From Magnetospirillum gryphiswaldense MSR-1 v2 (GTDB taxonomy: Bacteria; Pseudomonadota; Alphaproteobacteria; Rhodospirillales; Magnetospirillaceae), in assembly GCF_000513295.1 (NCBI RefSeq), contig NC_023065.1, positions 868,001 through 932,000 of the forward strand: a stretch of 64,000 nucleotides of DNA. Reading direction: 5' to 3'. A program made the position numbers and the translations under genes. Positions 1 to 64,000 of the stretch are shown here, piece by piece; positions within the stretch are counted from its first letter, which is position 1; each line of letters begins with the position of its first letter. The notes under the pieces were generated by a model. The model saw only the letters and a program-made list of their open reading frames with translations. It did no database searches and was not told where the DNA came from.

Positions 1-1
1 T

Positions 2-3000
2 CACAAGACCGGCAAGCTGACCCGGTCCAAGTCGTCCTATGAACATCCGCAGCCCCATGCCTGCTTCATCCAGTCCATCGAGGACGATCTGGTCAACGAA
101 GGCGGCATCATGGATCTGTGGGTGCGTGAAGCCCGCCTGTTCAAGTACGGCTCGGGCACCGGCACCAATTTCTCCAAGCTCAGGGGCGAGGGCGAGCGTC
201 TGTCCGGCGGCGGCAAGTCGTCGGGCCTGATGAGCTTCCTCAAGATCGGCGACCGTGCCGCCGGCGCCATCAAGTCGGGCGGCACCACCCGTCGCGCCGC
301 CAAGATGGTGGTGGTCGACGTCGATCACCCGGATATCGAAGCCTTCATCAATTGGAAGGTGGTCGAGGAACAGAAGGTCGCCGCCCTGGTCGCCGGCTCC
401 AAGCTGGCGCAAAAGCACCTGGGCGAGGTCATGGCCTCGATGCGGGAATGGGACGGCGCCGCCGACAGCGATGCCCGTTTCGATCCCAAGCTCAACAAGC
501 GGCTGAAAAAGGCCATCATCGGCGCCCGTGGCGCCATGATCCCGGAAAACTACGTGCAGCGCATGATCCAGTTCGCCCGTCAGGGTTATCTGGATATCGA
601 GTTCCCGGTGTTCAACACCGACTGGGATTCGGAAGCCTATCTGACCGTGTCGGGGCAGAATTCCAATAACACCGTGCGCGTTACCGACGCCTTCCTCAAC
701 GCCGTCATCGACGATCAGGATTGGGTGCTCAAGCATCGCAATTCCGACAAGGTGAAGAAGAACCTGAAGGCCCGCGATCTGTGGGAACGCATCGGCGAAG
801 CCGCCTGGGCCTGCGCCGATCCGGGCATCCAGTTCGACACCACCATCAACGATTGGCATACCTGCCCGGAATCGGGTCGCATCAACGCCTCGAATCCGTG
901 CTCGGAATACATGTTCCTGGACGACACCGCCTGTAATCTGGCGTCCTTGAACCTGCTGTCGTTCCGCCGTGCCGATGCCAGCTTCGACATCGAGGGCTTC
1001 CGCCACGCCTGCCGGCTGTGGACCATGGTGCTGGAAATCAGCGTGCTGATGGCGCAGTTCCCGTCCGAGAAGATCGCCCAACTGTCCTATGAATTCCGTA
1101 CCCTCGGCCTGGGCTTCGCCAATATCGGCGGCCTGCTGATGGCCGACGGCATCCCCTATGACAGCCAGAAGGGGCGGGCGCTGACCGGCGCCATCACCGC
1201 CCTGATGACCGGCGAATCCTATGTCACCTCGGCGGAAATGGCGGCTGAACTGGGCGCTTTCCCCGGCTACGGCGCCAACTCGGCCCATATGCTGCGGGTG
1301 ATCCGCAACCATCGCCGCGCCGCCTACGGCCTGACCTCGGGCTATGAAGGCCTGGACATCAGCCCGGTGCCGCTGGATGCCGACAATTGCCCGGATTCCT
1401 CCCTGGTCGCCGCCGCCCGGCTGGCCTGGGACAGCGCCCTGGCCATGGGGGAAAAGCACGGTTACCGCAACGCTCAGGCGACGGTGATCGCGCCCACCGG
1501 CACCATCGGTCTGGTGATGGATTGCGACACCACCGGCATCGAGCCCGACTTCGCCCTGGTCAAGTTCAAGAAGCTGGCCGGCGGCGGCTATTTCAAGATC
1601 ATCAACCGCATGGTGCCCGAGGCGCTGCGTTCTTTGGGCTATGCCGAAAGCGACGTGGCCGAGATCATCCGCTATGCCGTCGGCCATGCCACGCTGCGTG
1701 ATGCGCCGGGCATCAACCACAACAAGCTGCGGGCGAAGGGCTTCACCGACGAGGTGCTGGAGAAAGTCGAGCAATCGCTGGAAGCGGCCTTCGACATCAA
1801 GTTCGTCTTCAACAAGTACACGCTGGGGGCGGAATTCTGCACGGATGTGCTGAAGATTCCGGCGGCCAAGCTGGACGACCTGTCCTTCGATCTGCTGGCC
1901 CATCTGGGCTTCAGCAAGGCGGACATCGACGCCGCCAACACCTATTGCACCGGCGCCATGACCCTGGAAGGCGCGCCCTTCCTCAAGGCCGAGCACTTGG
2001 CCGTGTTCGATTGCGCCAGCCCCTGCGGCAAGATCGGCAAGCGCTTCCTGTCGGCGGAAAGCCACATCCACATGATGGCGGCGGCGCAGCCGTTCATCTC
2101 GGGCGCCATTTCCAAGACCATCAACATGCCCAACTCGGCCAGCGTCGAGGATTGCAAGGACGCCTACATGCTGTCGTGGCGCCTGGGCCTGAAGGCCAAT
2201 GCGCTCTATCGCGACGGTTCCAAGCTGAGCCAGCCGTTGCAGGCGGCTTTGCTGGACGATGCCGGCGCCTTGGAAGAGGAAGTCACCGCTGCGCCGCTGG
2301 CGGCACGGGCGGAAATCGTCGCCGAACGTATCGTCGAGCGCATCGCCGCCGCCCGGCGCAAACTGCCCGACCGCCGCAAGGGCTATACGCAAAAGGCCAT
2401 GGTCGGCGGCCACAAGGTTTATCTGCGTACCGGTGAATACGAGGACGGCAAGGTCGGCGAGATCTTCATCGACATGCACAAGGAAGGCGCCGCCTTCCGC
2501 GCCATGATGAACAACTTCGCCATCGCCATCTCCATCGGCCTGCAATACGGCGTGCCGCTGGAGGAATTCGTCGAGGCCTTCACCTTCACCCGGTTCGAGC
2601 CGCAAGGCATGGTCGAAGGCAACGAGACCATCAAGATGGCCACCTCGATCCTGGATTACATCTTCCGCGAATTGGCCATTTCCTACCTGTCGCGCAACGA
2701 TCTGGCCCATGTGGAACCGGCCGACCTGACCCCCGACACCGTCGGGCGCGGCAACGTGGAAGGTCAGTTGGAAAAGGCGGCGGCGGTGGTCGAGCGGGTC
2801 ACGTCGCGCGGCTATGTGCGGTCCAAATTCCTGGTGGTGTCGGGCGGAGCCAGTGCCGCCTCGCTGTCGGCGGACATTTCGGGGGCGACCATGTCCACTA
2901 CCAGCCAGGTGGCCTTGTCGGTCGATCCGGAAACCGCGATCCAGCAATTCGACGCCCGGGCCGAGGAAATCCGCAAGGCGCGTATGAAGGGCTATGAGGG

Positions 3001-3094
3001 TGACGCCTGCCCCGAATGCGGCAACTTCACCCTGGTGCGCAACGGCACCTGCCTGAAGTGCGACACCTGCGGCGGCACTACCGGCTGCTCGTAA
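2..3094 (+). CDS. nrdJ: Vitamin B12-dependent (class II) ribonucleoside-diphosphate reductase, 5'-truncated
   Basis: This enzyme reduces ribonucleotides to deoxyribonucleotides using adenosylcobalamin to make the thiyl radical, so it works with or without oxygen. The open frame runs from the first complete codon of the window (position 2), so the true start lies upstream and about 1030 C-terminal residues are seen. Supporting motifs are NPCSE followed by [10 protein letters not shown] in the catalytic barrel, a PTGTIG segment, and a Cys-rich tail (CPECG...[13 protein letters not shown]) typical of the long NrdJ type, where the last cysteines re-reduce the active site. It is followed by a strong hairpin terminator at 3141. 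Family assignment is firm; the N-terminal part cannot be judged. Confidence 0.95.
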
Positions 3095-3140
3095 ACGAAA
3101 ACAGGGGGCCGTCTCAGCCTCTCTTCGGTCCCCTGAAGCA

Positions 3141-3172
3141 GGGCCGGCTTTCATCAGAAAGCCGGCCCTTTT
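3141..3172. terminator. Intrinsic terminator after nrdJ
   Basis: A perfect 12-bp stem (3141-3152 paired with 3157-3168, loop ATCA) is followed by TTTT. It sits 46 bases after the nrdJ stop. The complementary strand has only a short A/T flank, so it acts mainly for nrdJ. Confidence 0.85.
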
Positions 3173-3206
3173 GCTTTATCAAGGCGCCCGTGACGGGCGG
3201 CCCGCC

Positions 3207-3698
3207 TCAGAAAATCGACACGCCGCCGGAATCCACCAGGGCAGGAATAACCGGGCAGGAAATGCCGCGTCGGTCATTTTTGCCGGCCTGATCGGCAGCC
3301 TGCTGCGCCACCGATTGGCCCGGCGCACCCTGCTTTTCCTCTTCCTTCAGCGCCTGTTGCAGCTGCTTTTCCACTTCCTCCTGAATCTTCTGCTCCAGGA
3401 TTTTTTGGATCACAGGCTCCATCTTGGCCAGGGAGTCTTCGTCCAGGCCCATCTCGGCCATGACCTTCTTGCGCAGTTCTTCCTTCAGTTTCTCGATACG
3501 GGTGTCGCGCACCCAGGCGGTAAAGCCCTTGTCCTTGATGGACTCCATCTCGCTTTCATGCGCCTGCTGGCGTGCCTGGGCCTTTTGCGCGGCCTGCAAT
3601 GCCGCGTCGAAGCCGGTGCCGCCGGTGCTGGCCCCCACGGGTGACGCTGCCATCGTCATGGCCATGGCGGCGCTGTCGTTGTCGATGCCGGAAATCAT
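3207..3698 (-). CDS. Conserved hypothetical coiled-coil protein
   Basis: A 163-residue protein with no recognised catalytic motif. An Ala/Gln-rich N-terminal third is followed by a highly charged helical stretch (about residues 30-140, rich in K, E and Q, with heptad-like EEL..KV and EQKIQEEVEKQ segments) that should form a coiled coil. The ATG at 3698 is preferred to the upstream in-frame codons because those overlap aat. It lies about 41 bases downstream of aat on the same strand, so the two may be co-transcribed. Its function is not known; a flagellum- or chaperone-type helical adaptor would be a guess only. Confidence 0.75.
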   Translation of the reverse strand: MISGIDNDSAAMAMTMAASPVGASTGGTGFDAALQAAQKAQARQQAHESEMESIKDKGFTAWVRDTRIEKLKEELRKKVMAEMGLDEDSLAKMEPVIQKILEQKIQEEVEKQLQQALKEEEKQGAPGQSVAQQAADQAGKNDRRGISCPVIPALVDSGGVSIF

Positions 3699-3739
3699 CC
3701 TTGCCCCCAAAGCAGTTCTGGTCCGTGGGGCATTGCAAC

Positions 3740-4375
3740 CTATGGGCCAGGGGCCAAGGCTGCCGACCAATCAACCGGATTGGGCAGGAAGAAAGCCGGC
3801 TCATTCAGCGCCGCGGCCAGCAGAAGCTTGTAGTGGTGGCGCGGAATCTCGGTGGCGCCAAAGCGGCTCAGGTGCTCGGTGATGAATTGGGTGTCGAGCA
3901 GAAGGAAGCCACCCAATTTCAGGCGGGCGACCAGATCGACCAGGGCCACCTTGGAGGCGTCGGTGGCCCGGCTGAACATGCTTTCACCAAAAAAGGCGCC
4001 GCCCAGGGCCAAGCCGTACAGGCCGCCGACCAAGCGGTCGCCGTCCCAGCTTTCCACCGAATGGGCCAGACCCATGGCGTGCAACTGGCAAAACAGGTCG
4101 ACGATCTGGCCGTTGATCCAGGTATCCTCGCGCCCGGTCTTGGCCTCGGCGCAGCCTTCCATGACGGCCCGGAAAGCAGTGTCCACACTGATACGGTAAC
4201 GGCCTTGCCGCAGGGTCTTTTTCAGGGAACGCGGCACATGGAAATCTGGCAACGGCAGGATTCCCCGTTCCTCCGGGTCGATCCAATAGAGCTTGGAATC
4301 GCCGCGGGTGCGGGCCATGGGGAACAATCCCATGGTGTAGGCTCGTACCAGGACATCGGTGGTCAGGACACGCAT
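3740..4375 (-). CDS. aat: Leucyl/phenylalanyl-tRNA--protein transferase
   Basis: This cytoplasmic enzyme transfers Leu or Phe from aminoacyl-tRNA to the N-terminal Arg or Lys of proteins, marking them for ClpAP through the N-degron pathway. The 211-residue length fits the short alphaproteobacterial form. Visible signatures are GLFPMA near the N-terminus, the YWIDPEERGILPL block, the FHVPRSLKK segment, and the GGLYGLALGGAFFGESMFSR core with LLDTQF downstream. The ATG at 4375 gives the usual start MRVLTTD; longer frames run into the divergent gene. It is divergent from the DUF1476 gene and upstream of a coiled-coil protein. Confidence 0.95.
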   Translation of the reverse strand: MRVLTTDVLVRAYTMGLFPMARTRGDSKLYWIDPEERGILPLPDFHVPRSLKKTLRQGRYRISVDTAFRAVMEGCAEAKTGREDTWINGQIVDLFCQLHAMGLAHSVESWDGDRLVGGLYGLALGGAFFGESMFSRATDASKVALVDLVARLKLGGFLLLDTQFITEHLSRFGATEIPRHHYKLLLAAALNEPAFFLPNPVDWSAALAPGP

Positions 4376-4475
4376 TGCCGATCCAGTGGTTTCTCTTCGA
4401 TCTCTATTTTCTCTTTGAAATGTATGGTGGTCGGTGAGATTTTCCAATGGAATGACAATAAGCGGGAAAACGCGG

Positions 4476-4811
4476 ATGGGTGATTTCGTCCACACGGTCG
4501 ATGCCAAGGGGGTCACCAGCCAGTTCAACTTCATCGCCGGGCAGGAATCGGCGTTTTGGATCAGGGCCCGGCGCAACCACCTGCTGGCCCAATGGTTCAG
4601 CGACCTGACCGATGAAAGTCAGCAAACCTATGTGCAATTGCTGCTTGATGCCGATTTCGCCCGCGTGCAGACGCGCGAATCGGAAGCCTGGATCTTGATC
4701 AAGATCCGTAACGACCTGATGGGGTTCGGCGTTTTTCTGTCTTTGGAGCAGTTGCGCGAGGTGGCCGAACGCTGTCGCCTGCAAGCGTGGCAGGAGCGCC
4801 AGCGGCAATAG
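4476..4811 (+). CDS. DUF1476 family protein (divergent ATPase zeta-inhibitor relative)
   Basis: A 111-residue protein whose central pattern matches the alphaproteobacterial F1-ATPase inhibitor (zeta subunit, DUF1476): an aromatic-containing lead-in, an ARRNHLLAQW helix, a spacer, an ADF segment, and a KIRNDL motif. In the canonical family ARRNKLLGLW, ADFEE and KVRADL occupy the same places. The N-terminal inhibitory stretch differs strongly from the canonical protein, so this may be a second, diverged copy. An ATG at 4434 or 4458 would lengthen it by up to 14 residues; 4476 is chosen by homology pattern. It is followed closely by the next gene on the same strand. Confidence 0.7.
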   Translation: MGDFVHTVDAKGVTSQFNFIAGQESAFWIRARRNHLLAQWFSDLTDESQQTYVQLLLDADFARVQTRESEAWILIKIRNDLMGFGVFLSLEQLREVAERCRLQAWQERQRQ

Positions 4812-4821
4812 GGAGGGCGGA

Positions 4822-5844
4822 ATGCGTTTCTTTTTGGTGGTTACGCTGGCCCTTTCGCTGGCGGCTCCGGCTCAGGCTGGGAACTGGGCCGACGACCCCG
4901 AATATGCCCAACATGCTGAATTCGCGACCTCCAGGCGGATTTGCGATCAGCTTCGTCGGGTGGAATTGCCTGATGCCAAGCGGCCGGATCGCCGTGAGCA
5001 AGGTGGCATGGCCGGTTGCTGTTCCGAGGCGCTTTATTATGGCATCGGCGTTCCGGTCGATGCCAAGGCCGCCTTTGCCTGCGCCCAGCTGGAAGCGGAC
5101 GATATGTTCAGCGGCGACATGATGCTGATGACCATGTATGCCAATGGCAAAGGTGTGGCGGTTGACCTGGACAAGGCGGTTGCCTTGGCGTGCGTGGGCA
5201 CCGGGGCTCCCATGGAAATTCATTACCGGGTGCTGTCATTGACCCAGCGGCGCGGTGTGACGCCGACGGCTGAATTCCACTGGTGCGACGATATCACCAG
5301 CGGTCTGAACATGGGCTGGTGCGCGGCGCACGCCGCCCGATTCGACGAGGCCACCCAGGCCGAGGACGTCAAAGCCTTCCGTCGCCATTGGCGCGAGGGC
5401 GAGGCCGCCGTCCGATTGGAGGCGCTGTTGGCCGCCGCCAAAAACTTCGTCTCCGTGCGCGGTAACGAAGTCGACCAGTCGGGCACCGCACGTGCTGCTT
5501 TGGTCATCGAGGCGGAAGCCGAAGTCAGGCGCCGGTTGCATGATGATCTGCACGACTTGGCCGGGTCGCAGATGAGGCTGGCCGCGGCTGCGACCGACAC
5601 GGACGCTGACGCCGAGTTGAACCGGGTCTACAAACGGGTCATGGCCCATGATTTCGGCGAATACGGTGGCGCGCCGAGCCCGGCGGCCATCCGTGGGGTG
5701 CAGCGCGCCTGGCTGAAATACCGGGATGCCTGGGTGGCCTTCGTCAAGGCGGCGGGCCCCGGACTTCCCCCTCAGGCGGTGATTAACCTGCAAACCCGCC
5801 ACCGCATCGCGCAATTGCTGGAACTGCTGGGCGAAACCCCCTGA
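4822..5844 (+). CDS. Exported protein with Sel1-like repeats and LprI-like (DUF1311) domain
   Basis: A 340-residue protein with a clear Sec signal peptide (MRFFLVVTLALSLAAPAQA) and cleavage after AQA, so it should be periplasmic. Residues about 60-130 contain Sel1-type repeat elements (ALYYGIGVPVDAKAAF, TMYANGKGVAVDLDKAVAL). The C-terminal region has LNRVYKRVM and QRAWLKYRDAWVAF, the conserved pattern of DUF1311/LprI lysozyme-inhibitor-like domains. It starts 10 bases after the DUF1476 gene. A role in envelope protection is suggested by the C-terminal domain but not shown. Six or more cysteines in the first half could form disulfides. Confidence 0.8.
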   Translation: MRFFLVVTLALSLAAPAQAGNWADDPEYAQHAEFATSRRICDQLRRVELPDAKRPDRREQGGMAGCCSEALYYGIGVPVDAKAAFACAQLEADDMFSGDMMLMTMYANGKGVAVDLDKAVALACVGTGAPMEIHYRVLSLTQRRGVTPTAEFHWCDDITSGLNMGWCAAHAARFDEATQAEDVKAFRRHWREGEAAVRLEALLAAAKNFVSVRGNEVDQSGTARAALVIEAEAEVRRRLHDDLHDLAGSQMRLAAAATDTDADAELNRVYKRVMAHDFGEYGGAPSPAAIRGVQRAWLKYRDAWVAFVKAAGPGLPPQAVINLQTRHRIAQLLELLGETP

Positions 5845-5872
5845 GAAATACTGTACCCGTCAGGGCACGGGG

Positions 5873-6262
5873 CTATTTGTGCTTGGAAAAGATGTCCAGG
5901 GTCTTGCAGATCAGGGCGCCGATGGGGCGCGGCTTGGGATCGGACAAGGTTTGCGCCAGATAATCGGCGACTGCCTTGGCGGCGTCCTTTTCCGCCGTCA
6001 GGGCGACGATGGCGCCGCGCTTTTCCATATGCTTGATGAAACCTTCCCCCGCCGACAGGGTGATGATGGCATCGATGCCGTCCAGAGGGTGGTCTTGACC
6101 GTTTTCCTCGACGTAATGAAACACCTGATCGCCGGGCAATTCGATCCGTTCAGGCGCGCTGATCTGGCCGGATTCGTCGGCAGAGAACACCAGCCAGCGC
6201 TTGGCGCGCCCGGCATGGCCGCTGACCGAACAAAAATCCGAACTGGCGATGGCGATCTTCAT
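5873..6262 (-). CDS. NifX/NifB-C-terminal-like (dinitrogenase Fe-Mo cofactor family) protein
   Basis: A 129-residue single-domain protein of the family that binds Fe-Mo cofactor precursors (NifX, NafY, NifB C-terminus). Visible features are the MKIAIAS start, a GHAGRAKRW segment (the conserved xHFGrA/HAGRA position), and a DAIITLSAGEGFIKHMEKRGA block resembling the typical GGIGxGAxxxLxxxGI region. No other nif gene is nearby, so it could be a general metal-cluster carrier rather than a nitrogenase protein. The ATG at 6262 matches the family start. It is convergent with the Sel1/LprI gene. Confidence 0.75.
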   Translation of the reverse strand: MKIAIASSDFCSVSGHAGRAKRWLVFSADESGQISAPERIELPGDQVFHYVEENGQDHPLDGIDAIITLSAGEGFIKHMEKRGAIVALTAEKDAAKAVADYLAQTLSDPKPRPIGALICKTLDIFSKHK

Positions 6263-6423
6263 TGCCCAAAATCTCCGCAAACCATAAGCCATGTCCACAA
6301 TATGTGCACATGCGTCATGCGGCAAGGGGGGCAATCCCCGGTAACTGCATGTCGGTTCTCGATTTCATCGCGCAAATGGTGCATGTTGTCGCAGGCCCCC
6401 CAAGTTCATCATGCAACCGGGTA

Positions 6424-6430
6424 AAGGAGA
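6424..6430 (+). promoter_or_regulatory. Ribosome binding site deciding a GTG start
   Basis: AAGGAGA lies 6 bases before a GTG codon at 6437. No ATG is better placed, so the regulator gene starts with GTG. Confidence 0.7.
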
Positions 6431-6436
6431 ATCCAC

Positions 6437-7066
6437 GTGCCCATTCGCATCCTGATCGCCGAGGATCAGTTACTCGTGCGCCAGGGGTTGGCCGCCTTGC
6501 TGAAGGCCGAAAACGTCGAGATCATTGGCGAGGCCGAGGACGGGGGCAGCGCCGTCGACATGGCCAAAAGCCTGAAGCCGGATATCGTCTTGATGGATTT
6601 GTCCATGCCCGGCCTGGACGGGGTCGAGGCGACGCGCCGTCTGAAGCGGGCGGCGCCACAGATTCGCGTGTTGATTCTGACCATCGCCAATTGCGAGCGC
6701 CGGGTGGCCGAAGCCCTGGCCGCCGGGGCCGATGGGTATGCCCTGAAGCGTTTGGGGCACGAGGAGTTGATGTCGGCCATCAATTCGGTGCGCATGGGCC
6801 GGCAATATCTGGGGCCGGGCCTGGACGTGGAATTGGTGCGCGAACACCTGGACGGCGGCGAGGCCAATGTGCCATCGCTGACCGCGCGCGAGATGGAGGT
6901 TTTGCGCCTGATCGCCCAAGGGCTGAAAAACCGCGAGATCGCCGATACCTTGTCCATTGCCATCAAGACGGTGGAAACCCACCGCACCAAGATCATGCAG
7001 AAACTGGACCTGCATAATTCCGCCGAATTGGCCACCTATGCCATTCGCCGCGGATTGATCGAATAG
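6437..7066 (+). CDS. NarL/FixJ-family response regulator
   Basis: A 209-residue two-domain regulator. The N-terminal receiver has the acidic pair E9-D10, the phospho-acceptor D54 in LMDLSMPG, a Thr in LTIAN and Lys in ALKRLG. The C-terminal LuxR-type helix-turn-helix has LTAREMEVLRLIAQG, REIADTLSI and KTVETHRTKIMQKL. It starts at GTG with a strong ribosome binding site. It is followed on the same strand by a HisKA_2-type protein whose ATPase domain is decayed, so its cognate phosphodonor is not obvious. It heads a block of signalling genes. Confidence 0.93.
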   Translation: MPIRILIAEDQLLVRQGLAALLKAENVEIIGEAEDGGSAVDMAKSLKPDIVLMDLSMPGLDGVEATRRLKRAAPQIRVLILTIANCERRVAEALAAGADGYALKRLGHEELMSAINSVRMGRQYLGPGLDVELVREHLDGGEANVPSLTAREMEVLRLIAQGLKNREIADTLSIAIKTVETHRTKIMQKLDLHNSAELATYAIRRGLIE

Positions 7067-7175
7067 TTCCTCGGAACTAAAGAGGGCTTGGTCCATCCGC
7101 CCGATGCCCGTTTTGTTTTATCAAACTTTAGGTTTAATCAGGGGGGACGGTTTCGGCTCCTGATGAGGGCGGCTT

Positions 7176-8111
7176 TTGCTCAGATTGACAAAGCGCGTGG
7201 GTGGCTGTCGGCAGAATTTTGCCGACACCGCTGGGCTGGCGGCAATCGTCGCCCATGCGGACGGACGATTAAGCTTTGTCAGCACCGAGGCCAGGCTGTT
7301 GCTGGGCCGTCAGGGCCGCGCGCCGCGACATTGGAACGATACGGTGCTCTCGGTCGCCGATTCCGGCGCCTTGGCATCCTTGTGCCGCCGGGTTCGCCAG
7401 GGCGGACGTGATCAGGTTCATGTGATGGATCTGCACGGTGGTCAGCGTATCGAAGCCAGATTGCGGGCCATGACCGGCCCCGGCCGTGTGTTGGCCCTGT
7501 TTGTCGACATCACCCATCAGGCGCGGTTGAAATCCGATATCGTGCAGTTACGGGCCGACAATCAGGCCTGGGCGCAGGAATTGCAGCACCGGGTCCGCAA
7601 TACCCTGCATGTCCTGTCGGCCATGATGTATTTCGAGTCCGCGCCCCATGGTCCGGTGTTCGAGCAGGTGCATGGCCGCATTCTGGCCATGGCCCAGGCC
7701 CATGATACCCTGGTGGTGCGCGACGGCATCGCTATGATCGACCTGATCGCCTGTATCCGCTCGCTGCATGCCATGGCCTGTGCTGCCGCCAACATCGCCG
7801 AGACGGACTTGCCGTTGATTTTGGAGGCGGCATCGGAATTGGCGGCCCCGTCCATCGACGTCGCCGTCCCCATCGCCCTGATCGTCCATGAAGTCTTCAG
7901 CGCTGCCGCCAAGCGGGCCGGTGATGGCGTTGGTCGGTCGCTGCGGGTGGAACTCGGTCAGCAATCGGGCAGGATGCGCTTGGCCCTGTCGGGCTTGTGC
8001 GCGGGCGAGGATTGTCTGAACCTGCGTCTGGTCACGCTGTTGGCGCAGCAATTGCGGGCCGAGCTTCGGACCGAGCCTTGCGGTGAAATAAGCCTGGAAT
8101 TCAGTCCTTAG
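7176..8111 (+). CDS. PAS/HisKA_2 histidine kinase-like protein with degenerate ATPase domain
   Basis: About 311 residues. Residues about 20-115 look like a PAS domain (ending in VLALFVDIT). The dimerisation/phosphoacceptor helix is of HisKA_2 (HWE-related) type: ELQHRVRNTLHVLSAMM with H138. The following region should be HATPase_c, but the N-box reads ALIVHEVFSAAAKRA instead of ALIVNELxxNAxKHA, there is no DNGxG motif, and the usual GLGLRLV block reads CLNLRLV. Catalytic activity is therefore doubtful, and a phosphotransferase role is possible. No ATG is available near the 5' end because an in-frame stop lies at 7164; TTG 7176 or 7185, or GTG 7197, are candidate starts. The 3' end overlaps the convergent regulator gene by 11 bases. 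Confidence 0.8.
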   Translation: MLRLTKRVGGCRQNFADTAGLAAIVAHADGRLSFVSTEARLLLGRQGRAPRHWNDTVLSVADSGALASLCRRVRQGGRDQVHVMDLHGGQRIEARLRAMTGPGRVLALFVDITHQARLKSDIVQLRADNQAWAQELQHRVRNTLHVLSAMMYFESAPHGPVFEQVHGRILAMAQAHDTLVVRDGIAMIDLIACIRSLHAMACAAANIAETDLPLILEAASELAAPSIDVAVPIALIVHEVFSAAAKRAGDGVGRSLRVELGQQSGRMRLALSGLCAGEDCLNLRLVTLLAQQLRAELRTEPCGEISLEFSP

Positions 8112-8769
8112 CGCCGCTGCCGGTCAATCCGGCCAGGATGGCGACCCGGGCGGCTTCGGTGCGGTTGCTGACGGCGATCTTGCGGAAGATGTTGCGCAGA
8201 TGCGCCTTGACCGTGACTTCCTGCAGTTCAAAGGCGCGGGCGATGACCTTGTTGGGGGCGCCATCGACGATCATCCCCAAAATCTCCATCTCGCGCGCCG
8301 ACAACACGGCCAGCGGACCGCTCTTGCCGGTATTTTCCGGCTCCTTGCGGTTCATGGTCTCGTGATAGTCGAACAGGAAGGGCGGAACGTATTTTTCTCC
8401 CGACAGGACCAGACGCAGCACGCCGATGATGGTTTCACCGCGCATGGTTTTGGGAATGAAACCGTTGGCGCCGCTTTCAATGGAATGAAAGGCATCGGCG
8501 GGATGGGTCGATCCCGACAGAATAACCACGGGCACATGGGGGAATTCAGCCCGCATGGTGGCCAGGCCGTTCAAGCCGTCCATGCCGGGCATGTTCAGGT
8601 CCAGGATGGTCAGGCCCAGATTGCTGGCCTGGCGGGCCTTGATCAGGGCTTCATCGAAGCTGCCCGCTTCCAGCACGCTGGCATTGTCGGTCACCCGTTG
8701 CAGGAATGGCACCAACCCGTCGCGCACCATGGCATGATCGTCGGCCAGCAGGATTTCCATCTGGGTCAT
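8101..8769 (-). CDS. NarL/FixJ-family response regulator
   Basis: A 222-residue regulator with receiver D57 (TILDLNMPGMDG), switch residues in VILSGS and K in FIPKTM, and a C-terminal LuxR-type helix-turn-helix (LSAREMEILGMIVDG, NKVIARAFELQEVTVKAHLRNIFRKI). It is a clear paralogue of the regulator at 9442-10083, sharing EAGSF, DGFIPK/NGFIPK and LVLSGE motifs. Its start overlaps the stop of the upstream DHp-REC gene by 4 bases (ATGA type), indicating translational coupling and a shared signal path. Confidence 0.93.
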   Translation of the reverse strand: MTQMEILLADDHAMVRDGLVPFLQRVTDNASVLEAGSFDEALIKARQASNLGLTILDLNMPGMDGLNGLATMRAEFPHVPVVILSGSTHPADAFHSIESGANGFIPKTMRGETIIGVLRLVLSGEKYVPPFLFDYHETMNRKEPENTGKSGPLAVLSAREMEILGMIVDGAPNKVIARAFELQEVTVKAHLRNIFRKIAVSNRTEAARVAILAGLTGSGAKD

Positions 8770-9371
8770 TGTCCAGTCCCCGGCAAAATGGCCAGCTTGG
8801 TCAGGGCCTCGCTGATCTGGGTGGGGGAAAACGGCTTGCCGATCACCTGCGCGACACTGTCGGGAAAGTTTTCGGCGTGGCCGCTGCGGACGTGGCCGCT
8901 GGCGACGATCACCGGGGTGCCCGGTTGCAGGTCATACAGGCGGCGGATCAGTTCCATGCCGTCCATGCGCGGCATGCGGATGTCGGTGACCACGGCGTCA
9001 TAAACATGCTGGTGGCACAGATCGAAGGCCTCCTGACCATCATGGGCGACATCGACGGCATAGCCCTGCTGTTGCAGGTGATCGGCCAGCATCAGCGCGG
9101 CCAGGACCTCGTCATCGACCAACAGGATCAGCGGGGCCTGTGAATGCTCCTGAAGTTCCGGCTGTTGCGGCTGCACCGGCGTGCGGGGAACGGCGGCGCC
9201 GCCGATCAGGGCGGTCAGATGATCCACCTGACCCAGGATGGTATCGACCCGCTTGCGCAGACGCTCCGGCGTCAATCGCCCATCCTTGTCGTCCAACGAC
9301 AGCGATTCCGCCGCCAGACGAATAACATGCAGACATTGATTGGCGTCGTGGACAAAGGCGCGCGACAGCAT
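8766..9371 (-). CDS. DHp-like helix fused to receiver domain, no ATPase domain
   Basis: A 201-residue protein. Residues 4-58 look like a histidine kinase dimerisation domain: FVHDANQCLHVIRLAAESL with H8, matching in pattern the second kinase core of the nearby hybrid (LAHDFGQPINIIRLNAENAL). A linker rich in Pro and Gln leads to a full receiver domain (residues 80-198) with D85/D86/E87, phospho-acceptor D130 in VVTDIRMPRMDG, SGH and K179 in IGKPF. There is no HATPase_c domain and no DNA-binding domain. The ATG at 9371 has GGGGGAGAA upstream; a GTG at 9398 is less likely. It overlaps the next regulator gene by 4 bases. It may act as a phosphorelay intermediate. Confidence 0.85.
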   Translation of the reverse strand: MLSRAFVHDANQCLHVIRLAAESLSLDDKDGRLTPERLRKRVDTILGQVDHLTALIGGAAVPRTPVQPQQPELQEHSQAPLILLVDDEVLAALMLADHLQQQGYAVDVAHDGQEAFDLCHQHVYDAVVTDIRMPRMDGMELIRRLYDLQPGTPVIVASGHVRSGHAENFPDSVAQVIGKPFSPTQISEALTKLAILPGTGQ

Positions 9372-9441
9372 GGAATGTTCTCCCCCCTGAACAACCACTA
9401 TGCCATGGGTCTAGGGCGGTGAAAACATCAATGGGTGGATA

Positions 9442-10083
9442 TTACAGTGATTCCGTATCAACCAGCATGCGCATGGCTTGCAGGCGGTTCTGCACGCCAA
9501 GTTTGCGGAACATATTACCCAAATGCGACTTCACCGTCACTTCGCTGACATCCAGGCGGGCGGCGATGACCTTGTTGGGCAAACCCTCGCGCAGAAGATG
9601 CAGGATATCGCGTTCGCGCGGGGTCAGTCGCCCCAGCAGGTCGCCCGAGGGTGAGCGGTCGCTGGCGCCGCTGATCTGATTGTTGGCGCTGTCCATCAGC
9701 ATGGACGGGATGAAGCGTTCGCCCGACAGCACCAGTTGCAGGGCCGACACCATGGCGCCGCCGGAAAGGTGCTTGGGGATGAAGCCGTCGGCGCCCAAAC
9801 GCATGGCTTCCAGCACGTGGTCGCGGTCAGCCATGGAGGACAGGATGACGCAGCGGATAGCGGGAAAGCGCGTCTTGATGGTCGACAGCCCCTGAAAACC
9901 GTTCATTCCCGGCATCTTGATGTCCAGGATCAGCAAATCCACCGACGGATCTACCTCGATCTGGGCCAGGGCTTCGGTGAATGACCCTGCCTCCTGGATG
10001 ATTGTACCGGGCGCAATTCTCTCGACAAAGGGGCGTAGCCCCTCACGCAACATGACATGATCATCGGCAAGAATTATGCGCAT
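9442..10083 (-). CDS. NarL/FixJ-family response regulator
   Basis: A 213-residue regulator with receiver D54 (LILDIKMPGMNG), VILSS and FIPKHL, and a LuxR-type helix-turn-helix (LTPRERDILHLLREG, NKVIAARLDVSEVTVKSHLGNMFRKL). The ATG at 10083 is preceded by GAGAGG and gives the family start MRIILADDH. It lies 59 bases downstream of the hybrid kinase gene and about 70 bases upstream of the DHp-REC gene on the same strand, so the four genes 13559-8101 may form one operon. It is a paralogue of the regulator at 8101-8769. Confidence 0.93.
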   Translation of the reverse strand: MRIILADDHVMLREGLRPFVERIAPGTIIQEAGSFTEALAQIEVDPSVDLLILDIKMPGMNGFQGLSTIKTRFPAIRCVILSSMADRDHVLEAMRLGADGFIPKHLSGGAMVSALQLVLSGERFIPSMLMDSANNQISGASDRSPSGDLLGRLTPRERDILHLLREGLPNKVIAARLDVSEVTVKSHLGNMFRKLGVQNRLQAMRMLVDTESL

Positions 10084-10142
10084 GGCGTTTCCTCTCCCAC
10101 CCTTCTGTGTTACGTCTTTGGGCGGAGACGCGCAAGAAAAAG

Positions 10143-13100
10143 TTAATTGAAACCGGTATCTTGAATGCATTCATTCAAGCAGGCGGCGATCTCTTCCGGC
10201 GGCGTGTCCGGGGCGATCACCATCATGGCGCCGGCGGCCACGGCTTGGCGGGCCAGGGTCTCGTCGGCGGCGGCCATGACCAAGACCGGCAAGTCGGCGA
10301 CGGTGGCGCTCAGCACCGGCAATGCCGCCTGTACCACGGGCCAATCGCCTGCCAGCAAAACCGCGTCGGCCTTATCGGGAAAAGCCGCGGCCACCCATCC
10401 CAGGGCGGCCAGTCGCGGCGCCAAGGGGACGGCGGCGGCGGCCAGGAACAGACGGCGCGGCGGCGTCGGCAGACGGATGGTGACTTTACTGCCGCCGCCG
10501 CACTCGATATCCAAGGTGCCGCCCATTTCGGCGACGATGCCGGCGGCGATGGGCAGACCCAGGCTGCGGATGCTGCCGTCGCGCAAGCCGTCTTGCACCG
10601 ATTGGGGGATGCCGGGGCCGTTATCGGCGATCATGACGATGATGCCGCGATTGTCGCTATCGACGCGGCACGACACGCTGAGACGGGGCCGCCAGGGCGG
10701 ATTGGCGGCGTGACGGCTGACGGCTTCGGCGGCCAGGGCGTCGCAGGCATTGGTCAGGATCTGGGCAAAGGCGCTTTGCAGCCGTGGGGCATGGCCCAGG
10801 ACTGGGGGAAGCTTTGGGGTGACGTGCCAGGAGAAGGCGATGGCCTGCATGCGGACCCGGTCCTGAATGGCGGCCAGGGCGGCGCGCAAGGCGGGCAGGG
10901 CGGACATGCGCGAGGGGGGCTGGCCGGGACGGCGCGTGGTGCTGACCAGTTGGAGGGCGAAGTCCTGCATGCGCTGACATTGTTCGACGGTGGAGGTCAA
11001 GGCGCGGCGCAGGCGGTCGTCGCTGAGACGCTTTTCCGCCAGATTGTCCAGGGCGTTTTCGGCGTTCAGGCGAATGATGTTGATGGGCTGGCCGAAATCG
11101 TGGGCCAAGGTGGCGGTCAGTTCCCCCATCAGCCACAGGCGCTGGGCTGGGCTGGTTGCGGCCAGGGCCAATGGCGGGGCTTCCGCCGCCGGAGGCGGGG
11201 GGGGCGGTGTCGCCTCGGCGTCTTGGGCGGATAGCAATTGCGCGATTTTCCGTCCCAATTGATCGAGCACCAGCGGTTTCGGCAATTGGGCGGTCGGCCC
11301 CTTGCCGACGGACGGCATGGGCATGGACCCGCCCGACATCATGATGGCCGGCAGATCGGGGCGGATGGTGCGCAGTCTTTCGATCAGGACGTTGCCGTCC
11401 ATGCCCGGCATGCGCTGGTCGGTCAGCACCAGATCAAAGGTGGTGTCGGCGGCCATGTTCAGCGCGTCCAGCGGTGATATGGCTGCGACCACATCATAAT
11501 CGCGGGCGGTGAGGAAATCGGTGATGCAATCCACCGCCAGCGGTTCGTCGTCGACGACCAGAATGCGTTGGCGGCGTGCTGGTTCCATCGCTGCTTTTGA
11601 TGGGCTTTGGGCGGTGGGGACGGGGCCGCCGCCGCAAGGCCAGATCACCTGGAAGAGGGCACCGTCACCGTGGTTGCGGCCGCTGATGCGTCCGCCCATG
11701 GCGGCGACGATATTGGCGCTGATCGACAGTCCCAACCCGGTGCCGGCGCCCTCGGCCTTGGTGGTGAAGAACGGCGTGAACACCCGCGACCACAAATCGT
11801 CGGGGATACCGCCGCCATTGTCCTCTACCGACAAGATCAGATCGTCGCCCCGTTGTTCCAGGCTCAGGGAAATGCGTCGTTTTCCCGGTTTATGGTGGGC
11901 ACAGACGGCATCGCGGGCATTGGTCAACAGCGCCACCACCACCTGTTCCAACTGGTTGCCGCGACCGATCAGATCGGGACAGCTTTCCGGCAGTTGAATG
12001 GACAGGGCGATGTCGTCGAGCTGGAAGCGCAGGCGCGTCAGGGCCAGGGCCGATTTGATGATGGGCAGGGGGGCGACGGGCTGGCGTTCGTTTTCTTCGA
12101 TGCGGGCGAACGAGCGCAAATGGGCGATCATTTCGCCCATGCGTCCGGTCTGCTCGACCATGATGGCCAGCTTGCCGGCGACGATGTCGGCCGCAACCTC
12201 CCCTTGCTTCAGCCGCTCCAGAGTATTTTCCGCCGTCATGCGCATGATCGACAGCGGCTGATTCATCTCGTGGGCGATTTCCGAGGCAATCTGGCCCAAA
12301 GTGGCCAGACGGGCATTTTGCACCATCTGTTCTTCCGCCCGCTTTTGCGGCGTCAGGTCGATGATGGTGCCGATCAGGCCGGCGACCTTGCCATCGGGGT
12401 CGTTGAAGGTGGCCTTGACGATGGCGATCTGGCGCAACGAGCCGTCGCCCCAACGAAAGGTGGTCTCATAGTTCTGGATACCGCCTTGGGCCAGCAATTC
12501 CTGGTCGCGGTCCCTGAATTCGGCGGCTTTTTCGGCGCTATAGGTTTCCGTCAGGGTCTTGCCGATGATATCGCCGGTGCTTTTGCCCAAGGCGTCGCAA
12601 AAGGCGCCGTTGCAACCCACATAGATCAGATCGGTATTTTTATAGAAGACCGGGAAGGGCAGCGCGTCGATCAGGCTTTGCTTGAACTGTAATTCGTCGC
12701 GGATGGCTGCTTCGATGGTCTTGCGCTGGGTGATGTCGCGGCGGATGGCGACGCGTCCACCTTCGGCGGTGGGGCGTTCGACGATTTCCAGCCAGCGACC
12801 GTCGCCCAGCAATTGTTCGAACACGCCGCCGGGATGGCTGTGTCGCTCCAGCCGCTCATCGACCCATTGGTCGGCGTGCTCGGCGGTGATGCCGGCATAT
12901 TGGCCGCGGCGGGCGCTGACCCGCAGCAATTCGGTGAAACTGACGCCGGGACGGATGATGTCGGCGATGGTGGGATAGGTGGCGCAATAGCGGCTGTTGA
13001 AGGCGACCAGCCGGTCATGGGCGTCGAAGACGGAAAAGGCGTCGTCGCTGCTTTCCAGCGCATCCATCAGGCGGATCTGTGCCGCGCGCAACTCGGCTTC

Positions 13101-13559
13101 GCTGCGGGCCAGGGCCTGTTCGGACCGGTGGCGACCGGTGACGTCGATACACGAACCGACGACCTCGCGGCCCTGGCCGTCAAGGCCGGGGACGATGCGG
13201 CATTCGTCGCGGAGCCACCGCCACGACCCATCCTTGGCCCGCAGGCGGTACTCCATTTCCAGCATGCCCATTTGCGGCAGCGAGTCCAGGCTGCCCAGGC
13301 AGCGGTCGCGGTCGTCGGCGTGGATATGGTCGATCCAAAAGCGCGGCGTTTGCAGGATTTCGTCGGCGCTGTAGCCCAGCAGCGCCTGAACGTTGCCGCT
13401 GACATAGCTGAGGGTGGATTTGGCATCGCACGAGCGGACGTAGATCACCGCTGGCACCAGCGTGAGCAGGGTGTCCAGGTGACGCCCCGGTTCCGTCCGT
13501 CCCGTTTCCGCCGGGGCGGTCAGGGCCGCCCACGCCGCCTTCAGGCGCCGCCAAGCCAT
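10143..13559 (-). CDS. Giant hybrid sensor kinase with three PAS domains and two kinase cores
   Basis: A 1138-residue soluble protein with no signal peptide or membrane helix. Order: PAS (about 30-145, with a PAC-like DGSWRWLRDECRI), PAS (160-278), PAS (290-405), HisKA with H430 (SEIAHEMNQPLSIMR), HATPase_c (530-640, NARDAV, DNGGGIPDD, GTGLGLSIS), receiver (663-775, D714 in LTDQRMPGMDG, K761), a Pro-rich linker (784-796), then a second core with H820 (LAHDFGQPINIIR) and a second HATPase_c (925-1032, TNACDAL, ADNGPGIP, but SLGLPIA in place of GxGLGL). Residues 1035-1138 resemble a receiver whose phospho-acceptor position appears to be Ala1070. It is probably first in an operon with the downstream regulators. 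Confidence 0.88.
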   Translation of the reverse strand: MAWRRLKAAWAALTAPAETGRTEPGRHLDTLLTLVPAVIYVRSCDAKSTLSYVSGNVQALLGYSADEILQTPRFWIDHIHADDRDRCLGSLDSLPQMGMLEMEYRLRAKDGSWRWLRDECRIVPGLDGQGREVVGSCIDVTGRHRSEQALARSEAELRAAQIRLMDALESSDDAFSVFDAHDRLVAFNSRYCATYPTIADIIRPGVSFTELLRVSARRGQYAGITAEHADQWVDERLERHSHPGGVFEQLLGDGRWLEIVERPTAEGGRVAIRRDITQRKTIEAAIRDELQFKQSLIDALPFPVFYKNTDLIYVGCNGAFCDALGKSTGDIIGKTLTETYSAEKAAEFRDRDQELLAQGGIQNYETTFRWGDGSLRQIAIVKATFNDPDGKVAGLIGTIIDLTPQKRAEEQMVQNARLATLGQIASEIAHEMNQPLSIMRMTAENTLERLKQGEVAADIVAGKLAIMVEQTGRMGEMIAHLRSFARIEENERQPVAPLPIIKSALALTRLRFQLDDIALSIQLPESCPDLIGRGNQLEQVVVALLTNARDAVCAHHKPGKRRISLSLEQRGDDLILSVEDNGGGIPDDLWSRVFTPFFTTKAEGAGTGLGLSISANIVAAMGGRISGRNHGDGALFQVIWPCGGGPVPTAQSPSKAAMEPARRQRILVVDDEPLAVDCITDFLTARDYDVVAAISPLDALNMAADTTFDLVLTDQRMPGMDGNVLIERLRTIRPDLPAIMMSGGSMPMPSVGKGPTAQLPKPLVLDQLGRKIAQLLSAQDAEATPPPPPPAAEAPPLALAATSPAQRLWLMGELTATLAHDFGQPINIIRLNAENALDNLAEKRLSDDRLRRALTSTVEQCQRMQDFALQLVSTTRRPGQPPSRMSALPALRAALAAIQDRVRMQAIAFSWHVTPKLPPVLGHAPRLQSAFAQILTNACDALAAEAVSRHAANPPWRPRLSVSCRVDSDNRGIIVMIADNGPGIPQSVQDGLRDGSIRSLGLPIAAGIVAEMGGTLDIECGGGSKVTIRLPTPPRRLFLAAAAVPLAPRLAALGWVAAAFPDKADAVLLAGDWPVVQAALPVLSATVADLPVLVMAAADETLARQAVAAGAMMVIAPDTPPEEIAACLNECIQDTGFN

Positions 13560-13610
13560 CTTTCGTCTCCGACCGGCTGTCTGCCCGCATTGTGCGTCGA
13601 GATGGCGCTT

Positions 13611-13651
13611 AGGGCAATGTCCTATGCCCTTTCAGGGCAATGTCCTATGCC
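13611..13651. repeat. Short tandem duplication spanning the stop of a kinase gene
   Basis: Two identical 18-base copies (13611-13628 and 13634-13651) are separated by 5 bases, so the unit is 23 bases. The second copy contains the stop codon (13645-13647) and last codons of the kinase gene at 13645-15033. It looks like a slippage duplication. Confidence 0.75.
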
Positions 13652-15033
13652 TTGGCGGTGAAATGCAGGCTGAGGATCAGGCCGGGGGCATTGTCCTCCA
13701 TGTCCAGCGTGGCGCCATGCAGGCGGGCGACGGCGTTGACCAGCGACAGGCCCAAGCCGTTGCCGGGGGTCGAGCGGGTGGCATCCAGGCGGACGAAGCG
13801 TTCCAGCACGCGGGCGCGCTGGTCGGCGGCGATGCCGGGGCCGGAATCGGCCACGGCGATGGTGACGTCGCCATCCTGGCGGGTGACGCTGACCGCAACC
13901 CTGCCACCGGCGGGGGTGTATTTGACGGCGTTGTCGACCATGTTGGCCAAGGCCTGGAACAGCAGGTGGCGGTCGCCATCCACCGAGGCACCGCCTTGGG
14001 TGTGGCAGGTCAGGGCGATGCCTTTTTCCTCGGCCAGGGGCTCGTACAATTCGGCGATGTCCTCGGCCAGCCGGGCCGGGTCGAGCGGCTCGAAACTGTG
14101 CAGGCGCTGCCCTGATTCGGCGCTGGAGATGGTCAGGATGGCGTTGAAGGTGGCCAGGATCTCGTCGGCCTCGGCCAGGGTTTCCTCGAGCGTGCGGCGT
14201 AGGCTGGCCGGGTCTTCGTCCGACAATAGCGCCACGTCGATGCGCGAGCGCAGCCGGTTGAGCGGTGTACGCAGATCGTGGGCGACGTTGTCGGTGACGG
14301 TGCGGATGCTTTCCACCAGCCGCTCGATTTCGTCCATCATCTCGTTGAAACCGGCGGCCAGTTGGTCGAACTCGTCCCGCGCCCCGGTCAGATGCATGCG
14401 GCTTTTCATGTCGCCGCCGATGATGCGCTTGGCTGTGCGGTTCATGGCCTCGACCCGTTGCAGCAGGTGGCGGCTGGTGAAATAGCCGCCGATGATGCCC
14501 AGCAAGATGGTCAGGGCCAGCCCCCAGCCCAGGGCGCGGTTGATGGCCAGCTTGACCCTTTTGGCTTCGTGCAGCGAGCGGCCCACTAGCAATTGATGGT
14601 CGTCGGGCAAGACATAGGTGCGGCCCAGCACCTCGGTGCCGAAGGTCTCGGAGCCCATGCGTTCGATGGAAAAGCGGATCCAGCCGGCGGAATCGATGCT
14701 TTCCGCCGGCCAGCCGTACAGATTGCCGGCGATGCGCACGCCACCCGGTCCCGACAAAAGATAGACGGCGCGGCGGTCGAGATCCTGGCCGGCGCGTCCG
14801 GCGATGACCTCGGCTAGGCCACGGATGCCGCGTTCGCGGTATTGCTCGGACAGGCCGGTGGCCTCGGCCTCGACGGTCTCTTGCACCTGCCATTCGATGA
14901 ACACCGAGGTGCTCCACGATACCAGCGCCAGCAAGGCCACTGCCGAGACGGTGAAGATGCCCAGATAGGACAAGGCCAGACGAAAGGTGGTGGCCCGCAG
15001 CAAGGGCGGCAATTGCAGATTAACGGGCGGCAC
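13645..15033 (-). CDS. Membrane two-component sensor histidine kinase
   Basis: A 462-residue kinase. Transmembrane helix 1 is at about 18-47, a periplasmic sensor loop at 48-165, helix 2 at 168-187, then HAMP (190-240), HisKA with H252 (VAHDLRTPLNRLR) and HATPase_c (NMVDNAVKYTP, DSGPGIAADQ, NGLGLSLVNAV). All catalytic boxes look intact. Its start overlaps the stop of the OmpR-type regulator by 14 bases, which makes the two a cognate pair. The overall architecture resembles kinases for envelope or metal stress, but the signal cannot be read from the sequence. Confidence 0.92.
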   Translation of the reverse strand: MPPVNLQLPPLLRATTFRLALSYLGIFTVSAVALLALVSWSTSVFIEWQVQETVEAEATGLSEQYRERGIRGLAEVIAGRAGQDLDRRAVYLLSGPGGVRIAGNLYGWPAESIDSAGWIRFSIERMGSETFGTEVLGRTYVLPDDHQLLVGRSLHEAKRVKLAINRALGWGLALTILLGIIGGYFTSRHLLQRVEAMNRTAKRIIGGDMKSRMHLTGARDEFDQLAAGFNEMMDEIERLVESIRTVTDNVAHDLRTPLNRLRSRIDVALLSDEDPASLRRTLEETLAEADEILATFNAILTISSAESGQRLHSFEPLDPARLAEDIAELYEPLAEEKGIALTCHTQGGASVDGDRHLLFQALANMVDNAVKYTPAGGRVAVSVTRQDGDVTIAVADSGPGIAADQRARVLERFVRLDATRSTPGNGLGLSLVNAVARLHGATLDMEDNAPGLILSLHFTAKA

Positions 15034-15697
15034 GAAGGGTGTATCCGGCGCCGCGAACGGTATGGATCAGGGCCTGGTCGAAATCCTTGTCCACCTTCTG
15101 CCGCAAACGGCTGATATGGACGTCGATCAGGTTGGTCTGGGGGTCGAAATGATATTCCCACACGTTTTCCAGCAGCATGGTGCGGGTGACCACCTGGCCG
15201 GCATGGCGCAGCAGATATTCCAGCAGGCGGAATTCACGCGGTTGCAGATCGATGTCGCGGCCCGACCGGGTGACGGTGCGGGCCAGCAAATCCATCTCCA
15301 GGTCTTCCACCTTGAGCCGGGTTTCCGGCTGGCTGGCGCTGGTGCGCCGGCCCAGGGCCTCGATACGGGCCAGAAGTTCGGCGAAGGCGTAGGGCTTGAC
15401 CAGATAATCGTCGCCGCCGGCCTTCAATCCCTTGACCCGGTCATCGACCTTACCCAAGGCCGACAGGATCAGCACCGGCGTGGTGTTGCCGGCGCCGCGG
15501 ATGGTCTGGACGATGGTCAGGCCATCGACACCGGGCAGCATGCGGTCGACGATCATGGAATCATAGCGTTCGGTGGTGGCCAGGAACAGGCCATCGTTGC
15601 CGTTATGGGCCTGATCGACGGTATGGCCGGCCTCTTTCAGTCCCTTGGCCAGATAGGCCGAGGCCTCTTGGTCGTCTTCGATGATCAAAATACGCAT
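15020..15697 (-). CDS. OmpR/PhoB-family response regulator
   Basis: A 225-residue regulator with receiver E8-D9-D10, D51 in IVDRMLPGVDG, LSALG and K in YLVKPYAF, and a winged helix C-terminal domain (LQPREFRLLEYLLRH, NVWEYHFDPQTNLIDVHISRLRQKVD, HTVRGAGYTL). The ATG at 15697 fits the family start MRILIIEDD; the longer frame starts inside the upstream gap. It is upstream of and overlapping its partner kinase gene. The C-terminal half resembles the CusR/CopR/TctD-like subgroup. Confidence 0.93.
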   Translation of the reverse strand: MRILIIEDDQEASAYLAKGLKEAGHTVDQAHNGNDGLFLATTERYDSMIVDRMLPGVDGLTIVQTIRGAGNTTPVLILSALGKVDDRVKGLKAGGDDYLVKPYAFAELLARIEALGRRTSASQPETRLKVEDLEMDLLARTVTRSGRDIDLQPREFRLLEYLLRHAGQVVTRTMLLENVWEYHFDPQTNLIDVHISRLRQKVDKDFDQALIHTVRGAGYTLRAAR

Positions 15698-16026
15698 GAC
15701 CGACCTTCCGCATTGCCAGCAAGGTGACCTTAACGTGGCCCCCATCAAACGGAAAGCCCCCGCAGCCAGGGGGGAAGCTGCGGGGGCCTTATCCGTTGAA
15801 CCGGCAGGGGGGAGAACCGGTCTCGAAGCGTGGGTGCAAAACCTGGGGGGACAGGCCGCTTTCCCGGTCGGCGGAGGAGTTCAAGGACCGCCTGGGTGAC
15901 GAAGGGTTTCGACGAGGAGCGCTGTTTCCGTCTTGGCCCGGTTCATCACCGTTGTTGAAGACATATTGTCGCCAACCACCTTACGCCAGTCTTGCAGGGG
16001 GATTAAATCTTGGTAAGGTTCGCGTC
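15698..16026. other. 329-base intergenic region between divergent genes
   Basis: This gap separates the OmpR-type regulator (leftward) from an exported protein (rightward). It contains one strong hairpin (15756-15787) and a weaker ACCGG...CCGGT inverted repeat near 15798. An open frame enters the rightward gene from 15724, but its translation has no signal peptide at the front and looks non-coding. I see no clear RNA gene. Confidence 0.6.
15756..15787. other. Perfect GC-rich hairpin in leader region
   Basis: An 11-bp perfect stem (15756-15766 with 15777-15787) encloses a 10-base purine-rich loop. There is no T-run on either side, so it is not a standard terminator. It lies 59 bases upstream of the regulator start and could be a leader structure or a remnant element. 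Confidence 0.6.
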
Positions 16027-16653
16027 ATGCGTTCCTTCATCCTGATACTGGCCGCTTTGGCCGCCGCCCCTTCCGCCTTTGCCGCCGCCTGTCAGGGGCC
16101 GCAAGGCCTGCCCTTGCCGGGGGCACCCCTGCCCTTGGTCGCGGGGCAGTTCCGCTATTCCGCCGACCATGGATTGGGCTGCACCGTGCCCAATCAGCAA
16201 GGTGCGGCCATGGCCAAGCATGAAAGCCCGGTGACGTTTCTGCCCTGTCTGCGCATCGGCGCCATCGGCGTGTCCGATTCCTTGAATCAGGTGGAAAAGC
16301 TGCTGGGCGAGCCAGTGAACATTACCGAAATGGGGGTGTTCAGCGAAAGCCGGATTTACGAGGTGGCCCAGCCCGGCGGCATCCGCCCCCATTACGTCGT
16401 CACCTATTATGATAGCCGGGTGGTGGCGGTGCAGTTGATCGGCCCGCCCATGCTGATCCCGGTGACTTTTTCCGGTCTGGCCCTGGGCGACGACCAGCAA
16501 AGGATCATCGACACCCTGGGTTGGCCGGAGAAGCGCTGTCACCCCAAATCCAGCGGCGTGGAAATGTGGACCTGGGCCAATTTCCCCATCGCCATCGATG
16601 TCATCGAAGGCTTCGCCGCCGGCTTCAAGGTGACGTGGCCGGCGGGACGGTGA
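16027..16653 (+). CDS. Hypothetical exported protein with two BamE-like elements
   Basis: A 208-residue protein with a signal peptide (MRSFILILAALAAAPSAFA, cleavage after AFA). Two segments, ISVSDSLNQVEKLLGEP-like at about 80-95 and LGDDQQRIIDTLGWPEK at about 160-175, have the GxxxxQVxxLLGxP rhythm seen in BamE/SmpA-type domains, each followed by aromatic-rich strands (YVVTYYDSRVVAVQL, MWTWANFPIAI). The family assignment is tentative. The start is chosen at the ATG directly before the signal peptide. Function unknown; probably periplasmic. Confidence 0.7.
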   Translation: MRSFILILAALAAAPSAFAAACQGPQGLPLPGAPLPLVAGQFRYSADHGLGCTVPNQQGAAMAKHESPVTFLPCLRIGAIGVSDSLNQVEKLLGEPVNITEMGVFSESRIYEVAQPGGIRPHYVVTYYDSRVVAVQLIGPPMLIPVTFSGLALGDDQQRIIDTLGWPEKRCHPKSSGVEMWTWANFPIAIDVIEGFAAGFKVTWPAGR

Positions 16654-17052
16654 TCATTCCGGCGGGACCCGGCGCTTCGAGCGGTCGGGGTTGACGGCGA
16701 CGAAGTGGAACATGGCGCTGGTCACCTTGATCTGTTCGTCGTTGTTGTCGCGCCGGACCCAGGCCTCGACGCGGACGGAAATGGACGAATTGCCGACCCG
16801 GACCACGTCGGTATAGCAACTGACCTCGTCGCCGACGAAGACCGGTTCATGGAAGGTCATGCTGTCCACCGCCACCGTCACCACCATGCCTTTGGCCCGG
16901 TGCAGCGCGTGGGTGCCGCCGGCCAGATCCATCTGGGCCAGCAGCCAGCCGCCGAAAATGGCTCCGTGCGGGTTGGTGTCGGCGGGCATGGCGACGGTGC
17001 GGATGGACAACCGGCCCCTTGGCGCGGTCGTGGTTTCGATGCTTTCGCTCAT
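16654..17052 (-). CDS. Hotdog-fold acyl-CoA thioesterase (YciA-like)
   Basis: A 132-residue cytoplasmic thioesterase that should hydrolyse acyl-CoA esters. The diagnostic block is DTNPHGAIFGGWLLAQMD, followed by VTVAVDSMTFHEPVFVGDEV and a basic C-terminus. The start at 17052 has GGGACAAG upstream; an ATG at 17067 would add five residues. It is divergent from parE with 85 bases between. The exact acyl chain preference cannot be inferred. Confidence 0.88.
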   Translation of the reverse strand: MSESIETTTAPRGRLSIRTVAMPADTNPHGAIFGGWLLAQMDLAGGTHALHRAKGMVVTVAVDSMTFHEPVFVGDEVSCYTDVVRVGNSSISVRVEAWVRRDNNDEQIKVTSAMFHFVAVNPDRSKRRVPPE

Positions 17053-17137
17053 ATCTTGTCCCAACATCTTGTATCGGTTTAGGGCCACCCTACAGCAGGC
17101 GCTTGCGCCTGACCAATGCTCTCCTATAATGCCGCCC

Positions 17138-19129
<1,992 letters not shown>

Positions 19130-19139
19130 GGAAAAAGCG

Positions 19140-19942
19140 CTAGGCGTGCCGCCACACTTTGACGGCTGAAACAATCAAGATGATGGCCAGGGCCGGCAGC
19201 AATACCGCGTTGGGGACGGTTCCCAGGAGCTGACCGCCGATGAAGCTGCCCAGGATCGATCCGGCGGCCATGATCAGGACGAAGCCACGGTTGCGCCCCA
19301 GTACGGCGAAGCTTTGACTGCGGCTGTAGCGGGCGAATCCGACGATCATGGTCGGCAGACTGACCACCAAAGACAGACTGCCGGCCAGTTTGATGTCGAC
19401 CCCAAACAATAAAATCAGGGTGGGAATGAGCAATTCGCCGCCCGCCACCCCCATCAATGAGGCGACGACGCCAATCCCCAGCCCGGCGACGGCGCCGGCA
19501 CCGTATAGCGGCCAGCCATTCAGGCCACCCTGGCTGGGGCCAAGGTCATGGCCGAGCCACAGGATGAACGCCATGGCCACCAGCAAGAGGGCGATGATCC
19601 GGTAAAGCGTGGTCGATTTCAGCCGGGTCGCCCAGCCGGCTCCCAACCAGGCGCCCACCAGCGAGCCGGCCAACAGGTTGACGATCACCGCCCATTGTCC
19701 GATGACGTCCCCCACGGCACCGCCGTCGCGCGGAAGGGCAGGGCCGAGGCGACGACGATCAGGCTTTGCGCTTTATTCAGGATGACCGCGTCAAGGGCGC
19801 TGAACTTGAACAGGCCGATCAGCAGGGGGAGACGGAATTCGGCTCCCCCCAACCCGATCAGGCCGCCCAAGGTGCCGATGACGGCACCGCTGGCGAAGGT
19901 TTGTGACGGGGATTTGGTCAGGTTTGCGACACTGGCGGACAT
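19140..19942 (-). pseudogene. TauE/SafE-family permease, split by a frameshift
   Basis: Two overlapping frames together give one TauE/SafE anion (sulfite/sulfonate) exporter of about 267 residues. The N-terminal part (19685-19942) has the GGLIGLGGAEFRLPLL repeat motif and NKAQSLIVVASALPFR. The C-terminal part (19140-19715) has LLAGSLVGAWLGA, the second repeat GIGVVASLMGVAGGELLIP and the last membrane helices. The frame changes at a run of five C at 19709-19713 (five G on the coding strand). One extra G would restore a continuous reading through AVPWGDVIGQW. It is either a real inactivation, a phase-variable tract or a sequencing error. Confidence 0.85.
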
Positions 19943-19992
19943 GAAGCTTGTTCCAATGCGGTGGCTGCCAGCACTCTCGCAAGCCTCGTGCC

Positions 19993-21267
19993 TTATCCCT
20001 CCAGCTTTTTCAGCATGTCGGCGGTGATTAGGGTGATGCCCGATTCCGAGCGATAGAAGCGCTTGGCGTCCAGGGCCGGGTCTTCACCGGCGACCAGACC
20101 GGGGGGGATGACGCAGCCCTGGTCGACGATGCATTTCTGCAAGCGGGCGTGACGACCGATATCGCAATCGGGCAGCACCACCGAATCTTCCACCAAGCAA
20201 TAGGAATTGACGCGGACGTTGGAGTACAGCAACGACCGCCGCACCACCGCGCCCGAGATGATGCAGCCGCCCGAGACCATGGAATCCACCGCCATGCCGC
20301 GCCGGGTGTCGGAATCGAACACGAACTTGGCCGGCGGCAATTGCGCCTGATAGGTCCAGATCGGCCAGCTGTCGTCATAGATGTTCAAGGACGGCGTCAC
20401 CGTGGTCAGGTCGATATTGGCTTCCCAATAGGCATCGACGGTGCCGACATCGCGCCAGTAATGTTCACGCGCGCCGTCATGCATGACGCAGGAATGCTGG
20501 AAACGGTGGGCCAGCACCTTGTGGCGACCGATCAGCGACGGAATGATGTTCTTGCCGAAATCGTTCTCGGTGTCGCTTTGGTCGGAATCGATCTTCAACT
20601 GGTCGTACAGGAACTGGGCGTTGAAGATGTAGATGCCCATGCTGGCCAGGGCCTTGTCGGGTTTGCCGGGAACCGGCTGGGGATGGGCCGGCTTTTCGTC
20701 GAAGCGCACCACGTTGTCGGCATCGTCCACCGCCATGACGCCGAAACCGCTGGCGTCGGCCAGCGGCACCTCGATGCAGGCGACGGTGACGTCGGCGCCC
20801 TCGGCCAGATGATGGGCCAGCATCTTGCCGTAATCCATCTTGTAGACGTGGTCGCCGGCCAGGATCAGAACGAATTCCGGGTGGTGGGCGCGGATGATGT
20901 CCAGGTTCTGGAACACCGCGTCGGCGGTGCCCTTGTACCAGTTCTCGCCGTCGGTGCGCTGCTGCGCCGGCAACAGCTCGATGAATTCGTTGAACTCGCC
21001 GCGCAGGAAGCCCCAGCCGCGCTGGATGTGCTGGATCAGCGTATGGGCCTTGTACTGGGTCAGCACGCCGATGCGGCGGATGCCGGAATTGATGCAGTTG
21101 GACAGGGCGAAATCGATGATGCGGAACTTGCCGGCGAACGGCACCGCCGGCTTGGCATGCCAGTCGGTCAGCGATTTCAGGCGCGAGCCGCGCCCGCCGG
21201 CCAGGACCAGGGCCAGGGTGCGGCGCAGGCGGGGGTTGACGCTCAGATTATCGTTGGAAACGCTCAT
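19993..21267 (-). CDS. glgC: Glucose-1-phosphate adenylyltransferase
   Basis: This enzyme makes ADP-glucose from ATP and glucose-1-phosphate and is the committed step of bacterial glycogen synthesis. The 424 residues show the nucleotide-binding [15 protein letters not shown], the [15 protein letters not shown] substrate block, the [12 protein letters not shown] and [10 protein letters not shown] motifs, and a C-terminal left-handed helix region ([34 protein letters not shown]). The ATG at 21267 has GGGGGAGAA 5 bases upstream; a longer frame from 21420 is not supported. It is divergent from glgA-glk. Confidence 0.96.
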
Positions 21268-21431
21268 TTCGTTTCTCCCCCATTTTCTACTTTTTTGGTC
21301 AGCGGACGGTGCCACAGATTGCCGATGGGGGCAACCGCAGGGCTTGCTGGTCTGCCTTGCCGTAACCGCCTTTCGCCGATGCTCCGCTTGGGGTAGGCTT
21401 GGCCGGTGATTATCTGTCATAGGGACTTGTC

Positions 21432-22892
21432 ATGCGCGTCCTGTTCGCCGCCTCCGAAGTATTCCCGCTGGTCAAGACCGGGGGGTTGGCCGACGTGGCC
21501 GGCGCCTTGCCTGCAGCCCTGATCGCGGCCGGGCACGACGTGCGCGTGCTGCTGCCCGGTTATCCCCAGGCGATGGAACGGGCCGAGGGCAAGCGTCAGG
21601 TGGCCAGTTTCGGCGATCCCTTGGGCGTCGGGGCCGAGGTTCGGTTGGTTTCCGCCAAGCTGCCCGGTTCCGCCCTGCCGGTGTGGCTGCTGGATTGTCC
21701 GGCCCTCTACGCCCGCGACGGCGGTCCCTATGTGGATACCCAAGGCGCCGATTATGCCGACAATCCCTTGCGGTTCGGCCTGCTGTCGTGGGTGGCGGCG
21801 CGGCTGTGCATGGCCGATTCTCCGGTCAAGTGGCGCCCGCAGGTGCTGCATTGCCATGATTGGCAGACCGGTCTGGCCCCGGCCTATCTGCGGGCATGGC
21901 AGCCGGAAAAGCCGCCAGCCACGGTGTTCACCATCCACAACATCGCCTATCAGGGTCAGTTCCCGGCCGAGTGGCTGCCGCGCCTGGGCCTGCCTTGGGA
22001 GATGTTCACCCCCGATGGGCTGGAATATTGGGGCGATCTGTCGTTCCTGAAGGCTGGCTTGGTCTATGCCGACAAACTGACCACGGTCAGCCCGCGCTAT
22101 GCCCGTGAAATCCAGACTCCCGGCTTCGGCTGTGGCCTGGACGGGGTGTTGATGGGACGGGCCGGCGATCTGACCGGCATCCTGAATGGGGCCGATTACG
22201 GCGTTTGGAATCCGGCCACCGACAGCCATCTGGTCCAGACCTATCCGCCCCGCGACCACCGCACCGGCAAGGCGGTCAACAAGGCGGCGTTGCAACAGGC
22301 GCTGGGGTTGGACAAGGATGATCTGGCGCCGCTTCTGGTCATCGTCAGCCGGCTGACCGACCAGAAGGGCATGGACATGGTGCTGTCGACCCTGCCGGCC
22401 ATCTTGCGCCAAGGGGCGCAGCTGGCGGTGTTGGGGGCCGGTGACCGGTCGTTGGAGCAGGGTTTCCAGTCGGCCGCCGCCGGCTCGCCCAAGCGCATGA
22501 GCGTCACCATCGGTTATTCCGAGGAACTGGCGCACCGCCTGCTCGCCGCCGGTGATATCCTGGTGATGCCGTCGCGGTTCGAGCCCTGCGGCCTGACCCA
22601 GTTCTATGCCATGCGCTATGGCACGGTGCCGCTGGTTCATGCCACCGGCGGTCTGGCCGACACGGTGATGGATTGCAGTTATGACGGTCTGGTCACCGGC
22701 ACCGGCACCGGTTTCGTTTTCGAACACGCCAATGCCGGTGCCTTCCAATGGTGCGTCGAGCGGGCCATCACCGCTTTCCACAGCCCGGATCAATGGGGCC
22801 GTATCCAGGCCGCCGGTATCGCCCAGGATTTCGGCTGGGATCGTTCCGCCGCCCGCTATGGCGCTCTTTATGCCGACATGGTGGACGCATGA
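21432..22892 (+). CDS. glgA: Glycogen synthase (ADP-glucose)
   Basis: GT5-family glycosyltransferase that extends alpha-1,4-glucan from ADP-glucose. The 486 residues start with the family signature MRVLFAASEVFPLVKTGGLADV (KTGGL binds ADP-glucose). Other blocks are HCHDWQTGLAP, FTIHNIAYQGQFP, LNGADYGVWNP, SRLTDQKGMDM and the SRFEPCGLTQFYAMRYGT loop. Its TGA overlaps the ATG of glk (ATGA), so translation is coupled. With glgC and glk it links free glucose to glycogen; branching and debranching genes are not in the window. Confidence 0.96.
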   Translation: MRVLFAASEVFPLVKTGGLADVAGALPAALIAAGHDVRVLLPGYPQAMERAEGKRQVASFGDPLGVGAEVRLVSAKLPGSALPVWLLDCPALYARDGGPYVDTQGADYADNPLRFGLLSWVAARLCMADSPVKWRPQVLHCHDWQTGLAPAYLRAWQPEKPPATVFTIHNIAYQGQFPAEWLPRLGLPWEMFTPDGLEYWGDLSFLKAGLVYADKLTTVSPRYAREIQTPGFGCGLDGVLMGRAGDLTGILNGADYGVWNPATDSHLVQTYPPRDHRTGKAVNKAALQQALGLDKDDLAPLLVIVSRLTDQKGMDMVLSTLPAILRQGAQLAVLGAGDRSLEQGFQSAAAGSPKRMSVTIGYSEELAHRLLAAGDILVMPSRFEPCGLTQFYAMRYGTVPLVHATGGLADTVMDCSYDGLVTGTGTGFVFEHANAGAFQWCVERAITAFHSPDQWGRIQAAGIAQDFGWDRSAARYGALYADMVDA

Positions 22893-23839
22893 GCCTGTCG
22901 CTGATCGCCGATATGGGCGGCACCAATGTGCGTTTCGCCCTGGTCGATGATGCGGGCGTCATCGGTCCCGACATGGTCATGCAATGTGCCGATTTCGCCG
23001 GTCCCGACGACGCGGCGCAGGCTTTTCTGGCGGCGCGCGACGGCGCCCGGCCCGAGCGCGGCGCCTTCGCCGTGGCTTCGCCCATCACCGGCGACATGGT
23101 CGAGATGACCAATTCCGCCTGGCGCTTTTCCGTCCACCACGTGCAGCGGCAATTGGGGTTGTCGTCCTTGCGGGTGGTCAACGACTTTACCGCCACGGCG
23201 CTGTCGGTGCCCCATCTGGGGCCGTCCCATCTGCTGAAGCTGGGCGGGGCCGAGCCGGTAGCCGGTGCTCCCATCGCCGTGCTGGGGCCGGGCACCGGCC
23301 TGGGGGTGTCGGGACTGGTGATGGGCGGCGACGGGCGCTGGCAGGCCCTGGCCACCGAAGGCGGTCACGTCACCATGGCCGCCACCGACGATTTTGAGGC
23401 GGCGGTATTGGCGCAATTGCGCCGGCGTTTTGGCCATGTCTCGGCCGAGCGGGTGCTGTCGGGACCGGGATTGCTGAATTTATACGAGGCGGTGGCGGCG
23501 TTGCAGGGCAGTCCGGCGTCCTATTCCACCGCCGAGGCGGTCTCCAGCCATGGCCTGGACGGGTCGTGCCCGTTGTGCCGGCAGGCGCTGTCCCTGTTCT
23601 TCGTCATGTTGGGGAGTGTGGCCGGCAATCTGGCGCTGACCTTGGGCGCGCGCGGCGGCGTCTATGTGGCCGGTGGTATCTTGCCGCGCATGGCCCAGGC
23701 CTTTTTCGCCTCTGACTTCCGCCGCCGGTTCGAGGCCAAGGGACGTTTTGCCGGCTATCTGTCGGCTGTGCCCACTTGGCTGGTCACCCACCCGGAACCG
23801 GCCTTCGCCGGCTTGGCGGCGCTTACTTCTGAAGGCTGA
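22889..23839 (+). CDS. glk: Glucokinase
   Basis: Phosphorylates glucose with ATP to glucose-6-phosphate. The 316 residues belong to the Glk (ROK-unrelated, proteobacterial) family: LIADMGGTNVRFALV phosphate loop, FAVASPITGDMVEMTN, RVVNDFTATALSVPHL, GPGTGLGVSGLV, ATEGGHVTM and the RVLSGPGLLNLY segment. The start at 22889 overlaps the stop of glgA. The 3' end overlaps by 17 bases the end of a small membrane-protein gene on the opposite strand. Confidence 0.94.
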   Translation: MSLSLIADMGGTNVRFALVDDAGVIGPDMVMQCADFAGPDDAAQAFLAARDGARPERGAFAVASPITGDMVEMTNSAWRFSVHHVQRQLGLSSLRVVNDFTATALSVPHLGPSHLLKLGGAEPVAGAPIAVLGPGTGLGVSGLVMGGDGRWQALATEGGHVTMAATDDFEAAVLAQLRRRFGHVSAERVLSGPGLLNLYEAVAALQGSPASYSTAEAVSSHGLDGSCPLCRQALSLFFVMLGSVAGNLALTLGARGGVYVAGGILPRMAQAFFASDFRRRFEAKGRFAGYLSAVPTWLVTHPEPAFAGLAALTSEG

Positions 23840-23990
23840 CCGTTTTGGTAATGTGGGCCAGCTTTTCCGGGTGAACGAAGCCGTTGGCCGGGGAAAAGGC
23901 GACGGCCAAGGCGATGGCGGTGGCATAAAGCGCGCCAAGGGCGATGGCTCGCAAGGCGGCTTCGCCGGAAGTAAGGGACACGGGGGGCAT
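23823..23990 (-). CDS. Small single-pass membrane protein
   Basis: A 55-residue open frame with codon use like its neighbours. It begins MPPVSLTSGEAALRAIAL, has one hydrophobic helix (about residues 12-34, ALGALYATAIALAVAF) and a short soluble tail containing HPEKLAHITKTVSLQK. It overlaps the 3' end of glk by 17 bases on the other strand and has its own AT-rich upstream region with an inverted repeat at 24017. No family was recognised. The hydrophobic segment and upstream region make it more likely real than chance, but this is not certain. Confidence 0.5.
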   Translation of the reverse strand: MPPVSLTSGEAALRAIALGALYATAIALAVAFSPANGFVHPEKLAHITKTVSLQK

Positions 23991-24016
23991 GGCTGTCCGT
24001 TCAAAGGTATTAAACT

Positions 24017-24030
24017 TATACTGTCGTATA
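24017..24030. promoter_or_regulatory. AT-rich inverted repeat between divergent genes
   Basis: TATAC-N4-GTATA lies 27 bases upstream of the small membrane-protein start and 143 bases upstream of the hemerythrin-fusion gene, in an AT-rich stretch that is unusual in this window. It could be an operator or part of a promoter. Confidence 0.35.
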
Positions 24031-24172
24031 TGATAAATGAGCTTTCCGGGTCAAGAGCTAAAGTTGCCTTGCCGCCACTTGTTTAGGACACGGCGCCCTT
24101 GCCTTAAGCATTGAGTTGCTGCGCACACGAGTAAGTCCTAGCATAGGGGTGGGGAAGGAACGGGGACGTTTT

Positions 24173-26791
24173 ATGGGTTCTATTCGTAAGATCGAGGTAA
24201 CCACCGGCGTTTGGTGGGTCGAGGTCGCCGCCGCTAATTTGCGGATATTGTGCGGCTGCCCGGCGGACGTGGTGAAGCACCTGATGAAGCGTGGCCTGAT
24301 CGCCCCCGCGGAATGTGCCGGTATCGCCTATGAGACCGGCCCCAATGCCATCTTGCTGTCCGACGTCATGGTGCAAAACGGTACTTTCGCCAATCTGGGC
24401 GAATTTCCGGTGCTGCAGATGCTGTACCGCCAGGGCATGATCATCCCCGATCATCCGGGCAATACCGGGGAAAAGCCGCTGCTGATCGGCTCGGCCGAGC
24501 AGGTGCGCGCCCAGCTTCAATATATCTATCGCGGCAATTATGGACTGATCAGCGAGGACGAGCTGATCGAGGCGGGGGCTTCAGCGCAGCAGGCCAAGGA
24601 TCTGATGCGGATGAAGCTGAAATTCGCTTTCGGCCGCATCCGTCATCCGCAGGAATTGCTGGATATCCTGACGGTGGACGCCGAACCGGTGGCCATTCGC
24701 GGCGGTGTCACCATCCGTCGAGTGCGCCTCAATACCTTCGAGATCTGTTACGGCGGCGATTGCGTCACCGTCGATTTGACCCTGCCGCCGTTCGAGACCT
24801 ATGAATGCCCCTATCCCCTGGGCTTCTACAACATGCAGCGGGAATACTTTTCCGTCGTCCATTCGGGCGAGGGTGACGGCTGGGACATCAACCGTCCGAG
24901 CATGAGCTCGATCCTGATGTTCCAGGGTCGGGTCTATCTGATCGATGCCGGCCCCAACATTCTGTTCACCCTGGATGCGCTGGGCATCGGCGTCAACGAG
25001 ATCGACGGCATCTTCCACACCCATTCGCACGACGATCATTTTTCCGGCCTGACCACGCTGATCCGCGCCGATCACCGCATCAAGTATTTCGCCACGCCGC
25101 TGGTGCGCGCCTCGGTGTCGCGCAAGATGGCGGCGCTTCTGTCCATCGAGCCTTCGGCCTTCGCCGATTACTTTGAATGTCACGATCTGGTGGAAGGCGA
25201 ATGGAACGAGGTTGACGGCCTGGAAGTGCGGCCGTTGTTTTCGCCCCATCCGGTGGAAACCACCATGTTCATGTTCCGCGCGCCGTGGGAGGACGGTTAC
25301 CGCACCTATGCCCATTGGGCCGATGTCTGCCGCCTTGAAGTGCTGCGCAGTTTCGTCACCGACGATGCCGACGCGCCGGGTATCTCCCAGGCCATGTACC
25401 TGAACGTGACCGCGGCCTATGCGCTGCCCGCCAACGTCAAGAAGGTGGATGTGGGCGGCGGCATGATCCATGGCGACGCCTATGATTTCCGCGATGACCG
25501 TTCGGGCAAGGTGATTCTGGCCCATACGTCGGGTCGCAACACGGTGGCGCAAAAGGCCATCGGCTCGACCGCATCGTTCGGCAATGTCGACGTGCTGATC
25601 CCGTCCAACCACGATTTCATCTGGCGTTCGGCCTATGAATTGCTGCTGGCCTATTTCCCCGAAATCCGCCACCACCAATTGCGGGTCTTGCTCAACAATC
25701 CGGTCGAGACCTTCAATCCCGGCACCATTTTGGTCAAGGAGCGGCGCCCGGCGGATTTCATCTATCTGCTGCTGTCGGGCAGTGTCGAATCGCTGCATAT
25801 CGAAGGCGGTGCCCGTTCGGTACTGTCGGCGGGGGCCATGATCGGCGAGTTGTTCGCCTTGTTCGATGCCCCGGTCACCGAAACCTATCGGGCCATCGGC
25901 TTCGTCAAGGCGTTGCGCATTCCGGCGTCGCTTTATCAGGATTTCGTCCGTCGCAACGATCTGTCGGCGGCCATCACCCGTATTTTCGAGAACCGCCAGT
26001 TCCTGCAACGCACCTGGCTGTTCGGCGAGGTGGTATCCACCCGCACCCTGAACCGGCTGGCCAAGGAAATGACCCTGAGCCGTATCCCCGTGGGCGAAAC
26101 CATCGATATCGGCCCCGAATCGGTGGCTCTGGTGATTTCCGGCCAGGTGGGGCGCTATCTGGGCGAGCAGCAGGTGGAAATCTTGCGCTCGGGCGATTTC
26201 TTCGGCGAGGAATTGTCCATTTTCTGGACGCCGTCCATGTTCCGGCTGAAGGCGCTGACGGCGACCGAGGTGTTCTTGGTTCCCGCCGGTCTGCTGGCCG
26301 GCATCCCCTCGGTGCGATGGAAGCTGTTCGAGGCGTCGGGCCGGCGCATGACCTCGATCTTCGAGGGTGACCACAGCGGCAATGGCGGGCTGCTGCACTG
26401 GCGCGAGGAATACCGCGTCGATGTGCTGCGTCTGGACACCCAGCACCGACGCATGTTCGAACAGGCCAATTCCATTCTGGAAGCCATCCAGGCCGGTCAG
26501 GGTGTGGATGATATCCTGTCGCTGCTGGATTCCATGAACGAATACGCCCATTACCATTTCGGCGAGGAAGAGGCGCTGATGGTCCGCTACGCCTATCCGC
26601 AGGCCGAGGCCCACCGCGAACACCACGCCCAATTGTCGCAGCAATTGCTGGACATGCGTCAGACCTTCAAGGATGCCAGCGACATCACCCAGGTGGATTT
26701 CCTACCCTTCCTGCAAACCTGGCTGGTCGGGCACATCACCGGCGAGGACCGGCTTTATACCGAATTCCTCAACGGCAAGGGCGTTTATTAA
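24173..26791 (+). CDS. Metallo-beta-lactamase / double cyclic-nucleotide-binding / hemerythrin fusion protein
   Basis: An 872-residue soluble protein. Residues 1-215 are an unassigned N-terminal region. Residues about 220-500 form a metallo-beta-lactamase-fold domain with the metal motif HSHDDH (H284, H286, D288, H289; HxHxDH) and later His residues in SPHPVE, LAHTSGR and SNHDF. Two CRP-like cyclic-nucleotide-binding domains follow (about 510-615, with GAMIGELFALFDAPV, and 635-735, with SGDFFGEELSIFW). Residues 740-872 are a bacteriohemerythrin with all expected ligands: DTQHRRMF, HYHFGEEE, HREHHAQL and HITGEDRLY. The ATG at 24173 has AAGGAA upstream. It may couple O2 or redox binding and a nucleotide signal to a hydrolase. 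Substrate unknown. Confidence 0.88.
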   Translation: MGSIRKIEVTTGVWWVEVAAANLRILCGCPADVVKHLMKRGLIAPAECAGIAYETGPNAILLSDVMVQNGTFANLGEFPVLQMLYRQGMIIPDHPGNTGEKPLLIGSAEQVRAQLQYIYRGNYGLISEDELIEAGASAQQAKDLMRMKLKFAFGRIRHPQELLDILTVDAEPVAIRGGVTIRRVRLNTFEICYGGDCVTVDLTLPPFETYECPYPLGFYNMQREYFSVVHSGEGDGWDINRPSMSSILMFQGRVYLIDAGPNILFTLDALGIGVNEIDGIFHTHSHDDHFSGLTTLIRADHRIKYFATPLVRASVSRKMAALLSIEPSAFADYFECHDLVEGEWNEVDGLEVRPLFSPHPVETTMFMFRAPWEDGYRTYAHWADVCRLEVLRSFVTDDADAPGISQAMYLNVTAAYALPANVKKVDVGGGMIHGDAYDFRDDRSGKVILAHTSGRNTVAQKAIGSTASFGNVDVLIPSNHDFIWRSAYELLLAYFPEIRHHQLRVLLNNPVETFNPGTILVKERRPADFIYLLLSGSVESLHIEGGARSVLSAGAMIGELFALFDAPVTETYRAIGFVKALRIPASLYQDFVRRNDLSAAITRIFENRQFLQRTWLFGEVVSTRTLNRLAKEMTLSRIPVGETIDIGPESVALVISGQVGRYLGEQQVEILRSGDFFGEELSIFWTPSMFRLKALTATEVFLVPAGLLAGIPSVRWKLFEASGRRMTSIFEGDHSGNGGLLHWREEYRVDVLRLDTQHRRMFEQANSILEAIQAGQGVDDILSLLDSMNEYAHYHFGEEEALMVRYAYPQAEAHREHHAQLSQQLLDMRQTFKDASDITQVDFLPFLQTWLVGHITGEDRLYTEFLNGKGVY

Positions 26792-27971
26792 GCCAGCGCC
26801 CCGCCGCCTGTCCGGCGGCGTGTCCGGTGGCGAAACAGGCGGTCAGCAGATAGCCGCCGGTGGGGGCTTCCCAATCCAGCATTTCGCCCGCCGCGAAAAT
26901 GCCGGGGCGCGAGACCAGCATCAGATTTTCATCCACCGCGTCGAAGCGCAATCCGCCCGCCGTGCTGATGGCCTCGGCCAGCGGGCGCGGCGATTTCAGC
27001 ACCAGTGGCACGGCCTTCAAGCTGGCGGCATCGGTCAGGCTTGCCGGCGGCAGGCCTTCCCGCGCCAATCCGGCGGCGACGCCCTTGAGCCCGGCCTGAC
27101 GTTCCAGGTGATTGGCCAGCGAGCGGCTACCTTGCGGGCGGGCCAGGGCAGCGGCCAGTTTCTCGGTGCTCCAATCCGGTTTCAAATCCAGGCGCAACAC
27201 CGCTTGGCCGTGGTTTTCGATGGCATCGCGCAAGGGGGCTGACAGGGCATAGACGGCGCTGCCTTCGATGCCGGTGTCGGTGATGACGAATTCGCCCTTC
27301 AGCTTTCTGTCGCCGAATTCAAGCCCCACCGCCTTGACCGGGGCGCCGGCGAAACGCTGGCGGAAATGTGGGCTCCACTCCACGTCGAAGCCGCAATTGG
27401 CCGGGCGGAACGGCGCCAGCGGTAGACCATTCAAGGCCTCGGTCCAGGTGCCGTCGCTGCCCAGGCGGGGCCAGGAGGCGCCGCCCACGGCCAGGATGGC
27501 GGCAGGGGCGGTGACGCGGATTTCCCCCGTGGGGGTGAGGAAACGATGGGCGCCGGTTTCGTCCCAGCCCTGCCAACGATGGTGGGTGAACAAGTGCACC
27601 CCCAAGCCGCCCAAACGCCTTAGCCAGGCGCGCAGCAAGGGCGCCGCCTTGAAATCGGTGGGGAACACCCGGCCCGACGAGCCGACAAAGGTTTCCACCC
27701 CCAAGCTGGCGGCCCAGTCGCGCAGGTGTTGCGGGCCGAAGGTGCGCAGACTGGGGGCCAACACGGCGGCGCGGTCGCCGAAGCGGCCGAGAAACGCGTC
27801 GAAGGGTTCGGAATGCGTCAGGTTCAGCCCGCCGATGCCGGCGCGCAGGAATTTGCGGGCCGGGCTGGGCATGGCATCGAACACGGCCACCCGCCGTCCG
27901 CTTTGGCCCAGGACTTCCGCCGCCATCAATCCGGCCGGGCCGGCGCCGATGATCACCACGTCGTATTGCAT
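26769..27971 (-). CDS. HI0933/BaiN-like flavoprotein (NAD(P)/FAD-dependent oxidoreductase)
   Basis: A 400-residue flavoprotein with an N-terminal Rossmann motif (VVIIGAGPAGLMAAEVL), the family segment RKFLRAGIGGLNLTHSE, ILAVGGASWPRLGSDG and a C-terminal FAD motif GIFAAGEMLDWEAPTGGYLL. The true start is the ATG at 27971 just before the Rossmann fold; the longer frame is spurious. The 3' end overlaps the hemerythrin-fusion gene by 23 bases. The substrate is not known; members are often annotated as aminoacetone oxidase-like or BaiN-like without experimental support. Confidence 0.88.
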   Translation of the reverse strand: MQYDVVIIGAGPAGLMAAEVLGQSGRRVAVFDAMPSPARKFLRAGIGGLNLTHSEPFDAFLGRFGDRAAVLAPSLRTFGPQHLRDWAASLGVETFVGSSGRVFPTDFKAAPLLRAWLRRLGGLGVHLFTHHRWQGWDETGAHRFLTPTGEIRVTAPAAILAVGGASWPRLGSDGTWTEALNGLPLAPFRPANCGFDVEWSPHFRQRFAGAPVKAVGLEFGDRKLKGEFVITDTGIEGSAVYALSAPLRDAIENHGQAVLRLDLKPDWSTEKLAAALARPQGSRSLANHLERQAGLKGVAAGLAREGLPPASLTDAASLKAVPLVLKSPRPLAEAISTAGGLRFDAVDENLMLVSRPGIFAAGEMLDWEAPTGGYLLTACFATGHAAGQAAGRWLNKRPCR

Positions 27972-28048
27972 GATGCTTTCATACGATTGATTGGGCTGGG
28001 CTGTCACCTGCTCTTGCCCTTTTCCTCGGCTTGCGCCACTTTCTGTGC

Positions 28049-28837
28049 ATGAGCCTGATGGAAGAAATTTACGGCACCCTCGTCGAGCGCAAGACCATGG
28101 CCGTGTGGTTCTTGGGGCAAAACGGCTGGGCCATCCGATCCCCCGCCGGTAAGGTGGTGATCGTCGATCCCTACCTGTCGGATTCGTGCAATCCGTCGCG
28201 GCGCGGCCTTGATCTGGCGCGGCAGGTGCCCATCCCCATTTTGCCCCAGGATCTGCGCGCCGACATGCTGGTGTGCACCCATTCGCACAAGGACCATGCC
28301 GACCCGGAAACCCTGTGCCTCGCCTGTCAGGCCGGGCGCATCGGCGGCTTTCTCGGTCCGGCGCAAACCCAGGCGCTGTTCGCCGACGCCGGCGCACCGC
28401 CCGAGGATTGCCTGCTGACCTGGCCCGGCGACGTGGTGGAGTTGGACGACATCCGTCTGCACGGCACCTTCGCCCTGCCCACCGATACCAGCGACCAGAC
28501 TCATATGGGCTTTGTCGTCGAGGTGGATGACGGGCCGAAATTCTGGATCACCGGCGATACCGCCTGGTGCGATCTGCTGGCCGAATCGGGCGGACAGCAC
28601 CAGCTTGACGCCATGGCCGTGTGCATCAACGGCGGCTATGCCAATCTGTCCCATTGGCAGGCGGCGGAACTGGCCATGCGCGTCAATCCGCGTCTGGCCA
28701 TTCCGTGTCATTGGGACATGTTCGCCGACAATTCCTGCGACCCGCGCATGTTCGCCGCCAGCCTGACCGTCAAGGGCATCGGCGAGAAGTATTGTCTGGC
28801 TGAGCATGGCAAGAAGCTGGTGATCGGCACCGAGTGA
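28049..28837 (+). CDS. UlaG-like metallo-beta-lactamase-fold hydrolase
   Basis: A 262-residue hydrolase with the metal motif THSHKDH (HxHxDH), a preceding VVIVDPYLSD block, ITGDTAWCDLL and a C-terminal IPCHWDMF. This pattern is like L-ascorbate-6-phosphate lactonase UlaG and related enzymes. No ascorbate transport or utilisation gene is near, so the natural substrate is open. The ATG at 28049 is preferred to 28031. It is divergent from the flavoprotein and convergent with the RND gene, with no intergenic space. Confidence 0.85.
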   Translation: MSLMEEIYGTLVERKTMAVWFLGQNGWAIRSPAGKVVIVDPYLSDSCNPSRRGLDLARQVPIPILPQDLRADMLVCTHSHKDHADPETLCLACQAGRIGGFLGPAQTQALFADAGAPPEDCLLTWPGDVVELDDIRLHGTFALPTDTSDQTHMGFVVEVDDGPKFWITGDTAWCDLLAESGGQHQLDAMAVCINGGYANLSHWQAAELAMRVNPRLAIPCHWDMFADNSCDPRMFAASLTVKGIGEKYCLAEHGKKLVIGTE

Positions 28838-31800
28838 TTACGGCAGCGCCCGCCCGTCGTCGCGCAGCCACACATACAGCGCCGGGATGACCAGCAAGGT
28901 CAGCGCCGTCGATGACAGCAAGCCGAATACCAGCGAGATGGCCAGACCCTGGAAGATGGGATCGGCCAGGATGAAGGCCGCGCCGATCATGGCCGCCGCA
29001 GCGGTCAGTGCGATGGGCTTGAACCGCGTCGCCCCCGAATCCAGCACGGCTTGACGGATGCTTGCCCCTTCACCCAACCGGTGGCGGATGAAATCCACCA
29101 GCAAGATGGAATTGCGGACGATGATGCCGGCCAGGGCGATGAAGCCGATCATGGAGGTGGCGGTGAACGGCGCCCCGAACAGCATGTGGCCGATGACGAT
29201 GCCGATCAGGGTCAAGGGCACCGGCACCAGGATGACCAAAGGCAGGCGGAAGCTGCCGAACTGGGCCACCACCAGCAGATAGATGCCGATGATGGCAACG
29301 CCGAAGGCAGCGCCCATGTCGCGGAAGGTGACATAGGTGATTTCCCATTCGCCGTCCCACAACAGCGTGGTCTTGCTCTCGTCCAGGGGCTGGCCGTGAT
29401 ACTTGACCTGGACGTTGGCGGGCAGATGGTCTTCCACCGCGAACATGCCGTAGATGGGGGCTTCGTAGCGCCCGGCCAACTCGGCCTGGACCATCTCGGC
29501 GTAGCGACCGTCACGGCGGAAAATGGGCGGACTGGCCGGTTCGTAGCTCACCTCGACCACGTCGCCCAGTTCGACCACGCCGCGACGCGACGGCACCGGG
29601 GTGGTGGCCAGCAATTCGCCCGGATGCTGGTCGGACTTGGCCAGGGCGATGACGATTTCCTTGGGATTGGCACCCTGGCCGCGATGGGAATAGCCGACGC
29701 GCACGCCGCCCATCAATGCCTGGATGGTGTCGTAGACCGCCTGTTGCTCGACGCCGTGGAATTCCAGCCGCTCTTGGTCGATGGACACCCGCAGGCGCTG
29801 CCACGGATGGGCCAGGGTGTCGTCGATATCGACGATGAAATCCACCTGCTCGAAGGCCTTGCGCACACGTAGCGCGGCGGCGCGACGGCTGTCGGCGTCG
29901 GGGCCATAGATTTCCGCCAGAAGCGTGGACAGTACCGGCGGGCCGGGCGGCACCTCGACCACCTTGAGGGCGGTGCCCGCCGGCTTGGCCAGATCGGCCA
30001 GACGCTGGCGCACATCCAGGGCGATATCGTGACTGGCGCGGCTGCGGTCATGGCGCGATTGCAGATTCAGTTGCAGATCGCCCATTTCCGGGCTGGTGCG
30101 CAGATAGGAGTGACGGACCAGACCGTTGAAGTTGAACGGCGCGGCGATACCGGCATGGGCCTGGATGCTGGTCAGCTCGGGCAGACCGGCCAGCTTGTTT
30201 GCGGCAGCCATCAGCACCCGTTCGGTGTCTTCCAGGGTCGAGCCTTCCGGCAGGTCGACCACCACCTGCACCTCGGATTTGTTGTCGAAGGGCAGCAGCT
30301 TCACCGTCACCGCCTTGAAGCCGAACATGGTCATGGACAACAGCGTGGCGATACTCACCCCTAGCAGCAGCTTTTTCGACCGCGACCGGCCCTGCAATAA
30401 CGGGGTGGCGAGGCGGCGATAGAATTCGCCCAGGCGGTCGGCGTGGCCGTGGCCACCGCTATTCTTCGACCGCCCGGCCACCTTCAGCAACAGCCACGGC
30501 GTGATGATGATGGCGACGAAGAACGAGAACATCATGGCCGACGACGCATTGGCCGGGATCGGGCTCATGTAGGGTCCCATCAGTCCCGACACGAACATCA
30601 TCGGCAGCAGGGCGGCGATGATGGTAAGGGTGGCGACGATGGTCGGGTTGCCCACTTCGGCCACCGCCTGTACCGCTACCTCGGCACGGTCGCCCTTGGG
30701 GTTCAGGCCCCAGCGCCGCACGATGTTTTCGACGACGACGATGGCGTCGTCGACCAGGATGCCGATGGAAAAGATCAGGGCGAACAGGCTGACGCGGTTG
30801 ATGGTGTAGCCCAGCAGATGGCTGGCGAACAGGGTCAGCAGGATGGTGGTGGGCACCACCAGGGCGACGACCACGCCTTCGCGCCAGCCCAAGGCCCAGG
30901 TGATCAGGGCGACGATGGACAAGGTGGCCAGGGCCAGATGGAACAGCAATTCATCGGCCTTGTCCGACGCCGTCTCGCCATAATTACGGGTGATGGTGAC
31001 ATCGACGGAATCGGGGATCAGCCGCCCGCGCACCTGTTCCAGCCGGGCCAGGGTTTCTTCCGCCACGGTGACAGCATTGGCACCGGCGCGCTTGGCGATG
31101 GCCAGGCTGACGCTGGGCAGCGCTTGGCCGTCGGCGATGTGCCATTCCCGCGCCTGGGGCTTTTCGCCGTCCACCACCACCTGGGCCACGTCCTTGACAT
31201 AGACCGGGCGACCGTCATGGGCCAACAGCAGCAGATTGCCGATATCGGGGATGCTGTTGAGGGTCTGGCCGGCGACCACCGGCAGATGCTGGCCGGCCTG
31301 CTGCACATGGCCGACCATGAACGAGCGGTTGGCGTTCTCGATCTTGGTGACCAATTGATTGAGGGTGATGCCGTACAGCGCCAGGGCCTCGGGGTCGGGT
31401 TCCACCCGCACCTGATCGCGGCGCCCGCCGACCATATAGCTTTGCCCGACATCATCGACCTTGACCAGTTCGTGCTGCAACTCCTCCGCCAGATTATAAA
31501 GGGCGTTGTCGTTCCAGCGCTCGGCCTGGGCCGGCTTGGCGGCGATGGTCAGCACCAGGATGGCGACGTCGTTGATGCCGCGTCCGACGATCAACGGTTC
31601 GGCCATGCCGTGGGGCAGGGCGCGCAGATTGGCGCGCACCTGCTCATGCACCCGCAAGATGGCGGCATCTTCCGAGGTGCCGACCTGGAAGCGGGCGGTG
31701 ACCACCACCTGATCGTCGCCGGTCTGGGAATAGACGTGCTCGACCGCGTCGATGCCCTTGACGATGTCTTCCAACGGCTTGGTCACCAGCTCGGCGGCGT

Positions 31801-31987
31801 CCACCGCCTTCAGGCCGTTGGCGGCGACCATGATGTCGACCATGGGCACGCTGATCTGCGGCTCTTCCTCGCGCGGCAGCGCCGACAGGGCGATGAAGCC
31901 CACCGCCAGCGAGGCCAGCAGCAGCAACGGCGTCAGCGGCGAGTGGATGAAGTGCTTGGCGATGGCGCCCGAGAGACCCAGCTTCAT
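28838..31987 (-). CDS. RND-family efflux permease (AcrB/HAE1-like)
   Basis: A 1049-residue inner-membrane proton-driven pump. Two halves each contain a large periplasmic loop and six membrane helices; the first helix follows a short basic N-terminus, and the helix-4 region carries the conserved FSIGILVDDAIVVVENIVRR block with paired Asp residues for proton translocation. LPREEEPQISVPMV and GFIALAGIIVRNSILLVDFI are further family signatures. The ATG at 31987 has GGTGAG upstream. The end of the adaptor gene overlaps its leader by a few bases. No outer-membrane factor is present here. Substrate unknown; see the regulatory palindrome at 32996. Confidence 0.93.
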   Translation of the reverse strand: MKLGLSGAIAKHFIHSPLTPLLLLASLAVGFIALSALPREEEPQISVPMVDIMVAANGLKAVDAAELVTKPLEDIVKGIDAVEHVYSQTGDDQVVVTARFQVGTSEDAAILRVHEQVRANLRALPHGMAEPLIVGRGINDVAILVLTIAAKPAQAERWNDNALYNLAEELQHELVKVDDVGQSYMVGGRRDQVRVEPDPEALALYGITLNQLVTKIENANRSFMVGHVQQAGQHLPVVAGQTLNSIPDIGNLLLLAHDGRPVYVKDVAQVVVDGEKPQAREWHIADGQALPSVSLAIAKRAGANAVTVAEETLARLEQVRGRLIPDSVDVTITRNYGETASDKADELLFHLALATLSIVALITWALGWREGVVVALVVPTTILLTLFASHLLGYTINRVSLFALIFSIGILVDDAIVVVENIVRRWGLNPKGDRAEVAVQAVAEVGNPTIVATLTIIAALLPMMFVSGLMGPYMSPIPANASSAMMFSFFVAIIITPWLLLKVAGRSKNSGGHGHADRLGEFYRRLATPLLQGRSRSKKLLLGVSIATLLSMTMFGFKAVTVKLLPFDNKSEVQVVVDLPEGSTLEDTERVLMAAANKLAGLPELTSIQAHAGIAAPFNFNGLVRHSYLRTSPEMGDLQLNLQSRHDRSRASHDIALDVRQRLADLAKPAGTALKVVEVPPGPPVLSTLLAEIYGPDADSRRAAALRVRKAFEQVDFIVDIDDTLAHPWQRLRVSIDQERLEFHGVEQQAVYDTIQALMGGVRVGYSHRGQGANPKEIVIALAKSDQHPGELLATTPVPSRRGVVELGDVVEVSYEPASPPIFRRDGRYAEMVQAELAGRYEAPIYGMFAVEDHLPANVQVKYHGQPLDESKTTLLWDGEWEITYVTFRDMGAAFGVAIIGIYLLVVAQFGSFRLPLVILVPVPLTLIGIVIGHMLFGAPFTATSMIGFIALAGIIVRNSILLVDFIRHRLGEGASIRQAVLDSGATRFKPIALTAAAAMIGAAFILADPIFQGLAISLVFGLLSSTALTLLVIPALYVWLRDDGRALP

Positions 31988-31992
31988 GGCGC

Positions 31993-32958
31993 TCACCACG
32001 TCACCACGTCGCCATCGCGCAGGCCCGACAGCACCTCGACGCTGTCATCCTCGGCGTGGCCCAATTGCACCACCACCGCGCCCACATCCTTGACGGTGAC
32101 GAAATCCAGACCGAAGCGGCGGCTGATGGCGGCACGCGGCACCACCAGGGCCGGGCGGCTGCCGGTGGAGACATGAACCGGTACTCGCTCGCCGACGAAG
32201 AAATCACCCAAGCCTTCCACCGCCACGTCGGCCATCACCCGGCCATCCTCTATACGCGGATAGACCTGACGGACGCTGCCCAGGCGTGCTGGCGTGGTGC
32301 TGGCGGCCAGCGAGCGCGGCCCCACCTGCACCTTGTCGCCGACCTTGATGAAGCGGGCATGGCGTTCCGGCAGGGCCATGCGCAGGATGTAATTCTCGGC
32401 GGCGATGGTGGCGATGGTCTCGCCGGCCATGACCACGCTGCCTTGGGTCACATGCACCTTCAGCACCCGGCCCGAGGCCGGGGCCAGCACCGCGCCTTCA
32501 CCGGAGCGTTCGGCGCTGACCTGCTTTTCCGCCCGCAGCGCGGCGATGGTGCGTGCCGCCACGTCCAGGCGGGTGCGGGCATTGTCGACCCGGGCCTGGG
32601 TGGCGGCGCCCTTGGCCAGCAGATCACCCGAGCGGCGGAATTCGATTTCGGCCAGATCGCGCTCGGCCTCGGCGCCCTTCAGCCGGGCGTCGATGCCGGC
32701 GGTGGCTAAAGCCAGCTTGGGGTCGCCGATGGTGGCAATGCGGGCACCGGCCTCGACCTGGGCGCCTTCGTCCACCAGCAGGCCGGAAACGGTGCCGGTG
32801 ATGCGGGCGCGGGCCAGCACCTCGTCGACGCTTTCCACCGTGGCGAACACCGCCTTCAAATCCTCCATCTGCCCGGTCTTCACCGTCATTTCCCCGGCCA
32901 AAGCGGGCAGGGCGGCGGCAAGGACAAAGGCGAAAACGGGCAGGGCGGATTTCAGCAT
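31993..32958 (-). CDS. RND efflux periplasmic adaptor (membrane fusion protein)
   Basis: A 321-residue HlyD/AcrA-type adaptor with a signal peptide (MLKSALPVFAFVLAAALPALAG). It has a lipoyl half-motif (ARITGTVSGLLVDEGAQVEAGARIATI), a helical hairpin (about residues 90-160), the second lipoyl half (GAVLAPASGRVLKVHVTQGSVVMAGETIATI), and beta-barrel and membrane-proximal domains. No lipobox Cys is present. The ATG at 32958 follows GGAGCC. It is translated together with the downstream permease; the divergent DUF2892 gene shares its control region. Confidence 0.92.
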   Translation of the reverse strand: MLKSALPVFAFVLAAALPALAGEMTVKTGQMEDLKAVFATVESVDEVLARARITGTVSGLLVDEGAQVEAGARIATIGDPKLALATAGIDARLKGAEAERDLAEIEFRRSGDLLAKGAATQARVDNARTRLDVAARTIAALRAEKQVSAERSGEGAVLAPASGRVLKVHVTQGSVVMAGETIATIAAENYILRMALPERHARFIKVGDKVQVGPRSLAASTTPARLGSVRQVYPRIEDGRVMADVAVEGLGDFFVGERVPVHVSTGSRPALVVPRAAISRRFGLDFVTVKDVGAVVVQLGHAEDDSVEVLSGLRDGDVVTW

Positions 32959-32984
32959 GGATCGGGGCTCCGGTGGCAACACCC

Positions 32985-33017
32985 TTGACGTATATATTAG
33001 ATTCAACTAATTAACAA
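32985..33017. promoter_or_regulatory. Overlapping divergent promoters around a palindromic operator
   Basis: The palindrome ATTAG-N6-CTAAT (32996-33011) sits between back-to-back promoter elements. Rightward: TTGACG (32985-32990), 17-base spacer, TAATTA (33008-33013). Leftward: TTGTTA (33017-33012), 17-base spacer, TATACG (32994-32989). A repressor bound here would block both the RND operon and the DUF2892 gene. The layout resembles ArsR-family (BigR/SqrR/YgaV-type) control, but no regulator gene lies in the window. Confidence 0.65.
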
Positions 33018-33060
33018 GGGCCGGAGCTATGGCTCCACCCCATTTCAAGGAAGACCTGCC

Positions 33061-33264
33061 ATGTCCATCGATCGCGTCGTTTTCGCCTTTGCCGGTTTCG
33101 TCATCCTGGCCAGCCTGGCTTTGTCGCAGGTGCATTCGGTCTATTGGCTGCTGATGACCGCCTTTGTCGGCCTCAACATGTTCCAGGCGGCCTTCACCGG
33201 CTTTTGCCCGCTGGCCATGATCCTGAAGAAGCTGGGCGTGCAGCCCGGCTGCGCCTTCAACTGA
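33061..33264 (+). CDS. DUF2892 (YgaP-like transmembrane) protein
   Basis: A 67-residue inner-membrane protein with two hydrophobic helices (about 7-24 and 28-45) and a conserved [16 protein letters not shown] stretch, the DUF2892 signature. This domain is the membrane anchor of YgaP rhodaneses and often occurs alone in sulfur or persulfide-stress gene sets. It carries two cysteines (FCPL and PGCAF) near the C-terminus. It is transcribed away from the RND operon from the shared operator region. Confidence 0.88.
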
Positions 33265-33269
33265 CCGGA

Positions 33270-33300
33270 AAAGCGGCCTTGGTCAGCCCAAGGCCGCTTT
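33270..33300. terminator. Hairpin terminator shared by convergent genes
   Basis: A perfect 13-bp stem (33270-33282 with 33288-33300) has AAA at one end and TTT at the other, so it can work in both directions. The stop codon of the M48 protease gene (33283-33285) lies in the loop, so the hairpin covers the last codons of that gene. Confidence 0.75.
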
Positions 33301-34131
33301 CAGCTCGCGCCAGCCCGAGCTGTCGGCGGTGCCGCTGCTTCTGACTTTGGCGGCGGCTTCCTCGATCTTGGCGATGCGTTCCAGCGTGCCTGGATGGGTG
33401 GAAAACAGCGAGGTGGTTTCCGTCGTCGCTTCCGGGTACAGCCGGTCCAAAGTGTGGAAGAAATCGTCGGCCTTGGCCGGATCATAGCCGGTACGGGCGA
33501 AAATCTTCAAAATATGGGCGTCGGCGGCGAATTCGTTGTCGCGGGAATAGCCCGACAGGACCAGCGAATAAAGCGGCCCTTCCAGCGCCGTCAGCACTTG
33601 GGCGCCGATGGCCCCGGCCCCGCCCATCCAGGCGACCAGGGCTTCCTTGCCGATGGCGCCGGCGCTTTGCAGCAGGGTCTGGTTGCGAATCTGCGACAGG
33701 CCGTGGCCCAGATCGGCATGACCGATCTCATGGGCGATGACCGAGGCCAACTCGTCCGGCGTCCGGCATTGTTTGACCAGGGCGCTGTTGATGGCCATCT
33801 TGCCGCCGGGCAAGGCCCAGGCGTTGACCTGATCATTTTTCACCAGCGACACTTCCCAGGCCAGGCCTTGGCGGTCGGCGGCATCCATCAGCGGCTGGGC
33901 GAAGCGGCGCAACGCCTCTTGCGCATTGCGGTCGGGGTACAGGCCGCCCGATTTCTTCAGGTAATCCTGATAATAGGTTTCCCCCATCTTGATCTCGTCG
34001 GCCTCGCCCGAGGTATAGGCGCTGACCACGCTGGCGGCGCCTTGGACCAGATTGCCCAGGCTGAACTGGGCATGGGCGGGGGCGGCGATGGCGCTGGCGG
34101 CCAAACCGGCCAGGACGGAACGGCGTTGCAT
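33283..34131 (-). CDS. M48-family metalloprotease (exported)
   Basis: A 282-residue zinc protease with a Tat- or Sec-type N-terminus (MQRRSVLAGLAASAIAAPAHA; the leading RR favours Tat). The active site is HEIGHADLGH (HExxH) with the downstream ligand Glu in DNEFAADAH. The LALPGGKMAIN-like block (NAWALPGGKMAINSALV) is typical of the YggG/LoiP group. It should be periplasmic and act in envelope protein quality control. The start at 34131 begins the signal peptide. The stop lies in a terminator hairpin. Confidence 0.9.
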   Translation of the reverse strand: MQRRSVLAGLAASAIAAPAHAQFSLGNLVQGAASVVSAYTSGEADEIKMGETYYQDYLKKSGGLYPDRNAQEALRRFAQPLMDAADRQGLAWEVSLVKNDQVNAWALPGGKMAINSALVKQCRTPDELASVIAHEIGHADLGHGLSQIRNQTLLQSAGAIGKEALVAWMGGAGAIGAQVLTALEGPLYSLVLSGYSRDNEFAADAHILKIFARTGYDPAKADDFFHTLDRLYPEATTETTSLFSTHPGTLERIAKIEEAAAKVRSSGTADSSGWRELKAALG

Positions 34132-34331
34132 GGGATGAGCCTTTAACCTTTTTTGATTGAGTGATGGGCGATAGTGAACCAGATGCCGCGTCGCGTCCAC
34201 CGCATCGGCGGTGTCATCCTTGTGCCATTTTACCGTGACACGGCGTCACAAACTGATTCACACCACTACACCTAAGGTCTTTGGCTTTGGGTATATTCGT
34301 ATCGAATGATGCAGCAATCGGTCAGGGTCCA

Positions 34332-34547
34332 ATGTCCTTCGCTCACGAACATCACGACAGCCAATGCTACCCGCCGCGGGTCGAGCTGGCCGCCGCGCAT
34401 GTGGATCGCGGCGAATGGGCATGCGGTCTGGCCATCGCCAACGGCCTGATCAAATGCGCATCGGCCGGCGGCTGCCCGCGCCAGGGCGATTGCAGCCATG
34501 CCGCCCAGCGCATGATGACCGTCATCAAGACCATGCTGAACGGCTGA
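34332..34547 (+). CDS. Small cysteine-rich hypothetical protein
   Basis: A 71-residue protein with His-rich front (MSFAHEHHDSQCYPPR) and five cysteines (C12, C31, C42, C48, C53 approximately; one pair in GGCPRQGDCSH). The pattern suggests a metal site or disulfides, but no family was recognised. The ATG at 34332 is chosen over a longer frame starting at 34281. Codon use is like the neighbours. Confidence 0.55.
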   Translation: MSFAHEHHDSQCYPPRVELAAAHVDRGEWACGLAIANGLIKCASAGGCPRQGDCSHAAQRMMTVIKTMLNG

Positions 34548-34671
34548 TCGCGGCGCTTTACTGACCCGTCAAAAAGTCCTCAGCTTGGCTAGGTGTATTT
34601 TTTTCCGCTGATTTAAATGGGGAAAATAGGCTTGAGGTGGCCCTGCGCCTATTCGTCGCTTTTACGTTTTA

Positions 34672-34805
34672 CCGCCTTTGCCGTGCAAAGGCGGGAGAAA
34701 CACTGAAACCCGCGCGGAAAGCTTGCTTGAGCACGGGTTTACACCTTGGAAATCGGGGGAAAGTACACCGAGGCAAAGCCGAGGGACTTTTTCACGGGCA
34801 AAGCT
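34672..34805. ncRNA. Candidate structured non-coding region
   Basis: Three stem-loops in 130 bases: a perfect 10-bp stem (34672-34681 with 34685-34694, loop CGT); AAACCCG paired with CGGGTTT around 34708-34742, with an inner AAGC/GCTT stem; and CGGG/CCCG around an AAAGCTTT palindrome near 34795-34815. The segment has no convincing open frame and separates a small Cys-rich gene from the convergent bacteriohemerythrin gene. It may be a small RNA or two terminators. Confidence 0.35.
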
Positions 34806-35198
34806 TTAATCCCGGTTCAGATGATGGAAGATCTTCAGGTCTTCCTCGACGATGTGGCGGTACAGCCAGATATTGAGGAAATGCTCGACATCGGCGGCGC
34901 TGCGCTCGTTGCTGCCCATGGCCACTTCCTCGCGGAATTCGCTGATTTCCTCCAGCAAGGCGCGGTGCAGGCGTTCATGCACCGTCCAGGTGGGCAGGTG
35001 GATGTTGCGCATCACCCGTTCCTCGTGAGCGAAATGGTCCGAGACCATTTCAATCAGCACATCCAACCCGGCCAGCAACTGGCGACGATCCAGCCCGCCA
35101 TGGACGGCGGCGAAGAATTTTTCCACCTGCGCAATCAAGTCCTGATGCTGCTGATCGATGGAGTTGACGTCGGTGCTCAGGCTTTCTTTCCACGTCAT
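34806..35198 (-). CDS. Bacteriohemerythrin
   Basis: A 130-residue O2-binding di-iron protein. All seven ligand positions are visible: H in DQQHQDLI, HFAHEERVM, HERLHRALL, and HIVEEDLKI. The start MTWKES (ATG 35198) has GAGGA 9 bases upstream, while ATG 35207 lies directly on the ribosome binding site. It is a single-domain protein, distinct from the C-terminal hemerythrin of the 24173 fusion. It may store or sense oxygen. It is divergent from the binding protein at 35347. Confidence 0.93.
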   Translation of the reverse strand: MTWKESLSTDVNSIDQQHQDLIAQVEKFFAAVHGGLDRRQLLAGLDVLIEMVSDHFAHEERVMRNIHLPTWTVHERLHRALLEEISEFREEVAMGSNERSAADVEHFLNIWLYRHIVEEDLKIFHHLNRD

Positions 35199-35346
35199 CA
35201 GCAACATTCCTCAATGTTTGAAATGCTTTTAAATTGAAGCGGCAATGATTTGCAATGCTTTCCTACCTAGGCGCAAAACCCATGCCGCATAAGCATGATT
35301 CGGGCTATGATCGCCGCTCGCTTTTATGGGATTACCGGGTGCAGTG

Positions 35347-36489
35347 ATGAAATTTTTGAGGGTGTTGCTTGCCGCGTCGGTGTTTTCACTTGCCGCCCAG
35401 CCTGCCATGGCCGTTGACCCCATCCGCATCGGCTCGTTCCTGTCCGCCACCGGGGTGATGTCGCCCATGGGCGACCCGGAAAAGAAGACGCTGGAAATGG
35501 AAGTGGCGCGGATCAACGCCCAAGGCGGCGTGCTGGGCCGCCCGTTGGAACTGGTGTTCTACGATGACGGTTCGGTGCCGGAGAAAGCGGTGGTGGCGGC
35601 CAAGCGGCTGATCGAATCCGACCGGGTCGATGTGATCATCGGCGGTTCGGGTACGCCCACCAGTCTGACAGTGCTGCCCATGATGGACAAGGCCGAGATG
35701 CCGTTTCTGTCCCTGGGCGGCGGTGTCGCCATCATCGAGCCGGTGCGCAAATGGACCTTCAAGGTGCCGCAAACCGACCGGTTGGCGGCACAGAAGGTCT
35801 ATGGCGACATGCAGCGGCGCGGCCTGTCCAAGATCGCCCTGTTGTCGGAAAATGTCGGCTTCGGCAAATCGGGCCGCACCCAGTGCCTGGAATTGGCGGC
35901 CAGCCATGGCATGGAAATCGTCGCCGACGAAACCTATGGCCCGCGCGATCCCGACGTCACCGTGCAACTGACCCGTATCCGCGCCACCCCCGGTGTGCAG
36001 GCGTTGTTCGTGTTCGGCACCGGGCAGGGACCGGCGGTGGTCACCCGCAACATCCGCCAGCTTGATTTGCAGATGCCGGTCTATCAATCGCACGGCGTGG
36101 CGTCGAAGGACTTCCTGCGGCTGGTGGGCAAGGCCGCCGACGGCATGCGGCTGCCGTCCTCGCCCCTTGCCATCGTCGACGTGCTGCCCGACAGTGACCG
36201 GCAAAAGCCGGTGCTGGCCGCCTTCAAACGCGATTTCGAGACCAGGACCGGCGATGAGGTCAGCATGATGGCCGGCCATTCCTGGGATGCGCTGTATCTG
36301 TATGTGGATGCGGTCAAGCGCGCCAATACCACCGACAAGGCCCGCGTGCGTGATGAAATCGAACGCACCCGGGGCTTTGTCGGCCAGGGCGGCATCTTCA
36401 CCCTGTCGCCCAGCGATCACATGGGGCTGACCCTGGATTCCTTGCACATGGTGGAAATCCAGGGCGGCGACTGGAAGCTGGTGGAATGA
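35347..36489 (+). CDS. Branched-chain amino-acid-type ABC transporter substrate-binding protein (orphan)
   Basis: A 380-residue periplasmic protein with a signal peptide (MKFLRVLLAASVFSLAAQPAMA). It is of the Leu/Ile/Val-binding (Peripla_BP_6) type: DPIRIGSFLSATGVMSPMGD, NAQGGVLGRPLELVFYDDGS, IIGGSGTPTSL, and HSWDALYLYVDAV. No permease or ATPase genes lie nearby, so it either serves a transporter elsewhere or acts as a sensor partner. The ATG at 35347 begins the signal peptide. Confidence 0.9.
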   Translation: MKFLRVLLAASVFSLAAQPAMAVDPIRIGSFLSATGVMSPMGDPEKKTLEMEVARINAQGGVLGRPLELVFYDDGSVPEKAVVAAKRLIESDRVDVIIGGSGTPTSLTVLPMMDKAEMPFLSLGGGVAIIEPVRKWTFKVPQTDRLAAQKVYGDMQRRGLSKIALLSENVGFGKSGRTQCLELAASHGMEIVADETYGPRDPDVTVQLTRIRATPGVQALFVFGTGQGPAVVTRNIRQLDLQMPVYQSHGVASKDFLRLVGKAADGMRLPSSPLAIVDVLPDSDRQKPVLAAFKRDFETRTGDEVSMMAGHSWDALYLYVDAVKRANTTDKARVRDEIERTRGFVGQGGIFTLSPSDHMGLTLDSLHMVEIQGGDWKLVE

Positions 36490-36525
36490 TTAGACTTGTT
36501 TCAGCTAAAGCAGAAACAAGTCTAA
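36490..36525. terminator. Perfect 13-bp inverted repeat after binding-protein gene
   Basis: The arms are 36490-36502 and 36513-36525 with a 10-base loop; the stem is A/T-rich and begins one base after the TGA stop. No T-run follows, so it is either a terminator of unusual type or a transposable-element remnant. Confidence 0.6.
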
Positions 36526-36536
36526 ACCTTATAAAT

Positions 36537-36628
36537 GGCCCGTGACGGGCCGCTCAGGCGCCGCTGTGTGCGAAGCACACGTCTGTGACTCCCGGCTTAT
36601 CGCATGTCCACGCTTCGCGTGAAAATGC
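36537..36628. repeat. Cluster of three small hairpins, possible intergenic repeat
   Basis: Stem-loops at 36537-36551 (GGCCCGT/ACGGGCC, 1-base loop), 36566-36580 (GTGTGC/GCACAC, loop GAA) and 36602-36628 (CACGC/GCGTG, loop TTC, outer GCAT/ATGC). The first hairpin shares its core with one at 3186-3198 after nrdJ. It looks like a REP-type element. Confidence 0.5.
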
Positions 36629-36629
36629 T

Positions 36630-37649
36630 CTAATAAGCGCGGTCGATGCAGAAGTCGATGACGTCGATCATCGCCTGTTTGACCGGGCTGTCGGGGAACA
36701 GGGCCAGGGCGTCGCGGGCGACTTCGCCGTAATGGCGGGCGCGGGCGATGGTGTCGGCCAGGGCGCCGTGCTTTTCCATCAAGGCGATGGCCTGTTCCAG
36801 GTCGCCGTCTTGCTGTTCCAGCCGCTCCACCGTGCGGCGCCAGAATTCGCGCTGCTCGTCGTTGCCGCGACGGAAGGCCAGGATGATCGGCAAAGTGATC
36901 TTGCCTTCGCGGAAATCGTCGCCCACGGTCTTGCCCAGGACCGCCTGCTTGGCCGAATAATCGAGCACGTCGTCGATCAGCTGGAAGGCGATACCCAAAT
37001 TCAGGCCATAGCTGTCGAGAGCGTCTTCCTCGGCCTTGGGGCGGTCGGCGACGATGGCACCGATGCGGCAGGCGGCGGCGAACAGGGCGGCGGTCTTCGA
37101 ACGGATGACTTCCAGATAGGAATCTTCACTGGTGTCGGTGTCGTTGGCGGTGATCAGCTGCAACACCTCGCCCTCGGCGATGACCGAGGAAGCGCGCGAC
37201 AAAATGGCCAGCACCGGCAGCGAGCCGTCTTCCACCATCAGTTCGAACGAGCGGGAAAACAGGAAATCGCCGACCAGCACGCTGGGCTTGTTGCCGAACA
37301 GGGCATTGGCCGAGGCCTGACCGCGGCGCAATTCCGATTCGTCGACCACGTCGTCGTGCAAAAGCGTGGCGGTATGGATGAATTCGACGCAGGCCGCCAG
37401 CTTGACGTGACGCTCGCCGCTATGGCCGGCCAGCTTGGCCGAGGCCAGGGTCAGCACCGGGCGCAAGCGCTTGCCGCCGGCGGCGATGATGTGCCCGGCC
37501 AGTTGCGGGATCAGTTCAACCGGGCTGTGCATACGGTCGATAATGGTGCGGTTGACCTTTTCCAGGTCGTCTTTGACCAGGGACACCAAGGTGTCAAAGC
37601 TCTTGGCCTTCTTCGCCCGTTCTTCTTCCAAGCTCACCACGACTGCCAC
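36630..37649 (-). CDS. Polyprenyl (octaprenyl/decaprenyl) diphosphate synthase
   Basis: Chain-elongating trans-prenyltransferase that supplies the quinone side chain. The 339 residues have the first Asp-rich motif LLHDDVVDESELRRG and the second LIDDVLDY, plus GGKRLRP and GKITLPII. The GTG start at 37649 is chosen because AGGAG lies 8 bases upstream; an ATG at 37670 lies before that site. The closest family is IspB-like long-chain synthases; chain length cannot be read from sequence alone. It is divergent from the methyltransferase gene. Confidence 0.92.
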   Translation of the reverse strand: MAVVVSLEEERAKKAKSFDTLVSLVKDDLEKVNRTIIDRMHSPVELIPQLAGHIIAAGGKRLRPVLTLASAKLAGHSGERHVKLAACVEFIHTATLLHDDVVDESELRRGQASANALFGNKPSVLVGDFLFSRSFELMVEDGSLPVLAILSRASSVIAEGEVLQLITANDTDTSEDSYLEVIRSKTAALFAAACRIGAIVADRPKAEEDALDSYGLNLGIAFQLIDDVLDYSAKQAVLGKTVGDDFREGKITLPIILAFRRGNDEQREFWRRTVERLEQQDGDLEQAIALMEKHGALADTIARARHYGEVARDALALFPDSPVKQAMIDVIDFCIDRAY

Positions 37650-37761
37650 TCGACCCACTCCTGAAATCATCTGTGTCCCTGCCGCAGCGAGAACATAGGC
37701 TTGCGGCGGAAAGTCGGTCAAGCTTACAAGCACGAGTCACTCATGCAAAAGGATGCCTTTG

Positions 37762-38511
37762 ATGCTGTCCCCGCCGCATATCCCCACCACGACCGACCAA
37801 TTCCTGGGCGGCAGGCTGGTCTTGCGCCAGCCCATGGATGGCTATCGTGCCGGCTCGGACCCCGTGTTTTTAGCCGCCGCCGTCGATGCCCGGGCCGGTG
37901 AAAGGATCCTTGATCTGGGCTCGGGTGTGGGCACCGCCGGGCTGTGCCTGCTGGCCCGTGTCGACGGTATCCATGTCACCGGGCTGGAATTACAGTCGCA
38001 ACTGGCGGATTTGGCTCAAGCCAACGCGGTGGAAAATGGCTTGGATGGGCGCTACACCGTGGTCCAGGGCTGTCTGACCAGCCGTCCAGCGACATTGCGT
38101 GGGGTCACCTTCGACCACGTCATCACCAATCCGCCCTGGTACGAGCCCGGCACCATCCGGGCGCCGCGCGCCGATTCCAAGGCTATCGGTCACCTGGAAG
38201 GCGAGGCCGATCTGGCCCAATGGCTGCGGGCGGCGGTCAAATATGTCAAGCCCAAGGGGCGTTTGTGGCTGATCCACCGGGCCGACCATCTGGGTCGCAT
38301 CCTGTCGGGGTTGGAAGGGTTGAAAGTGGGAGAAATCCGCGTCGTTCCCATCTGGTCCAAACAGGGACGCGCCGCCACTCGGGTTGTGGTGACGGCGCGC
38401 AAGGATTCCAAGGCCCCGATGGAGCTGTTGCCCGGCCTGCTGGCGCACGGGGATGATGGGTCTTATACCCCCCAGGCCGAGGCCATCTTGCGGGATGGCC
38501 AGCCCTGGTGA
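37762..38511 (+). CDS. TrmN6/YfiC-like N6-adenine methyltransferase
   Basis: A 249-residue SAM-dependent methyltransferase, with SAM motif ILDLGSGVGTAGL, acidic GLELQ, and the catalytic NPPWYEPG loop (NPPY-type, for exocyclic amino groups). The N-terminal TTDQFLGGRLVLRQPMDGYRAGSDPVFLAAA segment is diagnostic of the tRNA1(Val) A37 methyltransferase group. ATG 37762 has AAGGA 8 bases upstream. The tRNA substrate is inferred from the family. Confidence 0.85.
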   Translation: MLSPPHIPTTTDQFLGGRLVLRQPMDGYRAGSDPVFLAAAVDARAGERILDLGSGVGTAGLCLLARVDGIHVTGLELQSQLADLAQANAVENGLDGRYTVVQGCLTSRPATLRGVTFDHVITNPPWYEPGTIRAPRADSKAIGHLEGEADLAQWLRAAVKYVKPKGRLWLIHRADHLGRILSGLEGLKVGEIRVVPIWSKQGRAATRVVVTARKDSKAPMELLPGLLAHGDDGSYTPQAEAILRDGQPW

Positions 38512-38527
38512 GATGTCGCCGTCGTCG

Positions 38528-38731
38528 CTAACGTACCACCACCTGATTGCTGGACCAGCGGCGGGCCAGCGGGCTGGGCTGGTTCAGCCATTCCTCGAAG
38601 CGGCGGCGCGCATCGGCCTCGGCCAGTTTGCGGTTGATGCGTCCCACATAGGTGACGTTCATGTCGGCGGGGCCGTCGACGGTGCGGCCATCCAGGGTGA
38701 AGGCGAAGCGGTGAGTGGATGACATGGCCAT
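38528..38731 (-). CDS. Small hypothetical protein downstream of lexA
   Basis: A 67-residue basic protein. The start (ATG 38731) has AGGGAG 8 bases upstream. No domain was recognised; residues about 30-55 (GRINRKLAEADARRRFEEWL) should be helical. It starts 21 bases after the lexA stop on the same strand and so is likely co-transcribed and SOS-controlled. Confidence 0.65.
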   Translation of the reverse strand: MAMSSTHRFAFTLDGRTVDGPADMNVTYVGRINRKLAEADARRRFEEWLNQPSPLARRWSSNQVVVR

Positions 38732-38752
38732 GGCGGGGGCTCCCTGCCTTTG

Positions 38753-39463
38753 TCAGTAGCTACGCAGCAGGCCGACCAAGCGGCCCTGCACCTTGACCCG
38801 GTCGGGCGGGAAGATGCGGGTTTCATAGGCTTTGTTGGCCGGTTCCAGGGCAATGGAGGCCCCCTTGCGGCGCAGTCGCTTCAGCGTCGCCTCCTGGTCG
38901 TCGACCAAGGCGACGACGATGGTGCCGGCCTCGGCGGTATCGCAAGAGCGGATGATGACGGTGTCACCATCCAAGATGCCGGCCTCGATCATGGAATCAC
39001 CCTCGACCGTCAGCGCGTAATGGTCGCCGCCGGTCAGCAGGGCGGCGGGAACCTCGACGCTGTTGCTGTGGTCGCGCAGGGCTTCAATGGGCGTGCCGGC
39101 GGCGATCTTGCCGTAAAGCGGCAGCGACACCGCATCGGCCACGCCGGCAACCGGGGCGGCGCCGGCAAAGACGGTCTGGGTGAAATTGCCCTGGATCACC
39201 GTGGGCGAGAACTTGGCCGACGGTGCCGGCAACGGCTGGTCACCCAGGTTGTCCGGCAGCTTGACCACTTCCAGGGCGCGGGCGCGATGGGCGAGGCGAC
39301 GGATGAAGCCGCGTTCCTCCAGCCCGGTGATCAGGCGGTGAATACCCGATTTCGACTTCAGGTCGAGGGCGTCCTTCATTTCATCGAAGGACGGCGAAAT
39401 GCCGGTGGCGCGCAGGCGCTCGTCGATGAACATCAGCAATTCGTATTGCTTACGCGTCAGCAT
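38753..39463 (-). CDS. lexA: LexA repressor
   Basis: SOS-response repressor that cleaves itself when RecA is activated. The 236 residues start [17 protein letters not shown], with a winged helix ([32 protein letters not shown]). The C-terminal peptidase has the Ala-Gly cleavage site region (KIAAGTPI, about residue 120), the Ser of [11 protein letters not shown] and the Lys region of [16 protein letters not shown]. It is preceded by its own GTTC-N7-GTTC box at 39532. Confidence 0.96.
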
Positions 39464-39531
39464 GGATGCATCCCCCCATCCGCCCGGATGAAACGGCGGC
39501 AAAATGGAACAAAGCCTAAACTTCGGCTTTT

Positions 39532-39546
39532 GTTCTATGCCTGTTC
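39532..39546. promoter_or_regulatory. LexA (SOS) box, alphaproteobacterial type
   Basis: GTTC (39532-39535), seven bases, GTTC (39543-39546); the reverse strand reads GAAC-N7-GAAC. It lies 69 bases upstream of the lexA start, as expected for autoregulation. Confidence 0.88.
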
Positions 39547-39577
39547 CGTTTTGTCGTCAAGGGCTTTGATGGGGGAA

Positions 39578-40054
39578 TCACACCGCCTGATAGGTGCCCG
39601 ATTTGCCGCCGGATTTGTGGAGCAGGCGGATATCGGTGATGCGCATGGACTTGTCCACCGCCTTGACCATGTCATAGACGGTCAAGGCCGCCACCGAGAC
39701 GGCGGTCAGCGCTTCCATCTCGACGCCGGTCTGGCCGGTCAGCTTGCAGGTGGCCTGGATGTCCACGGCGTTGCGGGCGGGGTCGAGCTGCAATTCCACC
39801 TTGACCGAGGACAGGGCCAACGGATGGCACAGTGGGATCAGATCGGGGGTGCGCTTGGCCCCCATGATGCCGGCCAGTTGCGCCACCGCCAGTACATCAC
39901 CCTTCTTCACCCCACGCGCCTGGATCAGCGCCATGGTGTCCGCCGCCATCAGCACGCTGCCGGCGGCCACCGCCACCCGCTCGGTCGGCGCCTTGGCCGA
40001 GACATCGACCATGACGGCGTTGCCCAAGGGGTCAAAATGGGTGAGATCGGTCAT
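39578..40054 (-). CDS. moaC: Cyclic pyranopterin monophosphate synthase
   Basis: Second step of molybdenum cofactor synthesis. The 158 residues contain [43 protein letters not shown] and the [26 protein letters not shown] block. It begins 2 bases after trpC. moeA, which often follows in this gene order in other alphaproteobacteria, is absent here. Confidence 0.97.
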
Positions 40055-40056
40055 GG

Positions 40057-40860
40057 TCAGACCTTGGCCCCGGCCAGCAGGATCTTGGTGGCCATTTCCA
40101 CATCGGGGCGTTTCATCAGTGATTCACCGATCAGGAAACGCTTGGCCCCGGCATTGATCATGCGTTTGATGTCGGCGGGGCTGTCGATGCCGCTTTCGCA
40201 CACCAGCTGGCGGTCGGCGGGGATCAGGGGGGCCAGCCGTTCGGTGGTGCCCAGATCGGTCTTCATGATCTTGAGATCGCGGTTGTTGACGCCGATCAGC
40301 TTCGATTTCAGCTTCAACGCCCGTTCCAACTCGGCCTCGTCGTGCACTTCGATCAGCACGTCCATGCCGTAACCAAGCGCGATATCTTCCATGTTCGACA
40401 ATTCGGCATCGGTCAGGGCCGAGACGATCAGCAAGATGCAATCGGCGCCGAGCGCGCGGGATTCGACGATCTGATAGGGGTCGACGACGAAATCCTTGCG
40501 GATCACCGGCAAATCGACGGCGGAGCGGGCTTCGCCCAGATGGGCGTCGGTGCCCTGGAAGAACTTGTTGGTCAGCACCGACAGGCAGGCGGCGCCGGCG
40601 CGGGCATAGGCGCGGGCCAGTTGCGCCGGCTCGAAAGTGCTGCGGATCAGTCCGGCCGAGGGCGAGGCCTTCTTGATTTCGGCGATCAGGCCGATACCGA
40701 TTTCCTCCACCTTCTTGTCCAGCGCGGCGGCGAAGCCGCGCGGCGGCGCTTGGTCCTGGGCCCGGCGCAGCAATTCCTGGATCGGGCGCTGGCTTTTGTG
40801 CAGGGCCACTTCCTTGCGCTTGTCGTCGCAGATGCGGTCGAGGATGGTACCGGTGCTCAT
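40057..40860 (-). CDS. trpC: Indole-3-glycerol phosphate synthase
   Basis: Tryptophan synthesis, TIM barrel enzyme that cyclises CdRP. The 267 residues show [66 protein letters not shown] and [11 protein letters not shown]. The ATG at 40860 begins one base after the trpD stop region. Confidence 0.97.
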
Positions 40861-40861
40861 G

Positions 40862-41905
40862 TCAAATCTCGCGGTTGGTGATGGCGACCATGCGGTCGAG
40901 GGCAGCCTTGGCCGCGCCGTCATCGATGGATTTGGCCGCCAGGGTCACGCCGTCCTTGAGGTCGGCGGCCTTGCCGGCGACCACCAGGGCAGCGCCGGCA
41001 TTGAACAAGACGATGTCGCGATAGGCGCCGGGCGCGCCCTCCAGCAACGCACGCAGGGCGGCGGCGTTGAAGGCGGCGTCGCCGCCTTTCAGTTCGGACG
41101 CATGGGCCATGCGCAGACCGGCATCGCTGGGGCGGATCTCGAAGCTGTGGACCTTGCCGTTCTTCCATTCCGACACCAAGGACGGCGCGGTGATGGTCAG
41201 CTCATCCAGCCCGTCCAGGCCGTGCACGGTCCAGGCGCGCTCCACCCCCAGGCGACCCAGAACCTCGGCCATGGGCTCGACCCATTGGCTGGCGAACACG
41301 CCCAGAATCTGGAATTTGGCCTTGGCCGGATTGGCCAGCGGCCCCAGCAGGTTGAAGATGGTCCGGGTGCCCAGCTCGACCCGCGGCCCGGCCACATGGC
41401 GCATGGCGTTGTGGTGGCGGGGCGCCATCAGGAAGCCGATATTGTTCTGCCACAGGCTTTCCGTCACCAGGGTCATGTCGGCATCGACCTTGATGCCCAA
41501 GGCGGCCAGCACGTCGGCGGAGCCCGATTTGGACGACAGCGCCCGGTTGCCGTGCTTGGCTACCGGCACACCGGCACCGGCGACGACGAAGGCGGCGGCG
41601 GTGGAAATGTTGTAGGTGCCCGATCCGTCACCGCCGGTGCCGCAGGTGTCGATGGCGCCCTCGGGGGCAGCGACGGCCAAGGCCTTGGCCCGCATGATGC
41701 GGGCGGCGCCGGTGATTTCCTCGACGGTTTCGCCGCGCACCCGCAGCGCCATCAGCAAGCCGCCGATCTGCGCCGGGGTGGCGTCGCCGGACATGATGAC
41801 CTCGAACACTTCCTCGGCCTGATCCTCGGACATGGTGTGACCGGCGGCGACGCGGCCGATCACTTCCTTCATCAACGACAGGCTGGCGGGGGCGGGGCTG
41901 TTCAT
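40862..41905 (-). CDS. trpD: Anthranilate phosphoribosyltransferase
   Basis: Attaches phosphoribose to anthranilate in tryptophan synthesis. The 347 residues show DTCGTGGDGSGTYNISTAAAFVVAGAGVPVAKHGNRALSSKSGSADVL and the VELGTRTIFNLLGPLANPA block. Its ATG (41905) overlaps the trpG stop by one base (TGATG type). Confidence 0.97.
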   Translation of the reverse strand: MNSPAPASLSLMKEVIGRVAAGHTMSEDQAEEVFEVIMSGDATPAQIGGLLMALRVRGETVEEITGAARIMRAKALAVAAPEGAIDTCGTGGDGSGTYNISTAAAFVVAGAGVPVAKHGNRALSSKSGSADVLAALGIKVDADMTLVTESLWQNNIGFLMAPRHHNAMRHVAGPRVELGTRTIFNLLGPLANPAKAKFQILGVFASQWVEPMAEVLGRLGVERAWTVHGLDGLDELTITAPSLVSEWKNGKVHSFEIRPSDAGLRMAHASELKGGDAAFNAAALRALLEGAPGAYRDIVLFNAGAALVVAGKAADLKDGVTLAAKSIDDGAAKAALDRMVAITNREI

Positions 41906-42495
41906 CAGGCGGCGTTCCCTTTGGTGCGGCGGCACAGATCGACGAAATTTTGCAGCATGGCGTGACCATGCTCGGTCTCGATGCTTTCCGGGTGGAATTG
42001 CACGCCCCACACCGGCAGATCGTTGTGGGTCAGGCCCATGATCAGCCCGTCCTCGGTCCAGGCGGAGACGTGCAAGGTGGTGGGCAGGCTGGCGCGGTCG
42101 ACCACCAGAGAATGATAGCGGGTGGCCCGAAACGGCGAGGGCAGACCAGCGAAGCAGCCGGTACCGTCGTGGTGGATGGTGTCCACCTTGCCGTGCATGG
42201 GCTGCGGCGCGCGCACCACGTTGCCGCCGAAGGCCTGGCCCATGGCCTGCTCGCCCAGGCAGACGCCGAACAGCGGCACCTTGCCGGCGGCGGTGCGGAT
42301 CAGGTCCAGGCAGATGCCGGCGCGGTCGGGGTCGCAGGGGCCGGGGGAAATGACGATGCCCTCGGGGTTCAGGGCCAGGGCCTCGGCGACGGAAAGCGCG
42401 TCGTTGCGCCGCACCTCGACCTGGGCGCCCAATTCGCCCAGATAATGCCAAAGGTTGTAGGTGAAGCTGTCGTAATTGTCGATCAGCAGGAACAT
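41905..42495 (-). CDS. trpG: Anthranilate/aminodeoxychorismate synthase glutamine amidotransferase
   Basis: The 196-residue class I glutaminase subunit. Catalytic Cys is in [13 protein letters not shown], and the His-Glu pair is in [13 protein letters not shown]. It supplies ammonia to TrpE or PabB, neither of which is in the window, so TrpG and PabA functions cannot be separated. It is the first gene of trpG-trpD-trpC-moaC. Confidence 0.95.
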
Positions 42496-42574
42496 GGCAG
42501 CAAATCGCCCCGGATGATGGATCAGGGGCGAAGAATGCAGGGGCGGCGCGCTCAGGTCAAGGATTGCCCTGGGA

Positions 42575-43960
42575 TTACCCCGCCTCGACCTTGAAGGCGA
42601 CGCGGAAGCCGCCCCAGTGCCGTCCCTTGACCCAGATGGGGGCCGAGGCTTCCTTCAGCAGCATGAATTTGCCGCCGCCCATGTCGCGGCGATAGGTCTG
42701 CAACAGGAACGGAAGCTGGTTGCGGGCGGACCGCAAGCCGGCACGGTCGGCGAAGAAACGGCGGTTGCGGCAATTGGCGTTGTTCCACACCGGGTCGGCG
42801 CCTTGCGGTTTGGAATATTGTTCCTGGTGGGTGGGCAGATAGCCGTTGCGGTCGACGGCGGCACAGATCAGCAAAAGCGGCGACAGCGCCAGTTGGGCAT
42901 CCTGGATCGGGCGCAAGGTGCGATCGGCGAAATCGTTGAAGCGGGTCAGGAACTGTTCCGGGTTGCTGCCGCTCACCTTGCGGTAATTTTCGTCGAACAG
43001 ATCGGTGATGGCGATCTTGCCTTGATCCACCGCCTGTTCGAACAGGGCGGACAGGGCGGCGGCGGTGTTGCGCGCCGATTCGATGAAGACGCGGTTGGGG
43101 GTGTCATAGCCCTGGTCGCTGATGAAACCCATCAACTCTTCCGAGCGTTGTAGCAAGGTGTTGATGCGCTCGTCCGCCGCCTTCAGATCGTTGCCGGTGG
43201 TTTCCAGGCTGACATTGAAGGTATCGACGTAATCCAGCACCTCTTCACATTGTTCATGGCTGTCGGCGCTGGCCGCCGAGATGTCGGCCACCTTGGCCGC
43301 CACCGTGGTCAGGGCGTTGTCGAAACCCTCGACCGCGGTATTGATGACGCTGACACCTTGGTTGACGTCGCCAGCGGTTTCCACCGTCGCGGCGCTGGCG
43401 CGGACCAGTTCGCCGATGCTTTCCGACAACGAGGCGACGGCGCCGTCGATGCCATTGGTCACGTCCGAGGTGCGCCGCGACAGGGTTTTCACCGCCGAGG
43501 CGACGACGGCGAAACCGCGCCCGGCTTCGCCGGCGCGTTCGGCTTCGATGGTGGCGTTAAGCGCCAACAGGTTGGTCTTGCCGGCGATCACCTGAATGGA
43601 TTGCGCCCGGTTGCCCACTTCCAGCAGCATGGCATCCAGTTGCGACAACTGGCCTTGAATGGCGCGCACAGATTCGGCCAGGGCGGCGATGTCGCCCAGG
43701 GCGGCGCGCACCGTATCAAGCGATTGGCGCGAATTGTCGCCGGCTTCCACTGCCACCTGATTGGTGATCTGCCCGGCTTCGGCAATCTGGGAGATGACGC
43801 TGTCCAACTGGTGGGTGATGTCGCGGATATGGGCAAAGCCGTCGCGCTGCTGGACCACGAACTTGGACACGTCGTCGATGCTGCCGGCGATGTCGGCAAC
43901 CTCGAGCACGAGCTTTTCGACGCGCGCCAGCACCTCGACGGCGAAGGTCTCCGGACTCAT
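42575..43960 (-). CDS. Soluble methyl-accepting chemotaxis receptor with C-terminal sensor domain
   Basis: A 461-residue chemoreceptor with no membrane helix. Residues 1-270 are a long signalling coiled coil with hairpin tip at about 125-155 ([32 protein letters not shown]), where canonical receptors read NAAIEAARAGE. The C-terminal region (about 290-461) carries a Cache-like module seen at the C-terminus of many alphaproteobacterial receptors: [42 protein letters not shown] and [14 protein letters not shown]. The ATG at 43960 has GGAGGAtt upstream. It should signal from the cytoplasm. Confidence 0.9.
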
Positions 43961-44064
43961 ATAATCCTCCCTCTCATGCAGTTCGGAGATTCTTGCCGGA
44001 CTCCGTTGGCGCGCAGTTTGTCAGCTTAAAACGGTATTAAAAAGCCGATTTTTGGTATTAGCCC

Positions 44065-44095
44065 TTGACCTTCCAGTCACTGGAGGGTCGAAACT
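44065..44095 (+). promoter_or_regulatory. CueR-type promoter of copA
   Basis: TTGACC (-35, 44065-44070) is followed by a 19-base spacer (44071-44089) with the dyad CTTCCAG-N4-CTGGAGG, then GAAACT (-10, 44090-44095). A 19-base spacer with an inner dyad is typical of MerR/CueR-activated copper promoters, and cueR lies in this operon. Confidence 0.85.
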
Positions 44096-44127
44096 GACCT
44101 GGATGGTAAATGAAAGGTCTTGGCGTC

Positions 44128-46515
44128 ATGGCTGCCCAAAGCGCGGAATTCCTGGTTTCAACCCTGGCTTTGCCAGTGCGCGGAATGACCTGCGCCGCCT
44201 GCTCGACCCGGCTGGAAAAAGTGCTGAACCGCCTGGATGGGGTGGCGGGCGCCACCGTGTCCTTGGCTTCGGAACAGGCGGATATCCGCTTTGATGCCAG
44301 CCGAACCAATCCGGCGACTTTGGCCGAAGCGATCGGCAAGGCCGGCTTTTCCGTCCCCGACGATACGCTGGAACTGACCATCGGCGGCATGACCTGCGCC
44401 GCTTGCTCGACCCGACTGGAGAAGGTCTTGGGCAAGGTGGCCGGGATCACCACCGCCAGCGTCAATCTGGCGACCGAACGGGCGCGGGTAACCTTTGCCG
44501 CCGGCACCGTGGCGGTGGCCGACGTGGTACTGGCGGTGGAGAAAGCCGGCTTCACCGCCCAGGTGGTGGTCGACGGCGACAGCCAGATGGACAAGGAAGA
44601 GGCCGCCCATGCGGCAGACCTGCGCCGTCAGGGCCGCTTGCTGGCGCTGTCCGCCCTTCTTACCCTGCCGCTGGTCGCCGGCATGGTCGCCCATCTCGCC
44701 GGTTGGAGTTGGACCCTTTCCGGCTGGTGGCAATTGGTTTTGTCGGCCCCGGTACAGTTTTGGATCGGCTGGCGCTTTTATGTGGGCGCCTGGACCAGCT
44801 TGAAGGGCGGCAGCGGCAACATGGACGTGCTGGTGGCCTTGGGCACCAGTGCCGCCTGGGGCGTTTCCGCCGTTGCGGTGGCGCAAGGCCATGGCGATCA
44901 CGCCGATCTGTACTTTGAAGGCGCCGCCGTGGTCATCACCTTGGTGCTGCTGGGCAAGCTGCTGGAAACCCGGGCCAAGCGCTCGGCGGCCGGGGCCATC
45001 CGGGCGCTGATGCGCTTGCGCCCGGAAACAGCCCGGGTGGAACGCGACGGCAGGCTGGTGGAAATCCCCGCCGATTCGGTCCATCCCGGCGACGTGGTGC
45101 AAATCCGTCCAGGCGAGCGGGTGCCGGTGGATGGTGTGGTGGTCGAGGGCAATTCGCAGATGGACGAGGCGCTGATCACCGGCGAAAGCCTGCCGGTGGC
45201 CAAGGAGGCGGGGGCGCCAGTGGTGGCCGGGGCCATCAACGGCGACGGCTTGCTGCGGGTGCGCGCCACCCGGGTGGGCAGCGAAAGCACCATTTCCCGC
45301 ATCATCCGCATGGTCCAAGGCGCGCAGGCGGCCAAGGCGCCGGTACAGAAACTGGTGGATCGCATCTCGGCCATCTTCGTTCCCGTGGTGGTGGCCATCG
45401 CCGCCGCCGCTTTTCTGCTCTGGTGGTTGGCGGTGGGCGATGTGGGCCTAGCCTTCGTCGCCGCCGTGTCGGTGCTGGTCATCGCCTGTCCTTGCGCCTT
45501 GGGGCTGGCGACGCCGACGGCGATTATGGTCGGCACCGGCATGGCTGCCCGCCACGGTATCCTGATCAAGGATGCCGAGGCGCTGGAACTGGCCCATTTC
45601 GTCGATGTGGTGGTGTTCGACAAGACCGGCACCCTGACCCTGGGCAAGCCAGCGGTGGTGGCGGTGCAGGGTGATCCGGAGTTGCTGCGTCTGGCCGCCT
45701 CTGCCCAACAAGGCAGCGAGCATCCGTTGGCCGGGGCGGTGCTGGCCCATGCCGCCGGTCTGGACTTGGGCAAACCGGAGAAGTTCAAGGCCTTGCCCGG
45801 TCGCGGTATCGAGGCCGAAATCGAGGGCCATGTCGTGCTGGTCGGCTCGCCCCGGTTGATGGCCGAACGCGGGCTGGATCTGGCCGCTTGGGCCGACGCG
45901 GCGCGGGCCGAGGAAGAACTGGGCCGCACCGTGGTGTGGGCGGCAGCGGATGGTCGGGTACTGGGCTTCATCGCCCTGGCCGACCCGGTCAAGGACAGCG
46001 CCGCCGAAGCCATCGCCGGGCTGAAGGCCTTGGGTGTGCGCTCGGTGATGCTGACCGGCGACAATGCCCGTGCGGCGGCAACGGTGGCCGCCAGCCTGGG
46101 GCTCGACCGCTTCATCGCTGAAGTCCTGCCCGAGGACAAGGAAGCGCAAATCCAGGCCTTGAAGGCGGAAGGCCATGTGGTCGCCATGGTCGGCGATGGT
46201 GTCAACGATGCGCCCGCCCTGGCCGCCGCCCATGTGGGCATCGCCATGGGCACCGGCACCGACGTGGCCATGCAGGCGGCGGGGATCACCCTGGTCAAGG
46301 GCGATCCGGCCCTGCTGCCCGCCGCCTTGTCCATTTCGCGGGCGACGCGGGCCAAGATCCGGCAAAATCTGTTCTGGGCCTTTTTCTATAACGTGGTGGC
46401 CATTCCGCTGGCGGCGCTGGCCTTGCTGACCCCGGTCATCGCCGGGGCGGCCATGGCTTTTTCCAGCGTGTCGGTGGTGTCCAATTCGTTGTTGCTGCGG
46501 CGCTGGAGGGGATGA
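44128..46515 (+). CDS. copA: Copper-translocating P1B-type ATPase
   Basis: Exports Cu(I) from the cytoplasm. The 795 residues carry two N-terminal heavy-metal domains (GMTCAACS at about 19-26 and 87-94), eight membrane helices, the actuator TGES, the ion-binding CPC in IACPCALGLATPT, the phosphorylation DKTGTLT, the ATP-site SEHPLA and GDGVNDAP. The start 44128 is preferred to 44110 because transcription should begin near 44102. Its TGA lies within the ATG of cueR. Confidence 0.95.
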   Translation: MAAQSAEFLVSTLALPVRGMTCAACSTRLEKVLNRLDGVAGATVSLASEQADIRFDASRTNPATLAEAIGKAGFSVPDDTLELTIGGMTCAACSTRLEKVLGKVAGITTASVNLATERARVTFAAGTVAVADVVLAVEKAGFTAQVVVDGDSQMDKEEAAHAADLRRQGRLLALSALLTLPLVAGMVAHLAGWSWTLSGWWQLVLSAPVQFWIGWRFYVGAWTSLKGGSGNMDVLVALGTSAAWGVSAVAVAQGHGDHADLYFEGAAVVITLVLLGKLLETRAKRSAAGAIRALMRLRPETARVERDGRLVEIPADSVHPGDVVQIRPGERVPVDGVVVEGNSQMDEALITGESLPVAKEAGAPVVAGAINGDGLLRVRATRVGSESTISRIIRMVQGAQAAKAPVQKLVDRISAIFVPVVVAIAAAAFLLWWLAVGDVGLAFVAAVSVLVIACPCALGLATPTAIMVGTGMAARHGILIKDAEALELAHFVDVVVFDKTGTLTLGKPAVVAVQGDPELLRLAASAQQGSEHPLAGAVLAHAAGLDLGKPEKFKALPGRGIEAEIEGHVVLVGSPRLMAERGLDLAAWADAARAEEELGRTVVWAAADGRVLGFIALADPVKDSAAEAIAGLKALGVRSVMLTGDNARAAATVAASLGLDRFIAEVLPEDKEAQIQALKAEGHVVAMVGDGVNDAPALAAAHVGIAMGTGTDVAMQAAGITLVKGDPALLPAALSISRATRAKIRQNLFWAFFYNVVAIPLAALALLTPVIAGAAMAFSSVSVVSNSLLLRRWRG

Positions 46516-46931
46516 TGAATATCGGGCAAGCGGCCAAGCATTCCGGCATCGCCGCCAAGACCATCCGTTATTACGAGGAGATCGGGCTGATCCCGCCGGC
46601 GGGACGCACCGCATCGGGCTATCGCGATTATGGCGAGGCCGAGGTGGAGACGCTCAAATTCATCCATAAGGCGCGGTCCTTGGGCTTTTCCGTCCACGAT
46701 GTCGGCGATCTGCTGACCCTGTGGCGCGACCGGGCGCGGGCCAGCGCCGATGTGCGCCGCATCGCCCAGGGCCATGTGGCGGCGGTGGACCGCAAGATCG
46801 CCGAGTTGCAGGCCATCAAGCAGACGTTGGAAGGGTTGATCCATCGCTGTCACGGCGACGACCGCCCCGATTGCCCGATCCTGCGGGAATTGGCGCCGGA
46901 TTGTTGCGGCGGCACGGGGCAGGGGCTATAA
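46515..46931 (+). CDS. cueR: Copper-responsive MerR-family activator
   Basis: A 138-residue regulator: MerR helix-turn-helix (NIGQAAKHSGIAAKTIRYYEEIGLIPP), a long dimerisation helix, and the metal loop CHGDDRPDCPIL with two Cys spaced as in CueR (C-x7-C), plus a terminal CCGG. An ATG at 46512 is also in frame; 46515 is better spaced from GGAGG. It overlaps copA. It probably acts on the promoters at 44065 and 50132. Confidence 0.93.
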   Translation: MNIGQAAKHSGIAAKTIRYYEEIGLIPPAGRTASGYRDYGEAEVETLKFIHKARSLGFSVHDVGDLLTLWRDRARASADVRRIAQGHVAAVDRKIAELQAIKQTLEGLIHRCHGDDRPDCPILRELAPDCCGGTGQGL

Positions 46932-46961
46932 CCGGCTTCCGGTTCGGCAGGAGGTATGTGG

Positions 46962-48140
46962 GTGTCGCGGCGCGAAATTCGGCGCATGTTGATGGAAAGC
47001 AAGCGCGCCCCCACCCATCACAAGCCATGGGCGGTCAGCCTGCTGATGGCCTTGGTGCTGCTGGGCGGCGTCGGTCTGGGCATCGGCGCCGGCTATGGCA
47101 TTTTGTCGGCGCGCTCGGAACGCCAGGAAAGCCGCGCCTGGGAACAGGCGGAAATGCAGGTGGATCGCCCGCCCCGGCGCGACGAAATGCTGGCCGCCCC
47201 CGCCGCCAATCCCGAACCGCCGCCCGAGCCGGTGCCGGAAAAATTCGATCCCTTGATCCCGGTGCCCATGCCGCGCCCCGGCGGCTTGGCCGATGACGGC
47301 TTCGATCCCGAGGCGGAAGACAACAACGGCCCCGCCGTCGCGGTGAGGCCAGCAATGGCACCGCCGCCGCAACTGGCCGCCTTGCCGTTACCGGCGCCAG
47401 CCCCCGATCCCGGCGGCAAGCCGGCCTGGGTGCGCTATGCGGTGCCGTCCCCGGCCATCGGTAGCCGCCCGATGATCGCCGTGGTCATCGACGATCTGGG
47501 CGTCGACCGCAAGCGCAGCGAGCGGGTGACCACCTTGCCCGCGCCCTTGACCCTGGCGTGGATGACCTATGCCGACAATTTGCGTCCCATCACCCAGGCG
47601 GCGCGCCAGCGCGGGCACGAACTGATGGTGCACGTGCCCATGCAGCCGCAAAGCGAATCCTATGATCCCGGCCCCGACGTGCTGGAAGTGGGGTTGCCGA
47701 CCGAGGAATTGCGCCGGCGGCTGCGCTGGGGCCTAAGCCGATTCGACGGTTTCGTCGGCATCAACAACCATATGGGCTCGCGCTTTACCGCCGATCGCGC
47801 CGGCATGAACGTGGTGATGGATGAAATCCGCGCCCGTGGCCTGCTGTTCCTGGATTCGGTCACCACCCAGAAAAGCGTCGCCCCCGATCTGGCCCGTCAA
47901 TACGGCGTGCCCTTCGCCGCCCGTCACGTGTTTTTGGATAACGAGATGACGGTTTCGGCGGTGCGCGGGCAATTGGCCAAGACCGAGGCCTATGCCCGTA
48001 AATACGGTGCCGCCATCGCCATCGGCCATCCCCATGACGGCACCATCGAGGCCTTGGCCGGCTGGCTGCCGGGATTGGAAGCCAAGGGCTTCGTCCTGGT
48101 GCCGGTCACCACCATCGTCAAGCGCGAGCTGGGGCGCTGA
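46962..48140 (+). CDS. YibQ-like divergent polysaccharide deacetylase
   Basis: A 392-residue inner-membrane-anchored protein. One N-terminal helix (about residues 27-50), a Pro/Ala-rich linker (about 70-155), and a deacetylase domain of the divergent group (MIAVVIDDLGVDRKRS, MVHVPMQP, FVGINNHMGSRF, IAIGHPHDGTIEAL). A GTG at 46962 is 7 bases from AGGAGG; an ATG at 46956 is almost on it. The 3' end overlaps the convergent kinase gene by 23 bases. Substrate not known. Confidence 0.87.
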   Translation: MSRREIRRMLMESKRAPTHHKPWAVSLLMALVLLGGVGLGIGAGYGILSARSERQESRAWEQAEMQVDRPPRRDEMLAAPAANPEPPPEPVPEKFDPLIPVPMPRPGGLADDGFDPEAEDNNGPAVAVRPAMAPPPQLAALPLPAPAPDPGGKPAWVRYAVPSPAIGSRPMIAVVIDDLGVDRKRSERVTTLPAPLTLAWMTYADNLRPITQAARQRGHELMVHVPMQPQSESYDPGPDVLEVGLPTEELRRRLRWGLSRFDGFVGINNHMGSRFTADRAGMNVVMDEIRARGLLFLDSVTTQKSVAPDLARQYGVPFAARHVFLDNEMTVSAVRGQLAKTEAYARKYGAAIAIGHPHDGTIEALAGWLPGLEAKGFVLVPVTTIVKRELGR

Positions 48141-50055
48141 CCTCATCCTTGAGCGACAAGGTGATCTTGGTTCCGGTGCCGGGGGCGCTTTCCAGGGTCA
48201 TGGCGCCGCCATGGGCGGCGATGATGGTGCGCACCATGCTGATGCCCAGGCCGCTGCCGGTCTTGCCCGAACTGGATTTCCCCCGGTAATAGGGGGTGCC
48301 GATGTTTTCCAGCTCGTCGGCGGCGATGCCGTGACCTTCGTCCTCGACCACCAGACTGACCACTTGGTCGGTCTGGGTCAGGGTCAGGTGCACCGGGCTT
48401 TGCGGCGGTGAATAATTAAGGGCGTTGGCCAGGCAATTGCGCAAGGCCACCGACAGCAGATCGTGATCGGCAGTCAGGCGGATGGGCGGGAAAGGCGAAA
48501 CCCGGATACGCCGCGCCTGGTTGCCGAACTGGGCCAGCACCCGTTCCACCAATACCGACAGGTCGCCCTGGCGCGGGTTCAGCACGATCTTGCCCTGGTC
48601 CAGGGCATCGCTGGCCAGGAACACGTCGATCAAGGCCGACAGCCGCCGTGCGGTGCCTTCGATGCGGTCCAGCCGTTCCAGCGATCCGGTGGCCATCTGG
48701 GTTTCGCGGAAGCGGACCATCTGCGCGGCGGAATGGATCATGGACAGCGGCGTGCGGAATTCATGCGACAGCATGGCCACCAGCGAGCGTTGGCCGTCGG
48801 CGCGGGCCGAGGCGGAAATGGCTTCTTCCCGCGCTTGGCTGCGTTCCTGGTCAAGCTGGCGGACCCGATAGAACAGGCCGGCGGACAAAAGGACGATATG
48901 GGCGATGGAGCTGACCTGGAACAGGTTTTCCGGCAGCAGATAAAGTGGAACCCACCCGATCAGCGACAAGGTGTGAATGAGCAGGCCGAGATTGGCGACG
49001 ACGAAGGCCAGCACATAGAACCATAAGGTCACCTGACGGGGATGACCCAGCAGCAGGCGGGCCGATACCGCCAGGGTGACGACATTGACGGCCATGCCGA
49101 GCATGAAGGACAGCGGTGCCAGATCGGTATAAAGCCGGCCCCAGCCGATGATCAGCATGAGCAGGTAAAGCGCCATCACGGCCAGATACAAAATCCGCAG
49201 GCGCGGAAAATTGCGGCGCATTTGCAGGATTTCGGTCCATAGCCAGGTGGCCAGCAGCGAACCGCTGAAATTGCCGATGTTGATGGCCCGGTCGCTGAGA
49301 TATTGCCACGATTGCTCGAACGCCAATTGGGCGAAACCGTTGATGAAGGCGTAGGACACCAATTGCGTCAGCACGAAGCCGGCATAGATGATGTGGGTGC
49401 GGTCGGCGATCCACAAACCGATGCTGAAGTGAAACAGCACCACCACCAAGAGCGCGCCGTAATACACCCCGAACAACAGCCCATCGCGGCTTTGTTGGCC
49501 GGCAAAGGCCGCGGGGCGCCACAGGGATGCGGTCAGCACGGTGGCGCTGGTGCTTTCGCTGCGGATCATGATGGTCACCGGCTTGTCGGCGGGCAGGTTC
49601 AGCGGCACGGCGAACAGGCGCGATGCCAGCGGCCTTGACGCCACCGGCTGGTGGTCGCCCAGGCGGTATTCGGTCCAACCCTTGCCGCCATCGCCCACAT
49701 AGACGCGGATATCGTCCACATAGGGGCGGCCCAGTTCCAGCACCCAATCACCGCTGGCCTGGGTCGGGCGCAGCAGGTGCAGGCGGAACCAATGCACTTG
49801 ACGGGTATAGCCGAAGGCCTGTTGGCCGTTATCGTCCCAACCCTCGTCTTCGGCGGTGACGGCATCGACCGTCAGCGTGCCCTCGGCATCGGTGCGATGC
49901 TCGAACAAGGTGTTGAGGCTGAGACTCTGATCCTTGGGCGACAGCACCACCACATGGGCACTGGCCGAATTGACCCACAGCAGTAATGCGCACAGGAAGA
50001 CCGCCACCACCGGTCCACATCGGGACAGGGGGTAAGGGCGGGGCTGTGGGGGCAT
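48118..50055 (-). CDS. 7TM-DISM sensor histidine kinase
   Basis: A 645-residue kinase. A signal sequence (about 14-33) is followed by a periplasmic 7TMR-DISM-type extracellular domain (35-185), seven membrane helices (about 194-398), HisKA with H431 (MLSHEFRTPLSMIHSA), and HATPase_c (NCLANALNYSPP, VEDEGHGIAADE, SGLGISMVRTII). The extracellular domain may bind a carbohydrate or small ligand. No partner regulator lies adjacent. It is divergent from copZ. Confidence 0.92.
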   Translation of the reverse strand: MPPQPRPYPLSRCGPVVAVFLCALLLWVNSASAHVVVLSPKDQSLSLNTLFEHRTDAEGTLTVDAVTAEDEGWDDNGQQAFGYTRQVHWFRLHLLRPTQASGDWVLELGRPYVDDIRVYVGDGGKGWTEYRLGDHQPVASRPLASRLFAVPLNLPADKPVTIMIRSESTSATVLTASLWRPAAFAGQQSRDGLLFGVYYGALLVVVLFHFSIGLWIADRTHIIYAGFVLTQLVSYAFINGFAQLAFEQSWQYLSDRAINIGNFSGSLLATWLWTEILQMRRNFPRLRILYLAVMALYLLMLIIGWGRLYTDLAPLSFMLGMAVNVVTLAVSARLLLGHPRQVTLWFYVLAFVVANLGLLIHTLSLIGWVPLYLLPENLFQVSSIAHIVLLSAGLFYRVRQLDQERSQAREEAISASARADGQRSLVAMLSHEFRTPLSMIHSAAQMVRFRETQMATGSLERLDRIEGTARRLSALIDVFLASDALDQGKIVLNPRQGDLSVLVERVLAQFGNQARRIRVSPFPPIRLTADHDLLSVALRNCLANALNYSPPQSPVHLTLTQTDQVVSLVVEDEGHGIAADELENIGTPYYRGKSSSGKTGSGLGISMVRTIIAAHGGAMTLESAPGTGTKITLSLKDEVSAPARA

Positions 50056-50131
50056 GGCTCCGGCGGACAGTGAGGTATCGTATGAACGACACTATGGCAT
50101 GCATTCAATTCCAGGCAAGGAATACTCGCCC

Positions 50132-50162
50132 TTGACCTTCCAGCGGGGGGAAGGCTCACAAT
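50132..50162 (+). promoter_or_regulatory. CueR-type promoter of copZ
   Basis: TTGACC (50132-50137), a 19-base spacer (50138-50156) containing CTTCC-N8-GGAAGG-like dyad, and CACAAT (50157-50162). The first 13 bases (from CCCTTGACC) are identical to the copA promoter. Confidence 0.83.
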
Positions 50163-50193
50163 GATGTCCGCTTGAGCCAACAGGAGGATGACA

Positions 50194-50394
50194 ATGAGCA
50201 CGACCTATCGCGTCACCGGCATGACCTGCGGCGGCTGCGCCCGTTCGGTGGAAGCGGCCATCAAGGCCGAGGCGCCGGCGGCCTCGGTCAGCATCGATTT
50301 GGGTACCGCCACCATTACCGTCGATGGCGCCGACGAGGCGCAGGTGAAAAAGGCGGTGGACGGCGCCGGCTTCGATTTTCAAGGCGCGGCCTGA
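50194..50394 (+). CDS. copZ: Copper chaperone (heavy-metal-associated domain)
   Basis: A 66-residue HMA-domain protein with GMTCGGC (Cu(I)-binding Cys pair) and a C-terminal hydrophobic core (AVDGAGFDFQG). It should hand Cu(I) to CopA. ATG 50194 is 6 bases from AGGAGG; an ATG at 50188 is too close. Ends at a strong terminator at 50401. Confidence 0.9.
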   Translation: MSTTYRVTGMTCGGCARSVEAAIKAEAPAASVSIDLGTATITVDGADEAQVKKAVDGAGFDFQGAA

Positions 50395-50400
50395 AAAACA

Positions 50401-50440
50401 AAACCCCGCGGCAGAGTGATCCGCCGCGGGGTTTCGTTTT
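50401..50440. terminator. Bidirectional terminator between copZ and dsbA-like gene
   Basis: A perfect 12-bp stem (50401-50412 with 50423-50434) is flanked by T-rich tracts on both strands (CGTTTTT to the right, GTTTTTC reading left). It serves both convergent genes. Confidence 0.9.
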
Positions 50441-50452
50441 TGGGATAAGTTT

Positions 50453-51235
50453 TTAGTTGGCGCCGGTCAGACGACCGCCCTTGCGGGTAATGTCGATCAA
50501 CTGCTTGAACACTTGGCCCTCGAGCGCGCCCGACAGAGTGCGGGCGGCCTTGCCGTCGGCGCCGGCGACGACGAAGGACGGCGTCGACGAGATGTCGAGC
50601 GCGTGGGCCAGTTCGATGTTCTTCTTGATCTGCTTTTCGATCTCGGGGGCCATCATTTCCTTCTTGATCTGGTCGGTGCTGACGCCGGCCTCGCCGATCA
50701 GGCGGAAAATGGTCTTTTCGTCCAGCTTGCCGCGGAACTTCATCAGGGCGCGGTGGACTTCGTCGTACTTGCCCAGCTTCTTGGCGGCCAGGGCGGCGCG
50801 GGCGGCGGTCAGCGAATCTTCCGACAGGATCGGCATTTCCTTGAACACCAGCTTGACCTTGCCGTCGGCCTTGGCGGCCTCCATCATCGGGTCCAGCACC
50901 ACCTTGCAATAGGGGCAGTTGTAGTCGAAGAACTCGACGATGACCACGTCGCCCTTGGCATTGCCGGAGACCGGGTCATTGGCATCGTTGAAGATCTCGT
51001 CCTTGCGCGCCTCGATGGCCTTCTTGGCGTCGCTTTCCGCCTGGGCGCGCATCTTTTCGCGCAACGCCTCGATGGCTTCGCCGATCACTTCGGGGTGTTC
51101 CATCAGGTAATCGCGCACGATCTTGCGCACGGCGTCGGTCTGCTTCGCGTCGAAGGTTTCCTGGGCTTGGGCGGGCAGGGCGGCCATGCTGGCGGCCGAG
51201 GCAAGCAGGATTGCGGCGAAGGTGTTGCGGATCAT
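50453..51235 (-). CDS. DsbA-family thiol-disulfide protein
   Basis: A 260-residue periplasmic protein with a signal peptide (MIRNTFAAILLASAASMAALPAQA), an N-terminal helical region (about 25-90), and a thioredoxin fold with CPYC in FFDYNCPYCKVV and the cis-Pro loop in SSTPSFVVAG. The pattern is of the Com1/ScsC-like group, with an N-terminal helical extension that could oligomerise. The ATG at 51235 follows AGGAG. Confidence 0.9.
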   Translation of the reverse strand: MIRNTFAAILLASAASMAALPAQAQETFDAKQTDAVRKIVRDYLMEHPEVIGEAIEALREKMRAQAESDAKKAIEARKDEIFNDANDPVSGNAKGDVVIVEFFDYNCPYCKVVLDPMMEAAKADGKVKLVFKEMPILSEDSLTAARAALAAKKLGKYDEVHRALMKFRGKLDEKTIFRLIGEAGVSTDQIKKEMMAPEIEKQIKKNIELAHALDISSTPSFVVAGADGKAARTLSGALEGQVFKQLIDITRKGGRLTGAN

Positions 51236-51317
51236 CTGCTGAAAAACTCCTGGATCGGAAGGCGTGGGCATATTGGCCGAAGCGCGGGTTGCGGGCAAGG
51301 GGGCTTACCGGTGGTGA

Positions 51318-52670
51318 TCACCGCCGACGTTTGTCGTCATCGGGTTTGGCCAGATTGGTCTGTTCCTTGATGTCCTGGATACGCAGCCATACCGAGCCGG
51401 TCTTGGGCAGCAGCCGTTCGGCCTTGCCGGCCAGGAAGTTGGCGTCGGTGATGCGGTTTTCCAGCATGGCCTGTTCGGCCATGGCGTAAGCCGCCATGCC
51501 TTCGTCGCCATCGCGGCCATGGGCCACCGACATCAATCGCCAGGCGGTCAGGTTCTTGGGTTCCTGATGGGTGGCCAGCGACAGCAATTGCTGGGCTTCC
51601 TTCAACAGAGCCGGGTCGTCCTGCTCGATCAGCGACTGGGCCAGGCCGACTTTCAGCAAGGCGTTGTCGGGCAGCAATTCCACCGATTTGCGATAGGGGG
51701 CGACGGAATCGGCGCCGTGGCCGTTCTCGAACAGCATCTGCCCCTTGAGTTCGTGGAAATAGGGGTCGCCGGGGCGTTCCTTGATCAAATCGTCGATCAG
51801 GGCCAAGGCCTTGTCCAGCTCTGGCTTGCGGTAATAGGCGATGGCTCGGGCATAGCGGGCCTCGATCGACGCGTCGCTTTCCTTGTAGCGTTGCAGCGTG
51901 CGGGTCGGCGGCTCGAGGAAGGCGAACAGCTTGGCCCGCATGCGCCGGTGCATCTCGACGAATTCCGGGCGTGGCGCCGCGTTGGTATAGGGCGAGCGAG
52001 CCAGGTAATCGCGGATGAAGTTGACGCGGTCACGGGTCAGCGGATGGGTGCGCACGTAAGGGTCCTGGCGGGTGGTGACCAGCAATTCCTGATCGCCGAG
52101 AACCTCGAAGAATTCCAATAGACCCTTGGCCGATTGCCGGGTGGCGTCCAGGTACGACACCGCCGCCTGATCGGCCGAGGATTCCTCCATGCGGCTGTAG
52201 GTCAGCAGGTTCTTCAAGGCCATGTCCTGGCCACCCAGGGCGATGGCGGTGCCGACGTCGCCACGGCCCGATGCCACGCCCACCGCCGCGCCCAACAGCA
52301 TGGCCACCAACGCCTCGGTGCCGGCATTGCCGGCGGCGTCTTGCAGACGCGCCAGATGGCCGCCGGCGATGTGGCCGGTTTCATGGGCCATGACGCCGAT
52401 CAGTTGATTGGCGCTTTCCGAGCGGATCAGCAGGCCGGTATGAAAAAACATGTTCTGGCCGCCGGCGACGAAGGCATTGAGCGAATTGTCGACGATCAGA
52501 TGCAGCCGCACCGCCTCGGGGCTGAGACCTGCCGCCTGGAAGAGTGGCGCGGAATAGGCGCGGATGGTATTTTCCACCTCCGCGTCGCGGATGAAGCTGC
52601 GCCGTTGCTGCTGCTGTGCCTGCACAGAGGTGGTGGTCAGGGTCACAAACAGGGTTGCCAAAAGGAACAT
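51318..52670 (-). CDS. BepA-like M48 metalloprotease with TPR region
   Basis: A 450-residue periplasmic protease/chaperone for outer membrane protein assembly. Signal peptide MFLLATLFVTLTTTSVQAQ; HExxH as VMAHETGHIAGGH, third ligand in EESSADQAAVSYL; C-terminal TPR-like repeats from about 280 to 440. Starts: ATG 52670 gives the signal peptide, but TTG codons at 52688 or 52682 follow a GGAG and could extend it. It is head-to-head with the GGT-like gene with essentially no gap. Confidence 0.88.
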   Translation of the reverse strand: MFLLATLFVTLTTTSVQAQQQQRRSFIRDAEVENTIRAYSAPLFQAAGLSPEAVRLHLIVDNSLNAFVAGGQNMFFHTGLLIRSESANQLIGVMAHETGHIAGGHLARLQDAAGNAGTEALVAMLLGAAVGVASGRGDVGTAIALGGQDMALKNLLTYSRMEESSADQAAVSYLDATRQSAKGLLEFFEVLGDQELLVTTRQDPYVRTHPLTRDRVNFIRDYLARSPYTNAAPRPEFVEMHRRMRAKLFAFLEPPTRTLQRYKESDASIEARYARAIAYYRKPELDKALALIDDLIKERPGDPYFHELKGQMLFENGHGADSVAPYRKSVELLPDNALLKVGLAQSLIEQDDPALLKEAQQLLSLATHQEPKNLTAWRLMSVAHGRDGDEGMAAYAMAEQAMLENRITDANFLAGKAERLLPKTGSVWLRIQDIKEQTNLAKPDDDKRRR

Positions 52671-52674
52671 GCGC

Positions 52675-54282
52675 GTGAGCAAAAGCAATACTCCGTCCGT
52701 CGGTCCGTCTATTCAACTCTGCCTGCCGCTGGCCAAGCTGGCCTTGGCGGCATCCTTGGCGGCAGGGCTTGCAGCATGCGGCGAAACGCGCGCCGTGGGA
52801 AGCGTCGGTTACGTCAAGGGTTTCGGCGGATTGGTTGCCGCCGACGAACCCCAGGCGGTGGTTGCCGCCCGCGATGTGCTGTCGGCGGGCGGCACCGCCG
52901 CCGATGCTGCCGTCGCCCTATATTTCACCCTCGCCGTGACCCAGCCTTCGACCGCCAGCCTGGGCGGCGGCGGCGTCTGTCTGGTGCACGACAAGAAAAA
53001 GAAGATCACCGAAATGGTGGACTTCCTGCCCCGTGCCGGCTCCGGCGCCACTGGTGTCCGTCTGGCCACCGGCGTCCCCGGTTCGGTGCGCGGTTTCTAC
53101 TCCATACACGCCAAATATGGCAAATTCAGGTGGGAAAGTTTGCTGGGCGAAGGCGAGAAGCTGGCCCGTCTGGGGACACCGGTGTCGCGGGCCTTTGCCG
53201 CCGATTTGGCGGTGGGCGCGCGCATGTTGGCCAACGATCCGGTGGCGCGCCAGGTGTTCTTCCCCGGTGGACGACCGCTGGTCGAGGGCCAGACCTTCGA
53301 ACAGCGCGATCTGGCCGCGCTCTATTCCCGTCTGCGCCGTGCCCCGGGCGAGTTCTATACCGGCGCCTTCGCTCAATCTCTGGCGGCGGCGGTGGAAAAT
53401 GCCGGCGGCAGCATGAATGCCACCGACCTTTTCAACATGCGGCCCAACCATAGCCCGGCGCTGACGGTCAAGCATGGCGACGAGGTTTTCCATTTCGCCC
53501 TGCCGCCGGCGGTGGCCGGGGCGGTGGCGGCGCGCATGAGCACGGCGCTGGAAGACCGCTGGGCCTCGACCCCGGTCGAGGAACGTCCGCATCTGCTGGC
53601 CGAGACCGCTGCCCGCGCTTTCGCTGATCGTGCGGCTTGGATGAATCCCGACGGCTCGGCCAAGACCGCCTTCTTTTCCGATACCGGCAAGAACATGCTG
53701 ACCGGCTACGACCCGGCCCGTCACCAAAGCGTCCTGGCCGACAAGGCCAATGACGCCTTGCCCGCCGCCAGCTTCGTCGTCCTCGACGCCGAAGGCAATG
53801 GCGTCGCCTGCAACGTCACCACCTATGGCCTGTTCGGGACCGGGCGCATGCTGGCTGGCACCGGTATCTTCATGGCGGCGGCGCCCGGCGTGAACAGCGG
53901 CCCGCCCGCCGTCGGCCCGGTCATGGCGGTCAATCCCAATGTCCAGGAACTGCGCTTTGCCGCCGCCGCCAGCGGCGGCGTCACCGGGGCGACGGCCTTG
54001 ACCCAGGTGCTGCTGGATACCCAGATCGCCGGGGTTAAATTGGATGCGGCGGTGGCGGCGCCGCGCGTCCATCATTCCGGCAACCCGGATGTTCTGTTCA
54101 TCGAGGAAGGCAAGATGGACGCAGCCTTGCTGACCCAGCGCGGTCATCAGGTCAAGGCCTTGGCCCTGCCGTCCCGGGTCAATGCCCTGCAATGCGGCAC
54201 CGGGCGACCCAATTTCGTCAAATGTTCGGCGGTGGCCGATCCGCGCGGCTTCGGTATGGCGGCCATCGTCGGTAAGGATTGA
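52675..54282 (+). CDS. Gamma-glutamyltranspeptidase-like lipoprotein, catalytic Thr missing
   Basis: About 535 residues with a signal sequence ending in a lipobox (AGLAACG), so it should be a lipoprotein. The fold matches GGT: VVAARDVLSAGGTAADAAVALYFTLAVTQPSTASLGGG, GVPGSVRGFY and FGTGRML. In active GGT the second subunit starts with TTHxSVVD; here the matching site is PAASFVVLD (A364, A365, S366), so the autoprocessing and catalytic Thr appears replaced. Starts: GTG 52675 is 8 bases from AAGGA; ATG 52669 is too close. Activity is therefore doubtful. Confidence 0.85.
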   Translation: MSKSNTPSVGPSIQLCLPLAKLALAASLAAGLAACGETRAVGSVGYVKGFGGLVAADEPQAVVAARDVLSAGGTAADAAVALYFTLAVTQPSTASLGGGGVCLVHDKKKKITEMVDFLPRAGSGATGVRLATGVPGSVRGFYSIHAKYGKFRWESLLGEGEKLARLGTPVSRAFAADLAVGARMLANDPVARQVFFPGGRPLVEGQTFEQRDLAALYSRLRRAPGEFYTGAFAQSLAAAVENAGGSMNATDLFNMRPNHSPALTVKHGDEVFHFALPPAVAGAVAARMSTALEDRWASTPVEERPHLLAETAARAFADRAAWMNPDGSAKTAFFSDTGKNMLTGYDPARHQSVLADKANDALPAASFVVLDAEGNGVACNVTTYGLFGTGRMLAGTGIFMAAAPGVNSGPPAVGPVMAVNPNVQELRFAAAASGGVTGATALTQVLLDTQIAGVKLDAAVAAPRVHHSGNPDVLFIEEGKMDAALLTQRGHQVKALALPSRVNALQCGTGRPNFVKCSAVADPRGFGMAAIVGKD

Positions 54283-54301
54283 GGAGAGAGCCCGCCCCCC
54301 G

Positions 54302-55714
54302 TCAACAATGGTCCGCGGTCACGACCTGATCGCGGCCATTGTTCTTGGCGGCGTAAAGGGCCAGATCGGCCCGGTGCAGCATGGCGTCGATGGTTTCACC
54401 CGTGCGCATGGCGGCGATGCCGGCGCTGATGGTTTGCTGCCGTCCCAGGCCGAAATCGCATTCACGCACCGAGCGGCATAGCCTTTCCGTCATCACCTGG
54501 GCCTGTTCGGCGGTGGTCTCGCTGCACAGGATAAGAAACTCCTCGCCGCCCCAGCGACCGACCAGATCCTGGGTTCTGGCCACCTGAAGGGCCAGGGTGG
54601 CGAATTTGACCAGCACGGTGTCGCCGGTCAGGTGGCCCAGTTCGTCATTGACCCGCTTGAAATGGTCAAGGTCCAGCAGCACCACCGCAAACGGTCGATT
54701 GTAACGGCGGAAGCGGTCGGCTTCCTTGGCCATGCGTTCATTGAGGCTGGCCCGGTTGGGCAGGGCGGTCAGGCTGTCGGTCAGCGATGCGGCCTTCAGT
54801 TGCCGGTTCAGCTTGCGCAGCTTGAAGACCCAGAACGTGCTGGTCAGTACCATGATGGAAAAAACCGCGACGATCTGGGCGATCAGCCGATAATCCACCC
54901 AGGCGCTGACCTTGATGGCCACGTGCTTGTTGGCGATTTCGGCGCGCTCGGCCAAGGTGATGTCCCTGACCCCCTTGTCGAGAATGTCGCGCAGCATGGC
55001 GTGGCTTTTGATGATGCCGATCCGCAATTGGTTTTCGTAACCGGGAATCTGGCCGGAAATCTTGAGATTGAACCATCCGTCGCGTTTGATGGTGTCGACG
55101 GCGACGATCATCGAGCGGATGGTCATGCTCGCCTTGCGGCTGGAAACCAGGGCGAAGGCATCGGCCTCGCTTTCCGTGATGATCACGCTGAGATTGGGGA
55201 AGTCCTTGCGCAGGCGTTCCTCGATGCTCGTGCCCTTGGGCAGGGCGACGCTGCCATTGGTGACGGCGCCCAAATCGTCGATATAGGGGTGTTCTTCGCG
55301 GGTGACGATGACGTTGCGGTCGATGAACACCGGCGCGGTGAAAATCAGCCAGGAATCTCGTTTTGGCGATTGGTTGAGAAAACTCAAGACCTGGCAACGC
55401 TCCTGCTGCGAGGCCTTGATGCTTTCATCCCAATCACGGGTGGGCACCAGGTTAAGGGTGACGCCGCTGCGCGCGGCGGCAAGACGCAGCAGGTCGGCGG
55501 CGATACCGTGATGGGCGCCGCTGGCGTCGATCACCTCGTAGGGCGGCCAATCGGGATCGACGCAAAAGTCGAAGGGGCCGTGACCGGCAAGATAATCGCG
55601 TTCTTCCGCGGTCAGTTCAGCCGCCTGACCGGGGGCGAAAGCCGTCAAGGCCACCAAAGCCGCCGCCAGCATCAACGTCAGCATATGTCTGCGGACGGAT
55701 TGCCTCAAAACCAT
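54302..55714 (-). CDS. SBP_bac_3-GGDEF membrane diguanylate cyclase
   Basis: A 470-residue protein. Signal sequence (about 1-32), a periplasmic amino-acid-type solute-binding domain (35-262, FCVDPDWPPYEVIDASG, KGTSIEERL), a membrane helix (280-298), and a GGDEF domain with GGEEF (389-393), DLDHFKRVND and an RxxD inhibitory site (380-383) exactly five residues before it. It should make c-di-GMP in response to a periplasmic ligand and be product-inhibited. It overlaps the 3' end of the upstream porin gene by 10 bases. Confidence 0.93.
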   Translation of the reverse strand: MVLRQSVRRHMLTLMLAAALVALTAFAPGQAAELTAEERDYLAGHGPFDFCVDPDWPPYEVIDASGAHHGIAADLLRLAAARSGVTLNLVPTRDWDESIKASQQERCQVLSFLNQSPKRDSWLIFTAPVFIDRNVIVTREEHPYIDDLGAVTNGSVALPKGTSIEERLRKDFPNLSVIITESEADAFALVSSRKASMTIRSMIVAVDTIKRDGWFNLKISGQIPGYENQLRIGIIKSHAMLRDILDKGVRDITLAERAEIANKHVAIKVSAWVDYRLIAQIVAVFSIMVLTSTFWVFKLRKLNRQLKAASLTDSLTALPNRASLNERMAKEADRFRRYNRPFAVVLLDLDHFKRVNDELGHLTGDTVLVKFATLALQVARTQDLVGRWGGEEFLILCSETTAEQAQVMTERLCRSVRECDFGLGRQQTISAGIAAMRTGETIDAMLHRADLALYAAKNNGRDQVVTADHC

Positions 55715-56829
55715 ATCCCCATGCCGGTCATCAGCGAGTAGCCGGTATTATGGTTGGCGGGGCCGGCGGCTTCGTCGTCATAGGTGATGCGACCGGCGGC
55801 CCCCATCAGCGCCATACCATCGCCCAGCATGTGCTTGGCTGAAATCTGCTGGACGGTGATTCTGTCCTGGCCCGGGTCGGCCATTTGGCCTTGGACCAGG
55901 GATTGGTAATAATTGACGCTGATGCTGGTCGGGCCATCCTTGCGCATCAACCCCACATCCCATGAATAGCCGCTGTCGTCGCGGCTGATCGGGCCTTGAT
56001 AACGGTGATCCTCGCGCGCTAGCGAGCCGCCGAAGGTCCAGCCGTCGCGACCGATCTGCGCGCCCACGGAAAACGCCTGGAACGACTGGTTGGTTGCCCC
56101 GCTTGAATTAAGGTCGCCACCGGCATAACCGGCGGAAGCGCTGATTTCCCACGGACCCGCCGTGCCGTTATAGCCCAGCCCCAAGGCGAATAGCCCGGAA
56201 TTGCGCGGTGGCAGGGCATTGTCCTCGGACAGGGAACTGGGCGTATAGGATGCCGCCAGGCTGACACCGTGCAGGCTGGGGCTGAGATAGATCAGCTTGT
56301 CGGCGTTGTCGTCCTCGGTCAGTTCGGTCTGGTTGCCGCTGTACATGGTGCTCACCGCGGATGGGCGGGGGACGTTGCGGTCGGACATCAGGCCGATGGA
56401 CGGACCGTTCCAGGCGCCGGCGGCTTCAGGGGCGCAGACATGCACTTGCGACGCGGCGTTATAGTCGGTTCCCAGGATGATCTTACCCAATCCCGAGGAA
56501 ATCCAGACAAAGGCCTTGTCGGCGGTGTCGGTACTGTTGGTGGTATGTCCGCCGGCTTCGATCTCTGTCTTGATACCGATGACCATGCCGTTATCCAACG
56601 TGGTCGACCCCGACAGGTGGACTTCATTATCGCCTTTGACGTCGGCATTATCCACGGCATTGGTGGCTTTTTGGTAGCTTTGCCCGCTCCATTGTCCGAC
56701 CAGCCACCATTTGGAATAGCCGCCCAGACGTAATTGGATCTTTTCAGAAGAGAGCGCGCCTTTTACAGGTGTTGTTATCAAGGTTGCGATCAATAGTAGT
56801 GAAATTCGCACCCCTTTCACCGCGTTCAT
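55705..56829 (-). CDS. Outer-membrane porin
   Basis: A 374-residue beta-barrel of the Gram-negative porin type. A signal-type N-terminus (MNAVKGVRISLLLIATLITTPVKG), LRLGGYSKWWLVGQW start of the barrel, GTTDYNAASQ-type constriction region (GTDYNAAS), alternating aromatic strands and a C-terminal Phe (GIWF), the BAM recognition signal. Its 3' end overlaps the diguanylate cyclase gene by 10 bases, so the two are in one transcript. Confidence 0.9.
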   Translation of the reverse strand: MNAVKGVRISLLLIATLITTPVKGALSSEKIQLRLGGYSKWWLVGQWSGQSYQKATNAVDNADVKGDNEVHLSGSTTLDNGMVIGIKTEIEAGGHTTNSTDTADKAFVWISSGLGKIILGTDYNAASQVHVCAPEAAGAWNGPSIGLMSDRNVPRPSAVSTMYSGNQTELTEDDNADKLIYLSPSLHGVSLAASYTPSSLSEDNALPPRNSGLFALGLGYNGTAGPWEISASAGYAGGDLNSSGATNQSFQAFSVGAQIGRDGWTFGGSLAREDHRYQGPISRDDSGYSWDVGLMRKDGPTSISVNYYQSLVQGQMADPGQDRITVQQISAKHMLGDGMALMGAAGRITYDDEAAGPANHNTGYSLMTGMGIWF

Positions 56830-56995
56830 CCGTCAACAGTTATAGTCCAAATGCATGGTAACAGAGTGTTAAGCATATGGCATGCGGCCTTTGACGATGG
56901 CTGGTATTAACCTGTTCCTTCCCGTGCATTTGTCGGCTTATGTTAGGGCAAGGCTGTACAGCCGTTGGGTGTTGAGGCAAAGGCAGGGGGGCAAG

Positions 56996-58141
56996 GTGTT
57001 CGGCAGGTCATCGCGATCGGATGTCAGTCCCTTCATCGTCATGGACGTGATGCGGGCGGCCAATGAGCGCGCCGCCCAGGGCGGCGACGTCATCCATCTG
57101 GAAGTGGGGCAGCCGTCGGGGCAGGCGCCCGCCGGGGTGTTGGCGGCAGCCAAGGCGGCGCTGGACAGCGACCCCATCGGCTATACCGAGGCCTTGGGCC
57201 TGCCGCGTTTGCGCGAGAAAATCGCTGACCATTACCGCCATGCCCATGGCGTGGCGGTGGATACGGCGCGCATCGCCATCACCACCGGTTCGTCGGCGGG
57301 GTTCCTGCTGTCGTTTCTGGCCGCTTTCGACGCGGGCGACCGGGTGGCGGTGGCCGCGCCCGGCTATCCGGCCTATCGCAATATCCTGACCGCCTTGGGC
57401 ATTGAATGCGTGCTGGTGCCGGTGGGGCCGGAAAGTCGCTGGCAATTGAGCGTCGCCGCCCTAGCCAAGGTCGAGGGCCGACTTGATGGGGTGGTGGTGG
57501 CCTCGCCCTCCAATCCCACCGGCTCCATGTTATCGGCGATAGAGGTGGCCGAGCTGGCCGCCTGGTGTGAAGTTCAGGGCATCCGGCTGATTTCCGACGA
57601 AATCTATCACGGCATCGTTTATGGCGCCGCCGCCGGTTCGGCCATCGGCGCCGGTCCGCATGCGGTGATCGTCAACAGCTTTTCCAAATATTACGCCATG
57701 ACCGGCTGGCGCCTGGGCTGGATGGTGCTGCCCGAGGATCTGGTCCGTCCGGTGGAATGTTTGCAGCAGAACCTGTTCATTTCCGCCCCCACCCTCAGCC
57801 AGATCGCCGCCTGCGCGGTGTTCGACTGCACCGACGAACTGGACGCGCGGGTGGCGGCCTATCGGAATAACCGCGACATCTTGCTGAACGAATTGCCGTC
57901 CGCCGGTTTCACCCGGCTGGCGCCGTCGGATGGGGCGTTCTATCTGTATGCGGATATCGCCGATCTGACCAATGACAGCGCCGATTTCTGCCGCCGCATG
58001 CTGGCCGAAACCGGGGTGGCGGCGACGCCGGGCATTGATTTCGATCCGCTGGCCGGCGCCCATACCATGCGCTTTTCCTTCGCCGGCCCGGCCAGCGACA
58101 TGGAACTGGCGGTGAAACGGCTTAAGGCTTGGCGGAAATAG
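56996..58141 (+). CDS. Class I/II PLP-dependent aminotransferase
   Basis: A 381-residue fold-type I aminotransferase: PLP Lys in VNSFSKYYAMTGWRLGW, NPTG at ASPSNPTGSM, ISDEIYHGIVYG, and a C-terminal MRFSFAG that ends with the substrate-binding Arg. The GTG at 56996 has AGGGGGG upstream and begins FGRSSRSDVSPFIVMDVM, a common family start. The amino acid specificity is not clear. Confidence 0.9.
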   Translation: MFGRSSRSDVSPFIVMDVMRAANERAAQGGDVIHLEVGQPSGQAPAGVLAAAKAALDSDPIGYTEALGLPRLREKIADHYRHAHGVAVDTARIAITTGSSAGFLLSFLAAFDAGDRVAVAAPGYPAYRNILTALGIECVLVPVGPESRWQLSVAALAKVEGRLDGVVVASPSNPTGSMLSAIEVAELAAWCEVQGIRLISDEIYHGIVYGAAAGSAIGAGPHAVIVNSFSKYYAMTGWRLGWMVLPEDLVRPVECLQQNLFISAPTLSQIAACAVFDCTDELDARVAAYRNNRDILLNELPSAGFTRLAPSDGAFYLYADIADLTNDSADFCRRMLAETGVAATPGIDFDPLAGAHTMRFSFAGPASDMELAVKRLKAWRK

Positions 58142-59573
58142 GCAGGTCAAGAACCTGCTCGGCGTGATCGGCCAATAGCGTCGCCAGCGAAGTGGCGCCG
58201 AAATGGCTGCAATCGATCAGGCAGGAATCACCGGCGGTGATGATGGCGCGGCCTTCCTCGGGTTCCAGCGCCTTCAGCATGTCGCCGACGGTGGCGACCG
58301 GGATGGCCGCGCCCTGGGCGAAGACCAGGGCCGCTTCCACGTCGTCGGGCAGGGCCGCCAGACCGGCGGCGAAGGGGTTGGCATCCTCGCGCAAGAGGCG
58401 GATGTCGCAGGGCGGCAGGTTTTCCTCGGCCGCTTCGCTGGTGGTCGAGGCCACCACCACCAACGGCTCCAGCCCCGCCGCCAGGGCAGTTTCCACCGCC
58501 CGCAGGCCGTCACCGTCGCCGGCCAGGACGATAGCCGCCGCCCGTGGCAGCACGGTGGGGGTGGTGATCCCCGGCCACGCCGCCCCGGCCTGACCGCCCA
58601 AATCCTTCAACAAGCCGCCAGCGCCCATGCGCATGATGTCGGCGGGCTTCAGCGTCACCCCGGCGGCCAGTCGGGCCAGTACCCAATCCAGGCCGTTGGG
58701 TTTGGGCGAGCGGGCGCAGCCGGGCAGGGTGACCACCGGTACGGTGCCCACATGGCCGAGCAGCAGCAGATTGCCGGGGTCCACCGGCATGCCGAAATGG
58801 TCGATGCTGCCGCCGGCCTTTTGCAAGGCGGCGGGAGCGACGTCGCGGCGGTCGACGGTGGCCGAGGCGCCGATGATCAGCACCATGTCGTGACCGGCGG
58901 CCAGGGCCTTGGTCAGGCAGCGTTCAAGCTGACCGATATCGTGCGGACAGCGGTATTCGGTGGTGATGGTCCCGCCCAGGCCCTCGGCCCGGGTCCGGGT
59001 GACGGCGGCGGCGGATGCCAGGGTCTTGTCGCGGATGCCGGGCAAGGTGGTCAGAATCAGCGCCGCCTTGAATGGCTTGATCGGGCGCACGCTGATCAAC
59101 GGCCCGCCGGTCGAGGCATAGGCGGCGCAGGCGTCCACGGTGTGGCGGCTGACGCCGAAGGGGATGATCTTGATGGTGGCGATCATCTGGCGTGGGCGGG
59201 CGATGACGAAGGGCGGCACGGTGGCCACCGTGACCGCTTCGTCCACCAGATTGAGCCGGTCCAGGCGGTCGCGGTCGATGACCACGACCCCGCCTTGGGT
59301 GGCGAACAGGTTGCAGCGTCCGGCAAAGGCGCCGTTGGTCTGCACGCCGGGACCGGTCAGGGCGTTGGCCACGGCCTGGGCGGCGTCGTTTTCCCCCAGA
59401 TCGTCCGGCTCCAGCCGGGCGCCGGTGACGAAATTGAGGCCCGCCTGTTTCAGCAGTGCGATGTCGACCGCCGACAGCAGACGGCCCTTCTTCAGCATGG
59501 CGGTGGGCAGGCGCAGGGAATGGGCCAAAATCAGCCCCTCGGCCTCGTCGATCCGTACTTCCCCGAACTGCAT
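58122..59573 (-). CDS. Molybdopterin-binding (MoaB/Mog-domain) protein
   Basis: A 483-residue protein. An N-terminal region (1-150), then a MoaB/Mog-type fold (about 160-310, with VLIIGASATVDRRDVAP and LPGCARSPKPNGLD), and a C-terminal MobA-like part (about 345-480, IVLAGDGDGLRAVETALAAGLEPLVVVA). It resembles fused molybdopterin-binding/cytidylyltransferase-like proteins of molybdenum hydroxylase maturation, but the usual LAGGxSxRMG motif is missing. The 3' end overlaps the aminotransferase by 20 bases. Confidence 0.85.
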   Translation of the reverse strand: MQFGEVRIDEAEGLILAHSLRLPTAMLKKGRLLSAVDIALLKQAGLNFVTGARLEPDDLGENDAAQAVANALTGPGVQTNGAFAGRCNLFATQGGVVVIDRDRLDRLNLVDEAVTVATVPPFVIARPRQMIATIKIIPFGVSRHTVDACAAYASTGGPLISVRPIKPFKAALILTTLPGIRDKTLASAAAVTRTRAEGLGGTITTEYRCPHDIGQLERCLTKALAAGHDMVLIIGASATVDRRDVAPAALQKAGGSIDHFGMPVDPGNLLLLGHVGTVPVVTLPGCARSPKPNGLDWVLARLAAGVTLKPADIMRMGAGGLLKDLGGQAGAAWPGITTPTVLPRAAAIVLAGDGDGLRAVETALAAGLEPLVVVASTTSEAAEENLPPCDIRLLREDANPFAAGLAALPDDVEAALVFAQGAAIPVATVGDMLKALEPEEGRAIITAGDSCLIDCSHFGATSLATLLADHAEQVLDLPISAKP

Positions 59574-59673
59574 GCCGCATCCTTTCGTGAACTGGGATGA
59601 TTGTAATCGAGCACGCGGACTTTGCCACCGGCAAAGCCAGGGGTATGATCATCCCGGATCAAAGGAGAAGGGC

Positions 59674-60246
59674 ATGCCGTTCGCGGTCAAATCCTGTTTC
59701 GACGTGGTGCTGTGGTTCAGTGACAAGGCGTTGAACGACAACGAATATATCCAGCCGCAAAAGCTGCATCGGTTGATTTTTCTGGCCCAGGCGTATTTTT
59801 CCGTCGCCTATCCGGGGCGCAAGCTGATGCCGGCCACCTTCGTCACCGACAGCTTCGGCCCGGTCGAGCCGACAATATTCCACGCCCTGGCCTATGGCCG
59901 TCCGCCCATGCTCGACCCCAATCCCATGCCCGATCAGGTCGCCCATTTCCTGGAAGGTATCTGGCGCCGTTTCGGTGCCCAGACCGCCGACCAGTTGACC
60001 CGCAAGCTCAACGAGCATCCGGCGGTGGCGGCGGCCATGAACAAGGGGCTGAACGAGGAAATCCCCCTGGCCGCCATGGTCAAGTATTACGTGGATCTGG
60101 CCAAGGCCGCCCAAGGCGGCGATGGGCCGGCGGCAGCGGCGGAAATCACCAAGGTGGTCAAGCCCAGGCTGATGCGCTCGCAAGGCGGCAAGGCGGTGGC
60201 GGTGACCGCCTGGGCGCCCAAGGCCTTGGGGAAGAAACCTGAATAG
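59674..60246 (+). CDS. Panacea-domain (DUF4065/SocA-like) protein
   Basis: A 190-residue protein. Residues 9-80 show the Panacea pattern: VLWFSDKALNDN...IQPQKLHRLIFLAQAYF...ATFVTDSFGPVEPTIFHALAYG. The domain occurs in many antitoxins that neutralise varied toxins and in SocA-type proteolytic adaptors. No toxin-like gene is adjacent. The ATG at 59674 follows AAAGGAG. Confidence 0.75.
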   Translation: MPFAVKSCFDVVLWFSDKALNDNEYIQPQKLHRLIFLAQAYFSVAYPGRKLMPATFVTDSFGPVEPTIFHALAYGRPPMLDPNPMPDQVAHFLEGIWRRFGAQTADQLTRKLNEHPAVAAAMNKGLNEEIPLAAMVKYYVDLAKAAQGGDGPAAAAEITKVVKPRLMRSQGGKAVAVTAWAPKALGKKPE

Positions 60247-60256
60247 GACGGCGCCT

Positions 60257-61027
60257 TTAAAATCCCTTGAACCGGTAAGTCAGGCCCACCATCACCGCGT
60301 GCGTGTCGAGCTCTGCCTTGTGGGCCAGGCTACCACCCGAGTCATTGGTCGACGTGGTCTCGGACATTGACTTCAGGGCACCGAAATTGGTGTAGAGATA
60401 TTCGCCCCGAAGCGCCCATCCCCCGCTCAGCGCGTATTCACCGCCAAAGCCCAGGCTCCATCCAGTTCTGATTTTCGTGTCCGAGCTTTTGGAATAGCCG
60501 CTCCAGGCATTGTCAACGAATAAGGTGTCCAATTGCAACTGCGTTACGGAAAGTCCGCCGGTGACATAGCCCAGCCAATTATCTTCCGCCCAACCCAACC
60601 GGGGGCGTAACGTCGCCATCCAATCGGCCCGGACCGATTGCCTGAGAATGAAACGCGAGGCAGGGGTCGAGACGTAATTTTCGCTCACCGTGCGCTCATC
60701 GTTCAGGTAGATGCTGTTGGCGCTGGCCTCGAGCCCGAGCAGGACGTGGCCGAACTGCTTGCCATAACCACCCACTAAGCCGACCGATGGTTGCCATTGG
60801 GCCAGATCGCTGTCGCCGGCCCGGGCCATTTGTCCGGCATCGGTCGTGTTCAGGTATTTTTGGTATCCAACGGTCGTCTTCGCTTGTGTTTGGCTGTTGG
60901 TTGCGCCCACAAGGCCGCCGATGTAGAAGCCCGACCAATCGACCGTCGGCGCCGACTGCGCCAAGGCGACTCCGCTGCTCATCCATCCAACAAAGCTACA
61001 AACCAGAGCCGCTTTATGTCCCCGCAT
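60257..61027 (-). CDS. Small outer-membrane beta-barrel protein
   Basis: A 256-residue protein with a signal peptide (MRGHKAALVCSFVGWMSSGVALA) and an OmpA/Omp31-type eight-stranded barrel: WSGFYIGGLVGA, VGLVGGYGKQFGHVLLGLEASA, RPRLGWAEDNWLGYVTGGLS, YLYTNFG and a final LTYRFKGF with C-terminal Phe. ATG 61027 has GGGGG 5 bases upstream; ATG 61039 is also possible. Confidence 0.88.
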   Translation of the reverse strand: MRGHKAALVCSFVGWMSSGVALAQSAPTVDWSGFYIGGLVGATNSQTQAKTTVGYQKYLNTTDAGQMARAGDSDLAQWQPSVGLVGGYGKQFGHVLLGLEASANSIYLNDERTVSENYVSTPASRFILRQSVRADWMATLRPRLGWAEDNWLGYVTGGLSVTQLQLDTLFVDNAWSGYSKSSDTKIRTGWSLGFGGEYALSGGWALRGEYLYTNFGALKSMSETTSTNDSGGSLAHKAELDTHAVMVGLTYRFKGF

Positions 61028-61141
61028 TTCAACCCCCATTCGCGTTGACATCGATCATCCGGTCGGTGATATCAACTATGTGTAGGTTGAAAATGTTACA
61101 TGCAGATTTGACTGTGTACCAGTATTGTCAAAAGGGTAGGG

Positions 61142-61153
61142 TAGTATATACTA
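61142..61153. promoter_or_regulatory. 12-base palindrome in barrel-protein upstream region
   Basis: TAGTATATACTA, a perfect 12-base palindrome in an AT-rich stretch between the barrel gene (leftward) and the DUF455 stop. It may be an operator or lie in the barrel gene promoter. Confidence 0.35.
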
Positions 61154-61165
61154 TGGCTATATCTC

Positions 61166-62026
61166 CTATTCGTCGTGCGGGGAAAGTAGAGCGTTAGTAA
61201 GCTGCTTTTTGTTGTTCGCGTCCCGGCGCTCGGGGGTCTTGGCCAGTTCCTCGTACCAATCCTGGTCGAACCCGGCCTGGGCGCGGGCCGGATGGTTGAA
61301 CGGCGCCTTCAGGCCGCCGGGGAAGCGTTCGGCCATCAGCCGCTGATATTCGGTCTTGCCGTCCACCCCACGCTTATGGGTCAGGTGCTTGAACCAGCGC
61401 ACGCCCGCTGCCACGTGGCGGATTTCGTCGTGATAGATGACGTCGAGCGCCGGCGGCGTGATGGTGTCGCCGTTACGGGCCAGGCGCTCCATGGTTGCCG
61501 GCGTGGTATCCAGGCCGCGCGCTTCCAGCGTCATCGGCACCACCACCAGCCGCGCGGCCAGATCGTCGGCGGTCTTTTCCGCCGCCTGCCACAGCCCGTC
61601 ATGGGCGGGCAAATCGCCGTAGGCGGCGCCCAGATTGACCAAAAGCTTGTCCAGCATCTCGAAATGCAGGGCCTCGTCCACCGCCACCTGAATCCAGTCG
61701 TCGTAGAAGCCCTTGGGCATGTCTTCATGCGGGAAACGGCTGACGATGTCCCAGGCCAGATCGATGGCGTTGAGCTCGATATGGGCCAAAGCGTGCAGCA
61801 AACCGATACGACCGCGATCGCCCTTATAGGCGCGTTTGGGCATATCCTTGGGCGGCAGTAGTTGCGGTTGCGCCGGTCGGGCCGGGCGGTCGGGCGGCAG
61901 GGTGTGGCCGGGGCCGGACAGCCGTCCCGCCGCCCAATCGGCGGCGGCGATCCGGGTCAGGCGGCATTTTTCCACGGGTTCGGCAGCGGCCAGAACGGCG
62001 GTGGCGGCATCGGACAAGGTTTTCAT
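61166..62026 (-). CDS. DUF455 ferritin-like protein
   Basis: A 286-residue protein with ferritin-like di-iron or radical-fold motifs: LLHALAHIELNAIDLAWDI and DEALHFEMLDKLL in one pair, and VIYHDEIRHVAAGVRWF in another. Carboxylates and His in EXXH spacing suggest a di-metal site. Third gene of glnE-bcp-DUF455 on this strand. Function unknown. Confidence 0.88.
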   Translation of the reverse strand: MKTLSDAATAVLAAAEPVEKCRLTRIAAADWAAGRLSGPGHTLPPDRPARPAQPQLLPPKDMPKRAYKGDRGRIGLLHALAHIELNAIDLAWDIVSRFPHEDMPKGFYDDWIQVAVDEALHFEMLDKLLVNLGAAYGDLPAHDGLWQAAEKTADDLAARLVVVPMTLEARGLDTTPATMERLARNGDTITPPALDVIYHDEIRHVAAGVRWFKHLTHKRGVDGKTEYQRLMAERFPGGLKAPFNHPARAQAGFDQDWYEELAKTPERRDANNKKQLTNALLSPHDE

Positions 62027-62072
62027 GGCCCGCCCCTTTAGCAGATGCAGCGCCGCCACGCCATTGGAAGTG

Positions 62073-62534
62073 TTACAGTTCGTGCAAGGCGTGCAAAACT
62101 TCCGTCACATGATCGGCGACCTTGACCTTGCGCCAGACGGCACGGACCACGCCTTCCTCGTCGATCAGGAAGGTCGAGCGTTCGATGCCCATGTGCTTCT
62201 TGCCGTACATATTCTTTTCCTTCCACACGCCGAACGCCTCGCACAAGGCGCCGTCGGGGTCGGAAATCAGCGGGAAGGGCAGGTTGTGCTTGGCCCGGAA
62301 CTTGGTGTGGCTGGCCACCGAATCCTTGGACACGCCCAGGATTTCCGCCTTGTTGATGGTGAAGCGCAAAAACTCGTCGCGGAACTGGCGGGCCTCGGTG
62401 GTGCAGCCCGAGGTGTCGTCCTTGGGATAGAAATAAAGCACCAGCCGCTTGCCGGCATAATCGGACAGGCCGCGCGGGCCTTCATCGGTGACGGCGGAAA
62501 AGTCGGGGGCTTTCTGGCCGATGGTCACGCTCAT
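62073..62534 (-). CDS. bcp: Thiol peroxidase of the Bcp/PrxQ family
   Basis: A 153-residue peroxiredoxin that reduces H2O2 and organic peroxides. Peroxidatic Cys44 is in DDTSGCTTEARQF. The second Cys that E. coli Bcp has five residues later is Arg here, and the next Cys is C98, so it is either 1-Cys or an atypical form. FYPKDDTSGCT and LISDPDGALCEAFGVW are family signatures. Confidence 0.92.
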   Translation of the reverse strand: MSVTIGQKAPDFSAVTDEGPRGLSDYAGKRLVLYFYPKDDTSGCTTEARQFRDEFLRFTINKAEILGVSKDSVASHTKFRAKHNLPFPLISDPDGALCEAFGVWKEKNMYGKKHMGIERSTFLIDEEGVVRAVWRKVKVADHVTEVLHALHEL

Positions 62535-62607
62535 GGCTTTGTCTCTCTATGTTTCACGGGGCCGGTGTAGACAATCCCATGGATTTGTAGAAGTCCGGTA
62601 TCAACAA

Positions 62608-64000
62608 TCAAGTTACGGTTTTTCTGCCTGGTTCGGCGATCAGGCGGTCGAACACCTCAAGCGAAGCTTGTGCGCAATCGTCCATGCGATCAACCATGGT
62701 CTTGAAATCGGTCAGCCCGGTGGCGCGCACCATCACTTCCTTCAGGCCCGGCGGTGCGGTGTCTTCGTCGAAGGCGCCGGCCAATGTCTGGCGCAGCACT
62801 AACTGCACCGCCGACCACAGCCGCCATGCCTCGATCAGGGAATCGTGGTCGCCGCGTGACAGCAGGCCAGCATCACAGGCCCGGTCCAGCACGTCGCGGG
62901 TATTGGTGGCCAGTACTGCGGGGTGTTCGGCGCCAAAGCGCAATTGCAGCCATTGGGCGGTGAACTCGATATCCACCAGACCGCCGCGCAGATGCTTGAC
63001 CTCCCAGCGATTGGCGGCCTTGTGTTCACGCGCCATCAGCTCGCGCATTTCGGCCACGTCGTGGATCAGCTTGGCCGCGTCGCGCGGTGCGGTCAGGGTG
63101 CGGTGGATGATGGCCTCGACCTTGGCCGCCAGCAGCGGGCTGCCACAGGCGACCCGGGCGCGGGTCAGGGCCATGTGTTCCCAGGTCCAGGCCGATTCCT
63201 GCTGATAGCGGTCGAAGGATTGCAGGCTGGTGGCGATGGGGCCGGAATTGCCCGACGGACGCAGGCGCATGTCCACTTCGTAAAGCGTGCCCTCGGCGGT
63301 TTTGGCGGTCAGCGCGTTGACGATGCGCTGGGCCAGCCGGGCGAACCATGCCGACGCCGCCAGCGGACGCCCGCCCACCGATTCGGCGGCGGTGTCGGGG
63401 ATGTCGTAGATCAGGATCAAATCCATGTCCGAGGTGGCGGTCATTTCGTGCCCGCCCATCTTGCCCATGGCCAGGATGCACCATTGGCCGCCCTCGACCC
63501 GGCCATTGGCGCGGGCCAACTCGTCTTCCACCTTGGGACACAGGCAGTTCAGCACCGCGTCGGCGATGTCGGCGAAGGCGCGCGCCGCCCGGTCGGGTTC
63601 CAGCATGTTGCGAAGCGTCTGCACGCCCACCTGGAACTTGCGTTCGGCGGTCCAGCGGCGGCTGATGTCCAGCACCTCCTGGATATCGCCGGCTTCGGCC
63701 AGGGCCTTGTTGAGATCCTCGATCAGCCGCTCGGTGGGCGGCGGCGGCTCGAAGAAGCTGGGGGCGACCACCGCATCCAGTTGGGTGGTGTGCCGGGCCA
63801 GATGCTCGGCCAGCTTGGGGGCGTTGCCCATCAGTTCGGCCACCAGTTCCAACAACGACGGGTTGGAATAGAACAACGAGAACACCGGCACCCCCGCCGG
63901 CAGCCGCGACAAAAACTCGTCCAGGCGCATGAAGGCGTCGTCGGGGCTGGAGGTGGCGGCCAGGGCCTGCAACAACGATGGTGTCAGTTCGGTCAGCAAT
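62608..64000 (-). CDS. glnE: Glutamine-synthetase adenylyltransferase/deadenylyltransferase, C-terminal half
   Basis: Regulates glutamine synthetase by reversible AMP addition in response to PII. The C-terminal 464 residues are seen and the gene continues past the window end. GKMGGHEMTATSDMDLILIYD is the second nucleotidyltransferase motif, followed by DMRLRPSGNSGPIATSLQSFDRYQ and HLRGGLVDIEFTAQ. It lies upstream of bcp and DUF455 on this strand. Confidence 0.95.
   Translation of the reverse strand, partial: LLTELTPSLLQALAATSSPDDAFMRLDEFLSRLPAGVPVFSLFYSNPSLLELVAELMGNAPKLAEHLARHTTQLDAVVAPSFFEPPPPTERLIEDLNKALAEAGDIQEVLDISRRWTAERKFQVGVQTLRNMLEPDRAARAFADIADAVLNCLCPKVEDELARANGRVEGGQWCILAMGKMGGHEMTATSDMDLILIYDIPDTAAESVGGRPLAASAWFARLAQRIVNALTAKTAEGTLYEVDMRLRPSGNSGPIATSLQSFDRYQQESAWTWEHMALTRARVACGSPLLAAKVEAIIHRTLTAPRDAAKLIHDVAEMRELMAREHKAANRWEVKHLRGGLVDIEFTAQWLQLRFGAEHPAVLATNTRDVLDRACDAGLLSRGDHDSLIEAWRLWSAVQLVLRQTLAGAFDEDTAPPGLKEVMVRATGLTDFKTMVDRMDDCAQASLEVFDRLIAEPGRKTVT

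Follow-up and report, generated by a model that had tools for sequence, protein, structure and literature searches.

The stretch of DNA analysed here, 64,000 nucleotides of Magnetospirillum gryphiswaldense MSR-1 v2 (referred to as the window), contains on its forward strand a frame at 24173..26791 (+) that is translated without interruption into 872 residues, for which the translation, profiles and an AlphaFold2 model (mean pLDDT 89, with 43 family rows as input) give the order pseudo-MBL, metallo-β-lactamase (MBL), cyclic-nucleotide-binding domain (CNB), CNB and bacteriohemerythrin. The plus reading is conserved across the best 80 of 317 relatives found in a genome scan (45–97% identity), with an alignment that spans the whole length, or about 716–738 residues in members without the hemerythrin, and we therefore take 24173–26791 to be the gene. 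An antisense frame at 24581–26644 (−) was set aside, the plus frame being the one conserved in relatives. The earlier note had read this chain as an MBL domain, two CNBs and a complete bacteriohemerythrin, and the Pfam and NCBIfam profile searches bear this out, with every domain above its curated cut-off: PF12706 at 36.6 bits (cut-off 27) and PF00753 at 34.2 bits (cut-off 22.7) for the MBL, PF00027 at 62.9 bits over two stretches (cut-off 27.5) for the CNBs, and NF033749 at 111.2 bits (cut-off 84) for the bacteriohemerythrin.

The catalytic MBL domain occupies residues 223–480 (24839..25612, +) and carries an HxHxDH metal motif at residues 284–289 (25022..25039, +). The putative ligands H284, H286, D288, H289, H359, D384 and H451, assigned by analogy with the MBL superfamily, are identical in 98/98 rows of the family alignment, so that the loss of metal ligands in relatives that was checked for did not appear in this domain. 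An oxygen sensor of the di-iron flavoprotein/ODP type, in which the MBL motif is of the HxExDH type, was set aside, as the motif here is HxHxDH. The preceding residues, about 215 of which had been described as without a recognised domain, look different when modelled alone: residues 1–222 (24173..24838, +; model pLDDT 86) are predicted to form a second, degenerate MBL fold devoid of ligands, the top Foldseek and VIA-align rows for the predicted structure being MBL proteins. Within it, stretch 23–130 is the best conserved among the stretches compared (mean identity 0.79). A profile of this domain had no match in the PDB up to E 10, and a comparison with viral structures gave nothing at E 0.001. 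When the two MBL domains were compared by hhalign, only 13 residues were aligned, corresponding to the overlap of both alignments; with no duplication signal at the sequence level, the proposed MBL duplication therefore rests on predicted structure.

CNB domain 1 (residues 500–613; 25670..26011, +; PF00027) and CNB domain 2 (residues 614–712; 26012..26308, +; PF00027 and tandem-CNB structural matches) have V568 and S688, respectively, in place of the phosphate-cassette Arg, in a register in which these positions align with the cyclic-phosphate-binding Arg of PKG. Arg was found at either position in 0/83 rows, and in the 98-row alignment in 0/98 at site 1 (568) and 4/98 at site 2 (688), three of these four rows belonging to a divergent clade in which the alignment is doubtful; position 569, next to 568, is Arg in 9/83 rows. 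The cassette Glu is present at position 559 in 76/85 main-clade and 0/13 divergent-clade rows, and at position 679 in 80/85 and 12/13, respectively. Since the Arg is missing at both sites, binding of a cyclic nucleotide in the usual way appears unlikely from these residues, and the fold itself is kept in the family. The chain ends with a bacteriohemerythrin at residues 740–868 (26390..26776, +; NF033749), whose nearest solved counterpart is DcrH-Hr (PDB 2avk) and whose seven di-iron ligands, H758, H795, E799, H814, H818, H854 and D859, are kept in 63–67 of the 67 hemerythrin-bearing rows. As the hydrolase-type MBL site and the di-iron hemerythrin are both intact in one chain, an input of O2 or iron-redox state to the enzyme is plausible on the evidence of the conserved ligands. 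Hence, of the dual gating previously suggested for this protein, the O2/iron-redox part stands as plausible, whereas gating by a nucleotide signal is not supported, the Arg being missing from both CNBs.

Upstream of the gene lie glgA and a glucokinase gene, the latter followed by a gap of 333 bases (23840..24172, +) in which a simple scan found no sigma-70-like site, and the neighbour facing the gene encodes an HI0933-like flavoprotein. Given the gap upstream and the convergent flavoprotein gene, the window copy looks monocistronic, a gene standing on its own. Among its close relatives, glgA adjoins in 11 loci and the flavoprotein gene in 7; no neighbourhood common to the whole family emerged from the 58 loci examined, and no cyclase was present among the scanned neighbours of the window copy. 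The window also holds a second MBL gene (Lactamase_B_3) at 28097–28834, 1.3 kb downstream of 24173–26791, and a stand-alone hemerythrin gene at 34806–35207 (−). In the genome as a whole the query matched 27 places, 25 of them through the hemerythrin part only.

The scan for the family returned 321 matching stretches, 317 of them with a relative, and the best 80 of these 317 bear record titles with labels from seven phyla: Pseudomonadota, Campylobacterota, Thermodesulfobacteriota, Planctomycetota, Nitrospirota, Lentisphaerota and, for a 'Deltaproteobacteria' record, Myxococcota; many of these are MAG labels and some are surely wrong, as in the case of a 'Stygiobacter'-labelled relative that is 97% identical to the query. 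The core family occurs in 56 of the 398 genomes searched in the phylum (best E <1e-100), with up to four core copies per genome; any match at all was seen in 136, those outside the 56 matching mostly through generic MBL segments. The hemerythrin is fused in 67/98 rows and absent from 31/98, two of which (L084 and L108) end at a locus boundary, and a quick tree requires 11 changes of its presence or absence. An N-terminal receiver is found in six rows (five scanned and five confirmed; L102 by eye), in one case (L106) together with the hemerythrin, and seven rows have an SBP_bac_3-like periplasmic domain (two scanned and two confirmed) along with a membrane segment, as judged by eye; 12 of the 13 rows with a receiver or SBP_bac_3 domain form, with one further row, a clade with support 100. 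The constant core thus carries REC, SBP_bac_3, hemerythrin or none as its input. This gain and loss of the hemerythrin, together with the receiver and SBP_bac_3 rows, makes the MBL–MBL–CNB–CNB core look like an output part with exchangeable inputs, and we consider a role as signalling output module highly probable.

A terminal bacteriohemerythrin on an output part is known from DcrH, hemerythrin-MCP and hemerythrin-GGDEF proteins, and the output in the window protein is the MBL–MBL–CNB–CNB core instead; the partners named in the available text of PMC2556348 are MCP, GGDEF, histidine kinase, CheY-like, PAS and EAL, with about 20 partners left unidentified there. In the accessible part of PMC4919030, 56 architectures are counted for long O2-binding hemerythrins, and the architecture described here may already be drawn in the figures of that paper. 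The accessible part of PMC12442639 adds nothing on the window protein, and no description of an MBL/CNB/hemerythrin architecture was found in the open-licence PMC papers.

The genome encodes a second copy of the protein (56% identity; G000:C1:3822114), again MBL/CNB/hemerythrin, which begins 4 bases past the stop of a TPR-CHAT gene and is the fourth gene of a row running from mtxA through a CHASE2/class III cyclase gene and the TPR-CHAT gene to the core (L117:128-9733; G000:C1 about 3815127-3824732). The succession of mtxA and a CHASE2/adenylate cyclase gene has been published as part of the mtx gene cluster (PMC4439547), in the available text of which the words 'lactamase' and 'hemerythrin' occur 0 times; the row of the paralogue resembles that cluster, whereas the window copy differs from it as a stand-alone gene after glucokinase. 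According to the same text, two of the five MtxA organisms are not magnetotactic. Gene order and strand are identical in 13/13 loci (L088, L117–L127 and L131), which had been picked for examination because mtxA and the core are linked in them, and 4 to 65 bases separate the CHAT gene from the first aligned codon of the core. A terminator-like hairpin stands between mtxA and the cyclase gene (L117 1081-1111, 13 pairs); a hairpin-like sequence was seen there by eye in 13/13 loci, and a hairpin scan of L118 found none on that strand. In view of this hairpin, mtxA may be transcribed apart from a tight unit of cyclase, CHAT and core genes.

MtxA is present in 30/55 genomes of the taxonomic family, in 20 of which the core lies about 6 kb downstream on the same contig and strand; in the other 10, mtxA and the core are on different contigs, and for some of these linkage is still possible. 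Outside the taxonomic family, no core was found on the mtxA contig among the matches listed. The cores in the mtxA slot of two genera fall in different parts of the tree (support 100 for each group), and a single grouping of them was rejected (AU p 0.0026, quick tree). The hemerythrin is fused in 5/5 members of one of these groups and 0/8 of the other, in which a separate hemerythrin frame on the same strand follows the core in 5/8 loci, one of the remaining loci having such a frame on the opposite strand and two none. In L088:8001-11163, a hemerythrin-less core is succeeded by a small gene and then by a hemerythrin on its own, as if the fusion had been split. That non-orthologous cores have come to occupy the same slot twice points to a functional connection between the core and the CHASE2 cyclase. 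At the level of genomes, MtxA was found in 42/56 core-positive vs. 0/72 core-negative genomes of the same phylum, a difference confounded by lineage; in the search behind the 0/72 the control genomes gave no match, but the same model did match in the core-positive and family searches. Class III cyclases occur in 56/56 core-positive vs. 57/72 sampled core-negative genomes, a co-occurrence that is consistent and does not discriminate, and beyond the own taxonomic family few loci have such cyclase genes in the fetched flanks (6/101 in all).

We propose that the working core is a two-MBL unit in which a non-catalytic N-terminal MBL and a di-metal catalytic MBL would form the internal pseudo-dimer that the models predict, followed by the tandem CNB as a regulatory stalk. 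The catalytic MBL would most likely hydrolyse a phosphodiester in a nucleotide signal, the first candidate being a cyclic mononucleotide from class III cyclases. The di-iron site of the C-terminal hemerythrin would sense O2 or redox state, and its state would alter core activity via the stalk, which may be a structural relay or may bind something other than a cyclic nucleotide. Hydrolysis, the substrate, and the control by O2 and its direction are what we infer from this arrangement, and the resulting reading as a phosphodiesterase that acts on a nucleotide signal under O2/redox control has, in our judgement, nearly an even chance of being right. Its closest known systems include Apyc1 and the class II MBL phosphodiesterases (YhfI, yeast PDE1). 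The catalytic MBL is closest to that of Apyc1, a cyclic-nucleotide phosphodiesterase, and the Apyc1-type HxHxDH and further metal ligands are present in 98/98 rows; Apyc1 is a short homodimer in which the opposing protomer contributes a catalytic Tyr (Y112), whereas the window protein adds a ligand-less MBL in front and two CNBs and a hemerythrin behind. Against the phosphodiesterase, the equivalent of the catalytic Apyc1 E74 is absent (98/98 rows have T, P, A or M at position 294, in the register of the HMM alignment) and the window protein scores 18.8 bits against PF23023 (Apyc1), far below the cut-off of 50. The frequency of cyclases in core-negative genomes and their scarcity in the flanks, with none near the window copy, also count against it, as does the deletion of mtxA, after which no phenotype could be made out under standard conditions (PMC4439547).

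A different division of labour, in which the CNB pair would receive a cyclic nucleotide and gate an MBL that acts on another substrate, with O2 as an additional input, would suit the resemblance to the consecutive CNB folds of PKA/PKG regulatory parts, the retention of the cassette Glu in most main-clade rows and the CHASE2/cyclase gene before the paralogue, which could make the ligand. The window protein differs from PKA/PKG, however, in lacking a kinase and the phosphate-binding Arg at both sites, a loss that extends through the family, and we regard this reading as unlikely. The same loss is shared by trypanosomatid PKA-R, which binds nucleosides (PMC10959531, as far as its available text goes) and whose structures are among the Foldseek matches, so that the pair might bind a neutral nucleoside and the enzyme read the level of a nucleoside or product. 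Where PKA-R carries a Glu at the position of PKA Ala202, however, this residue is the exception in the present family (3/85 main-clade and 1/13 divergent-clade rows at 561; 6/85 and 0/13 at 681), which leaves nucleoside binding very improbable.

The predicted pair of MBL folds, the first without the motif, recalls long RNase Z (ELAC2; the yeast long form), and the protein might accordingly be imagined as an RNA endonuclease or phosphodiesterase of this type under the control of a signal. The window family differs in being bacterial, often multi-copy and equipped with sensor inputs and CNBs; the window protein reaches 37 bits with TIGR02651 (RNase Z), far below the cut-off of 292.95, and up to four copies per genome with receiver, binding-protein and hemerythrin inputs would fit signalling better than tRNA processing. 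This makes the RNase Z reading improbable. The paralogue, with TPR-CHAT and a cyclase as its neighbours, could also suggest part of an antiphage system, Pycsar-like or a CHAT-protease; PycC profiles recognise this cyclase with up to 111 bits, and TIR-effector and PycTIR profiles give weak matches to the paralogue CNB (17.8–21.5 bits). The PycC models, however, probably catch class III cyclases generally, the window protein had no PADLOC match at E 0.001, the row is conserved beside mtxA, and no match was obtained on plasmids (E 1e-30) or phages (E 1e-10), so an antiphage role has only the slimmest chance.

Magnetotactic and other gradient-living bacteria have many hemerythrins, the outputs of which are often unknown. 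Returning to the phosphodiesterase reading, we tentatively suggest, with somewhat greater doubt, that the core represents a class of output enzymes for second messengers that has so far gone undescribed, used in several phyla in the manner of GGDEF/EAL modules, and that in mtxA-bearing bacteria it was twice recruited beside a CHASE2 cyclase, giving an O2-dependent nucleotide-signal circuit. If true, this would be a widespread O2-dependent signalling enzyme, bacterial signal transduction would gain an output module, and the mtx neighbourhood would gain a concrete circuit of cyclase, CHAT protein, phosphodiesterase and oxygen sensor; the reading is testable in a tractable laboratory strain.

When 78 proteins encoded next to family genes were sorted by Pfam, signalling genes turned up here and there, including 5 response regulators, 4 hemerythrins and 2 MCP domains. 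At L043:8001-12991, two family genes stand in tandem, of which only the first includes the hemerythrin, and, in agreement with the Pfam tally, at L065:2811-10614 and in L072 the family gene was seen by eye between chemoreceptor-like and KaiC-like/KaiB-like genes.
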